Below, piece by piece: positions 1 to 64,000 of a stretch of 64,000 nucleotides of DNA. The stretch covers positions 14,664,873-14,728,872 of the forward strand of contig OY755173.1 in NCBI GenBank assembly GCA_963576735.1, in the 5' to 3' direction. This DNA comes from Bedellia somnulentella. Its lineage: Eukaryota; Arthropoda; Insecta; Lepidoptera; Bedelliidae. Below the pieces are notes generated by a model. The model did no database searches, was not told the origin of the DNA, and saw only the letters and a list, made by a program, of their open reading frames with translations. Made by a program: the position numbers and the translations under genes. Within the stretch, counting starts at the first letter, position 1. Each line of letters opens with the position of its first letter.

Positions 1-529
1 CACTCCCTAAACAGTGTAGTTTGGTGATTTTTAATGCGCTTTAATGAACGGTTCAGTATTTCCGTTTAATAGCAAATTTTGGAATAAAACGCTATCAAGT
101 GTTTATAACAATCTAAAAAATAAATCATTACGTGTTGTAGGATGCAACTACTGGCGCCATCTAGTATGTTATATATAAATTAGTAACGATTCGGTTTTGG
201 TCACGGGCGCGATGGCTTATTTTATGTATAATTTCGGTGTTTCTCTACCGATTTCTATGATTCTTTTTTTATTGAATAGGTAATAATGTTACCTTTTTTA
301 AATTAGGGATGAGTGAGAGGTTTATAAACGTAAGAGTAAACAAATATAATCAGAATGTTCCGAACTGCTAAGCTATCAGGAATTACACGTGTTATTGTGA
401 GTCAACCGTAAAAGATAGACATAAACTGTTTAGGATTTTTTTTTAGATAATTTTATGAAGAATATTTCCGTCATACATGATTTCTATGTAAGTTTAACCA
501 TTAAGGCTGCACACGCGACGGAAGCTTAA

Positions 530-848
530 AAAATGTAGTAACTTCTCCCGTTTTCCCAAAATTTCCCAAAATTCCCCTTTACTACTCTGCTGGAAAGTAT
601 ACAAAAACCTGCCCCGGAGTATGGAGAATAATTGTACCAAGTTTCGTTAAAATCCGTCGAGTAGTTTTTGTTTCCATAAGGAACATACAAACCGACAGAC
701 AAACAGACAGACAGACAGACAAAAATTTTACTGATTACATTTTTGGCATCAGTATCGATCCCTAATCACCACCTGATAGTTATTTTGAAAATATATTTCA
801 TGTACAGAATTGACCTCTCTACAGATTTATTATAAGTATAGATATATA
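530..848 (+). repeat. dispersed repeat ending in GACA repeats
   Basis: GTACCAAGTTTCGTTAAAAT, TTCCATAAGGAACATACAAA and then (GACA)n at about 694-720, with a further TTATTATAAGTATAGAT end. This text is typical of interspersed insect repeats; the class is not determined. Confidence 0.5.
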
Positions 849-854
849 TTAGAA

Positions 855-1400
855 ATGGGATGGACAATGTGATGAAGACATTGAAAGAAGAGTGAAAAAG
901 GGTAATCCGGTAAATGGAGCAATGAAAAGCCGAATGACCAGTACATCGGTGTCTGAAATGGCCCGATGCTGTTCTTGTTCCTACGCTTATGTAAGAAACG
1001 AATGTTGGGTGTGGCAGAAGATGCATGACAGCAGAGTGAATGCAGTAGAGATGAGGTCCCTCAGAAAAAAATGTAATGTTAGATTATGTGATCGTGTGAT
1101 TATAGCGTGATTCGTGAAAGGTGCGGTGTGAAAGATGATAGTGTAAGAAAGATAGAAAAAGGAATGTTATATGGTTTGGGCACACAGAGAGGATGGATGA
1201 TAGAAAATTGGTAAAAGGGATCTATAGAGCTAGTGTACGGTAATGTATATTGTGAATGGCAATGTTAGTAGAGGAGGACCACGGAGAACACACTTGGACC
1301 AAATTGAGAGTCAGGAATTTAGTTTGTCAGGATCGTTCGAAGTGGCGATCGATAGTCTCTGCCTACCTAAATGGGAACTAATGGAGTGAGTATATGTATG
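855..1400 (+). mobile_element. LINE 3' fragment, frameshifted
   Basis: Same family as the 22.15-kb copy. ECWVWQKMHDSRVNAVEMRS is readable in the frame 892-1110, then stops and frame shifts, ending with GATCGATAGTCTCTGCCTAC and GAGTATATGTATG. Confidence 0.8.
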
Positions 1401-2950
1401 TATATTAGAAACATATTTTTTAAATATAACCGTTTTAAAGGGAATGCTATAAAATACAATTTTCATACACAATGGAACCCAAATGCGCGAATTTCCCGGT
1501 AAAATCTTTCTGGGATTGAAATATGAACTTGGTAGTTATACACCATGAACTTGAGTTACGGTCAGACGAAGAAACATCAATCTACAAGGAGGATTTATAC
1601 AAACCAGGCGTAGGCCGAAAATACATTCGGGAATACCTTTAGAAGTCGTCTATCCATATTCACAAAAATACTTCCTACAAACAAGAGTACTTATTTGTCT
1701 CTTTTTATGCATACTCAATGACCTGATTAGCTAAGTACATCACTCTAGCCGAACTAGATCTATCAATGGCCAAAGCTTAAAATGTGGGTTTTATTACGTA
1801 CCGAATAATAAAGGTACATCTCTCTCAAACTCTGCTATTTAACTACACTTTAATGAGATAATTACTAAATTCTACAAATTCTACAGGACACTTTGTGTTA
1901 AGACGTTTATATTGTACATCTACTTAAAAACAAACGTTTTAATTTATTTTTTTTATCTTAGTCTCTTTCTTTATTTATTCGATAGAAGATCCATCCACAT
2001 TGTATTTTTATTATATTTAAAAAAAATCGCTAATATATTTTAACTACTGCAGCCAGGAATTTCAAAATTTGTCTAAACCTTCGGGTATATAGAGCGACTA
2101 TGTGATGTGTAGACAAGTCAAAAGAAAGCTCAATAAATGGGAGAGATTAGATCTTCCACTTCCAGCACGTCAAAGTGTGCCATCTTGGACCAAGTCCAGA
2201 CCTTCAAATGCGCTAAAAGCAGCCACCGTGACATTCGTTTCATTCAAGCCCCTCAAAATACCGGAGAAAGTTTACTTTACATATTTATAACTACGTCCTA
2301 CACTTTTGTGAGACTATGTCGCAACATTTCAACCACTGGTTAATGTATTCACTTTAGTTTTCGTAATATGCATCAGATTGTGCATTGAATTTAAGTCTTC
2401 CAACTTTAGTACTGCACGTGTCTTGATAAGGTGATATTTCAAAGGGGTCGGACGTTAAGCATAAATTTATCACACAAGAAATTTTTATATTATGTCGTTG
2501 CAGAGAGTTTCATCAAAAATGAGCTGTACCAATTTCAACACGGGCAACAAAAGGTGTTTCTTTATCCGTCTCGAAATAGCTGATGATTGCAGTTTAACCT
2601 AAACGTATTTGTGTTCATTTCATTTAAAATCATAAAAAAGTGCGCCAGAGACAATATCATTAAACTTAACAAGAGTTGTGAGCTTGCTGGTAAGTGCTTC
2701 TTCGATCATGAAAACCATTTCTAACGACAGTTTATTCTATGTTGTCGGATCATAACAAGATGTGATACTTTATTTCGTTGTTGAGGGAGTGCAAAAAACT
2801 TCAAATAAATGAGCAATCTTATCATCGCAGAGAGCCTTTCTTTCATATTGGTGTGCGTACATCTTCGAATATTATAAAGATACTAGTTAACCTGACAAAC
2901 GTTGTTTTGCCATGTAAATCATTTCTAGAAAATTTCTTTTCCATAAAATA
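1401..2950. other. AT-rich sequence, no gene seen
   Basis: Only short, low-complexity frames; no repeats recognised within the window. Confidence 0.5.
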
Positions 2951-3033
2951 AAAGTGAAATGTTAGAGGTCGACACATCACTTATATAAATAAAATATAGT
3001 TATTCCCCTATTCTCAGACTCTCTTATATATAA

Positions 3034-4039
3034 AAAAAAGAAAAACAAAAACTTCAAATTAAAAACTAAACAGAAAAATTAAATATTATTATTTTTTATT
3101 TAAAAAAGAACCGCCTTCAAAAATCCAACTGAAAAGTATAAAATAATTTTTATTTATTTTATTATGTACAACTATATTCAACTTCTTCTTTTTGAAGTCG
3201 GTGCCAAACCAATTTTCATGACAAAGAAGAACGAATATTAGTGGCCCGCCCAAGTTGAGTGAGTTCTCCACCCCATCAGCGTATATCATCCTTATAAACC
3301 TTCCTTTTCAATCAATTAATCAAAAAATTCGCATCAAAATTCATTTCGTAGTTTTACAGATTAAAGTATACATAAGGATGTCCCTATATCCCAGACATGG
3401 ATAGAGAAAGCGACTTCGTTTTATACTATGTAGTGATTTAGATTCTCGACCGTCTTTTTACAAAGTGTTAGAAGTTTTGGTTGTGCCAACTCGGTGCATG
3501 TATGTCTCTGTCGAATTGTTAATTCCGTTAGTTTGAAATCTATTAATCTTACATAACCTAACCTAACGTTAGTTTACTATCTCGCTATCTGTCTAAAATT
3601 ATAATTTACTAGTATTTACAGTTTTACGGTGACATGTATATTATGATAATTTCTCTGCGGAGTGCGACGCATGCGCACCAGGCTAAGCACCGCTCACTGT
3701 CCCCAAATTCCATCCTTTATAAAGCGACGTCGGTCGTTGCGAGCGGATGAAATTTCTTGATTTTTGAGCGCGATTGTGTTACCTACTGTTGTTGAGGCAC
3801 TATCGATTGATTTATTATTCGTATGGTTTTCTCTATGTAGCAATTTTCATTTTGGATTTGTCTGTTTGGCACCGACTTCAAAAAGAAGAAGTTGAATATA
3901 GTTGTACATAATAAAATAAATAAAAATTATTTTATACTTTTCAGTTGGATTTTTGAAGGCGGTTCTTTTTTAAATAAAAAATAATAATATTTAATTTTTC
4001 TGTTTAGTTTTTAATTTGAAGTTTTTGTTTTTCTTTTTT
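3034..4039. repeat. long inverted repeat, 173-bp arms
   Basis: Arms 3034-3206 and 3867-4039 appear to be exact reverse complements over 173 bp, separated by 660 bp. Each inner end reads GGCACCGACTTCAAAAAGAA. The spacer contains a GC-richer stretch (3660-3800). A transcript would fold into a long hairpin. Confidence 0.85.
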
Positions 4040-4439
4040 ATTTTATACTTTTTAGTGATAAGTTCTTAAATCACTCTGAGTTTTTTTAGTGAATTAGTGA
4101 TAGTTTTTTAGAGATAAGTTTTACTTTCCGTTTATTTTATAGTTTTATAGTTTTATTAACAGGTAGTTATAATATTTGTTATAATGACTTTAGCTTACTT
4201 GTTACTATTTTGTTTACCTGCGGGCCTAGATAGAAAATCAAAGGATGCTTTAAGGAAAAGTCGCGTAAGGGAGAACGAAACACCCATCGAAAAAAAACAA
4301 AGACTTCAGCAGGGCAAGCACGAGCCGTATTTAAACTAGTTATCGCGTGGGATAAAGCAGCCATCTTTTAGGCACTTACTTAGTATCGTATACTGCCATC
4401 TCATTCTAACCGATATCGTGTCGATAACTCGTGCTTGCC

Positions 4440-4545
4440 CTTCAGAATGAGAGAGATCGTCAGCGTGCTGCTCTTGCTGCCAAAACAGATGAGCAAAGAG
4501 AAGTTCACCTATCACAAATGCGAAGAAACACTCTTATATATATGT
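4440..4545 (+). pseudogene. possible Helitron-like helicase N-terminal fragment
   Basis: One frame reads NERDRQRAALAAKTDEQREV then HLSQMRRNTL, reminiscent of the repeated (D)EQREAR..A(N)R pattern N-terminal to Helitron-type helicases in arthropods. Short and uncertain. Confidence 0.3.
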
Positions 4546-4829
4546 AGCGTTGAGTCGTGTAAAATCCCTTGATGAGATGGCTTCAAGTGATATAGATTCA
4601 AAGAAATTACTTAACCATCCCCATGACGAAAGAGCCTTGATTGAAATGACCAGAATGAGAAACATGATGTTGCAATATATATTTTTTTCTTCAATATAAT
4701 TAAGAGTAATTTATTCATGTTTTTATATACTTTTTTGTTTAATAATTTAGTAACTCTGTTTATTACTAATAAAAAAAACTTTATTAACATTATATTGATA
4801 AATCTCTGTCTAGTATTGATAACTTTACA

Positions 4830-5630
4830 TACATACTTATATTTCAAACTAAGAAACCTCCTTTTTTTCGAGTTGGTTAAAGAACTTAAACCTTCTCCTG
4901 AATGTAATAACATAAACTGATAACTCTTTGCCTAATATTAACTTAGAACCTTCAAACTTACATACATACTTATAGGTGAAACTCAGAAACTCCTTTTTTG
5001 AGACGGTTAGATCACTAAAACCTTGTCCTGAAAGTAACAAGTACTTTTCTGAAAATCGCATCTAAATAGCTTAAGCGAAACGCGAGATAATCGCCGACCA
5101 ACATACATACATGCAGGTCAAACACAGAACCTCCTTTCTTTTAGAGTCGGTTAAATCACTTAACCCATCTTCTAAATGTAACGAATACTTTTCTGAAAAC
5201 CGCATCGAAATAGCTTAAGCCAAACGTGAGATAATCGCGGACCAACAGATATACATACAGGTCAAACACAGAACCTCCTTTCTTTTTTTGGTCGGTTAAG
5301 GCACTAAAACCTTCTCCTTAATGTAACGAATACTTTTCTGAAAACCGCATCCAAATAGCTTAAGCCAAACGTGAGATAATCGCGGACCAACAGACATACA
5401 TACAGGTCAAACACAGAACCTCCTTTCTTTTTTTGGTCGGTTAAGGCACTAAAACCTTCTCCTAAATGTAACGAATACTGTTCTGAAAACCGCATCCAAA
5501 TAGCTTAAGCCAAACTCGAGATAATCGCGGACAATTATACATACATACATACATACATACATACATACATACATACATACAAACAATCGAACTGAGAACC
5601 TCCTTTTTTGAAGTCGGTTAAAAATATATA
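4830..5630. repeat. 145-bp tandem repeat array, about five units
   Basis: The motif CTGAAAA(C/T)CGCATC starts at 5049, 5193, 5338 and 5483, giving a 144-145-bp period. Each unit has GAACCTCCTTTCTTTTTT, GGTCGGTTAA, AAACCTTCTCCTAAATGTAA and CAAATAGCTTAAGCCAAAC. More diverged units extend to about 4830. The last unit ends in (ACAT)n and GAACCTCCTTTTTTGAAGTC. Confidence 0.85.
5534..5581. repeat. (CATA)n microsatellite
   Basis: About eleven uninterrupted CATA units within the last unit of the 145-bp array. Confidence 0.9.
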
Positions 5631-5787
5631 AGAAGATTTTGCACGTGTAATTATATAACTTTGTAAATATTATCTTATCTCGTAAGTAACTTTAGTTTAA
5701 GTTTTTGTTTTCGTTGTATCGAATTGGCAACTAAACTGGTGGAGCTGCATCTCTATTGTCAACACCTCTAAGACTCAAAGACTCAAA

Positions 5788-6105
5788 CGTTCTCTCCGTA
5801 TATCCCCAAAGGAGTTGGTAGTAATACTTCTTAACATCACGTGACATTGTCACCTAGTATCCAGAGTACCCACGTTTTGCTTGGATAGTGTACTCAGGGC
5901 AAGCTTATCGCCGTTTTGTACGAATACACTGTCAAGTACCACCAGGCCATGTGGGATTCCTCACAAAGTTTTACTCACTTTTAACATCCATGATAAATGA
6001 ACCACACATATGATTATAGAATAAACGAATTGGTATAAGCCCGACCCGGGATTTGTACCCACGCCTGTCTGCATGATAGGCGGGTATTTTACCCATTGGA
6101 ATTAT
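5788..6105 (-). mobile_element. SINE family A copy, diverged
   Basis: Inverse copy with CGCCGTTTTGTACGAATACA, GATAAATGAACCACACATAT and a degenerate B box (GGGATTTGTACCC). Confidence 0.75.
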
Positions 6106-6464
6106 CTTGGTTGTTATCAATATATAATGTATAAATAAATCAAAAGTTTATGAAACAGTTGAAAAAAGTTCGCCTTGTATGACACACGCTACGCTTACAC
6201 AAAGTAACGACCTTAGTGAATATGGCCTCAACACGCATTCACTATCACAAGTCGTCACTGTAACTTCCACAATGGATAACCTATAGCATCCTGAATACAG
6301 ATGAGCTTCATTACACTCCAAGAATATACGTTTCAATGTGTAATTAGCTTCCGAATACGGATTACACTGTAGGTTTACGAATGAAGTTTTATATTGTTAC
6401 GGAGTTCAAAAATGAGGCATGGTGATAAGAATAGACTTATATTTAGCACTACTCTTTCTGTAGC

Positions 6465-6612
6465 TGCGCAGTGTCGGTCGGCTTAGAATAGATTAGAAGA
6501 GGTGACTAAGGGTATTGAGGCTTTTTAAGGGATTTTTGGCCGATTTGGTGGGAGACCCATCACCATCAACCCTTATTTTACCGTCATTTCCCCCACGTCA
6601 TTTCAAGTGTGT
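6465..6612 (+). mobile_element. short repeat family B fragment
   Basis: A 5' part of family B (GTCGGCTTAGAATAG, AAGGGATTTTTGGCCGATTT, GGGAGACCCATCACCA), without the 3' tail. Confidence 0.65.
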
Positions 6613-7487
6613 GATTACGAATTTCTAGGTGACGAAAATTTCAGCGTTTTAATCCTATCCAGAGGTTCTCGAATGGGGCCCTAAAAATGCGGCGAAACGG
6701 TTCCAGAAAAAGATGGTACGGCAGTGTTTTCTTCGCGCTCGACTTGGCGGGAGCACTGCACCGTGCCCCCAGATATGATGTCGTTACAAGTATGTGTGCC
6801 ATATTGTCTTGTATATTAATTACTCAAAAATATTAATTTCGTTCTTTTTTTTCAATCGTGTATCTTTTGTATACGTGTATAATGTATTTGTGACGCAGAA
6901 ACGAATGAATGTTATACTTTCTTCTTCTTCTTTCATTCTTTTTTCAAAAAGTGAAAGTTTTAGGCCTTACGACGGAGTACATACAATACTAAGACTTCCA
7001 AAATCATTAACCTTCCATAGTGCGTTCATCGTAGTCGGGTAAAAAGAGATGATTAACTAATCGATATATGTTAGGTATTTTATTCCTTTCTAGAATATTC
7101 TTCACATTTTTATATATAAAGACAGGTTTACTTGGATTATTTTATTTATTTCGAACATACATTCATAGAGCTATAAATCCCTAAAAGGCGTAGCCAGAGG
7201 TTTAAAATAAACTGGCATAATCAATAAATGCGATGAAGTTAAAATTAGATTTTTCCAGCTTTATAGAGGGTTTGTCCCCTCAACTCGTGGTCATCAGTTT
7301 ATACTCCAACATTAAACTTGGAGCATCACTCGCTTTGTATTATCGTCAAGTTCCAAATTTGCTTCTATAACTAAACTACATGAAGAAAGCTCACTGCACA
7401 AACTTAGTATTCTCTGTTCTATGAAGAGTGCTCAGTGTCAACGTGTCAGAGATTGCTAGATATTTAATCTTATAAGTTAAATTTGCT

Positions 7488-7763
7488 GTGTAGTGTCGGC
7501 ATAGAATAACACTAACCCATTTCTTCCGGTGGGGGTACGTAAGAGGCGACTATCGGATTTGGAGCTTTTAAGGGATTTTTGGGCGATGTGGTTGGAGACA
7601 TGGGTCTCATGGGACATGGGTGATGGCACCGAAAACCTTTATTTTACCATCTTTTCCCCACTAAAATCTCCAAACGTGGCTGAGGAATTTTCAATTCCTT
7701 AGCTCTTTCTACCCCTTCTAGAGATTTATAGCCGTGAGCATATGTACGTATGTATCCTTATAT
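7488..7763 (+). mobile_element. short repeat family B copy
   Basis: A copy starting GTGTAGTGTCGGC, with GGGATTTTTGGGCGATGTGG and the 3' end CCCCTTCTAGAGATTTATAG-CCGTGAGCATATGTACGTATG. No tRNA-like promoter is obvious. The family recurs at least ten times in the window. Confidence 0.75.
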
Positions 7764-8087
7764 TTAATTTCTAATTATGATCGGTTTTATCAAGTTTAAA
7801 TATATTGAGTATTCGGACCTGACTAAAGCGTAAAGTACATACTTTCAAAGGTAATTTGAAGCGCATAATTAAATTGAATGCCTTTAGATATTTGAAAGGA
7901 AAGCTTCTGAGGCTGAATATTTCCACTTTGGAAACCTGGAAACCTATTTTCAGCAGCCGTCCTTTCTAACAAGAGATGTTATTCTGCGTGCTGTCATGCA
8001 GTTAATTCATTATTTTAAATGCATATTATTTCTGGTAAGTTTAAGTTTGTTAAGTTTTGTAAACTTAACTTGTGTCATTAATGTATA

Positions 8088-8325
8088 TTTTGGTAGTGCT
8101 GGCTTAGAATGTCACTGCACCTTTCTACCCATGGGTGTCGTAAGAGGCCAGGGGCTTTTTCAAGCGGTTTTTGGGCGATGCGGTTGGAGACCCGATATCA
8201 CCAACGATACTTTATTTCTACCATCTTTGCTATTTATAAACTTCCAAATGTGGCTGAGAAGTATCAAGTTCTAAAGCTCTACCTACCCCTTTTTGGGATT
8301 TATGGCCGTGCGTATATGTATGTAT
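8088..8325 (+). mobile_element. short repeat family B copy
   Basis: A near full-length copy, from TGGTAGTGCTGGCTTAGAAT to TTTATGGCCGTGCGTATATG and ATGT repeats. Open frames across it are incidental. Confidence 0.7.
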
Positions 8326-9474
8326 GTTTTGATTTGATTGACCGCCTCTCTTTTTGGGGGAATGAACCAACGTTGAGTTCGACGTGGTCAATTACATGAA
8401 CCATTCGACGTCACGCGAGTGCGTTTTTGCGATGTTAACAAATAAGTTTATTTGAATCCAAGCAGAAGGTAAAACAGTCGGAGGAGACCCTAGCACCTCA
8501 TAACAAATATAGACTTAAACAAAAAGAAACTTAAGCAAACGAATGATTTTTCAAATAATCGTTCAAGAAAATAAACATACACATTTATCTATTTCAGTTA
8601 GCAATAATTCAGTGTGTCACGATATTGCTCAACAGTGTTTATCGCTTCATAAAAATGCATTGGCCTGAATAAATTTGTTTGGCTGAGTTGTTCCTAGGCT
8701 TGCGAAGATGTTCCGAGTTCCATCATTCGCGACATTGGGCCAGTCAACCGGTCGGACTACCCACCTGAATGCTAATTGGGTATCCTTCGGAAGATATAGC
8801 GAAGTCTTTCCTGCTTCCGATTTCACAATTACCAATTGAATGTGTCTTGAGTTTGCCAGTTGTTTTACGTTTTTGTATGGAGTTGTAAAAATAAAATCCG
8901 TTATTAAATTTAATCTTTACAACTATTAAATGACATTTATTTGCTACGGTAAATGGGTGTTATTTTTTTCATGTTTAATGATTTCAAATTATGTCATTTA
9001 TCTTTTATAGCATTTTAACTTTTATTTTTCTTTTCGACACTGATATTTTGACATTAGATTTTTCTAAATGTATCAAACATTAAGAATTTAAATATACTAG
9101 ATTCATTCTCTATTTTTAAGTAATTCTATATTAATATGTGTACATCTTGAATTCATTCCTATTATTGTATCCTCCCGGCTATAGAATCTAATCAGGGGTA
9201 GCCAACGCTTCAGATCTAGATGAATCCCTGAGTCTTTTTGGAAATAAAGAGGTGATAAGTGGGTAAAACAAAGAATTGTTGGCAATATAACTTTCAATCA
9301 ACATTGTCCAACGATCACTTTAAAAGGCTCAACAGCTTTAGCCGTAGTAATAGGCATAAATGGGATGATGCCAATCTAAGGTAAAACTACCCAGCAAATA
9401 TTTATACACGTTCTATTTACTCGCAAAGCAAACTATTCTGTTCTCTGAAGCGAAAATCTGCACGGCTATCAGGA

Positions 9475-9678
9475 CTAACACACTTCCAGATTCAGTTTAG
9501 AAAGGCTCGGATCCTCCTGTTTCCGGCACCGGAAGTGCAAGGAAGCGCCGATATCGACCTTCCGGCATCGCACTAGCTGGGGCGTTCGAGGACCTGCGCT
9601 CTGCTTCGCTCCTGCAACTTCGCAACCCAAATACTGTGCGTGACCTAATAATGTAAGTTTATCGTTTGTTTGATGCAA
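9475..9678 (-). other. unrecognised frame, possible repeat
   Basis: A GC-richer stretch with frame AQYLGCEVAGAKQSAGPRTP and VDIGASLHFRCRKQEDPSLS. It has the look of coding or dispersed-repeat sequence, but the family is unknown to me. Confidence 0.25.
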
Positions 9679-10644
9679 CCGTGTGTTGATGTGTGTGTGT
9701 GTGGCGCGGTTTTAGTGTGTTGCAAGGAGCGTTTTTTATATACTAATCGATGTATTTGCATACAATATTGAAATCCGCTCCTCCGCGCTCCGCGACGTAT
9801 TGCGGTTTGGTGTGTGAACCTCCTTAAAGTAGGAAGAAAAGATGGTATAGTGCATCCCTCCTTTTCTGTGGTAATATCACGTCTGGTATAAAATAATAAA
9901 AAAAAAAAACTTTGAACCATTTCCACCCATTAAATAAAATAAAAAAAAGGGTCTAAATAATTTCTTCTACCTCTTGCACTTGTTCTGTCTCGTCGATTTT
10001 AGAGTTATGTCCATGAATATTGACAGGTAAGTAGATATATCTGACCCTTCAAACGGTTCCAGGCATGTCTCGCAGCCATGCGACCTTAGTTAATTTTGGA
10101 TCGGTTACGTAACCTGATCAAAATCAGTGTATCGAAACTTCGATTCCGAAAACATGTCAACGTGACCGACCCACCTCACTGAATGGGAATAAATAATTCA
10201 ACAAATTTATTATTCATTCAGCATGATGAATGTTTTAGCAGGACCACGACTCACAAGATATATGTTTGCGTCATAAAATTATATTTTAATGTTTCATATT
10301 TCATAAGTTTAAGGATCGTTTGTTAAGGTTTAAGGATAGGTTTGTTTTTATATAAAAGGCATTTCTAAATAAGTGCAGCGAGATTACACACGGGTGACAG
10401 AAACTGTCATGTAGTTCAAAGTATTAGTAACTCTGCCACTCTTTGGTGGTTTCTGCTGTGACAGTTGAGTTCTAGTTTTAGAGTTTATATATTAGTCAGC
10501 ATAGAGGCTCGAGCTAAAATACTGAACACAGTGATTTAGCCGTAGTCCACCATACTGGTATCGTGAGAGTTCTCAGATACCGTGATTGTAACTAGATTCT
10601 CCTGTTAAAGTTTCTACCTTACCACCATGGAGACAGAACATCCA

Positions 10645-10909
10645 GTGACATTGCGACTTGGTGTTCAGAGCATGTTCAAAGAATCCACGTTGTGCTTGGA
10701 CAGTGTACTCACATTGGGGGCAGGCCTATCGCCGTTTTGTATGAATACACTGTCACATGTCACACTCCTCACTGTTAATAACCATGATAAATAAACCACA
10801 CATACGACTATAAAAAAGAAACTTTGGTGTAGGACGGACCCGGGATTTGAACCCTCACCGTCTGCACGATAAGCGATATTCTACCCGCTGAGCTGTCACG
10901 GTCGCTTCT
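10645..10909 (-). mobile_element. SINE family A copy, 3' truncated
   Basis: Inverse copy with GCCGTTTTGTATGAATACAC, the CATGATAAATAAACCACACA core and a B box read on the minus strand as GGTTCAAATCC. The hairpin tail is missing. Confidence 0.8.
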
Positions 10910-10910
10910 A

Positions 10911-11101
10911 AAGAGCTTATTCCATTACACTTTGTCGTTTCTGAATTCAGACGTCCTTCGAAGTTACTGCCGCAGACGCTTGTTATTCCACTACACAATT
11001 TGTCTACTTTTCAGAAGCCACGTTGTACGTTATTCCACTAGTCTGAATTCAGATTCTGTGGCTTTCAGACGTCTTCATTCAGACAAATGGAATAAGCTCT
11101 T
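10911..11101. mobile_element. 191-bp MITE with TA duplication
   Basis: Ends read AAGAGCTTATTCCATT and its near complement AATGGAATAAGCTCTT; TA dinucleotides flank both ends. The interior repeats TCTGAATTCAGA and TTATTCCACTA motifs. It directly abuts the SINE ending at 10909. Confidence 0.75.
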
Positions 11102-11102
11102 T

Positions 11103-12107
11103 AACCAGCAAGTCAGAGGTTTCTCAAACCATATTAATCAAGGTCATAGATATAAACTCCTAAAACTTTAAAATTTGGTCCCTCCTTTTAACATTTGAAA
11201 TAAGAAAGTGACAAATATGAATAAAATATATTTTGTAGATCCTGATAAAAAACTAACAACGAAAATTGGTTGGACACAATGTATTCAGCAGTTTTTGAGA
11301 TATAGCAAATTCTGTAAAACGGCAAATTTTTATTTATTTATTTAGTTTATTCGTACCGGGTTAGGTAAAAGAGTTTAAAAATCTTGGTTTGTTGATTCCT
11401 TCTATCGTACGTCCCATCATGTTTGCAAATAGTGTGTTCACCATAAATTTTAATCATGTAAAGATTGTCTAAATAATAGCGAAAATAGCTTTACTTCAAT
11501 TGAGTATCCTCACTTAAAATAACGTTTTCGCCGCTTGAAAACCATATGGATCACCCCGATTGTCACCTCTCACGTAATATCGCTAATTTGATGGCCGACC
11601 AAAGCCACCTGCTTTCGCCGTGTTAAAAAACTGTTTTAGATTATTTTATTTTCTTAGGAAGATTTACAGACTAAAGTATACAATATAGAGTACCTTCCCA
11701 CGATCAACACTTATAGATCGAGTGTGATGATGATGAGATGTGCAGTTTGTTCTGACTTGAATAAGTTTTAATAATGAAATTTTAATTTATACATCTGATG
11801 GATAAGGAAAGCTTTTATAAGGAATTTGAATAGTGACGTCAGAAAACGATTAAATTGATTAAAATTTTACCATGACGTTATTGCTACGAAAATTTATTTT
11901 TGTTATCAACGTTTGTATCTCTCGAGAGTTGGACATTATTTGGTTGATGACATACTCATACAGTCGGTTAACCAATGAATAATTTGATTAGAGAGCGATT
12001 TGACATCCTGCGACATAAACCTATTTTGTGAATTAAGCAATTCTTTAGTGTTAACCTACCCGAAATATTGTGAGATGAATTACCCTTTCATTATTTGACT
12101 TTTTGAT
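11103..12107. other. AT-rich sequence, no gene seen
   Basis: No frame over 60 codons and no recognised element. AGGAAGATTTACAGACTAAA at 11657 recalls the arm of the foldback element at 23330. Confidence 0.4.
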
Positions 12108-12250
12108 TTTACTAACCCATTTCTTACGAGTTGACTAAGGATTTTGGGGCGTTTTTCATTGTTTGGCGATTTAGCTAGAGACTACTCGCCACAATTTTTC
12201 TATTATTAATCCTTCCTCCACTCACCTTTCAAAAGTGGTCAAGGAATTGA
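12108..12250 (+). mobile_element. short repeat family B, 5' part
   Basis: Has ACTAACCCATTTCTTACG and GGCGATTTAGCTAGAGACTA. Its probable 3' part lies at 12818-12905, separated by the family A copy at 12398-12717, as if that SINE landed inside it. Confidence 0.55.
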
Positions 12251-12397
12251 AGTAAGAAATAATCTATGAGAGTATGAAAAGTTGGTAAGGTAGGATTTTC
12301 ACTTCGTCGTCATAAAGTAATTTGGGTTACTTTAGATGAAATAGTTATTTTAAAATTCTACCCTAAGTTTATTCCATTTAAAGACTGCAATGCTCAT

Positions 12398-12717
12398 GCC
12401 GTATACATCCCGGAGAGATGGCAGAAGTTCTCTTACTTCTGAACATCACGTAAAATTAATGTCAGCGAACCCAAGTTTTGTTAGGTCAGTAAACTCACGT
12501 GATTATGGGCAGGAATATTGCCGTTATAGTTAAAATACACTGTCACATGACAAAGTTTACCTTAGAAATGTGGATTTCCTCACGATCTTTTCAGAACCGT
12601 TCAAAACCATGATAAATTAACCACACATATGACTCATGAAAAGTCACATTGGTGCTAGGCGCGACTCAGGATTCAAACCCACACTTCTCTGCTTGAGGGT
12701 GCTCCCACTAAGTTATT
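12398..12717 (-). mobile_element. SINE family A copy, diverged
   Basis: Same core in inverse orientation (GATAAATTAACCACACATAT, GGATTCAAACCC) with many substitutions; an old insertion. Confidence 0.75.
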
Positions 12718-12817
12718 TATAAGTTACTTAGTTAAAATATGAATTAAACCGCTGAAAAACTGAAAAGGAAAAATATACATTTGTGTTATATTTTAAATAA
12801 CTAAGAATTAAAGCTCA

Positions 12818-12905
12818 ACTTCCAAAAGTGGCTGAGAACATTCTAATGCCTTAGCTCTGACTACCCCTTCTATAGATTTATAGCCGTGAGTATGTGTGTG
12901 TGTGC
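12818..12905 (+). mobile_element. short repeat family B, 3' part
   Basis: Contains CTTCCAAAAGTGGCTGAGAA, TACCCCTTCTATAGATTTAT and GCCGTGAGTATGTG followed by TG repeats, the family B terminus. Confidence 0.6.
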
Positions 12906-13054
12906 ATGTGTGAATTAAAGTAACGAAAGTATACATTTGTAATTTTGAGTTGGCGCCAAAAAATCAAATATCATTTCGCGCCATATGATGCTGCAGGGAT
13001 AAGCAGAGGCAATAAGCTACAGTGCAAGCAAGCCTACCACAAACTATACCAGGC

Positions 13055-14301
13055 CACTCAGAAAATATTGCGAAAAAAGGTTTTAATGTATGAAACACTG
13101 GCCGGTTGTAATGTATACTGAAAATATGAGTCTTTATAAATAAAAAAAGGTACGTACCAATTTTAAAATTTCCCTCTTTATTTTTTACGAGCTATTTTAA
13201 ATTGTCGTGTCTTACTGAAAAATTAATCTGAGCCGGGAACATTTTCGCGCTATGATTTTTTACGATTTCAAATGTCGCTTAAAACCAGACGAATCATACG
13301 ATAGACTTCAAATGGCGTTTATGGATGAAGGGCCTTCCAAGGCAACCGTGTATCGTTGGTATAACGAATTCAAGCGTGGTCGATTAACTTTGCGGGATGA
13401 AGAAAGAAGTGGTCGCCCTCTAACAGCTGTTACGGATGAAAACGTTGTGGAAGTGAAAAATTTAATTTATGACAATAGGCGAATAACGTATCTAGAGATT
13501 CAACACATTATGCAGATTGGATCGGGAAGCGTTCATGAGATTTTACACGAACATCTTCACGTGAGGAGGATAGTTTCACGCTGGGTGCCACACAACCTCA
13601 CCGAGGTACAGAAACAGGCCCGGGTGGAATGGTGTCGTGATATGATTAATAAATTTGATGCTGGCTTGTCTCGGCGTGTTTACGACATCGTTACAGGTGA
13701 TGAGTTCTGGATCAATACGATTCAGAAACGAAGCGACCCCTACCAAAGTGAAGAGATCTAGAAGCGGTGGGAAGATTTTGATAGCAAGTTTTTTCAATAT
13801 GACTGGCTATTTGGTGTCAATTCCTTTACAAGATCAAAGAAGTATTAACGCAGACTGGTATACTACTAAATGCTTGCCATTAGTTTTCTCAGTTGTGAGC
13901 AACAATCGAGCAAACACAGGGCTCCGCGGGCTACTGCTTCACCACGACATCGCGCCCGCTCACACCGCGCTCAAAACGACGGACTTCCTGAACAGCATGC
14001 CGGTCAAACTCTTGGGTCACCCTCCTTACAGCCCTGACCTGGCACCGTGTGACTTCTTTTTATTCCCTAAAATAAAAAATCAACTCAAAAGGATATAATT
14101 TTCATCGCCGGAAGATGCGCTGTCAGTGTTTCAGCGGGCTGTAAATGAGGTGTCTGCGGCGGACTGGAAAAAGTGTTTCGAAAACTGGTTTAGACGTATG
14201 AAACTTTGTATAGATGCTGGTGGAGAGTACTTGGAAAAGATTTAATAAAAACATTTTTACCCATAGAACATTTTTTTTATTTTCGCAAAATTTTCTGAGT
14301 G
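13055..14301 (+). mobile_element. degraded mariner transposon 1
   Basis: Terminal inverted repeats CACTCAGAAAAT(A/T)TTGCGA at 13055-13074 and 14282-14301 bound a 1247-bp segment holding a mariner transposase relic. The length is typical of mariner (about 1.3 kb). No clear TA duplication remains at the ends. Confidence 0.85.
13252..14245 (+). pseudogene. mariner transposase, frameshifted
   Basis: The N-terminal half (13252-13761) has helix-turn-helix sequences (ATVYRWYNEFKRG, DEERSGRP) and TGDEFW with the first catalytic Asp. After a frame break and deletion near 13720, another frame continues with LLHHDIAPAHTA (second Asp), HPPYSPDLAPCDFFLFP (third Asp), a stop at 14098, and a tail FENWFRRMKLCIDAGGEYLE to 14245. 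This is the DD34D signature of mariner. The missing segment and stops make it inactive. Confidence 0.9.
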
Positions 14302-14837
14302 TCATCAGCTTTAAATTCTTCAATGTAAGAAAAATTGCGTTGTGGAAATTCGGATATTATATTTTTATTCCAGAACCACAACACTTATGAATATTCGGTG
14401 AATTTATTTTTGGATATTGTATGTTAATTGGTTAAGACTTATAAATACAGTAAGTAAAATTGATGGGAGCCTTAAATGATGAAAGATAAATTTCATTGAG
14501 ACATTCCAGTGTCCATTTAATGTATTAGTCAAAAACGAGGTGCAAGAAGCAAATACCACCAAAGCATATGCATTTTTTCAGGTAGACTGAATTCGTTTTA
14601 AAAATGACTTAAAAGTAGGGTGATACGATCGATTCGGAAGGTCAATCGATGAAATAATTCACCAGCTGCCTCGGCCTCGGCTCGGTGAAGGTTAACTGCA
14701 ACTATCACTCTATGTTGGTTTTTTACCGCTATTCTGGTCCTGAAGAAAGTTTACACAAAAAGAAATCACAAGAAATTACTTAGTAACTTAAAAAAATATA
14801 TAAATCATATGTGTGATAATGATAATTATAGTCGTCC

Positions 14838-14990
14838 GAAGTAAGAAGAGTAAAATAACTTGTATGAAAATTTTGATAAATTTAGAGGAAGCTCGTGAGG
14901 TTTGCCAAGATGGTACAAAGTGGCGATCTATAGTCTCTGCCTACCCAATAGGAATTAACAGCTCAGCGTTAGTATATGTACGTATACATG
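14838..14990 (+). mobile_element. LINE 3' fragment
   Basis: EAREVCQDGTKWRSIVSAYP is readable at about 14887-14946, followed by the 3' tail of the family. Confidence 0.75.
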
Positions 14991-15504
14991 TACGAACATG
15001 ATTATTTCCTCTAAATCTGTAACCTCTGTTTTATGAGTTATAGCGATAAAAGGTATCTTAAAATGATATCCGGGTGCTATAAACATAATAACACATACGT
15101 ATATATCTTTCAGCAGGTGACCACTTCCAGGTAATTCCACTTATATATCTCTGCGCAAAATAACTCGTAAATGAATTGAAAATGATAACATCTGACATTG
15201 AAGCTGAATTATTAATGCACGCTATCCGCTAATTTCGAGGGCGAAACGAAAATACTGAACAGAAATTACATTTTAACAACTTTGGGGCTATTATTATTCA
15301 CGTATAATAATATGTTGACCACTGAGGTACTCGTATCGCTATGGGCTCGGAAGTGCTTGGATTGAATTATATTTGTTAGAATGACAAATGTGTAAACTAT
15401 TTTATGAAAGACTAGTGGACCATCTAAGCTTTTCATGTGCTGAGTTTTCTTTCAAATATCTAAGGTTTATTCTATCATTGCTAACCCCTTATCAAATTGT
15501 CGTT

Positions 15505-15750
15505 GTTAGAAAAGAGGTCTATAGAGCCAATTTGAAAGGTAATGATGAGGAATGAGCACGACCTCGGAGGACACATTTGAACCAAACAGAGAGTGTTCAC
15601 AAAATGGAAGTATGAAGAATAAAAGAGCATTTATAAAAATATTGATGGATGTAGACGAAGCTAGAGAGGTTTGCCAGGATCGTACGAAGAGGCGATCGAT
15701 AGTCTCTGCCTACCCCAATGGGAATTAACGGCGTGAGTTTATGTATGCAA
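15505..15750 (+). mobile_element. LINE 3' fragment
   Basis: From AGAGGTCTATAGAGCCAATT to the tail CCCCAATGGGAATTAACGGC-GTGAGTTTATGTATG. Contains the DRTKRRSIVSAYPNG relic. Confidence 0.75.
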
Positions 15751-16279
15751 GCAATTCCTAAATTATTATAAATCAAACATTAAACAAAAATATATTTTTT
15801 AAATTGATTCTAATTAATTAAATTAACAGAAATTCTGTATAAAATAGCACACTACACATTACCTAGATAAAACAGCAAATTCACAAAATTTATCAAATGA
15901 ATTTCATTTATCTTCTTCAATAATTCTTAAATTATTATAAATCGGACGGTTGTGCTGAAACTTTGTGATACAGATTTGATACTCGAGGTTGCGATATCCA
16001 TCACTCGGAGAAAACTTTTTCATAAATTAATTAAACTTTGCTGGGTTATGGTAATCGTAATTTGTTTGAGTTCTAAAGCTCTGTTGAAATTTTACTAAAG
16101 TATATGTAAAAAACTTAAAATAACTCCAATGTGATATGATTGTTCAATGGAGATTTTTCAAGTGATGTTATACAGTTCACGTAACTGTTCCCTTTACTTT
16201 ATAAGGGTGCCAGATTGGACTGTAATTCCTATAGAGGCATATCTTTGCTTACTTCTTCAGGAAAAGTATTTGCCTGATA

Positions 16280-16380
16280 ACTACTTAACTGTTTGACGCC
16301 CTTGTCCGCAGGAAATCTGCTAGAAACCCAGTTCAGCTTCCGACAAAATCGGGGCATGTGCGAGGCTATTTTCTCTGTAT
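16280..16380 (+). mobile_element. possible LINE reverse transcriptase fragment
   Basis: Reads ...ETQFSFRQNRGMCEAIFSV, similar to the (Q)FGFR..RGT.EAIF block of LINE reverse transcriptases. Short and without flanking support. Confidence 0.4.
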
Positions 16381-16534
16381 AACAAATTACAAAACAGGGT
16401 TAGCCATTGACAGTGTGTCTCGAGAAGTCCTTTGGATGGTAACACGAAGCTTATTTAGACAAGTTTGTAAGAATGATCTGCAAACTCCGTGCCAGGGCGT
16501 TTCATTCGCATCACATATAGCTCCCTACGTAAGT

Positions 16535-16625
16535 AGCTGTATGTAAAGTGGCTGAGGAATTTCTAATTCCTTAGCTCTGGCTACCCCATCTAGGGATTTA
16601 TAGCCGTGAGTATATATATGTATGT
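16535..16625 (+). mobile_element. short repeat family B, 3' end
   Basis: AAAGTGGCTGAGGAATTTCT, TACCCCATCTAGGGATTTAT, then AGCCGTGAGTATATATATG and TATG repeats. Confidence 0.65.
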
Positions 16626-16924
16626 ATGTTTTAAATTTCCTTGATAAGTATGAAAATAATAATACCATCTTTTTAAGGAGGTATTGTACGAGGCGTCAAA
16701 GAGTAATATTTTATCTTCTTTTCTTTCACTATCATTATCTATTATTAGACCAACCATTTACATTTTATTTATATATTTTTTGTTCCTAAGGCCTATCTAC
16801 TCTGTTCTAGAATTATATTTTGGGTGTCAGTTAGATAGGGTGTCCAGCGCATAGGTAGGTACCCAAAGCTTAACACTAATTTATTATTATTCAAATCTTT
16901 AAACAATTTGAATGTTGAAGAAAA

Positions 16925-17010
16925 AGAATGCAAAAGGTGATGGGTCTCCAGCTACATCACCCAACATTCTTTTAAAAAACCTCAAAACCCTTATTCGCCT
17001 CGTAGGACTT
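16925..17010 (-). mobile_element. short repeat family B fragment
   Basis: An inverse 5' part (GGTGATGGGTCTCCAGCTAC, CATCACCCAACATTC, AACCCTTATTCGCCTCGT). Confidence 0.5.
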
Positions 17011-17316
17011 ACGAGAAAAAATAGCTTATTGCTAATATATTTTGTCTAAGAAAACTATTGCAAAATTGATGTGCTTCATGATAAATCTATTGTAATATAA
17101 TCGGTCTAATAAAAAAAGGTTGTCAATATGTAATGAAAATTTTATTAATTCGTATAAGTATCTAGGGTTTGAAAGGTTAATAGCACAATATTGGGGATGG
17201 ACAATGGGTGTAATTTATGGCAATCGTTCTGCCAAACCTCTTATAAGTCTCTGAGACATGGTTTATTTACCGTAAGTATATTCACACATTTAATAAATTC
17301 CATCTAAAATGGCTCC

Positions 17317-17523
17317 ATGACGTTGAACATTCGCTGGTGTCATCGTATTCCCGATACTGAAGTCTTGCAACAGCTGCGGTTGGCGGTTCCAGCAGCACCA
17401 CACGATGATGACAGGGTAGCTAAGCGCATCTTCTATTCTGCACTACGGGTGGCAAGCGGAACTCAGGCGATCAATTCCATGCAGTACAAAGATGTGCTTA
17501 CTACAATATATTCCAGTACATGA
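17317..17523 (+). mobile_element. possible LINE fragment
   Basis: An open frame starting MTLNIRWCHRIPDTEVLQ, like the IRW.DRIPDTEVL.R block common in LINE proteins. The remainder (AVPAAPHDDDRVAKRIFYSA) is not recognised. Could equally be a chance frame. Confidence 0.3.
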
Positions 17524-17587
17524 TGGTCCCATATAGAAGTTATTTATTATATTAAATCTACACATCAGTGCATTAAGTTGATCCGTA

Positions 17588-17842
17588 TTTCTACATACAT
17601 ACATCCATACATATACTCACGGCTATTAATCCCTTGGAGGGGTTGCCAGAGCTAGGGAATTAGAAATTCCTCAGCCACTTTCGGAAGTTGAGTGGGGAAA
17701 ATATGGTGAAATAAAAGTGTGATGGGTCTCCAACCACATCGCCCAAAAAATCCTTAAAAGCCCCAATACCGTAAGTCGCCTCTTACGTAAACCCACCGGA
17801 AGAAATGGGGTAGTGCTATTCTAAGCCGACACTACACAGCTA
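17588..17842 (-). mobile_element. short repeat family B copy, nearly complete
   Basis: An inverse copy from the CATA-rich tail (ATACTCACGGCTATTAATCC) through CAGCCACTTTCGGAAGTTGA and GATGGGTCTCCAACCACATC to TAAGCCGACACTACACAG. One of the best preserved copies. Confidence 0.75.
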
Positions 17843-17844
17843 TT

Positions 17845-19440
17845 CAGCGTATTTCTAGTGTTAACGATATGCCTATCACTAACTTAAATTGACTAATGTC
17901 CTTATTACCATAATAAATATTCTTAAATGTGTATTGACAGGGAAGAGTTAAAATAATTCCGCAACGAAGATCTCGATCTCATGTAATGAGACATATATCA
18001 GATAGCCAGCTTTTGCAGGACAAATAGTTTTTGGACATCAGCTGCTTTACCCCTTAGTTAAATTCCGTACTACATGATACTATGAACACAGCTGAAATAA
18101 TACGAGTAACCAATGCGAGCTGTTTCTATGTGCGATATTTAAGAAGGATCTTAGAATAAATTATTGTTTTCAGAAGTTTTGTATCAAAAGTCCATTGTCA
18201 ATAACAATTTTCACATCATTTGCCTAACATTCAAGTGAATCAACTATATTGATTTTCGGATATTTTAATCGCGTGTTATTATCGCGTATTAAATAAATAA
18301 ATGGTTGTTTCAACTATAATGTGCAATCGTGAAAATCTTAGAAAATACTATTCAAGTGAATGTTTTGCATTTACTTTTTTCGGCATTCACAACCAAATTA
18401 TTGACAGTGAACCAATGCAAAACTAGTGAGGTAGTAATAGTATATACGGCATGAAGAAGATCGCGCGCGATACATTAAATGTTTAAGGGTTATCATCTAC
18501 ATACATAACTATGACAGAATATTTTTGTGCTTTAAATGATAATTTATCTCGGTTTTTAACGGAGAGGGAGAACATCGTTAGGAAAAGTTGTACTTACACC
18601 TCATTTATCTTACTTCGATGGGGATACCCGTGTTACATATTGCCAAACTCAATAAACTTTTTATCATCATAGACGACAATAACAATTATAACATTTTATA
18701 AAAAAGGAACAGTTAATAACCCGCTTTTTATACTATATTCCCTAGTAGTAAGTTTTAGTTGTGTATCATTCTTTGAACTTAATCTCATCGGACAACCAAA
18801 CGAGCGGAAAACACGGGTTTTGTACCATTGCTTTTTCAGTGCTCACACAAGGCTCACTACTACTTATTTAATACCTCCATCCATGATTATGATTACATTA
18901 TTTCTTATTTATTTACATATTTTAATTGATATAATTATATTACATCAACTAAAACCCTCCATAACTTACAGGTCGCACAGTGATCGATATTCGACGGCAA
19001 GTTCAGTAACTAAACTTCTTTGATATAGATATATAGATAGACAAATAATATTAACCACAGACAATAAAAATAGGTATCGATTTACCCAACCTTACCACAA
19101 AAATTAAACTTAAAAGATGAAAGAGTAGGTACATGAGCATCGAATACAATACATGATATGTTTTAAATTCTTTTTATTGCTTTTTTTATTTTTCATGCAT
19201 CGTGCACTTCTTCATTGTATAAACTATAAGTGTGCGAAATTTTATTTATAATCGTGCGTCCGCGCCATATTTGTAAAAACCGGTGCAAAGATTTTGTTTT
19301 TCGTATTAATATATATGTATGTTATGTATCAGCACAGATAATGGTATCATGTCATTAAACGTTAGCAACGTGTTATCAATGACCGTGTGAAGTGAAAGTA
19401 TGGGCTGAGTTCCGAATATAGTTTGGTAAATATCTGCATG
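17845..19440. other. AT-rich sequence, no gene seen
   Basis: Upstream flank of tRNA-Tyr. Only short frames with noise-like composition. Confidence 0.5.
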
Positions 19441-19447
19441 ACGTACA

Positions 19448-19535
19448 CCTTCGATAGCTCAGTTGGTAGAGCGGTGGACTGTAGAGGCAAAATGTTGATA
19501 TCCATAGGTCGCTGGTTCAAATCCGGCTCGAAGGA
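19448..19535 (+). tRNA. tRNA-Tyr (GTA) with intron
   Basis: The acceptor arm CCTTCGA pairs perfectly with TCGAAGG, followed by discriminator A. A D arm GCTC...GAGC, anticodon GTA (19481-19483) and T arm with GGTTCAAATCC are all present. A 15-nt intron (about 19485-19499) sits one base 3' of the anticodon, the canonical nuclear position, leaving a 73-nt mature tRNA. Metazoan tRNA-Tyr genes usually carry such an intron. Open frames over this locus on both strands are artefacts. Confidence 0.96.
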
Positions 19536-19541
19536 TCGATC

Positions 19542-19547
19542 TTTTTT
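19542..19547 (+). terminator. RNA polymerase III terminator of tRNA-Tyr
   Basis: A run of six T residues seven bases after the tRNA end, the usual polymerase III stop signal. Confidence 0.85.
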
Positions 19548-20154
19548 ACAACTGTTTGACAAAACACGAAAATTCATAGACTATCGCAATATCAACAGAA
19601 CTTGCGATGCTACTGAAATATGAGTTTTGTATAATAAATATTTGTATGTCCTGTCTCGTAAGTTAAGTATGATTTTTGGACCTTTTAATTTATAAAAATA
19701 AATCTCTAAATATGTATCATATAATAATCTCGTTTAGCTTAATTCAATAGGTCTGAGAATAGGACATCAATCGTTCATATATTCACAGGTAGAGCTAAGG
19801 TATTTTTTTATTCAATGTTTTTGATTATCTCTCTTGGCTCTTATGAATTTCTGGTGAATTACTAAATAATATACATATCATACAAACTCTTCTTTAATAT
19901 ACATTAATATGTATTTTATTTAAAAATCTTTATATATATTGCGTATGTATTGTATTTATTGAATATTATTTATTTTATGGAATACTATATGTAAGTGTGT
20001 AACTTAATAAATATTTAGTAATATTTAAAATAGATAGATAATAGTTTGACGAATAATTTTAGTTTTTAAGCAAATCAGTTTAATTTATTGGACATCTACC
20101 GAACATGTTTTTAATCCAGCAAATCTTTCCATTCTTGGGTTGTCTGGAAGAGAT

Positions 20155-20275
20155 CGCTCTTAGTGATAAGACCGCCAGTTGTACTTTGGCTTTTGTACCG
20201 ATCTTTTTTTTTGTAATTGTTGTTTTTTTGTGATGTGCAATAAAGAGATTTTATTGTTATTATTATTGATTTGCA
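20155..20275 (+). repeat. retroposon-like tail
   Basis: TTTTTTTGTGATGTGCAATA-AAGAG followed by TTATTG-type repeats, a common 3' end of insect retroposons. The frame through it is low complexity. Confidence 0.35.
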
Positions 20276-20579
20276 TTTGCACCAATTGCCGAGCATTGAA
20301 ACTCCAAACTGCGGAAAACTATTCAGTGAGAATAACAAAACCAAACCGCCCCATAGGGCATTGCCCGCACTTTTCTATTCACACTACTCCCGTTGTTGTA
20401 GGAGGGAATACAAACGCATGCAAAACCAAGTTTAAAAAAATGCTTTGTTTCACTTTACTATGAGATGGGAATTGAATATTCACCCTGTACCTGCTTATCT
20501 AGTCTGGAACTCTATCAAAATAACAACATTACACGTTTCATTTTTATTTGTGATCTTTACGTCTTAATTGCTTCAATAT

Positions 20580-20936
20580 AGCGACATGATAGTCCAGTGG
20601 GTAAGAACACCCGCCCGAAAAACAGAAGGGCGTGAGTTCCAATCCTGGGACGGGCCTACACCAATTTGTCTTTTCTAAAGTCATATGTGTGGTTAATTTA
20701 TCATGGTTGCTAACGGTGAGGGAAAACATCGTGAGGAAACCCACATGACTGAGTTGTACTTAGTCATGTGACAGTGTATTCGTACAAAACGGCGATAGGC
20801 CTGCCCCCTATCACGTGAGTACACTGTCTAAGCAAAACGTGGGTACCTTCTCTTGCCATGTGAGTTCAGGAGTATTGGTACCTCTGCCAACCCCTTCGGG
20901 GATAAACGGCGTGAACGTTTATGTTATGTTATGTTA
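20580..20936 (+). mobile_element. SINE family A copy
   Basis: A full-length 357-bp copy with A box (TAGTCCAGTGG), B box region (GAGTTCCAATCC), the shared 3' hairpin CCCCTTCGGGG and a TTATG repeat tail. An 11-bp duplication TGCTTCAATAT flanks it at 20569-20579 and 20937-20947. Confidence 0.9.
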
Positions 20937-21281
20937 TGCTTCAATATGAATCCAATGAAAGGTTTCAAATATTCGTGATTTTTGTGATTAAATTTTGGTC
21001 AATAGTCCTTGGAATTTTAAGATATTTTCCTTTTTTTAAACTGTCTTAAAAAATTATAGTTTGGGTAAGAGTTTTTCTATTCTATGAGTAAAAAAGTGAC
21101 TCTTATTAGAATGACTAAAATGCATCGTGTTTTTTTCATGAATATTGTTACTAGCATGTAGTAAGTACAGTAAATAATTATATATCACAAAACAAAAATA
21201 ATAAAAATTGGAAAAAGATAGCACAGTCATGGAATTGTCATGTTCTGTGTATGTATCCGAAGCCGATTCCAGATCAAACTT

Positions 21282-21540
21282 ACATACATATACTCACGGC
21301 TATAAATCCCTAGAAGGGGTAGCCAGAGCTTCGGAATACGAAATTCTTCAGCCACCTTTGGAAGTTGAGTGGGGAAAAGATAGTAAAATAAAGGTTGTTG
21401 ATGATGGGTCTCCAACCGCATCGCCCAAAAAACCCTTAAAAAGCCCCAATATCTTTAGTCGCCCTATTACGTACACCCATGGATAGAAATAGAGTAGTGC
21501 TTTTCTAAACCGACACTACACAGCAAAGCCGACACCACAT
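21282..21540 (-). mobile_element. short repeat family B copy, nearly complete
   Basis: An inverse copy from ACATATACTCACGGCTATAA to AAACCGACACTACACAGC. The last motif is repeated two or three times with small changes, up to about 21560. Confidence 0.75.
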
Positions 21541-21989
21541 AGCAGAGCGGACACTACACAGCCGGTCAAACTTATAAATTAAAAATATAAAAACAAGAAT
21601 TAAATTGTAAATCTACCTCTCTATAAATTGCTAAAATGTTAAACTTAAAGATACTAGTAATTCTTAAATTTTGAGATTTATAATACTTTCTTTATTTTAA
21701 TAAATGCTACTGTATCCTTAAAATTCGTCATTCCTGTGTATAATGGAAAATTGGAGTAAAAAATTTGAAAATATCTATCACAGACTAAAATAGTTTCCAT
21801 TGCAGGAACACAGAGGCATTTTGCGGCTGACACATACATTTTCAGAAAAGGCTTTATAATAAGAAACCTTGAACCTGTTCCTAATTCACATTTACATATT
21901 AATTTTTAACTACGTAGTCTCAATAGTTTCGGAAACAAACTGCAGAGGAACTGTAACGTTAGTGTATAGGTTGGTGTCTAATATGTGAA

Positions 21990-22075
21990 TAGTGGGTTGA
22001 AGACCCATGGCCAAATCACTTAAAGGCCCCAATTCCCTGAGTCGCCTCTTACGACAACCGCGGGAAGAAATTGGT
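21990..22075 (-). mobile_element. short repeat family B fragment
   Basis: An inverse 5' part (AAAGGCCCCAATTCCCTGAG, TCGCCTCTTACGACAACC, GAAGAAATTGG), directly upstream of the LINE fragment at 22.15 kb. Confidence 0.5.
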
Positions 22076-22140
22076 AAGTAAAGAGTCTCTGGTTCAAGTT
22101 TAAGTGAACTTTAAGAGCAATTTTCTTATTACAAATAAGT

Positions 22141-22665
22141 AAAAAAGAAAAGGCGCGAATGGCAGTACTCAATGCTGCACTGGTTCTTACGCTGATGTAT
22201 GGTAGTGAATGTTGGGCATGGCAAAAGAGGCATGAAAGTAGAGTGAATGCAGTGGAAATGAGATCCCTCAGAGGTATATGTAATGTTAGGTTGTGCGACA
22301 GAGTGAAAAATAGTGTAATTCGTGAACGTTTAGGTGTGAAAGATGACGTAGTGCGCAAGATAGAGAAAGGAATGTTGAGGTGGTTTGGCCACATAGAGAG
22401 GATGGATGACACTAAATTGGTGAAAGAGATCTATAGAGCCAATGTGGAAGGTAATGTGAGTAGAGGACTACCACGGAGGAAACACCTGGACCAAATAGAG
22501 TGTGTGCTCAAAAAGGCCGGCGTCCGAAGTATGAAGAATAAAAGAGCATGTATAAGAAGAATGATGAATGTATCAGAAGCAAGAGAGATTTGCCTGGATC
22601 GTTCAAAGTGGCGATCTATAGTCTCCGCCAACCCCAATGGGAACAATGGGCGTGAGTAGAAGTAA
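22141..22665 (+). mobile_element. non-LTR retrotransposon 3' end, best preserved copy
   Basis: The uninterrupted frame 22159-22659 encodes the C-terminal part of a LINE polyprotein downstream of the reverse transcriptase core: LMYGSECWAW, VEMRSLRGICNVRLCDRVKN, MLRWFGHIERMDD and EAREICLDRSKWRSIVSANP. This MYGSECW...LRWFGH pattern is a very common end of insect LINE proteins. The element is 5'-truncated as usual, and lacks most of the reverse transcriptase and the endonuclease. I cannot fix the clade from this part alone. Confidence 0.85.
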
Positions 22666-22724
22666 GTAATAAATTATGTAGTCTATGACTTGATAATTTA
22701 ACATCCAAAGAATATTTTAATGCC

Positions 22725-22865
22725 ATTAGTTCGCATTGGGGTAATCAGAGACAATCGATCGCCACTTTGTACGACACTGGTAAACATCTCAGGCTTCAAG
22801 ATGAAGAAATGTAGATACATTCATGCATCTTTTATCTTTTTATACATTCTCTCTTATTCTTTAGA
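22725..22865 (-). mobile_element. LINE 3' fragment, inverse
   Basis: Read on the minus strand it gives the DR(S/T)KWRSIVS relic and the CCCCAATG tail hairpin; opposite orientation to the larger copy 60 bp away. Confidence 0.65.
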
Positions 22866-22929
22866 CTACAGATGCCTTTTGAAGCAAATTCTCTATTTGA
22901 CCTAAATGTTTCATATCGCGGTATCTGAT

Positions 22930-23310
22930 TTATAAGAATAGAATAGAAGCCATTCAAAAGAGATTTCTAAGGTATCTGGATTTTAAATGTAAGCAATCGA
23001 TCTCAGGCTACTATGAGCGTTGCAAAAAATATCATTTCGTCCCACTCGATGTTAGACGTAACATTTCAGATATCTGTAACTTGGCTAAGGTTGGTTACTG
23101 TCCAAGGTACAGCTGCGTACAAATCCGATGGCATTACGTCAGCGGTCTTTATTACATGTGCCTCAGGCCAGAACCAAATACAGGCAGAATTCATTTATAA
23201 TACGAGTTTCTAGGGAATATAATCAAATTCAAAATGATTTCGACATATTTAACTCCAGCCTTTCAGCAATCAAGCGATTACTTACCGATTCATTTTTTCA
23301 GAACATTTAA
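22930..23310 (+). mobile_element. jockey-like LINE 3' fragment
   Basis: Frame pieces read YKNRIEAIQKRFLRYLDFKC, CKKYHFVPLDVRRNISDICN and REYNQIQNDFDIFNSSLSAI (end at 23310). These match the C-terminal region of jockey/BS-type reverse transcriptase proteins (IE..Q..FLRYL, RR...D). Frame breaks show it is dead. It ends in ATTTT repeats (23312-23332). Confidence 0.75.
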
Positions 23311-23329
23311 TTTTATTTTATTTTATTTT

Positions 23330-23641
23330 ATTTGGAAGATTTACAGCGTATACATTAACTAAACAGTAAAGTAAACAGTGCAATGCCAATTAAAAATCTC
23401 CACCTATAACTCGTATTAAGTTAATTATTGTTATTTTTTCTTTTTTAACAATAATTAATTTAGTTTTTAGTATTGTTACCTTTATTTCTATTGTTTTTTT
23501 TTCTCGGTCTGTTATTTGAATTTACTTTTAGTATGTAAGTTGTTGTTTTTAGTTTTTATTGTAATAGGTGGAGATTTTTAATTGGCATTGCATTGTTTAC
23601 TTTATTGTTTAGTTAATGTATACGCTGTAGATCTTCCAAAT
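23330..23641. mobile_element. foldback element with 77-bp arms
   Basis: Arms 23330-23407 and 23565-23641 are near-perfect complements (TTGGAAGATTTACAGCGTAT ... CAATTAAAAATCTCCACCTA). The middle is AT-rich and partly self-complementary. Confidence 0.8.
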
Positions 23642-23659
23642 AAAAATAAAATAGTCGTC

Positions 23660-23760
23660 CTCTACTGACACTACCAACTACATTGGCGCTTTTTATCTCT
23701 CTCACCTACCTATCATCCATCCTCTCTATGTGCCCAAACTATCTTAATATACGTTTTTTT
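23660..23760 (-). mobile_element. LINE fragment, inverse
   Basis: Read on the minus strand it gives AGTTTGGGCACATAGAGAGG and ATGGATGATAGG, the WFGH-ERMDD coding part of the 22.15-kb LINE family. Confidence 0.55.
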
Positions 23761-23859
23761 TTTTACAACTCTTTTATTTAAGTCATCCATCCATCCGCTC
23801 CTAACACCATTCCTGTTCTTCCATAACCGTCCATCTCTTACTTAATTCAGTCTCAATGT

Positions 23860-24087
23860 TTGGTGAAACTCCCTTTTCTTTCAAAATATATTTTCAGAAT
23901 AACTTTAGGAAATTCTGGAGATTATCAGAGAGCTTCCTATCAGACCAATCTTGCAGATCTTCAGATTAATTTAATTTCAGGTGGATTTAGGAGTAAGAAA
24001 CATGAAGTTATACCATATGACAACATTGAAAAATTAATTAATGAAGCTCTAGATAGCCAATATTTGGCAGTAAGCCAATGGCAGTAA
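23860..24087 (+). other. unrecognised open frame with protein-like composition
   Basis: A 75-codon frame ending NLADLQINLISGGFRSKKHE, VIPYDNIEKLINEALDSQYL. The composition looks like real protein rather than AT-rich noise, possibly the C-terminus of a transposon protein. The family is not recognised. Confidence 0.3.
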
Positions 24088-24119
24088 AGTAGGTCTCTCT
24101 AGTAGTGTCTGATAGATTT

Positions 24120-24268
24120 AAGCGCAATGCACACTGAGCCCGCCGCCGGAGCGGCTGTCAAGTTTTCATGTACACATATTATACATGACTCTTTCAACAC
24201 ATACAGGCCTCCGGGTTGTGTCGCCGGGCAATGTCGGCAGCCCGGCGAGCTCAGTGTGTTTTGCGCTT
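24120..24268. mobile_element. 149-bp MITE
   Basis: AAGCGCAATGCACACTGAGC at the left and GCTCAGTGTGTTTTGCGCTT at the right are inverted copies with two mismatches. The interior is GC-rich (CCGCCGCCGG, GCCGGGCAATG). Confidence 0.75.
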
Positions 24269-24566
24269 TCACTGTAAAATCATGATCACTTGATAAAAAA
24301 AAATCGCTCGATTATTTGATACAATAATAAGTTCTTCTTTACGTACTGCCAACTAAAATAAACAAGATGCTATAATACATTTGCTGTACTATATAATCTA
24401 TTTTGGACCCAACTTATGATTATCCGCTGCGTGTTTTTTGCTTTGCTGCGAATTTTATATCGGCTATCTCAAAGGAAAACGGCACAAATGTTAGGTCCGC
24501 TGCACTAGCGAATTACGAGTATTTACCTATGGGTCACGACCAGCCCCCGTAGCATTTGGCTTGTGA

Positions 24567-26081
24567 CGTAGACAGAGAATACAATAGACATCTGCATATA
24601 TTTTGTTTCACTCGCACTAGACGGAGAAAATAAATATTAAAAATACTAAGAGTAAGTGAGACATGACCATATAATTTGCTGTCCCTTACTGCTGGCCAAG
24701 CCGGCAAAGTACTTTGCTAAACAAACCGTTTGACATTTTCAAAATAAACAAACCGTTTTTGATTTGAAAAGCAGAAAAATTAAGAATTTTGTTGATTTTT
24801 TAGTTAATTATTTATGTGAGATCGGTTCTGGCAATAAATAGAAATATAATTTAACATTAGAAATAATTAAACATTCAATAAAATGGTCAGGTGCAGTGTT
24901 ATATCGTGTAAAAGTAATAGCGAAACTAAGCAACCAGATTTGTCTTTCCACTCGTAAGTACCATTTAGTTTTAGAACAATAACAGTGTAAGATTATTATA
25001 TTTTATTTATGACACATACATATCTAATTTATGCAGAAAAATAAACTGCAAATGCATGAAAATTATATTTAAAATTTGTTAACCTAAAATCTCTATCATA
25101 GTAATGTTGCCAGCACAAGTATTTTATTTACCCTAAAACCCTGGATTAAATACAAAAATATGTATTTCAATATACTAAGATAACTTATATAAAGGATGTT
25201 TATTATTTAGTTCTTAAAAAGGATTCCATGGCATGTACTATTTTTCTTGTTAATGTGGGTATATGAAGAGTAGATTTTTTTACAGTTTTCTCGCCTGCTC
25301 TTTTACCTTCAGTTTTAGTTTCCGAGCAGGTGGTAAGTTAGGCAGGGCTTGTTCATGACGTTCATTAAGTACTTTTTTGTTTATGATAAATAAAAACTTT
25401 TTTTTAGATCTCGTTAGCCCCGTGATACCTACAACTTAATGACTAGTGTAATAGGAGAATGCATTGGAGGAGTTTGTCGCCTGTTTTTCTTCTTTAGTTA
25501 AGTGATGCGGTAGGCATTATGACGTTCATTAAGTGCTAGAATTCATCATTATAGCCATGTAATATTTACCATGCACCCACACACACTTGTAATAATGTAA
25601 TAATGTTAAAGAATTAAACCTTTTCAGTAATACATTCGATTGTTTTATTTATTTCGCAAATACATATAGTACTATGTATCTAATTAAACGATCTGCATTC
25701 CCTTCGGAGGGTTGACCTTATTTTGATGGATAGTAAATATTTTTGCTCTTATTTGATATAGTTTTTTCGGATGTGTGTGATCCATGCGCGGGACTCATCA
25801 GCCCCCGATGACGACGAGCATGCAGATCGTTTTGATACACGGTTCATAGGTTTACTTCTATATGTTTTGGACTTACTTTGACTAATAACCAATAAAAAAC
25901 TACTATAATGATAATAATTATCAAATAATTGATTGAAAAATTTCGAAGATAAAGTTAAAAAAAATAAATTAAAATTACCCACAATTCGGGGAAAACTATT
26001 TTGAGTAACAACACTATTTTGTATTACCCATCTCACTTGCCGACACGCTTCCCCTGGGTCTATTGTAATTCTCTGTCTACG
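24567..26081 (+). mobile_element. P-element-like transposon relic with THAP exon
   Basis: Perfect 8-bp direct repeats GCTTGTGA (24559-24566 and 26082-26089) flank a 1515-bp segment. Its ends read CGTAGACAGAGAAT...CAATAGAC in inverted orientation, with one base of length difference. An 8-bp duplication is known for P and hAT elements. A THAP first exon inside favours P. No long transposase frame remains, so the copy is non-autonomous. Confidence 0.65.
24883..24953 (+). pseudogene. THAP-domain first exon
   Basis: ATG at 24883 opens MVRCSVISCKSNSETKQPDL followed by SFH and a donor CTC|GTAAGT. The C-x4-C start followed by PDLSFH is the standard beginning of a THAP zinc finger, where a splice site here is also common. 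No following exon with the expected FP and WP motifs was found, so the gene is probably broken. THAP domains bind DNA and occur in P-type transposases. Confidence 0.6.
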
Positions 26082-26224
26082 GCTTGTGAAAACCAGTATG
26101 TCACATGCGAAGTGAGAAACTGACAGATTAGCCATAAAAAATATGACAGTACCTTAACAGTTATTATACGTACACTACATACGTAACTTCAGTGAATTTT
26201 CAAACATTTAAAAGCAAAATGTTA

Positions 26225-26390
26225 TGTATGTATCTTTTCGCCTGACTCACGAGTCCGTGACCACAGGACCGGTAGGTGTGCCGAAACGTCGGGATAACAT
26301 ATCACGTAAGTGATTTAAAAATATTGTCGTTGGTTAGTACCGATTTTCATAAATATGGTCTACAAACCGCGAAAGTTTAGGAAGTGTATT
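26225..26390 (+). repeat. dispersed repeat (CCGAAACGTCGGGATAA motif)
   Basis: CTCACGAGTCCGTGACCACA, GGACCGG and GCCGAAACGTCGGGATAA, a text I associate with dispersed repeats in insect genomes. Class not determined. Confidence 0.4.
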
Positions 26391-26546
26391 AGTATACAAC
26401 ATATTAGAGATAATCCATAAACCTTAGCTTTATAGTTCTGAATCTGTCTTGCAAAGTACATACATACATACACATACAAAGGTTGGAAACGAAAGGTTTG
26501 GTTGCTGGTTGGTTTGTTCACTAGGATCCCCTAGGGGATTGAACTG

Positions 26547-26945
26547 GGGGATCCTGATGGACACACTCCATATTTCGGAAGCCTTTCTTGTTGAACACAC
26601 TCTATTTGGCCCAAATGTGTCCTCCGTGGTCGTGCTTTACTAATAATGCTATCCTCACAACATTCCTTTTTCTAAATTTTTACATTATCATCTTTCATAC
26701 CGCACCTTTCACGAAACACGCTGTTTATCACTCGATCACATAACCACTCGCATTCACTCATATGCTCTCATGCTTCTTCTGCCACATCCAACATTTGTTA
26801 CCACACATAAGCTTAGGAACCAGAACAGTATCATGCACAAACATCCGGGCCTATGCAGACACTGATTGACTGGTCATTAGCCTATTCATTGCTCCAATGG
26901 TGCATGTAAAACGCTGCTCGAAACGATAACTCTTTTTCACACAAC
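26547..26945 (-). mobile_element. LINE fragment, inverse
   Basis: Minus-strand remnants of the same LINE family (TGTTGGATGTGGCAGAAGAA near 26785, and the V-G-E-R-S-A-N-F-like GGACACATTTGGGCCAAATA). Many frame breaks. Confidence 0.7.
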
Positions 26946-26983
26946 TAGTAATAATTGAATGAATGAAGTAATATTAGACAACT

Positions 26984-26989
26984 TTTATT
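26984..26989 (-). promoter_or_regulatory. possible TLK polyadenylation signal
   Basis: AATAAA on the minus strand, about 530 bp after the TLK stop. It is a consensus hexamer in a suitable place, but such hexamers are frequent in AT-rich DNA. Confidence 0.3.
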
Positions 26990-27360
26990 TAATACAAAGT
27001 TTTAGCTATGAATGCTAACAACTGTATCAATGAAGTTATTGGTACTAATCTTGACAATATCCTGTATCGTCACGGATATAAGGAAGATTACCGATTTAGA
27101 GTAGACCCTTCGTTGGAAACATTCGTTGGAGACTCTCAAAACCAGACAAAATAAAAATCACACATAATTTTTAACTTTTTAATAGGGATAACTTATATAA
27201 TATGCAAGGGACAATCCCATGGATTCTCTAGTGATAAAACGACGGGGCCATTCATAAACGGCGAATCACATTTTATCACCCGCTCAATAAATACAGTCAA
27301 CAGTAAGCATAATCTTAAACAATCTTTAATGATCAATTTTACAATGAAGTGAATAGTTGT

Positions 27361-27517
27361 TTAGGAGGAGCTTGCGCCGAACATTTCAACGTTAAAGTGG
27401 GGGGGTGATGACGCCCCCCACCGCCCCCAATAAATTGTAAATTAGGAGCTTGCGCCGATTATGTCAGCGTTAAGGTGGAGGTGTCGCCCCCCACTGCCTC
27501 CCGGCCGCCCTCATAGT
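27361..27517 (-). repeat. two extra tandem copies of the TLK C-terminal coding end
   Basis: Downstream of the TLK stop the sequence repeats the end of the coding region twice. Each copy can be read as a variant of [14 protein letters not shown] plus TAA (for example PHFNVEMFGASSS and LHLNADIIGASS). The three stops are at 27520-27518, 27444-27442 and 27363-27361, spaced 76 and 81 bp. The spacings are not multiples of three, so readthrough would change frame. Confidence 0.75.
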
Positions 27518-27730
27518 TTAGGAGGATGATCCGGCGCCAAACATCCCAGCATTGAAGTGTGGGGTGGTGGTGGGGGTGACGTTCCCGCCCCCCGCCGCGC
27601 CGGCCGCCCCCGCGCCTCCCCCCGCCCCCCGCGGTCGCGGTGTGGGCGGCTGCAGGTACTCGTGGCGAGCTAGACCGAATACGTCTATGCGTTCTTCTTT
27701 GCGGTATGCCAAGCACGCGCGGATGAAGCT
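27518..27730 (-). CDS. Tlk: TLK terminal coding exon
   Basis: The acceptor ATTCCAG is followed by [20 protein letters not shown], the last kinase block of TLKs, then a Gly/Ala-rich tail ending [14 protein letters not shown] and stop TAA at 27520-27518. The tail is strongly GC-rich. The last ~78 bp are repeated twice more downstream (see findings). Confidence 0.96.
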   Translation of the reverse strand, partial: SFIRACLAYRKEERIDVFGLARHEYLQPPTPRPRGAGGGAGAAGAAGGGNVTPTTTPHFNAGMFGAGSSS

Positions 27731-30700
27731 CTGGAATTTAAGGGAAAAGTTTGTCACACTGGGTATGGAATAGTCGGTTATATTTAAAGGGCTAATGAAA
27801 TGCTAATTGGCCCAGACATTGAAGTAGGCTATCAAATACTTGGTCCAGGGCGCTGTTTCACCGGGATACTCGTTACGTGGGGCCTAGGCTATATAATACT
27901 GTTACATATAAACTTAGAAAAGGCATGTATTTAGATGAATTGCCGAGCCTTTTACTCGAAAAAAAAAGAAATGTCAACTTTAATCAACGTCCCTAGCATT
28001 TATAGCACTATATTTGAAATAATACTTCCTTGTTAAAGATTAATCAAATGCATCCCTCTTACACAAAAAAATATTTCTAATGTGAAACGGTACATAACGA
28101 TAACGTATAAAATGAAACTTTGTATTTTTCTTCGCTACTGATCATTGTACTTAACGTACATTTAAAGAAAATTTAAATTTCAACGAATCTCCTTTGGTAC
28201 AGCAATTATTTTAACTTTTAATCAATATCAAACATAGATTAAGATCACAAGTCTTAAGATAAGCTGGTATGATATTCATACATTAAAAATATCCTTACCT
28301 TAGCCTCATTACTGACTGTAGGTTTATTAGCAAACTGCACCTCAGTTGCTTTTAATATAGTATTTTCTTCTAAAATAGTGGCTTGACTCTGATTGTGGCC
28401 GAACGGTTTCTTGCCGTACAAGCATTGGTAGAATATCACGCCTACACTCCACACGTCCACCTTACTACTGATCTTTGGTGGGTTTTTGCCAACTACGAAG
28501 CACTCTGGTGGCAAATACCTGGAAAAAGCAGAACAGAATTTTTATTTGCAATGAACAGAATGGCGAGTGTTATTGATTTACTGTTGTTCATTATTAATTT
28601 TTAATACTAAGAACTACAGATTTACTACAAAACAGCATAATTTAAAAATTGAAAACATCGTTTATACAATTTTAGGTAAAAAAATACAATATATCCAATA
28701 TGGTTGTAACTGAATTGTTTTGAAACTTGCGTTGATATTGACCCTGATTCGGGTAGCTCCTGAATTATTTCTTTTTATTTTTTTAACAGTGTCTTTAATC
28801 AATAAATTCTTTTAAAATATTTACACACCAAATCGCAGAGCAGGCAAAGTTCATGTTCATAAAAGTAAAACATCTTGTATTGCCTACTGTTGTTTTAGCA
28901 AATCAACGATATAAAATTATTCAACCAACAATTACAGGCCAACAAAAGCACAAACTCACCAATAAGTGCCAGCGCCCTGGCTAGTGAGATCCATTCCATG
29001 GTCGGGGTTATAGTTCTCCTCGTCCATCACCTTAGACAAGCCGAAGTCTGTAATCTTGATTTCCCCACAAACATTGCCCTCCGTGAGCAAAATGTTGCCA
29101 GGTTTCAGATCGTAGTGGATCACTGGAGGCTTTATCTCGTTTAGATATTTGAGGGCTGACACCACTTGCATCACTATCGACCGGGCCTCTCGCTCCGGTA
29201 TTGTCTTGTGCTGTAATAAGAATTAGTTTTATTATGCGATTTGAGGATAAGCTTTAGATGGTTTGGGCTCTATATAATCATTTTATAACCAATCTATACT
29301 CACGGCTATAGTATCGCGATAGTAAGATCTGCATAGGTGTACTAATAAAAAACCGTAGATAAGTTATGCGCGCTCATAAGTGGCACTTAAAAAACAGGCT
29401 TAATGGCTCATCTGACTTTAGTCGCACACTAACTACCGTTGCAATCGAGAATGCCGTCGTGTGTGATGAGATTTTGCACAAACTATAGTAGAAAAACCAC
29501 TAAAATCATGGGATTACTTATCATTCGTAAGTATTATAAATTTACAACGTGCTGAACTGAAAACAAGCGTGCAGCAGCTGACGTGTCCTGCGAGACACGC
29601 GGCTGAGGCACATTATGCTGAGCCAGAAACAATTTGGCAATATGATATATGTGTTTTAATTTGTTGTTACTCAAACATTGTAAAAATTTTTTGCCAAATA
29701 AATTATTTTCTTTCTTTCTTTTAATTATAATTTATAATAAATTATTATAATAAATATTTAATTAAAATAAAATAAATTAGGTGTATCGTGTGTATAGATA
29801 GATCTAAATTATTCTTTGCCAAACGGTCGTCTCAGTGTCATATTTCACGTCGGTGCAGAGAAAATGTGTTTATCTCTTTTTAGCGCTTGCTATGACATGT
29901 GCTATCTCGCCTACATTTCAAATGTATTTCTTGGTGTGTTGTTTGGATATATTTCTAGTGGTGTGCGTACAACTGCCGCAATCCGTGCCACTCGAAAGCG
30001 CCGGTTCTCTCGTAAATAACCTATCTAACGTTTTTTGGTACATCTATGAAGATCTGGGTGACGAACTGCAGCCAATATTTAGATTAAGGCTATAAGAAAA
30101 CTCCCGCTGAGCGCATCGCGCGTCGTTTACTTAGTAGATTAATATCCGAATTACCCTAGGCCACCTCCTACATCAATAGAAAGATGTGGGATAATGGTAG
30201 CAGATTTAACTTTAAATAAATACTTTAGAAGATGAGTAAGCTTATGATATCTGGGATGGAAAGCGCGAGACATTAAAGGAAGAATGCAATAGGTAAATCC
30301 TCTAACCGGAGCAGTGAACAGCGTAAAAACCACGTCCTATTATCTTGCATCTGTTTTAGAAGATCATAGACCATATAAACATTACAAAAAGCTACCTGTT
30401 TCAAATAGAAATCGAGATCATGTCCGTTGCAGTACTCCAGCACCGTACAGAAAGAGTTCCCGTCTATTTCGAAGACGTCGTACAACTTGACGATCCGCGG
30501 GTGATCCAGAGCTTTGTGGATGTTGTACTCCCGCAACGCGTGTCTGGAAAATGTAGGGGAATATGTTTGTAAAATATGTATAACTTTTGTAAAATAAGTT
30601 TTAGAAAAAGCTAAAGAAAAAAAGATAATGTTTGATTTTTTGAAAGTAGTCTTAAGCTAAAAGGATAAGCAGGGTTCAATTTGTTTTTCCAGTCGCGCAA

Positions 30701-33700
30701 CACACTAGAGAGCAAGAATTAAATGCGATAGGGCGACATCTATAATGATTATGTCATGAAAACAAATGCTTCAAAATGTTCCAACGGTAGTCATACAAAA
30801 GCTCATTTTTAATGTCACTTTCAAAAAAGACTGCATCTTTACACTTTAAAACCAATTCCTTTTAACATATCCAAACCATCTACCGACATAACAAAAAATC
30901 ATGGCAAATAAACTTTAAAAGTAGATAGAAACTGGTGTCCGCAATACACACTCACTTAATATAGTTGGCCTTCTTATCCTCCTTCCAGTCTTTGTTGAGC
31001 TGGTGCACCTTGCACGCCGTGTACCTTTGCTCGCGGAGATCAAACGCTTTGTGCACTTCGCTGAAACCACCCTTGCCCAGCAGCATTAGCAGGAGGTATC
31101 TGCGTCAAAATATCACAATATTATAAATATTACAATAAATCATAAGTAATATAAAAGGCCAAGATTGTACTGGGTAAGCTCTGAGTTTGTTAAATTGCTT
31201 TCTACTATTCTTTCACCAATAGAAAACTACAGTGATATACTTAATGATTCGTGTAATCAAAGCTATGCAAGCGCGAAGGAAGTTTTATAGACTCGAAAGC
31301 ACAAAACTGCTACACAACTGTAAAATATCTTATATCTGGGAATAGATAATGTTGAGGGAGTCCGTACTCTCAGGTTATAATTCGATGGGCGTCGTAAGGA
31401 AGCTAAGCATCAAGATTTAGACAATTTTGTGTCGAGTCAGAATCATCTCCAGAATAAAAAAAGGTTCTGTAGCTAAGGTTTGTCAGTCAAAAGTTTCTTG
31501 AGTTTGAGGGTATGACAGTCACAGATGTTTCATTGTTGTTTTAAATAACAATTACATTCTATGAATCTGAACGAAAGCTATGGCAAAATACCGATTTTGA
31601 TCTGATTTCCAACACCAAGTTAACTAACCTACATGATATCAAATCTATGATACGTCACACACTAAAACCTTGAGCAACACAGAAGAGGGGCAAGAAAAGA
31701 TTTACTGCCCGCGTTTAAAACATTCGCTTTCTTAATGAGGCCAACAACATTTATACAGACTGCATTTCCAACAACTCTGAGAATGTTTCCATAATCTGAA
31801 TCAACTTAAAATTTTAGAATATTAAGTATTAATATTATACTATAATAACTGCAATATGAACTGAGTCGTTAAAGCAAATATTTTTCTTATATCTCCTTTG
31901 CACTTAACGTTCTCAGCGCTCTGCTAATTCTTTATTTCACTTTGACGACTCAGTTTATGTAGCGCCTACTATAGTTCTAAAGATTTTATAGAAACAGTCC
32001 GAGAAAGTTATTGCTTAGCCGGGTACGGATTGATGTAACGCAACATGCGATGTAACACGAAGAGGTAATTTCATAAGTGTGGACGAAGCGCGCAAGAACC
32101 GAGCATTTGCAACGACAATTTCATTCGTATCTCTTCTAACACATTTCAACATATATTTCTGTCTCGCCCGCTCAAAACGAACATTTGATGATTTCAACGA
32201 TTACCGTTGGTTTTATCGACTAGTAAGCGCCATGATTATTTATATTAATCTTTGTTTGGACGTTCGAAGCGTCGATTGCGACAAGAGTATATTTTCTAGA
32301 CAGTTAAAAGGTACGGACGAAGATATCGTTGTCAATTTGAAGAGTAGACTCCCCGTTTAAGAAATGTGCGCGCCGAACAGTATGCTGAGAACACGCTAAT
32401 GGATCAAGACGACAAATTAAATAACCCGTGCAATTGCTATGTCTTCCATTGCCCGCGCTGACACTTCACGCAGTGTCCGCAAAATACGACAAATAAGGTC
32501 TCGCGGCGCAAAAGAAACTCTGTTCGTACGCAATGAGTGTACACGGCGTCCACACTTCAGAAATTTCATCGCAATATAGTCAACCAGTTAAACTTGCTAC
32601 ATCGCATGTCTAGTCGTATGTGTCAGTCATACCGGCCAGTTGTGCCCCGCAGCGCGGCGTCCGGGCCCGGCGGCCGGGGCACGGCGCGGCCCAGCATGCA
32701 CTCGCCGGCCAGCCCCACAGAGTGGCCGAGCCTTGCAACAAACAATGCCGGGTCATTCTGTGAGCTAAGGACCTATTGGAAGCCTACCAATTGCGTTTTG
32801 ATTCTGCAAGTTTCTTCGTTACTTTGCTGTGTGCTCATTTACTGCTCGCTAAGGACCTATTTGAAGCCTACCAATTGCGTTTTGATTCTGCAAGTTTCTT
32901 CTGTGCTCATTTACTAGGGACTTATCGTAAGCGTGACAACCCTACTATGAAAATCATAGAGATTTGAAGTTTCTTCCTACCCTTTAGAAATAAGACAACC
33001 CTACTAAGATTGAATTGTGTTTTGATTCTGCAATTTTCTTCATTACTATGCTGTGTGCTCATTTACTTGGGACTTGTAAAGCGTGACAACCCTACTATGA
33101 AGTTCATAGAGATTTGAAGTTTCTTTCTACTCTTTAGAACTAAGACAACCCTACCAATAGATTGAATTGCGTTTTGATTCTGCAAAGTTTCTTTGTCCTA
33201 ACTTCTAGTCTGTCGAGTTTATAGGAAGTTATACGTACCTCTAACTACGCATCAGACTTGACAAACTTCTTGATAGTACAGACAACTAGACACTGGTTCT
33301 TTTATAATTCGGTTTGTAAAGTTACGTCATAGTTGCTGCGATTCAAAAGGTTTGACACGGCGATGATAAATATACCTAAACTAAGATAAAATGAATCGTA
33401 CAAGGCAATGCTGCAGATCACATATAGCTTCATCACTCAGAAATCAGATCTTGGACTTGGACACAATATACAGTTTCACCTAACAAAAACTAAAATGCCT
33501 AGAAAATAAATACTTAGCCTAACAATATAAATCTAAGACATTGCATTAAAAGTACAGTCTTACCGTTCAGAAAGCACAGGGTGTTGTGAGAATCGACTCT
33601 GGTCCTCATTGTGGATTCTCTTTAGTTCCCTAATATGAAGGTTTCTTTCACGCTCTAATTTCTCCATCTCCAACTGGAGATCTGCATCTTCTTTCTTGAG

Positions 33701-36700
33701 AGCACTTTGGCGTAGCTGTAATAAATAATTAAACACATTAATTAAAATAACGGTAAATTACCTTTAAATTTAAGTACTAAGATTTCACCTACACATAAAA
33801 TCTAATTGTAAAATTCGCATCATCTCACTGTTTCTCATTACTAGCTGAAGTTTTTACTTAGTGATAGTGTAGGTTGTGGATGTAGCCCAGAGACTACATC
33901 CAAAGGTCAACTCTTCAAACCGACAATGATCATTCATATCTATTTATTATTCATCATTCTATATCTCCGAAAAATGTATTCGTGTCACACAATATAAACA
34001 AAGAATATTTAAAAAAATAGCACAATACTCATATTGCTTACTAGGCGATGATCAACGACACCTAAAGACGTACATTAACCGAATATCGCCATGATAACTC
34101 ATAGATCAAACTTGTCAGACTCCAAATCTTAGTTGCGTGTGAGTGAGACAGCAATTGATATTTACAAGGTTAGAAGAGATAACGACGAAATTATCCACCA
34201 GAGCTACTTCAGCACAACTCGCCGCGTGAACCGGCAAAATAGTTAAAATCTCAAACGTACCCAAACTTAATCACTATAGAACTTTCGACTAAATACATTA
34301 ATACATACACTCACGCCATTACTTCCCATTGGTGTAGGCAGAAAGTATCAATCGCCACTTCGTACAATCATTGCAAATCTCTTAACTTCATTTACATTCA
34401 TCATCTTTTGATACATGCTTATTTATTCATGATACATGAGAGGATGTATCTCTGTCCAGTGTGCCAAATAGTAGAAGCCAATAATACCTTAAGAATCTCA
34501 TCAGCCTCATAGTACTCCTGCCAAGTCATACTAGGCAGAGGGTCTGGTTTCAGGAACGTAGGAGGTTCTGTTCCATTATGTAAGGGCTGAACGCCCCCTA
34601 CAGCCACCGCCCCAACAGCGCCCCCCGCCGCCCCTCCAGCCGCAGCACTATTGGCTCGCTTGCCCCGCCCCCCGCCGCCCTCATTATTTGATGGCCGCTT
34701 TTTGAAAAGTGATTTCTTTTGTCTGTCTATCTCTTCCTTTTCGGCTGTGATTTCTTCTTGCCGCCTGTGGATTTTGATAGTTGGTTAGAACAGGTTAAGT
34801 AGATGTGCAGGTCGTTTTTGGTGGGAGTGGGTGAATTACATTTTTAATATACAAATATTTATATGCGTATAAGTGGAAAAGTTTTGAGGGTGATTTGAAA
34901 AGTTACGGACATTAATTTTAACAATTTTTTTGCTATTTTTGATGCGAAGTTTTATTGTTTGAGTCAGTTAATGTGAAGTTTTCTGTGAAAATAAAGAAAA
35001 TCGAGGGCGCAAATAAAAACTGAGTGGTGTGTATGAGAACTCTGCACTATCAATTGCGAGTCGATAAAATTTCGGGATGTTCAAAAACATGTATCGACGA
35101 AAACCTCGCAAAGTGCACCAAATTATTCTTGACGGCCGCTGAATCAAAGTGAGAAATAGCAGGGGCTATGAGCAATGAACATGCAGAAAGATCGGATTAC
35201 ATATGAAATGAGCAATTAGTCATGAGAAAGCTATCCCCACGTAAAAACGCATTCGCATGAACGTTTCCAACGCTCTGTTAGCGCTGTTTGTTTAAGCACA
35301 ATAAATCCGAATATTGGGATAAATTCATTGCTTTAGATAAAATTGGATATAACAGTATACACCCGCAACCAAATCAATTTAAATAGTGATTTACAAAGGG
35401 GGATTTAAGCTTTAATAAAACAAAGTATTTTTCGGCTGGGGAAGTGTTGGCAATTCGGTATGCAAAGTTTTACAAAAGTGGTGCTAATTACAAAACCATT
35501 TCGAGATATTATGTTTTTAAAACTTATTTTCTTGAAATTAAATCAAACAAAGCTAGGATGACCGTTATTTCAACAAAATACTGTAACAGTATTTGACCTT
35601 CAGCGTTATTTCAAAGACAATAGTTTTTGCAGTTTATTAATAAAATATCGAAAATCATAGGTTTGTTTAGTATAATACCGTAATAATTTCATTTGAGATC
35701 ACAAATTCGTGAAATGTTTTGCAATCAGCAACATTTTTGTTAAGCATTTCACTTTATTTGCATGTCGCTACGTGATATTTTCGTTCGATGACGTCATTAA
35801 GTACAAAAGTAGAACAATCTTTAAAAAATTATAACTTTGCAATTACTCATTTAAGATGAAACATATTCAAATTGGTCTTTTATTTTCGTGTTTGCTATCG
35901 AATAAAAATATTTAATAAATACCTAAAAAAAACTTTGCATACCGAATTGTTTTGTGAAGTGATGGCGACTGCTTAATGGGAAAGTGATGACTGCTTTATG
36001 GGAAATTCATGGTGTAATTTTGATGTTATGATTACAGGAACATATTTTTCATCATTAGTTATTAAGCTTAAGGCAGAACTTCAGTCATAGAAATAATATT
36101 TTTTACTTTTCTTTTGTTCCGTCAACTAAAAATTGCGCTTGGAAGGCAGAAATTTTATTATAGACATATTATTTGAGCAAACATATTATTTGAACATACA
36201 CACATATACTCGAGCGATTAGCTACCATTGAAGTAGGCGGAGAGTAATGACTGCCTTATATTATTTGAATTGGCTATGATTTCACAAATTGAAACAGAAA
36301 ATTATGATTGTGTCCCTCAGACAATACGGTAAGTAGTTGAACCTCACATTCCATTCTGCATGCACTTCTATCTTTTCCATCATGCTATTCTACATGTACA
36401 TACTCACGGCCATAAATCTCAAAAAGGGGTAGCCAGAAACTCCTCAGCCACATTTGGAAGTTGATAGGGGACAAGATGGTAGAAATAAAGTATTGGTCAT
36501 GATGGTAGTGACATTCTAAGCCGGCACTACATGGCATGATTCTACATACTATATAATACAAAGCAGTAAAATACATACCGAGTGAGCTCCTGGAAAGCAT
36601 ATCCATCAGTCCAGTTCTCCTGGAAGGTGGCCCCAACCCGCTGGGTCACAAATTGTCCCAACCGCAGTCTATTCTGCATGCACCGCTGTCGAGCTTCTTT

Positions 36701-39700
36701 CTTCTCTATCGTGCTCTTTTCATTTAGCAGCTTCTTTACCACGTCTATGCATTTGTTGATGTGCGACTTGTGTTGGTCTATTACCTGTGAATATAGACGA
36801 GGTACGTTTAAATTGTGTAAGTCTAGGCGTTCACGACAATATAGTTTATGAAAGGTAAAAGATAAACTAGCTGTAATAGGTTGATTCGGTTTTATGGAGT
36901 ATGAGTTTTGGGAATTGAATGGGTGTTATTCAAGAACGAAGTTTGCAAATTTTAGCAAGAGTACAACCCAAAAATGTTAATGTTTTAGAGTAGCAAAATA
37001 AGACACATTGATGTTGTTAGGTACACTAGGTGTAATTGATTCTAAACCAAGCTGTTTGTGTCAAGCTTGATGTCTCTATGTCTGAAAAGGTAGGCAGAGG
37101 GGAGAAGCAATGGATACTAATATATGACAAATACTTTCGCAAAACATACAATTTTACAGCAATATCTCTTCGTTACAAATTGGGGAAGGTATTCATTTAT
37201 TAGGGAAATAATTGGAAGACATTCCTGTTCTTAATTTATCAACGCATATCCAAACTCATCTTTTTCATTAATGTGTCCAGTTTCATTATAGAATCTCTAT
37301 AATAAAACCACCTCAACATTATATCGTCATCTTTGATCATTTCATTCACATATCACTGTTACACATATGTATGAACTTATTTATAATTTTACACTGAAAT
37401 CCAAGTTAGTCAAATGTTTTAAATGGGTATCACTAATTTTGCTCTCATCTAGTCAAGAGGGATATTCACAGATGAATAGCAATGCTACAAGTTGAGGAGT
37501 ATCATTTTTTGTTACTTGTAATATTATAGGTAGTAATAAATGAGATTTAATTGTAAGATTTTATTCTTACCTTACTCTGCGTTTGAACTTGGTGCTTAAG
37601 TTCTTCATTACTTCTTGTTAATTCTTCTATTCTATTATTTCTTATTTCTAGGTCAGAAGTTGCTTGAGTTTCTAATTCTTGTATCCTCTGACATGTTAGT
37701 TCTGTTTGAACCTGTAACATAATCAAGTAGTTTTACATATTTGTATTATTTTCTACTAAAGATTTCATCAACACTGTCATGTCAGCCTTCTCTAAAACTT
37801 AAAAGATTTAAATAATTAGGATTTATTTGACATTTGATGACACATATATGATACATTGAATATTTAATAGATATACCAACATAGACTTTAGTTCAATAAA
37901 TTAGTTATGGAATCATTCATTATGAGAGTACAAACTAAAAATGATTGTACCCTTGAATATTATTCCATATGGCAAAAAGTTTATTTTTTCAACTAGAATA
38001 TATAAAAGTTACCTGTTTTACAGATGAGTGTGGTCGGGGCTGCGCAGTAGAACGTAGGAAATCTGCCCCGGAAGGTAACAGTGAAGAGGGGGATGGCGGA
38101 TACTGAAATTATAAAAATTCAGGTTATTACTTATGCATGGTTGTAAAGTATATAATTTTATTTATCTATCATAGACAAATGGATGAATCTGGTGGGAAAA
38201 AGAAAGTCCCTTAATTATTATTGAAGTGTTTTCTTTTTTTATTTGTTTAAATGAAACATTTTAGTTGTGAGGTAAGTACTAACTCACTTTAAGAAGCTCA
38301 TGGATGTAAAGAAAGTTATAGATATTAATGAATTAACTAAGTGTACTTAATTCTGTAACATTGACAGGTAAACATTTAAGTATATTGCTGGACTTTTATA
38401 TTACAAACTTTTCACCCAGGTAAAAAGACAGATTTTAGAAAAATCATTAAGGATTTAGAGATCACATCCTTTAAATTCTCAATCATTAAATTACCATAGG
38501 ATAATTAGCGCTTTGCGGCGAAGGTGACTTAGCCCCAGCATGCCGCACAGGACTCGACGAGGGGTGCTTTGAGAAATACTCTCTTATGTTCTTATCAGAA
38601 TTATGTCTTTGCTTGCCTCCCCCACCTCCGCCGCCACCTACGCCTTCTTCACCTACAAACACACAAACAAGCATTAAAATAGAGTTGAAGGTATGTTCAT
38701 TTCATAGTAGGGGCAAAATCGGCATCGGCAATTTTTTTTAAATAAATACAATTCTAAATGTTCATATTACAAATGATAAAAGGGAGTGGTTTCAGCAAGT
38801 AAATGTGAGAAGATGTAAAGGTACAGAAGAAAAAATAACAAACACAAACAATGTACAATACAAGTATGCATCTACTTATGTAGTTTGTGTTATATTCATA
38901 TTTTGCTGTTACTATTTACATTTTATTACAATCTTAACCACAAAGCGCAGATTGCTGAACACATTGATGCTAACTAAAATAAACTTTTAGTGGTTTTTTT
39001 TATTTGTTGCTCTGAATAAGAGATAAATAGGAATATTTGCATATAAAACCATGATAAACAGGCAAAGCAGACAATATGGTCCTTACAATAGTTAAATGAA
39101 ATACCTTTTCGTTTCCTTTTTCTCTCAGGCATTGCTATAGTTGGTGTGGCACCACTAGGAGGAACTAACGGACCACCAGGTCCAGAATTGGAGCCCCGCA
39201 TTGCTGCGGTCTTCTCAGGAGTATCCACTTCTTTATCACTATGGGACGAACCTGAAAATGCACAAGTTTTAAGTTATATCTCCACTATACACAAACTTAG
39301 TTGTGCTACAGTCTGTCCCATATTTAATTTGATTTGCCAAGGATGAGTAAAGAAGAAACTAACCAGAACTTTATGGTTCACATGGATGTATACAAGAAAA
39401 ATTAAGTAAGCGCAAGTAGTTTTACAAAATTTTACATTGAAAGCACAACTGCTACATGTAATAACTTTTATTACCATATATTGCATGCTTTAAAAAGTGT
39501 TAATGATATGAGTAAATGCTTGAAAACCAAGTAAATTGCTATGCATAAATGGATACATTTCCATATGTGTGGTTTGTTGACATCTCCCTATAACTCAATT
39601 TGGATTGTACTGAATTGTTTTAAACAAACAATTAATGCAAGCCCCTAATGATTTCTTCAATATGTAAAATCAAATAATTTGCTATATTACTCAGGGTTTT

Positions 39701-42700
39701 TTGCCAAGTTAAAAATCATGGTTGCAGAGTATAGTCAAAACTACTTTATAGCAACCTTAATTTCTGCTTAATAAATCTTCTGTAACAGTAAATAAAAATA
39801 GTTGTATATAGTAGTTGAAACATTAATAAAAATCTATTACGTGCCTTCCATGACATTATCCGTGATATTATTTTTCACGTTTATTGATAACGGCATATAA
39901 TTTATATAGCAGGTAAGCTAAGATATCTGTACGGAAATGACTAAATAACTCACTTTTTGTTAATGAGTCCGGGAGGCCTATACAGTATACTATCTGTTCG
40001 CTTTTACTGTAGTGCATTGTGCCAGCAAATAGTCTCTATTCTCCAGAGTCAACACTGCACTTTCACACTGCCTCTCCGGCATTATATTTGACAATGTGAC
40101 GTCACTAGTTGCAGGGCGACCCCAACACATAGTCAGATCAATACACTGCTTGTTGTAAGTCATCAAAACAATTCATAAATAGCAGTTGTTTATCGTAAAT
40201 AATCCGCAACACTTGGACACATTTCACTAAACAACTTCAATGCACTCTTTCCAAAGTTAATGGTAACATAATTCACTCAATCACAATTTACCTGTACTCA
40301 TATTGGAGTCTTGACTATGTATAGGTTGCCCCGTAGTGACGGTGGTCTGTGGTGCCATCTGAATTTGTGATCCAGCTGACATCTGTAAAGAAAGATGGCT
40401 GCTATACATATGATTCGCTCACTCGCACTTTAGTAATTGAACTCGCGTCAACACAGTTCACCAGAATTAGCGGTACTCACAGACACTGTTTCAAGTCAAG
40501 TTAAACATTTTTGATAGAATAAATATAGTACAATAAATAATGTATTGCATTGAGATAACCTTAAAATGAAATTGACAAGTCGTCGTAAAACGCTTCACGA
40601 CAAGTAGAGCTAACAAACGGAACGAATGGACGGATACACACGCATCCGCGCGGAGCGGGGACCGGCGGCCAAGAGGGCGGGGATCATCACGAAGTTTGCT
40701 CCGAACGTAGTAAAGTAATAATAATACCGCCAGTCAAGAAGCGCCATTTTACGACAACTCTTATCAAGAAAGGCAAATCAACAATATCCAACTGCGAGTT
40801 GCGATATTGACAACCTATTTCTTATACATTCACTGAATAAACTTGTCTACTGAAAATATGTAAAGCTGCTTATTAAGAATGAGTCATTTCTATTCTAAAC
40901 AACATCAAGCAGCTACCAAGTTGAACTAACGGGTCAACAGCCTGCAATCGTATTGGATTAGCCAATGCTGTGAGTTTTTCGCATACCTTACTTAATGTGC
41001 TAATTCAGTGTTGAGCAAGACGCTGATTTGACAATTATTAATATGTAATAGGTTTTTTTTTTACATAGTACGTAGTAGTTGAACGGAGAGGCCGAGACGT
41101 ACAGGATACAGGACGAAGTAGAACAGCCCAAATGGGTTATAGTTATTTTTCAGCAATGAATTAGACTTCAATTCAGTTGGTTTGTGACGACATAGATTGA
41201 CCGATTCTCGGCACTTAATCGTATCGCAGAGGGGGAAGGGGCGGGCGCGGCTGGCGGGGACAGCATTCCACAATTATGCCACCATCCAACCTGCGGCAAA
41301 CGCGAACGTGATAGCGACGCTCGTGCCTCACAACAAACTGCTGGACGTACTATTACGTAGGCGTCTCCGCACTGCTCCATACAATATATAACAAAAAGGT
41401 AACTACGTACGTATAGATTGAGTACATACATGACTGCCGCCGCCTGCTTTATACATACTACATAAACATACACTCTTTCTATCAACATGTTGATACGTAT
41501 ATCTAACGAGAATATCAGAGCGCGATAAGCTGCGTGAAGTAAAACAAAATTGCTCGCAGTCAATGCCACATAATATTAGAATTGAATTGTCCATTATATT
41601 GGAAATACTGACTGATATGAGTTGTATAAACCAATCTCAGGTTTTGGGTATAGAATCTTCAAGTTACAAGCTTTTATTTAGCAGTTGCGTTCAGGATTGC
41701 ACTCACGACTTAACGCATTAATGTTACACTCCTGTACAGCAACTATCCGGTTTAACAACTTGCAAAGAGAAAATATTTGTAGCAGCAAAGGCAGTGGTCA
41801 GTCCATATATTTGCATAAAGAAACAGTAAATGACTACATTTTTAGACGTACGGACAAGAACTTAGCATACCTATGTTGATAAAATAAATCAGCTTAACTT
41901 TAATAATTATTATTGTTCATGAAGAAAGTGAAAAAAAAAGTGTAACGAGTACACGATTTTTAGACTATTCTGTATGAAGTAAAAATAGCAGACCTTGGAT
42001 AGACGCTACAAATACGTTTAACCCGATTAAGATAACGATAAGTTGATTCAAGTGAAATCATTTGCCATGCAAATCCGGTCTTTACAAAAAATATATGCGA
42101 GGTCAAAGGGGTCTCGGAGAGAAAGAGGGTAGGTACAGTAGGTGATATCACGTCCCCTGCCGTCTCGAAGCAGGCCAATGCCAAGCGAACAAGCGCGAAC
42201 AACACAGCGGTTATTGATCATGTTCTCACCGCCACCTCCACCCCTCATCTCTCAGACGCAGAAAGACAATTTTACAAATCTTATCAAGATTTCACAGATA
42301 AAGTTTTCAATTAGAAAGAAATTTTTGGAAAATCTTAAAATTGCTTCCATGGAATTGCTCATTATGCATTAGCAAGATATTATTAAGAAAAGGGGACATA
42401 AAGATTTGAGTTCAGCATTGTTATATTTCATAAATTACTCTATTACGCCGCAATAGGACCAAAAACTGCGTCGTAATATTAAACAATCAATACCCGTCAC
42501 AGCTCTGTGCCACATTTATTGTGCGACTATATTGCGAGAGCTAAGTTCCCCCGAAATCCCCTCTTCGACAGCCTTCGGTGCGGTCCGTGCAACGGTGTGC
42601 TGTTTAACCCAATTTTCTAGTGCCAGGGTGCAGGGCTAGGGGCCTGGGGAGGGAGGAGTCGGCGCAACTTTAACCGCAAGTATGCACCAAACGCTACAGG

Positions 42701-45700
42701 ATTCGAACTCTAGCCTGCAATATTGATTATTTTAACTTGGAGGCAACCGATTCAATAGACTATAATTTTACTGCAACATTGTAACATTATACCTTTTCTA
42801 ATGAAAACATATATATGTATTCATAGAACAGCGGAACAAAAAAGCTAAATTCATTGAATCTGACACCTTCATAGGTCAGTTCTTAAATCACCAACTTAAT
42901 ATTAAAACTTCGCATAATTCAAGGTCAGAAAAGATATTTTGGATGTAGGTACTTAAAATGTTACTTTCTACATATTGTTTTCATGATTAAGCAAGCATAA
43001 ATGTTAGTGGAGTTAGGCGCAGTTAAGTCGGTGTGAAAAGTCGGCAAAAAGCAAAGAGGGGCGGGCGCGGGATGGTGGACCTTGTAATGTCGCGAGCGGC
43101 GGTGCGGGGGGAGTGCGTGACGCTCAGCTGATACGCCGCCGTCGCTAGTCGGCCGACCTGCCGCCGCCGCCGGCCGGCCCGTTCATTGCCTCCGCGGCAA
43201 CGAAGCGAGCCAGTCGTGCGGTCCAACCGTACTAATTCCAACTTATTGATGCCGCAATGAATGTTTCGTCAAGAGTATGCCGACACGATCTCTGGTGTGG
43301 GATTTATACATCTAGAAGCATATTCGTGATTCTGTGATAAAAAATGTGACTTCTATTTGTGAACCGTGCTTGCTAGGTTTAATTTATCTAAGTGCGGTGA
43401 CGACCGGTGCGAAAGATCTGTTGTGTATAAATAACTGCGGAACCGGGCGGCTAAACGACGACGGTGGAATGAGGTTTGACGGCACTATGTAGGCGAGGCG
43501 GGGCGAGACCCTGTGTTCCATTCCATATTATTTCCCTTCGAGTTAGATATAAGCCTAGTGAGCGATACTGTGTGACTCTCTGTAAAGTCTGTGTTTGCTC
43601 TCTTTCACACTAAGTGTGTCCGATCAATTGTGTGCAAACCTTGTTCTTCTCGTCTTTTTAATAATACTTGTACTTTTGATGTTTTCCAAGACTATCAATG
43701 ACGTCAATAAACAAGTTCACTGAAAAAGGCCTTTTGCGTATTGCATATTTGTAGTGGCAATACTTTTGTGCTGAAAAACACTGGAAACTGAAGTTTAAAT
43801 GTATTGTTTCGGAGAAGGTATATGGATCCTCTTCGTAATTAAATCTTAACTTGGACAATTTGTGTGTAGATGATTATGTCTATAAGTGGTTAAATAGGTC
43901 AAACGGAGCGAGGGTGGTGGTAACAGCGTTGTACTTTAAAGTACTTGCGTGCTTTAGAAAATGTAGCCAGCAAGGAGCTGGGGTCAATAAACTCATAGCC
44001 AAGAGTTAGCTTACAATCATAAATAAGTTCAGTGGTACACGATGAGGTTTAAAATGACTTTCACCATGTAATTGTAATGACTGAGTATGACACCAGTGTC
44101 AATGACTTTTCACTAACATAAGATTTTTAATCGATTAATAACATAATAAAAATATTGATGAGAGTGTAAAACAGTAAATCAGTATAATGCAGCAAGAGCG
44201 CAAAAGTCGTAAGCATAGTTATTTGTGATCAATGTGATCATGCTATTTTTAGGATGCGCTTTAATTGATGTGTATTTGTTACCGTACCACAACCGTCTTC
44301 TACGATGTATATGTATAAATCGTGTTCTTAATTTTTTACTCAATGCAATGGTTGTGACACTGTAGTTTTTAAGAAATAATTATAGAATATATTATTTACA
44401 ACCAGAAACCATTAATCCTTTTTCACAACTTTTATGAGTTTGATCAAATAACTGCTTCTCAGTCAACGCAAAAATCTTGAAATATCTAGATTTCCGTTAT
44501 AAAGGGTTAGTACAATAGAATACTTAGTTTGACGATAGCAACTTCCGGTCTGCCACACATTAGTCTGAGATAGAGAACTCACCATTTTGCATTCGGAGGC
44601 CCGGTGGGTTTCTACTAAAATCTCGCCCGCGGTCACCTGCAAAGACGCGATACTGGTCTAATTTTTTTTCAAGTGATTAGCTTTGTAATGCAAACTGTGA
44701 TAATGAAAGTTTGTTCAATTTTAATTGCCGTGTCTGGAAAGACATATTAAATATAGATTGTGTAGCATAAAATTTACATTGAAGGTCGCTATCATGCTGC
44801 AAAAGTATATAGTCTCGGTTTCTCACTAGTATATAATAAAACGCCGGCCATTTTGAATTGAATGACAGAATGACAATTTCACATTCAGTGAGCGAGCGCC
44901 CCGGCAGACGAATGTCGAATCGATTAGGCAGTACAGTAAGCACATAAACACTAACCACTGAGCCGTACACGTCTTAGACTAATTCAAGCTAATAGAGTCG
45001 TTATTACTTTAATATTTTCTATACACAACAATAACCGAAAGAGTCAAACATATTTACTTGTTTTTTTAATGTCTTAATCAATAAAAGTTATGAAAGACGA
45101 ATTGAATCACAAATAGGATAGAAAAACAACGTACAGAAGTGTTGCCTTGGCGCGGTAGAGTGACGCGTCATTCAGATGAGAGGAGGGGGGCGGGCGGAGG
45201 GATATGTGCACGCGAGACACATAATAAAACCACAATATTTACTGCCCAACTTGTTTAGGTGAGATTGCGATACTAGCTTAGTAGTTATATGTCAAAGACA
45301 ACACCAAAAGTACATGGTTTATATATGGATGCCAAACAGTGTATTTAATCTGCATGCAATCTGCATATCAGAGATTTTCGATATAATGTATGTCATGAGA
45401 ATTTAAACAGGCTTAATAACGAATCGTTAATTTAAACTCAATAAAATTTAATGGTACCAAAATATGTTACCAAGTAATAAGATATGATTGAGCTTTAGAC
45501 GATAATAAATTAGAACTGTAATATAGAGACAACCGCAAACGCCCACTTATGAGTGTGTTAGTTGTTTTACCCACCGACCGACAGAGCGAGCAGCCATTTT
45601 CTATTGTACACGTAATGCGCCCGTTTCGTGGCATCGACGTCGTCATTCGTAGCGAGCGAATGATACCAACCATTAACACATATAGAAACAATACGAACAA

Positions 45701-46130
45701 ATTTAATAAACCAGCAACATCCACCGATAACCGGCAACTGAGCGTGAGCGATACGCAGGAAATATAAGAACAAAAGAAACGTTTCGTAACACAATGCTAT
45801 CCACAACAAATATTTTCTTGTTTTTAATCCTGCAATTGAACTTAGGCAACCATCACAAATATATAAGTATATATATGTCTAGTTGTTTTCAAACTTAATA
45901 AAAAATTAGATAAAAAAATATATAAATATATAGAATGTATAAATATTTCGTAATTCCTACTCTTATCACCAGTTAATAGGATGTTTAACAAGTATAGAAT
46001 CACAAACCACTTGTCATTAAAATTGAATCATTACAAGTTTCAAATTATGGGAACCAACCTTTGCGCCAAGAAAGCGGGCCTCCAGGAGCTCCTGTTTTCG
46101 TGGATCCAGCGCCGCTTGGAAATGTTCCAT
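27518..46130 (-). CDS. Tlk: Tousled-like serine/threonine kinase, 15-exon model
   Basis: Spliced coding exons, in order of translation: 46130-46059, 44636-44583, 40382-40292, 39251-39105, 38652-38495, 38102-38013, 37711-37571, 36784-36579, 34764-34488, 33715-33564, 31099-30956, 30543-30396, 29210-28960, 28518-28299, 27730-27518. They total 2364 nt, every junction is GT/AG, and all phases agree, giving 787 residues (animal TLKs are of similar length). Seen: a conserved N-terminal block [13 protein letters not shown] at residues 8-20, a basic nuclear-localisation-like run at 117-121, coiled-coil-rich sequence at about 205-460, and a kinase domain from about 463. The kinase has a Gly loop (GKGGFSEV, 471-478), Lys493, HYDLKPGN with Asp594, and DFG at 615-617. 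HYD instead of HRD is normal for TLK. Known for the family: nuclear, phosphorylates the histone chaperone ASF1, and acts in replication-coupled chromatin assembly. An upstream coding exon may add 21-29 residues. Confidence 0.95.
28299..28518 (-). CDS. Tlk: TLK coding exon 14 (kinase C-lobe)
   Basis: The exon encodes [40 protein letters not shown] and [20 protein letters not shown], highly conserved TLK C-lobe blocks. The donor AAG|GTAAGG leaves phase 0. Confidence 0.97.
28960..29210 (-). CDS. Tlk: TLK coding exon 13 (catalytic loop and DFG)
   Basis: The exon encodes [29 protein letters not shown] and [13 protein letters not shown]: catalytic loop, metal-binding DFG and activation segment. 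All catalytic residues expected for an active kinase are present. The donor TG|GTGAGT splits the Trp codon. Confidence 0.97.
30250..30345 (+). mobile_element. LINE fragment in a TLK intron
   Basis: TGGGATGGAAAGCGCGAGAC and CTAACCGGAGCAGTGAACAG resemble the segment upstream of the MYGSECW block in the LINE copy at 855. It ends 50 bp from TLK exon 12. Confidence 0.5.
30396..30543 (-). CDS. Tlk: TLK coding exon 12 (kinase subdomains III-V)
   Basis: The exon encodes [20 protein letters not shown] and [19 protein letters not shown], the alpha-C helix and hinge region typical of TLK. The acceptor is TTTCCAG and the donor CAG|GTAGCT, phase 0 at its end. Confidence 0.96.
30956..31099 (-). CDS. Tlk: TLK coding exon 11 (kinase subdomains I-II)
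   Basis: The exon carries the Gly-rich loop GKGGFSEV and [11 protein letters not shown], containing the ATP-anchoring Lys493. The donor AA|GTGAGT splits the Lys codon of the KHALREYN block. Confidence 0.96.
32640..32745. other. GC-rich patch in a TLK intron
   Basis: CGGGCCCGGCGGCCGGGGCA and nearby text are far richer in GC than the surroundings. A 126-codon frame crosses it on the plus strand, but no conserved residues are recognised. Confidence 0.3.
32765..33205. repeat. imperfect tandem repeats in a TLK intron
   Basis: TTG(C/T)GTTTTGATTCTGCAA recurs four times (about 32793, 32877, 33016, 33169). It is embedded in longer repeated blocks with GACAACCCTACTATGAA and CATAGAGATTTGAAGTTTCT. Units of about 80 and 150 bp are mixed. 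Confidence 0.75.
33564..33715 (-). CDS. Tlk: TLK coding exon 10 (coiled coil leading into kinase)
   Basis: The exon encodes [20 protein letters not shown] and HPVLSERY, almost the TLK family consensus just before the kinase domain. The acceptor is TTACAG, and the donor CG|GTAAGA splits the Arg codon before [15 protein letters not shown]. Confidence 0.96.
34303..34440 (-). mobile_element. LINE 3' fragment in a TLK intron
   Basis: Inverse 3' end: ACACTCACGCCATTACTTCC, CATTGGTGTAGGCAGA, CAATCGCCACTTCGTAC. It lies 48 bp from TLK exon 9. Confidence 0.7.
34488..34764 (-). CDS. Tlk: TLK coding exon 9 (coiled coil and Ala/Gly insert)
   Basis: The exon starts [20 protein letters not shown], matching the second TLK coiled coil, followed by an Ala/Gly-rich insert and then [12 protein letters not shown], equivalent to the TLAEYHEQEEIFK block. 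The Ala/Gly insert is GC-rich and probably lineage-specific. Confidence 0.95.
35451..35949. mobile_element. 499-bp MITE in a TLK intron
   Basis: Perfect inverted ends CAATTCGGTATGCAAAGTTT at both borders and an AT-rich interior without coding sequence. No clear target duplication. Confidence 0.7.
36196..36260 (-). mobile_element. LINE 3' tail remnant
   Basis: ACATACACACATATACTCGA followed by a degenerate CCATTGAAGTAGGCGGAGAG; the terminal hairpin part of the LINE family. Confidence 0.4.
36394..36535 (-). mobile_element. short repeat family B copy in a TLK intron
   Basis: An inverse copy with ACATACTCACGGCCATAAAT, AGCCACATTTGGAAGTTG and TAAGCCGGCACTACATGG, 44 bp from TLK exon 8. Confidence 0.65.
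36579..36784 (-). CDS. Tlk: TLK coding exon 8 (conserved middle region)
   Basis: The exon encodes [20 protein letters not shown], then [15 protein letters not shown] and [10 protein letters not shown], which closely match the KKLLIEKST, DRLRLG and [10 protein letters not shown] blocks of vertebrate TLKs. The acceptor is TTCACAG; the donor CTCG|GTATGT carries two bases. Confidence 0.95.
37571..37711 (-). CDS. Tlk: TLK coding exon 7 (coiled coil)
   Basis: A 141-nt exon between GTTACAG and AAG|GTAAGA, phase 0 at both ends. It encodes 47 residues with heptad-like hydrophobics ([20 protein letters not shown]...). This corresponds to the coiled-coil region used by TLKs for dimerisation. Confidence 0.92.
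38013..38102 (-). CDS. Tlk: TLK coding exon 6
   Basis: A 90-nt exon between an AATTTCAG acceptor and a CAG|GTAACT donor, phase 0 at both ends. It encodes a Ser/Pro-rich 30-residue linker ([10 protein letters not shown]...). Weakly conserved in sequence; supported by borders and reading frame. Confidence 0.85.
38495..38652 (-). CDS. Tlk: TLK coding exon 5 (polyglycine linker)
   Basis: The exon starts at acceptor TTTGTAG and encodes a run of eight glycines, then [18 protein letters not shown], matching the IS-DYF and SSPVR region of animal TLKs. The donor ATG|GTAATT ends in phase 0. Glycine codon repeats may vary in length between individuals. Confidence 0.92.
39105..39251 (-). CDS. Tlk: TLK coding exon 4 (basic nuclear-localisation-like run)
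   Basis: The exon encodes [16 protein letters not shown], like the DKE-TPEK motif of vertebrate TLKs, then a Gly/Pro-rich stretch, then ERKRKRK, a probable nuclear localisation signal. The acceptor is TTTTCAG and the donor AAAAG|GTATTT; both junctions are phase 1. Confidence 0.92.
40292..40382 (-). CDS. Tlk: TLK coding exon 3
   Basis: The exon begins exactly with ATG after the acceptor CTTTACAG and encodes [14 protein letters not shown] and onward. It ends at donor CAG|GTAAAT with one base carried over. It is rich in Ser, Thr and Gln, as in the low-complexity N-terminal region of TLKs. The ATG could serve as an internal start if the upstream exons are skipped. Confidence 0.85.
41000..43015. 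other. TLK intron sequence between exons 3 and 2
   Basis: Open frames exist on both strands, but none shows conserved sequence or splice agreement with TLK. A GC-rich stretch at 42560-42680 is unexplained. Confidence 0.45.
43020..43245. promoter_or_regulatory. CpG-rich island in a TLK intron
   Basis: A 225-bp patch very rich in CG and CCG repeats (GCCGCCGCCGCCGGCCGG) between TLK exons 3 and 2. It could be an alternative promoter or non-coding first exon of TLK. No clear donor was assigned. Confidence 0.35.
44583..44636 (-). CDS. Tlk: TLK candidate 54-nt cassette exon
   Basis: The segment lies between a TTTGCAG acceptor and a consensus donor (ATG|GTGAGT). It encodes 18 residues starting VTAGEIL and is exactly 54 nt in phase 0 on both sides. 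TLK therefore reads through with or without it, giving 787 or 769 residues. I do not recognise these residues in other TLKs, so alternative use is an inference. Confidence 0.6.
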
Positions 46131-46144
46131 CTTGACGCCAGCGC
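46059..46144 (-). CDS. Tlk: TLK coding exon 1 of the model (N-terminal block)
   Basis: The first ATG of the model is at 46130-46128. Its 24 codons include [13 protein letters not shown], the conserved N-terminal block of animal TLKs. The donor AAG|GTTGGT closes the exon in phase 0. The exon itself begins at 46144 after a TTATAG acceptor. The 14 nt before the ATG are open in frame (GC GCT GGC GTC AAG), so translation may start in an upstream exon and this ATG may be internal. Confidence 0.85.
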
Positions 46145-47719
46145 CTATAACAAAAGTCAATTTAGCAAATATGTTCATAAGTTTGACTTGAAAGTGTACT
46201 TAAGAAAACGGTGGACCTAAGAACTTAAGAAGAAATATAAACGCCGCCATACCATTGTACTTAAATGACTTATATATTCACAGCAACATTTATTTATTTT
46301 TGGTATCTAATTTGTACGGTAGGTATAATATCTACGGTAAGTATTACAAAATTATTGCAAAGAACAGTTTTTGTTATTTAAAATATTGTTGATTTTAAAT
46401 GCGAATTAAAGAATACTTTATATGATGAGAATAACCAAATTTCCGAGGATATTTAGCAGAATGTTATTAATCGTTTTGTAGTTTGCAGTCCGAATCAAAT
46501 ATATATACAAATCTGTTGAAAGTTCATATCATAATTTATCAATGAAGATTTGGTGTGTTTATTTATTAAGTATTACTCTCTTCCTTTATAAAATATAATA
46601 ATACTTCATGGTTTATACATATATGCCAGCGCAAAAAACAGGAGTCATTAAGAATTTCAGATGCTTAAACATATGATAAAAATAAATTGTAATTTATACA
46701 TTGACGTTGTTGTCGAAAGAAGTAAGTTGAGTGTGGTGAGATTAGTTGCAATATTTTCATTTCTTCACTGATTCCAATAAATTGGTTAAAAGTACTAATT
46801 GCAGGAACAGGAAATAATAATAGTTCTTCATATTATAGCAATCGTCACTATTGCTAATGATATAAACACTCCTAAAACTAAACACGTAATACAAAAATAG
46901 ATGATTGGTTGATGTTGATACTTTTTGCATATCATATGAAGTTTGGAACTCAATCATTAGAAAAGACAATATAGCAAGTTTTGGTAAAACGGTAATTTTG
47001 ATGGGCAATTTTAAGCAAATCCTTCTATAATAGTCACAAAAATGTACCAGGTTTTTTGGCGTACATACACTTAAGTATTTTTACAAAAATAAATCATTAG
47101 AAGTTAATTTATTATATTTTTTTTAGATAATTACAATTTTTATTATCACCTTGGAAAAAACTAGTACGAATCTCCGACAAAGTTATACTTAAGTAATGGA
47201 AATGTTTATCAAGTAATCGAATCTGAACATATACAAAAGTATGATGAACTATTTAATTGATTGAATAAGGTTCTAGTTTCATAAGTTCTGTAACTTCTAG
47301 AATTTAGTTTTCATATTCGTAGTGAATTATTCACGGTTTTTAACCCTAACCTAATTTCTTATCAAATATTCACTCAGTATATTAGTAATTAGTATAAAAT
47401 ATATATTGCTATATTTACTATATTATAATCACGGCCAAGGAGTGAAAAAAGAATAAAAATAAAATAATTTTCAGTTACTCAGTCGCAAACGGTGTAAAAA
47501 ATCGGTGTAAAGGCAGCAAACAATTGCATTGCATGAGTAGTATATTAAGCTGTTAAACACTCTTGTAATGTTCAAAACTCCAATATAATAATTTCTTCCA
47601 TTTTGTTCCGATAGCTTTAAGTAAAGAAACACAATAGCATCAATTAGTAACTATATTTTAAATAGAGTACGAAAAGTTGTAAAACATAACATTATTACCA
47701 TATACTTTGCATTTCTGTT
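46145..47719. other. AT-rich intron-like sequence
   Basis: No recognisable gene or repeat; probably the first TLK intron. Confidence 0.4.
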
Positions 47720-47890
47720 AAAGAGGGTGTTTCACAGGGTCCAACACTGGGCCCATGTTTATTTTAAACTGATAATATGAATGGTTTACCGTTAACGGTT
47801 GAAAAGTTGTCCCACTTATACTTATTTAGTGATGGCAAATCTTTAACATTGGGCATCAAAAATACCAGAAAATTGACAAGGTGAATAAAT
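47720..47890 (+). mobile_element. LINE reverse transcriptase palm fragment
   Basis: Translates to GVSQGPTLGPCLF and onward to HLYLFSDGKSLTL, corresponding to GVPQGS.LGP.LF and the FADD(T)SL catalytic block of jockey/CR1-type reverse transcriptases. The Asp-Asp pair has become Asp-Gly, so it is dead. Confidence 0.7.
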
Positions 47891-48589
47891 CTTAGACTTC
47901 TAATATTAAATGTGTTGATTATCAAATTATTTTAAATAACGATAAGTGATTTATGCAAATAACGCAGCAAATTTTATTACGGTTAACTCTTTGTGTAACG
48001 TTAGGCTGAAATTAAATTTATTTTATTTTCAAGAGAGATAAGAATTATTTTTTAATAAATCAGATCATTTATATGTTTATTTTTTATATGTATCAATAGA
48101 TACTATCTCATTAAAATTAAATGTATTTCACATGAATATATACAAAATTAGACCAACATCTACAAAATCTAAAGCTATTTATGAGACTGGAAGAATTATA
48201 AGAGGCTGTGGTTACAAGTTCTGCGACAGTTAGTGGTTACGTATATTGACTTTTTGGGAAGAAGAATAATTAGTCTAATTATTAATAAATATTTTTTTGT
48301 AAACAGCAGGATTTGACACAATCAGTTTAGTACAAAGTTTTCTAATTGAATGAAAATATCAGTTTTAATAAAATATTGAGTAAATAAATTGAAAGATTGA
48401 AGCCAGAATTAAACGACTGATTATTATCATATTTAGTTTTATGGCGTTGATACACGCATTTTCAGCCGATTGTTACTTTGAATATTCTTTATCTATATCT
48501 CCTAAAGTATTAAGATTCATTGACTTCAAAAAAAAATATATTTTCATACAGTTGGTAACATGCCTAGTTTGATGGATGTACGAAGCCTA

Positions 48590-49060
48590 GCTAAGTCCTA
48601 GTAAGCGTTTCTACCAATGTCCTTTCTGTTATATGATACCCGACGACACTTAGAATCCATCAGAACCAAAACACAATGCAACAATAAACTTTGCGAAGGC
48701 CAGGGCATGCCGATTGATAAGGACTGCGCAGGACCGGTCGTTGCGGAGATATTTATAGGACGCCTAATATGTCCAACAGTGCACATCTTTTTCCTGAATG
48801 ATGACGAATGAAACGAACTCTGAACTTGGAAGTCCTTTCTAGTAATATTGATAATGATAAAACTGCTTGGTGTAACCTGAGCTTTGCATACGCCAAATTT
48901 TACATTATTGAATTTAAAAAATATGTGTTAAAAAACTCCTACACATCATCCGAAGTGCGTAACTGCTGTGATCAGAAGTATTTTGAAAGAAACGAAATTA
49001 ATATAAGTGTCATTTGTGATAACATGTTAAACCAATCCGTTTTCCTTTGGTAAGAGTTAA
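48590..49060 (+). other. two adjoining short frames, unrecognised
   Basis: Frames 48617-48811 (RTKTQCNNKLCEGQGMPIDK) and 48808-49053 (NNCC-rich tail) lie head to tail with a 4-base overlap. They could be remnants of one transposon protein. No family recognised. Confidence 0.2.
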
Positions 49061-49366
49061 TATTCAATCTTATTTAATCAGGTGTTGAGCAAATAAAAAA
49101 TCGTTCAATTTACTAGCAACATGTTTTTACACAAATAGCATACCTCATTTTATTTATTATTAAATACTATTTCTATTCGATGTGGTAAGGCTGTGGTACT
49201 TGACTTTACGTGTTTTCTTCAAATGTAATGTATTTTTTTTTAAATCTTGCATGGCTATATAAAATTGGTTGTGATGTTAGTGAACACCGAGATCTTAGCA
49301 TAAAATAAGAATCAAGCAATAACAGGTAATTAGGCTGATGCAGATTCATAAAAGATCTGTACATCG

Positions 49367-49403
49367 CACAGTGATTCGCGTAGAACAAGCTAGATGGACA
49401 AAA
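49367..49403 (+). repeat. left terminal inverted repeat, recombination-signal-like
   Basis: Heptamer CACAGTG at 49367-49373, 24-bp spacer, then ACAAAATTA at 49398-49406. The first six bases match the nonamer consensus ACAAAAACC. Confidence 0.85.
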
Positions 49404-49658
49404 TTATTTTTCGACTCGAATGGCTCTATATGTGCTTAATCATACGTATTCTGTACTTTTTTTTACATTTCATGACTTAAGGTAAATGTGAGGGGGGTAG
49501 TGTAAATAAAAATTAAAAAAATGAAAAAAAATATATATATTAAATGCAAAAATCATGATTTCTTCCACATTAAACATTTTTCTAAACTTAAAACTAATAT
49601 GAAAAACAAATGTTTACAAGTCAGTTACTCAAAAAATAATATTCTATATATGTTACAA

Positions 49659-50861
49659 TCACTCCCTATCACTATCATCATCTGAAGAATCCGCCTCATG
49701 ATCTTCTAATTTCTGTTTGTAGGTACTGTGGCCGGAACTACCGTCACAGCCCCACTTACTTATTAAAGTGAATGAAGAATTTTGTGGAAGCACACTTCTT
49801 ATAACTTCTTCCTGTGTTTTTACTAATCTCTCAGCAGTTTTGTCTAAAATCGATTGTAGCTTAATTTCTGCGCGTGTTTCCGTTACAGAAATGTGCTCCG
49901 AAGGGGGATAACAGGATAAAAAACACTTACGTATACTATAGTATGATGGTAACACTTTATGTCCCGCCTTCATTTTCCACTTCCTCGTAGCTTTGTACGT
50001 GTGACTTGTACACTTAGCGTCCATATAATAGGCACACGTTCCAATATTGGTGTGAAGTCTTCCATTAGGGCAGGATACATTTTGCTCAAAACTTGTACCA
50101 TCACTCGCTCGTTTTATAGCTTGGGCAACGTTCCGCTTGCCTTCCGATCTACTAGCTACTTCTGCAGCAATTGCCAACTCTTTTGCACTCCATTCAGAAA
50201 CGATGCCGTCCACACGTCGTTTTTTTGTTTTATATGATGACTCCTCAAAGCTCTTTTGAGGTCTTCCCGGTCGCTGAGCACCCTCAGTAGAAGTGGTGGC
50301 AACTGGAGGGTTAACAGACACCTTGAAATGAAAGTCTGTGCCTTCCAGCCATGTTTTATGCATAGAGAGAAACCTTTCCCTAATGCGACTAGCACTATTC
50401 CATTTCTGGGCTATTTTCGTGCTACTAGCAGCGATGCTCTTGGTGATTTCACGCAAGGATACTTCGGTTATATTTGAGAGATCAAATTTAACCGAAAGAA
50501 AATCGAAAATGCGTGAATTTCTGTTTTCTTTATCGTGTTTGATCCACTCTTCGAAAAATTTGATTTTCGAAACACTAAGCACTTGCTCTGTAAAAAAAAA
50601 TAAAAAAAATGTTAGAGCAAAAAAGGAGCATGGAAAGTGATGTTTAATATTAAGTTTAGGCTTAGATCTACGACATATATAAAATCTAACCCGGAGACAT
50701 GTGGAGACAAAAAGTTGCAGTCTATAAAACATTTAAAAAATATTATTTTTTTTGTGTTTTTCCCACTATCCTTTAGACCGTAAAATTTTATTGGATTTAG
50801 TTACCTAGGAGTAAGATTTCTATAAAAATATAATGTTCTTACCTGTACTAATAGGATCCAT
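49659..50861 (-). CDS. RAG1-like transposase N-terminal half (315 aa, two exons)
   Basis: Exon 1 is 50861-50843 (MDPIST), intron 50842-50588 with GTAAGA...TTTTACAG, exon 2 50587-49659 with stop TGA. Exon lengths of 19 and 929 nt give exactly 315 codons plus stop, with no interruptions. Visible parts: a GRPQK motif at residues 114-118 followed by a basic run KTKKRRV, recalling the GGRPR nonamer-binding domain of RAG1; a VLPSYYSIRK...CYPP segment at about 218-235, resembling the core linker of RAG1 where a similar LRNAEKVLLPGYHP block occurs; and SFTLISKWGCDGSSG with Asp288, in the place of the CDG that holds the first catalytic Asp of RAG1. Only 27 acidic, Ser-rich residues follow, so the other two catalytic acids are missing. 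Probable function: DNA binding without cleavage. The homology is remote and my inference. Confidence 0.7.
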
Positions 50862-50895
50862 AGCACAAAACACTGATTCGTTTACTGCACAAGTC

Positions 50896-50984
50896 ATGAG
50901 GTGTTGTCGAATGTGTGGCAAAATTGCAACTGAGACGATTACAAATTAGTAATAATCGTCATTACTTACCCTTTAACACCTCAT
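50896..50984. promoter_or_regulatory. inverted repeat in the presumed promoter of the RAG1-like ORF
   Basis: ATGAGGTGTT at 50896-50905 and its complement AACACCTCAT at 50975-50984 lie 35 to 123 bp upstream of the ORF start. This could be a binding site or hairpin; no function is known. Confidence 0.3.
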
Positions 50985-51088
50985 TAGCAAGCCATAACGG
51001 GACTTTGCACAATCAATTCTTGGAAATGAGATAATAGGGTTGTTCTTGACAACATAAAACGATCAATTCCAGGAAATTGGACAATGAC

Positions 51089-51125
51089 TTTTGTCCACCT
51101 AGCTTGTTCTACGCGAATCACTGTG
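51089..51125 (-). repeat. right terminal inverted repeat, recombination-signal-like
   Basis: Read on the minus strand: heptamer CACAGTG at 51125-51119, 24-bp spacer, then ACAAAAGTC at 51094-51086, seven of nine matching the nonamer consensus. Confidence 0.85.
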
Positions 51126-52079
51126 CATCGCTTCAAAAACAACTGTCGAAATATGGGGCAGGTTGACAGCTCAACATATTTTTAGATGCCGATAATGAGA
51201 ATTTCAGCACGACACAGCAAGAATTACCAGAACTTATACTTTCATTACATACCTGAAGTGAAGAATTTTTAACCTACATTTATTATTTTAGCACACATCT
51301 TAAGCAATAATTTTCAATACATATTTACTATTTTTTGCACTACAAATATTTAAGGGCGCTACTTATTTGAGTAAGCAGATGGTCGTATATGACATCATTC
51401 TATAAATAGTCTCAATAATATGGATATAGAAAACATCATTAACTGCTCAACAAATATAAATGTGGTTTACGACAATACATATAAAAGGTTTGTGTTATCT
51501 TGAAAAGAGAGGATGAGACGTTGTCTATAGTCTTATTGTGACCTTAAATGTGGTTTTCATGGTAATAATATCTATAATATCCAAGCTAACTATTTACAAG
51601 AGATGGAAAATGCTTAGATAGACTCAAGAAGTTAATGTGGAGTCGGTCATCCTGCTGAGGGTTCAGGTAGTATTACATATTAGTAGTATTTACTTTTTAT
51701 TGTATGTTTTATATCTCCACTCTTTGCATAGTTAATGTATGTTACGAAGACTGTGTGTGTATTAAGTGATAGGTTAGCAATAGAAGAGTGAAAACCCAGC
51801 CTCAACGGTCCTTCATACTGCCATGCTGTTCCTTTTCGGTCGTAGAAAGGCTGAGGGTCTTTTGTTCCTTGCCCGTGGCTACTGTTGGGATTTACGTCGA
51901 AATTATAAGTTAATAGTCGATTGGGTGATTTTTGGCCGTTTGGAAAACCCACTAAGAGGGGGTCGGAATTTGTATATAGATTGCTTCCTAATATCTATTC
52001 GTCAATATAAACTATTGTGGAAGTAAAGTAAAAATAAACAGTTACGGATATATACATACTACTCTGTGTAAAAAGTATC

Positions 52080-52445
52080 CGTAAAAGCAACCGTGATAGC
52101 CCAGTGGGTATCGACACTCGGTTATCGTGCAAACGACTAGTGTTCAAATCCTGGGTCGGGCCTACACCAATTTGTCTTTTCTAAAGACATATGTGTGGTT
52201 AATTTATCATGGTTGTTAACGGTGAGGGAAAACATCGTGAGGAAACCCACATGGCTGAGTTGTACTTAGTCATGTGACAGTGTATTCGTACAAAACGGCG
52301 ATAGGCCTGCCCCCTATCACGTGAGTACACTGTCCATGCAAAACGTGGGTACTCTGAACACCAGGTGACAAAGTCACGTGATGTTTAGAAGTATTAGTAC
52401 CTCTGCCAACCCCTTCGGGGATATTCGGCGTGAACGTTTATGTTA
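52080..52445 (+). mobile_element. SINE family A copy inserted in mariner 2
   Basis: A 366-bp tRNA-like retroposon with an A box (TAGCCCAGTGG) and a B box (GTTCAAATCC), ending in a hairpin CCCCTTCGGGG and a TTATG tail. A perfect 13-bp target duplication TGTAAAAAGTATC lies at 52067-52079 and 52446-52458. Confidence 0.9.
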
Positions 52446-52631
52446 TGTAAAAAGTATCAGGAATATGTAAATAAAAAGACCCGCGTAAAAGAGGTCGTTC
52501 AAATTTTTTTACTGCATGTTGGTAGCACTGTACTGATTTAGCGCGCAAAATTTGAGCGGGATCTGTCATTTAGTTTGTTTTAAACTACATTTTTTGTTGG
52601 TCATAGTTTTGAGTCCTCGGCGATTTTTACA

Positions 52632-53692
52632 ATGGAAAATATTGTTGAACAAAGAGTGTGCCTTAAATTTTGTGTTTCGAATGATATTTCATGTGGTGAA
52701 TCACTAAAAATGTTGCGAAATACCTACGGCGAATCGTGTAAATCGAAAACAAGGGCTTATGAATGGTATAAGGCTTTTAAAGAAGGCAGAGAAGTAGTAG
52801 TAGACTTGCCTCGTTCTGGTAGACCTTCAACCGCTACGACCAAATTCAAATTCAAATATATTTATTGCAAGTCACATTGTGGGATTAGGATTACCAAAGA
52901 AAACATCGACAGAATCAAGAAGCTAGAGCTCGAAAATCGACGTATGAGTCAGAGAGAGTTGGCTTGTGAGGTGAACATATCTTTTAAGTCCGTCCACAAC
53001 ATTCTCATTGACATTTTAGGCATGAAACGCGTCGCCGCTCGACTAGTTCCAAAAGAGCTCAATTTTGTTCAAAAAGCGCAGCGAAAGCATGTCGCTGAAG
53101 ACATGGTTTCCCGAGCTTCTACGGATCCGACCTTTATGAAACGTATAATAACTGGCGACGAGACATGCGTTTATGAGTACGACATGCAAACAAGCCAACA
53201 GACTTCAGAATGGCGTCTCGAAAACGAGCCGAAACCCAAAAAACCGCGGCAAAGTCGCTCCAAAATCAAGGTGATGCTGACAGTTTTTTTTGACTACCGT
53301 GGTGTGGTTTACTCCGAATTCCTTCCAGAGGGAGAAACAGTGAATAAAGAATATTATTTAGGCGTCATGAAGCGTTTGCGTGAGAGTATCCGCCGAAAAC
53401 GTCCAGATTTGTGGCAACACAACTCATGGATGCTGCACCATCACACACAGCCATTATAGTGAAAGAGTTTTTAGCGAAAAATTCAACAAAAGTTCTCGAC
53501 TAAGCACCGTATTCACCTGATATGGCTCCATCTGACTTTTTTTTATTTCCCAAGTTAAAATTACCACTTCGAGGAAAACGTTTTGAGTCGATAGAAGCCG
53601 TAAGAAAAGAAAAGAAAGTAAGAAAAGAAAATTCGCTGAATGAGCTAAAGGCCATACCGCAAATAGCCTATGAAAAATGTATGGAAGACTAG
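52632..53692 (+). pseudogene. mariner transposase 2, nearly full length, broken
   Basis: The frame 52632-53459 encodes helix-turn-helix regions (KTRAYEWYKAFKEG, LPRSGRPST), MKRVAARLVPKELNF, ITGDETCVYEYD (first Asp) and the WRLENEPKPKKPRQSRSKIK block typical of mariner. About 17 residues (KFKFKYIYCK...) from a small in-frame insertion interrupt the linker after RPSTATT. Near 53432 a short deletion removes the second catalytic Asp block and shifts frame. The rest continues with an internal stop to APYSPDMAPSDFFLFPKLK (third Asp) and ends at 53692. Confidence 0.92.
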
Positions 53693-53823
53693 GTGATGCG
53701 GTGGATACAACATGTATTGCAAGCGATGGGGCCTATTTTGAAGGCGATAAAATAAATTAAGATGAATAATTTGTAATTTTTGTTTTATTTACAAATTCCC
53801 GATACTTAGTACACAGAATGTAT

Positions 53824-53935
53824 ACGCTTGCCGCTAGTTCCCATTGGGGTAGGCAGACACTATTGATCGTCACTATCAATGATAGTGACAAACCTTACGA
53901 GCTTCGGCTACATTCAACAATTATTCTATACTGCT
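53824..53935 (-). mobile_element. LINE 3' end next to mariner 2
   Basis: TAGTTCCCATTGGGGTAGGC with ACAAACCTTACGAGCTTCGG is the inverse 3' end of the family. Its ATAC-rich tail continues on the far side of mariner 2 (52045-52062), so the mariner landed in the tail. Confidence 0.7.
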
Positions 53936-56540
53936 CACTTCGGACCCCTGCCTTTTTAAAATATCAATAGCACATATTTTTGTTATGTTATGCTTATTTA
54001 GGCTACTAATTCTGCCCTTCCACTTTTTATTTCGGGAAACAAAATTCATACTATTTATTTGAGATACTATACAATGAGACAGAATTAGTAGATATATCGT
54101 TTTCAGCGTATAATCTTGAAAGGGAGTCAAAAGTTATCAAATCACGTGTTATTTTTGTGAGCTAGTATTGAAGTTTCCCACTATTTACCTTGACAGTATA
54201 TTCACCTGGTATAGGGATGGAGGCTATCGGCATATTTTAAGATCGCATGGCTAAGTATAACAGCAATCAATGTGTAAAGTAATTCACAGTTACTTGGTCA
54301 TTCATTACCCTAATAGATGAAGAAATAGATGAGGGTATTATTCTTACCGAAAAGTGGTTGTTAGGTAAACAAGGATGGACCCAGAAACCCTTAAAAGGCT
54401 GAACTTCAAAGTTCGGAGAAAAAAGGAGCTCGTTTTAAAGCACAAAAAGGAGTGAGCGAAACGGGAGTTAACGTGTCCTGTTTGGCAGATTCCGCAAAGT
54501 GACGATCGATAAAATCTTCAAACCACTATAGTTAATAGCGACTGATGGAGCTAGTGGTGTGTTGTGTCGTCGAGTTTTTGTTTAGACAAGTTGAAACATG
54601 ATGTGGCTAATTTTATTCCCCATCAAGCTGAGATTTGTTGGTGAAAATAAGTTTGCAAATTCTTGTTTTATTATTTCATTAATCTCTCATAATGAACTCC
54701 CCCGAGCGACATGGTATGATTTGAGATAGTCAGCTGTTATTTTACAATCTCTACCAGACTCAATGTTTTAAATTGGTTGAAGTATTCCTAATTTTAAATA
54801 ATTTTGTAACCCTTTTTGGCCAGAGCTAGAGATATTTAACTTAGTTTGAGTACTAATCTAACTTATGACCACGGTACGGTTTATAAAACCTCACAGAGCG
54901 TATCCTCAGTAGAACATAGGAACATTAAGTTCCTCAACCATATCTCGAAGGTATCGATATTCACAGGGGTATTTTTTAAAAATGAATGATTATTGGTGAC
55001 GACTTTCTAATCCTATCGCTTAACAATAACTTGAGTGCTCCTTAGTCCTTACCCTATCGGTGAAGTGATATTATAAGCCAACACTAAACGGCAACACAAC
55101 AAGGTGCAAACTTATTGCCATCTACACGATGCTCTAAAGAACCTTTATGACCACACCTTCGAAGATATACGGGGTAAATGGTATCATGTATTTATGGTAT
55201 TTAACTATTTGTACTACAATGTGAAGTTGAAATGATTCGCTAGAGTAAGCAATGTGCCAAGATATACAACGTGCTGATACATATTCCTCTCCGACAAGAA
55301 ATCAATACCTATGAAACCTAGTTGTGCGAGTCTTGAAAATTCTTAGGTTATTTACCTGAGGCGCAGTTTTATCAGTTTTTGAGATAAAATAACTATCATT
55401 ACTAGTTGGAAATAAATACACCAAATTAATGCATGAATTATGGACAAGAAGAATTTTTTTGATTAGTGTGAACTTGGGTGTTTATTAAATTAAATATATC
55501 ATACATTTATGGAGTAAGGAAATAATTATTTGTACAGAATAACCTTAATCTATGAGTTTTAAATATTTATACAAAAGATAGAAATAATAATTAAACAATA
55601 TAAAAAATATTTTCAAAATCACTATACAAATTACTGGGTGTATTTTATCGTATTATTTTGTTTGGCAAATTAAACGTTTGCATTCTTTCTTTCAGTTTTC
55701 CTAGTTAATAAATAAGATATTTTTTATCAATTATAATTTACTTATGCATTCAATACTCGTTCCGAAAAGTATATTTTGAATCAAACGAAAACAAAAATGT
55801 ACAGAAACATCGAAATTAAGTTTTATATCATCTCTTTGTACAAAGTAATGAAACTCAGATCTGTTAGTCGGTCGGTTCCAAACACTGCGTTCAAAATACA
55901 TATCGATCGTCTGAGGCACTCGCCATTGCCACTATGCTATGATCTCACCTCCATCCTACACAGTCTCCCAGCCCCCCTCTGCTCCTAAACCCTGCCACCT
56001 ACCCTCGGGTCTATCATGTCCGCGGTCGCATCACGAACCAGCGAAAACAACTGTTCAATCATACTGCGTAGTAATTGTATTTGGAAAATTACTGCACAAC
56101 TTTGTAAAGACGATATACATAACAACCATCTCACGTCAATCTGATTCGGGTTTTTTATTATATTATAGTTTAACACTAGTAGCAAAACACCTTATTCTAA
56201 TTTTTCGAAATATAATTTGTGGCATAAATTAGCTAAATACACATTATTGGGGTCACTATTTTGCTTTCAGACATTCAAACTCAAACTTTTATTGTATACC
56301 ATAGTGTACAAATAGTTGTTGTAATCAAGGCATTTAATGTAGTTTGTGGTAAATATGAATCTGTAATTTGTATATAACGTGACGTCTGCATGTACTTTAT
56401 CATTTAAATATTGTCTTCACTGAATTGGACAAATAAGTATGATAAGGAAATTTGACAAATAGTTCGAGCCAAACGTAAGTGGCACTACTTCGGCAAGATA
56501 AGAAGTTCGCGTGATAAGATATCTGGTTGGCAAGACAGAG
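53936..56540. other. AT-rich intron-like sequence, no gene seen
   Basis: No long frame or recognised repeat; presumably part of the large 5' TLK intron if the exon at 56.6 kb is real. Confidence 0.4.
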
Positions 56541-56547
56541 CACATAC

Positions 56548-56620
56548 CCTTGCAACGGGAGTTGCGACGGCCGCGCTCGTTCGGACGGTCGCTCATCGTG
56601 ACCGACTCTTTGAAATGCAT
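56548..56620 (-). CDS. candidate upstream first coding exon of TLK
   Basis: The minus strand holds an open reading frame with ATGs at 56620 and 56596 (MSDRPNERGRRNSRCK), ending at a good donor (AAGG|GTATGT) with one carried base. That base joins the 46144 exon in frame to give ...[11 protein letters not shown] and then the conserved [13 protein letters not shown]. It lies in a CpG-rich patch that would suit a promoter. The protein would be 808 or 816 residues. The intron would be 10.4 kb and contain the RAG1-like and mariner elements. Only frame and splice-signal agreement support this. Confidence 0.4.
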
Positions 56621-57180
56621 CTTCTGACTCCACTCCACACCGCATCCACATCTATGTGTAGCATGAGCTTTCCAAAACACAATCCAAAAAAACAACTGTC
56701 ACCGATAAGTTAGCACTGATTGTAATCAAGTCGCCGCTGTCGGGCTGTGAGGCGAGCACTCGTCACAAATGCTTGCAGGTGCCATAACGTAGCACATTTT
56801 CGATTTCAATAGAACAAGTTTGAACGAAATGGTAGGCGCGAACCAAGGATCGGCCTCGAGCGCGGAGTGGCGCGCGCGGGTGGCAGTGGCAGGCGTGCGA
56901 TACGAACGGCCGCCGCCGCCGCTTCGTCGCGAGACCGGACCTCGCGTCTCGGGGCGAGGATGCGGGAATCGGCTTCGGCGCAATACCCGTCACGAAAATA
57001 ATAGGAACAGCGAGTGCACCTTAGAGGCGGAACACGTCACAGCCGGTGTGAGCGAGACGCGGATAAACACCACACTGTGTTTACTTACGACGCTCAAGAG
57101 CGGGAGGAGTGCGCCGTGCGACCCGACTGCTTGCAATCCGCGCGCTGCAATTACTGAATACGAGAACACATCGATATGAG
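56560..57180. promoter_or_regulatory. CpG-rich region, possible TLK promoter
   Basis: GC-rich blocks at about 56565-56600 and 56840-57000 (GGCCGCCGCCGCCGCTTCGT) surround and precede the candidate TLK 5' exon. Open frames over this stretch exist on both strands, as expected for GC-rich DNA. Confidence 0.4.
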
Positions 57181-57189
57181 CGATTCAGC

Positions 57190-60100
57190 ACCACCAAAGG
57201 AGTTACAATTTACTGAGTAGCTTGATTTATAAACACAAACCACTAATTTACTATTTGATCATTTTACATAGGCGAAACGAGACATATGCCAGTCGTAACA
57301 TATCATTTGAGCTTTCACATTTTTGACCGTGACCTCATTTTCATTTCATGCGAGTTTATTATTACAACCGCGTTAATAGTAAAGTGTGCACTGCTGACGT
57401 TATAATTTTACTTTATTATGAATATTGTTTTATTTCAACTTCATCGCTTAAATAATCGATATTATTTAATGACCACAAATAAATCACATTTTTTTGTTGA
57501 ACCAGAGTAATGTAGAACATCGAGTGAACAAGCAATGATATTGGTTCGAGCAGGCAGTTGTCTGCATTCCGTGCGTGGACGTTATCGTCCCTCCCCACGG
57601 GTCCTCACCTCCCCGTCCTTCCGGCGCTGGTCACGTGACGTAGCGATTAGCCGCGGAATACCGCCGACACCACAGCCGCGACCAAAATAGAAAATACAAC
57701 ATAATACAATCACGCTCAACTGAAGCACAATCTCACGGTAGCAGATATCATTGTACTTTGTGAAGTAACGAGATCAAACAAGTGCCACGTACTTTAGCTT
57801 AGAAAATCATTATACAAACACTAAAATTAGATTTGGCTACAAATGCGTTTCAGGAGAACACCGAAGAATTCATAGATAAAGAACCAATTTAATTAAATCG
57901 CATTGGCAGCTGGAAAACAAACCGAAAATAGCACACAAAAAACAATAGAATATGCAAATAAAACCACAATGGCGGGGATCGGTGTAATTTTGAAAGCGCA
58001 ATATAAAGGAGCGAGGCAAAAGTTCTTATTGTATAGCTCAGTAAATGCACATAAGCGGGCGTACATACGCTCTTTGGCTCAGTACATATATATGAACGGG
58101 CTGAGCTGGGTCGATGGACGCCACGCAACTACGCTGCGACTAGCTTTGAGTTGAGACTAATGTAATGAACATTCTTATTTTAGTTTCTTGGCCTTAAATT
58201 TATTCTTTTGCTTGTTTTACACTGCTAATATTTCCTACCCTTTGAAATGAACGGTTTCTATAGGTGTTTATAATTGTTTAAATAATTAAATGGCGATACA
58301 AAAAGGTAACAAGGGCATAATAAATCACATCTGTGGTAACATCTTCAAAGATTTGACACGCGATTAGTCTACCAATTTGCCGATGCCGACTACGTAATAT
58401 AATACTTACATACGAGGAAAACTAGATGGATGTGTATATTTAACAAAACTCAGCGCATTGTCATTATTATAGTTATGATTACGGTTCGCAAAATTTATGT
58501 TTACCCATGGCACTCACCCAACACTAGAAATCAGAACAAAGTGCGATGTACTCAAAGCGTTACGGAAGTAGGTCTATTAATTGGATGCCACTGTGCTCTC
58601 ATTATTTCAATATATTAATGGAATATTGATAATTAGATAAGCAAACTGAAGGGTTACCCTATTGAGGTACTGGTACCGTAGGAAGAAGCACTTGGTAATA
58701 GGCAATTTTATGCTTTACTTAAAGGGTTAAAATGTGATGCTGGGATTAAAATCACGTAGCATTGCCACAAATACGGACAAGAAAAAGACGGCACGATCAA
58801 TACAGGCTGCAAAATGTACACGTGATCGCGTCACTATATAACACCCCCTCAACCCCCAACCGCACCCTGCAAACACCCCGCCCTTCCCCCCGCCCGTTGA
58901 CACTAAAGGATTTTTCTTTCTACATTTCCCCCGCATATTTAAACCGAACACAGATACAAAGCAGCATGCCGCCGCCAACCTACACTTGGTTTATAAAATA
59001 GTTAGCAAAACCCTTCATAACATAACGTAACACGAAATAAACAAAGCATAGCAAACCATAAAATAAGTCAAAAGAAAAGAATAAAAGTCGCCGTCCACAA
59101 CAACGATATCAGTAGTCAAGTGGACATAACGAGGACCGCGTTAAACCAGTTCCTGTGGGTGAGAAGCTGCGGCTACATATTTGAAGCTAACTTCATCGAC
59201 CGCTTTGACCCTCAGTTGATCCTAAGTCAGCAATTGCTTTCTTTAAATAAAAGACTCCGTAAGGCCCAAAAAACTATCTGCAGAGTTAAAATGTTTATTG
59301 TAAAAAACAATATTATAATACGTTGTAATATTTTATTTTAGAAAAGATGCAACATTACAATGGTCCGCTAAGGAGTTCGAATCATTCACAGGATTCATGT
59401 TAAAAGATTAGGAGAGCACTGCGGGGGACTATTTCTCTCGCGTCATAAGGGGATGTTAAATGACTTTTGGTTGATTAGCATTCTGGAATAGTAATTATAA
59501 GTATCAACTATATAAAAAAATGCTCAATAATAGGTTTTTACCCATATTGGCTATCATCGACTAAATAAAAAAGAAAGTCATTAAACAGACGCTGAGGTGA
59601 AGAATTGTATCGAAGAATTAAATTATAAAATTACCGATGTCGAGCAACTTTCTAACAGCTAGTCAGTCAACCTCGCATTATTTCTGTTGAACATAATATC
59701 TAGTACCTACTTTTCACTTGGTCGGCGTTACATGAAAAAGTGGCACATTTACTCGACAGAATTGGCGACGGTACTGATGCGATGCGCAGTATTTGCAACG
59801 GATGCAGCGAAATGAACAGTTCGTTGACCTCAAACAAGCCGGGTTTCACTCGGTGTGTATGTAAAAGCACTCAGTACTGCAAAGTACACCACCATCCTAT
59901 ACAATACGAATCAATCGTCTTTACCAGTAGACTATATTCAATGCAGATTCCACTCTAACCCGGCGGCGGGACCAATGACACTGTCTATGTCGATCACAAG
60001 AGTGGCCATTTACTTAGTCCAAATATCAATGATTTTATCATAAACTTATTTATATTACGAACCACTATCTTAGTTTTTATTCTGGCACCCGAAAGAACAA

Positions 60101-60955
60101 TTACAACATACAACTCTCCTAAACTAGTTAGTTTTATATCAAAACTTTACATAAGTAAGTGAAGATGCGCTAGTGTCTGTCGTAAGAAGTACGAAGATCG
60201 ATCCTACCTACCTCGCCCTGCTTACATAGCTATTCATATATATTTTACATAGTCATCCGCGCTAGGTACAGATCCACGACGCATCAACTATTCTGCACCA
60301 CATAGGACAAACTATTCTCTCTCTTTCTGGCATAAAATGAATTTGCGACTATAATACGTACTGCGATTTTGATTCGTTTTATCGGATTAAAATATTTGTT
60401 TAACACTTTTTATCTACTGAAATTCATAACCAAATTATTATCAGATCAAACCGTGAAATTTTTATCATAACACATTGATTTCTTAATGGATGTGGTAGCA
60501 TTGCAAGTTCATAAATGATGTCTACAGAGATGATAATATTCCTACTTTAATTTGCACAATCTACATAGCAGCGAGACGTTTCAACCGACATCGAATAATG
60601 GAAAGTCGAATCACGGGGTGAACGACACTGAGGAATTATGTGTTGGTCTTGAAGCTAACAACGAATAGAAGTAGCTTAAAGTTTAGTACTAGTGTCGTTG
60701 TTGCCTATACGTCAGTAGTCATGTCAAGTACTTATATTTCTTGCATGTGTTATTTTCTTAAGTTTTTTCGTTCAGTAGGTTCTACAATAGATAAATTACT
60801 AGTTAATTAGTTATATTATATTTTCGTATAAATATTCAAAGAGCTGATGTTCGATAGAGAGACGTACTCAAAGCACCGATTTCATTTCAAGATAAATTTG
60901 CCAGGTTGGTTGGATTGGAACAAAGTGACCTCGTCAAGTTGCTCAATTCTCCTAT
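57190..60955. other. no gene seen; GC-rich patches
   Basis: GC-rich patches at 57590-57680 and 58840-58900 (CCCCGCCCTTCCCCCCGCCC) and a CAATGGCGG motif at 57967 could be regulatory. The open frames have no conserved features. Confidence 0.35.
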
Positions 60956-60959
60956 TGAT

Positions 60960-61030
60960 CCGGCGCCGTCACGCCTGTGACGTCATACTCACGTGACCTC
61001 ACTCTAACATGGCCGCGGCCACAAGAACTG
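60960..61030. promoter_or_regulatory. GC-rich promoter-like patch with CRE
   Basis: Contains TGACGTCA (a perfect cAMP-response element), CACGTG (E box) and AACATGGCCGCGG within 70 bp of otherwise AT-rich DNA. Direction and target gene are unknown. Confidence 0.35.
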
Positions 61031-61384
61031 CGCCATTGATTACCCTTAATACGCTTTAACGAAAACAGGAGAACATATTATAAAAATTGCCACATTAACG
61101 GATCCCCTATATTTTAATATATAACCAAAGCCCAAAAAGTAATATACAAACACAATATTTTCTCTACATAATAGGCTAAAAGATCAACAATGTCTTTGAA
61201 AAGTTGAGCAACGATGATATCGCAAATAACCATGTGGCTATTGACGTTTCGGTGAATTTCCATAATGTCGTGTATGAGACTATGGGCGAACTGGTCATCA
61301 CACGACACAACAATAATATGCGTAGTATATGTAGATTAATAATACCAAGGTTATTTCAACGCGTATAAGGAGTGTCGTACGTAC

Positions 61385-61441
61385 CTGGATATAATATTTT
61401 TTCCGTCATGCCTGCAGCTCTCGGAAGCTCCCCATTGAACA
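61385..61441 (-). CDS. candidate isolated exon of an unknown gene
   Basis: A 57-nt open segment bounded by acceptor TTTTGACAG and a strong donor CCAG|GTACGT, encoding FNGELPRAAGMTEKILYP. It is symmetric in phase (1-1). No neighbouring exon or protein family is recognised. It could belong to the next gene on the minus strand or be chance. Confidence 0.25.
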
Positions 61442-61444
61442 CTG

Positions 61445-64000
61445 TCAAAACAAGTTTGAACATTATTCAACGTCGTTAGTTTTGTAATGAGAAATATGTA
61501 TATATTTTTTGAATTAATCGTAACATGCTAATGATTGAAATAGATTGTAAAAAGCTAGAGCACACATAAATATGATTAGAAGAAAAAGCCAATTCCAAGA
61601 ATATATTAAGGTAATTAAAGCTAATTAAAGCCACATTTGTCGAATGTATTATAAGCAATATTGGTATTTCTATGAGCCGCCACAAGCAGCCAACAGAGTC
61701 CAATTTAAGCAGGTTATTTAATAAGCAGCAAAATATATAAAACATGCTAAGCAATGAGAAAAAGCTCTATCTACAAGCGGCCCCAACGATACAAACCAGA
61801 ATCCAACAAAATGTTTTGACCATGACTTCACTCCATGCATTCGTTAGTCAGCAAGCGAAATGTGCAGCATTTACAATTGATACCAAATATGGTTAGCTCA
61901 CAAAGACAAGCATCGTAAACTATATATAGAATAAATGTTTATCGTCTTATTTTGTAAAAATAATTTAGTTACTTAGTATTGTTAACATCAAAGCATATAT
62001 AGTTTATCATGCATGACCCTTACACAAAGTAAATAACAAGAAATATGATTATTATAAATATGATTTATATAAATATAGTTAAAGTATACTTTGGCTTAAG
62101 TAAAATAATGTAGGATAACATACACGTTAGTTATCTAAATATAAATCTTCCTACAAACTTCTCAAGCAAATGCCTTTTTTAACTGCAGGTGAGGGTTGTC
62201 TTGAAATATTGTATTTTTAGATATGAGCAAATAAACCGTGCTGACTCAATATTGAATAGGTTCTACAATGCGAATAATTTTGGTATATCTTGATTGCTAA
62301 TGCCTCTTATCGTACGTAAGCGAAGAAGTCCGTTAACTTTAAAAAATATAAGGGGACATGAACAAAATACGTAACGCAAGTACTGAGAATCCTAAGTGAT
62401 AAAGCCGACTTTAGCGAAGAATTGCATTAAAATTTTTGAATTAGTTATCATTTGGTATTAAAATCAAATCCATACAAGAATACATTAAATTCGTGTATTG
62501 CTTTGTAAGGGATTAAAACAGTAACCACTGAATAGGATCAAATAAGACCTCTGGGGGCCTAGCACGAACGTTTTTTTTATTGTCACGATATCGGTTAGAT
62601 ACTAAGTAAGTGCGTAAGAGATGGCTGTTTTATATTTATTTATTTATTTATTTACCACGAGATATCTAGTCAAAAGGTCGCTCGTACTAGCTATGCTCTA
62701 CTAGTACTACTAGTTGTTACGCTCTTAGGGCGTTTTATTCAGAGGGATATTATTATCCCAAGGTGTTTTAGAGGCCGGGATAAACATAGCTTACGTCCAA
62801 CCACAGCCTAAGTTTATACTGAAATTTAAACAAATCTGCTGGGTTTATTTCGTGATCGAAATGAAAAAAGTATCATCAAACTTCTATCATTCACGCACGT
62901 GGAGCATCTTCCGGCAAACACAGCCCAAGGGGAATCGTTGGGCCTGCCTCTACCCTACACATACGTCTACAGTAAGAACCCCTTTTTACATCCTGTCACC
63001 TGATGTTCTCAGGAACAAATTAAGAAAAATAAAGTATAAACTTACATCGTGCGAGTATAACGTATTACACTCGTAATATTCAAATGCAATTGTAAATTTA
63101 ATAATAATAGAGTGAGCTCTATGAAATTAAAATATGAAACATAAAATTCTTCTTTATGAAAAATTTTTTTGATTAAATGAAAATGTGAATGTAAATAGTT
63201 TCTTTGTTGCTTCTTCTCTTTACGAACACCTTCCGAAGCAACAGAATAATGATAAACGAAATTTTGAAAAATAAACTTCTTGGATTGTGACTTTTTTTAC
63301 GTAAGCAGTACATCGGTAGTTTTCTATAACACCTCTTACGTTTTTTCCCCAATTATGACAGAAATCTTGTAGCTGATTTTTAAATTTTAAGTCTCGGCCT
63401 AATTCATCAAGAAAAGTATGGATACAACATGGAATAAACAGAAAGCAGTTTTTTATAAACACGGGTTTTCAAGTAAATGTTTGCATAAATGTTTAAGTAA
63501 GTTATATCTAAGTCTCCAAGGCATTTACACATTGTTGTTTTTCTCTTTTTGGAGTGTCCGGGTGGATTTCTAAAGATTTTCATAAGCGGGGTTTGGATAC
63601 GTGTAACGCGTAATGCAATCTAGCCTGTAATAAAGCTAGAATTACATGTAATGCTCGCTCCGGCGCTCGCTGTGATCCATCGTCGGCTGTCGCAAAAGCG
63701 CTCGGGGTTTGCGGTGATGATGGTTGCGTCACGTTCAAGATATTGATGCACGAGTTTTTATCAATATAATAAAGCCCCGAAAACCATAAAAACGATTATG
63801 AGAGTGATATCGCTCGTAAGAATTGCCCATGATCGTAGCAACTGAGTGGAAACTAAGATTCGTTTTGCGATGAGACTGTGCTCTTAAAATATAGGAGTGA
63901 ACTGAAGATAATGGTGAGATGCGTCAGTTGTTATTGTCACCGTGTTAGTGATAATTAAAAACCAGTGGTTTTCAAAGGATCAAAATTAAAAACACTGAGC
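61445..64000. other. AT-rich sequence, no gene seen
   Basis: Contains a short TTTA microsatellite (about 62633-62653) and a GC-rich patch at 63655-63730. No supported gene. Confidence 0.4.

Follow-up and report, generated by a model that had tools for sequence, protein, structure and literature searches.

The window analysed is a 64,000-nucleotide stretch of contig OY755173.1 of the lepidopteran Bedellia somnulentella. It contains a transposon of 1,759 bp (49367-51125) lying inside two copies of a 5-bp target-site duplication, CATCG (49362-49366 and 51126-51130). Each terminal inverted repeat consists of CACAGTG and a 24-bp spacer, followed by ACAAAATTA at the gene 3' end (49367-49403, plus strand) and by ACAAAAGTC at the gene 5' end (51089-51125, minus strand). 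These 37-bp ends have one mismatch, and the inverted arms run to 47 nt at 89% identity. The outer 27 nt were found at just two sites within the window and at none in 100 shuffles. Ends and perfect duplication are as given in the preliminary description, which had called the transposon intact; this holds for its ends and duplication but not for its gene, which is internally deleted.

The gene lies on the minus strand, where a frame of 357 codons between stops extends from 50732 to 49659. Removal of a predicted intron (50842-50588), with GT..AG borders and a pyrimidine tract, would join predicted exon 1 (50861-50843; MDPIST and the first base of an E codon, a start like that of relatives P0003 and P0007) to exon 2 (50587-49659, with the stop codon at its low end, from the open reading frame and relatives), giving the same 315-residue protein as described beforehand. 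The RAG1-like order of motifs reported in it (GRP basic run, LPSYY..CYPP, CDG) is correct. In a structure alignment, the GRP-basic region (50076-50261, minus strand) coincides with RAG1's nonamer-binding domain (RAG1 from about residue 392), and a GRP-bearing, nonamer-binding-like domain has been reported in Transibs, according to the available text of PMC9435367. The GRP-basic region is followed by a region (49776-50063, minus strand) whose counterpart in Hztransib and RAG1 is the dimerisation/DNA-binding and pre-RNase H part, and by the codon for the first catalytic Asp (49743-49745, minus strand; residue 288 of the spliced protein), which aligns with Hztransib D126. An N-terminal domain of about 92 residues (50310-50585, minus strand) was modelled with confidence (pLDDT 96.8) and lies outside the solved Hztransib chain; a structure search with this domain gave no convincing relative.

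The window frame matches 49 proteins in the protein database, and Hztransib (6pqn) with an E-value of 1.6e-19 (residues 239-350). Longer relatives in the alignment have about 300 residues more past a YKQK motif. The window protein runs from this motif straight into an acidic end, DSSDDDSDRE, which resembles the ends of its relatives. The DDE triad is incomplete, the first D being kept and the second Asp and the Glu gone. Judged by its sequence, the window protein is a Transib transposase fused, past the region of the first Asp, to its own acidic C-terminal tail and, as the second Asp and the Glu have been deleted, the window copy is a non-autonomous Transib derivative.

Elsewhere in the window, two plus-strand frames (13219-14098 and 52584-53459) resemble mariner-type transposases by eye, and a third (22108-22659, plus strand) looks, again by eye, like the final part of a LINE-type reverse transcriptase. 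Exons at 28457-31077 on the minus strand (about 31.1-28.5 kb) are presumably those of the kinase domain of a tousled-like kinase (TLK), judging by motif letters.

Sister copies and the internal deletion

A genome search for copies, in which 40 of 320 candidates were scored, gave at least 84 matches. Forty copies were read and the 39 with both ends were analysed, L014 (with no recognisable end) being left out. The 39 comprise 35 copies of about 2.9 kb and four of 1,755-1,759 bp. Searching the genome for the termini and for relatives of the protein, as the preliminary description had suggested, turned up dozens of near-identical full-length copies. Pairwise divergence among the 35 averaged 0.26% (0.14% from the majority); the full-length family is a young burst. 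A frame of 693 residues is present in 29 of them, two more (692 and 694 residues) are open to the same end and four are broken. D288, D392 and E599 were kept in all 28 full-length copies examined. The terminal inverted repeat at the gene 5' end is the same 44 nt in 39/39 copies having both ends. All 39 gene-5' ends begin with CAC, as do 38 of the gene-3' ends, the remaining one beginning with CGG. The exact outer 27 nt of the element occur 302 times in the genome (156 on one strand, 146 on the other), indicating the presence of about 150 elements.

Against L007, a full-length copy, the window copy shows a match of 98.3% over positions 1-1433; the match picks up again at about 2567, at 92.9% with indels counted. 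The sequence deleted amounts to 1,134 bp (378 codons) and was lost in frame, which is why the window protein has the first D alone. At the junction (49693-49697, minus strand), where position 1433 is joined in frame to about 2567, 1 bp is shared, or 5 bp with one mismatch. This junction is present at 11 places in the genome (10 exact, one with two mismatches). The truncated frame is open in seven of these copies (L001-L004, L087, L090 and L091) and disrupted in the other four, by a 153-nt insert in L086 and by 1-nt deletions in L088, L089 and L092, two of which also carry stops. Each of the four window-type copies of 1,755-1,759 bp has a different duplication. Over the 5' 1,433 bp that both have, they differ from full-length copies by 1.6-2.2%, indicating that the deletion comes from a sister lineage and not from the current burst.

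The same transposon has undergone another internal deletion, independent of the first, from 1350 to 2511; it was seen in L081-L085, of which three copies are about 1.74 kb and two about 2.1 kb, with an extra 3' insert of about 360 nt.

Affinity of the element and possible role of its protein

A full-length sister aligned with Hztransib (6pqn) over 451 residues (401 bits, E 6.4e-119), compared with 36 bits (E 2e-8) for the best RAG-type chain, amphioxus RAGL (6b40), and 35 bits for RAG1. D288, D392 and E599 align with D126, D225 and E436 of Hztransib, at an inferred chain offset of 17 (residue numbers from the part of PMC6941560 available). The protein database contains 525 relatives (120 of the 525 listed). 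The transposase gene occupies positions 265-2601 of the 2,901-bp full-length element, leaving about 300 bp, so that no linked convergent RAG2-like gene fits in it.

V(D)J recombination signals have a consensus heptamer and a consensus nonamer. Scored against these sequences, CACAGTG matches the heptamer at 7/7, bearing out the identity noted earlier. The ACAAAA that had been reported after the 24-bp spacer is a nonamer-like stretch at both ends, scoring 6/9 in ACAAAATTA and 7/9 in ACAAAAGTC. Shuffled ends equalled 7/9 in 0.55% and 6/9 in 4.2% of trials (spacers of 22-24 bp), so the likeness is a little above chance. A spacer of 8 bp also yields a 6/9 match to the nonamer and, as the two ends are near-copies, their matches are not independent. 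Set against the V(D)J layout, with its 12/23 spacers, the heptamer is exact, the spacer is 24 and not 23, and the nonamer is matched at 7/9 and 6/9. Transib ends have previously been described as heptamer/nonamer-like with symmetric spacers of 20-22 bp, in the accessible text of PMC8355894.

That the inverted repeat arose by chance, or belongs to an unrelated MITE whose open reading frame is accidental, was dismissed as vanishingly improbable given the genome-wide exact ends and the transposase homology: the short nonamer match is all that speaks for it, against homology to Hztransib, sister copies, 5-bp duplications and 27-nt ends that were matched in no shuffle and whose reversed control pattern occurs 0 times in the genome. 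The preliminary description had assigned the element, with its CAC ends and 5-bp duplication, to the RAG1/Transib lineage, and homology and copies agree; it had gone on to propose an undescribed RAG1-like family distinct from classical Transib. Such a family might be expected from the heptamer identical to the consensus, the nonamer-like ACAAAA and the alignment of the GRP-basic region with the nonamer-binding domain of RAG1. However, the scores (401 bits with Hztransib against 36 with RAGL and 35 with RAG1) and the lack of room for a RAG2-like gene argue for Transib, and published Transibs have such ends and such a domain, in the available portions of PMC8355894 and PMC9435367, respectively. 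Profile and sequence comparisons with RAG1 and Transib, which had been called for, place the protein in Transib and rule out a separate family, which we regard as highly improbable. The relation to DDE enzymes is present, and full-length relatives share the 5-bp duplication. The window element itself is an ordinary Transib. It adds a copy, and probably a family not noticed before, to a known superfamily.

It is unlikely, though less so, that the 315-residue protein is a working trans-dominant repressor which, like KP, binds the ends without cutting them. It keeps the GRP and dimerisation/DNA-binding regions and lacks the second Asp and the Glu, its deletion is in frame, the frame is open in 7 of the 11 junction-bearing copies, and the second deletion class (1350/2511) likewise retains the N-terminal half. 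On the other hand, 4 of the 11 frames are disrupted, the 1350/2511 class is frame-shifted and both 2.1-kb copies read have broken frames. There were 14 nonsynonymous changes (two of them stops) and 8 synonymous among the 11 copies, giving no significant signal of selection retaining the truncated frame (P = 0.07 against neutral); a smaller count in four copies, 3 nonsynonymous to 5 synonymous (P = 0.013), was not upheld with all 11.

Target sites and tRNA-like repeats

Perfect 5-bp duplications flank 37 of the 39 copies, matching duplications being absent in L011 and L031. They represent 21 different target words with the consensus CGWCG (position counts C 30, G 29, A/T 28, C 26 and G 33; n = 37). 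Transib targets are GC-rich and of the CGNCG type, and those of the present family match this type.

Comparison of flanks revealed that several insertions cluster in a repeat, some 311 bp long, containing a tRNA-like sequence. Six of the 37 duplicated insertions (L009, L018, L024, L034, L035 and L040) lie at one point in it, reading GGCAGAG-CGWCG-GGG, with CGTCC on that strand in one copy. When flanks were joined, ARAGORN recognised an uninterrupted tRNA in four of the six (4/39 overall), the duplication being tRNA positions 26-30; the remaining two were located by the A-box motif. Three insertions are with and three against the orientation of the tRNA. Private substitutions differ among the six, and L009 and L024 share three. 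The deletion derivative L002 is probably a seventh insertion at this point, in a rearranged unit, while L028 and L017 lie elsewhere within the same repeat. The left flank of L034 contains an uninterrupted unit (tRNA-Asn by ARAGORN; Rfam tRNA, 46.6 bits). Aligned with it, the two flanks of L009 after joining match at 89% across 390 columns, junction included. This unit is a paralogous empty site for L009, with a single copy of the duplication.

A target matrix built on the 28 insertions outside the tRNA-like repeat ranks the seven tRNA points among the top 0.006-0.09% of positions, and so the motif accounts for part of the clustering. A background of 184 kb (the window and 40 random 3-kb pieces) contains 128 CGWCG and one tRNA point of this kind. 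With this one background site, the number expected at tRNA points among 37 insertions is 0.3 from the CGWCG share and 0.2 from the matrix; taking the background count, still of one site, at its upper 95% bound raises these values to 1.6 and 1.1 (P = 0.005 and 0.0008, in a post hoc test). It is possible, if somewhat doubtful, that the RAG1-like transposase markedly prefers one point of tRNA-like sequences, the boundary between D-arm and anticodon stem, beyond the CGWCG motif; on this reading the six insertions are independent events. A preference for tRNA-like repeats is unmentioned in those parts of PMC8355894 and PMC6941560 that were available. The shared insertion point is the one feature here likely to surprise a specialist; if true, the hot spot would mean an unusual choice of targets in a relative of RAG, and would place a Transib beside Dada among DNA transposons favouring multicopy small-RNA genes.

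Proposed origin and related transposons

The window element is almost certainly a non-autonomous, internally deleted Transib, accompanied by a 2.9-kb sister family that is presumably autonomous. The sister family encodes a 693-residue DDE transposase which would cut at CAC ends and paste the element into CGWCG-like sites, creating the 5-bp duplications, and homology to Hztransib and RAG suggests hairpin chemistry in this cut-and-paste. Enzyme activity and splicing are predicted. The loss of 1,134 bp, in the window copy or an ancestor, took away the second Asp and the Glu together with the zinc-binding/C-terminal part, joining the remaining N-terminal part in frame to the protein's last residues. 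The deleted copy would then have been mobilised in trans through its intact ends. The near-identical full-length copies and their intact DDE frames make the sister family a candidate for a second active Transib beside Hztransib, and its N-terminal GRP domain, outside the solved Hztransib chain, makes the nonamer-like part of Transib ends biochemically testable.

The closest known system is Hztransib of Helicoverpa zea (6pqn and five more PDB entries), with transposase homology over 451 residues, aligned D, D and E, CAC ends and a 5-bp duplication. According to the available text of PMC1852546, the source for those ends and that duplication, Hztransib is 3,518 bp long with a deduced protein of 489 aa; the present protein has about 200 more N-terminal residues, including the GRP region, outside the solved chain, and the window copy is without the catalytic core. 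The Transibs of Drosophila and Anopheles (Kapitonov and Jurka) likewise have heptamer/nonamer-like ends, 5-bp duplications and a RAG1-core-like transposase (PMC8355894 and PMC6941560, as far as available), although the 24/24 spacers found here are just beyond the symmetric 20-22 bp quoted in the first of these. ProtoRAG/RAGL elements share CAC ends, 5-bp duplications and the common RAG1 core fold, but have convergent RAG1L and RAG2L genes, whereas RAG2L does not fit here. The precedent for a repressor is KP, a 207-aa polypeptide of the P element (accessible part of PMC4938643), in which an internal deletion similarly leaves an N-terminal DNA-binding piece and a short tail and the element is moved via intact ends; the P element belongs to another superfamily. 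Finally, Dada transposons insert, strictly target-specifically, at a fixed point in tRNA genes with duplications of 6-7 bp (PMC3706591). Some insertions of the present family likewise share one point in tRNA-like repeats; they are a minority (6/37), and the family's duplication is 5 bp.
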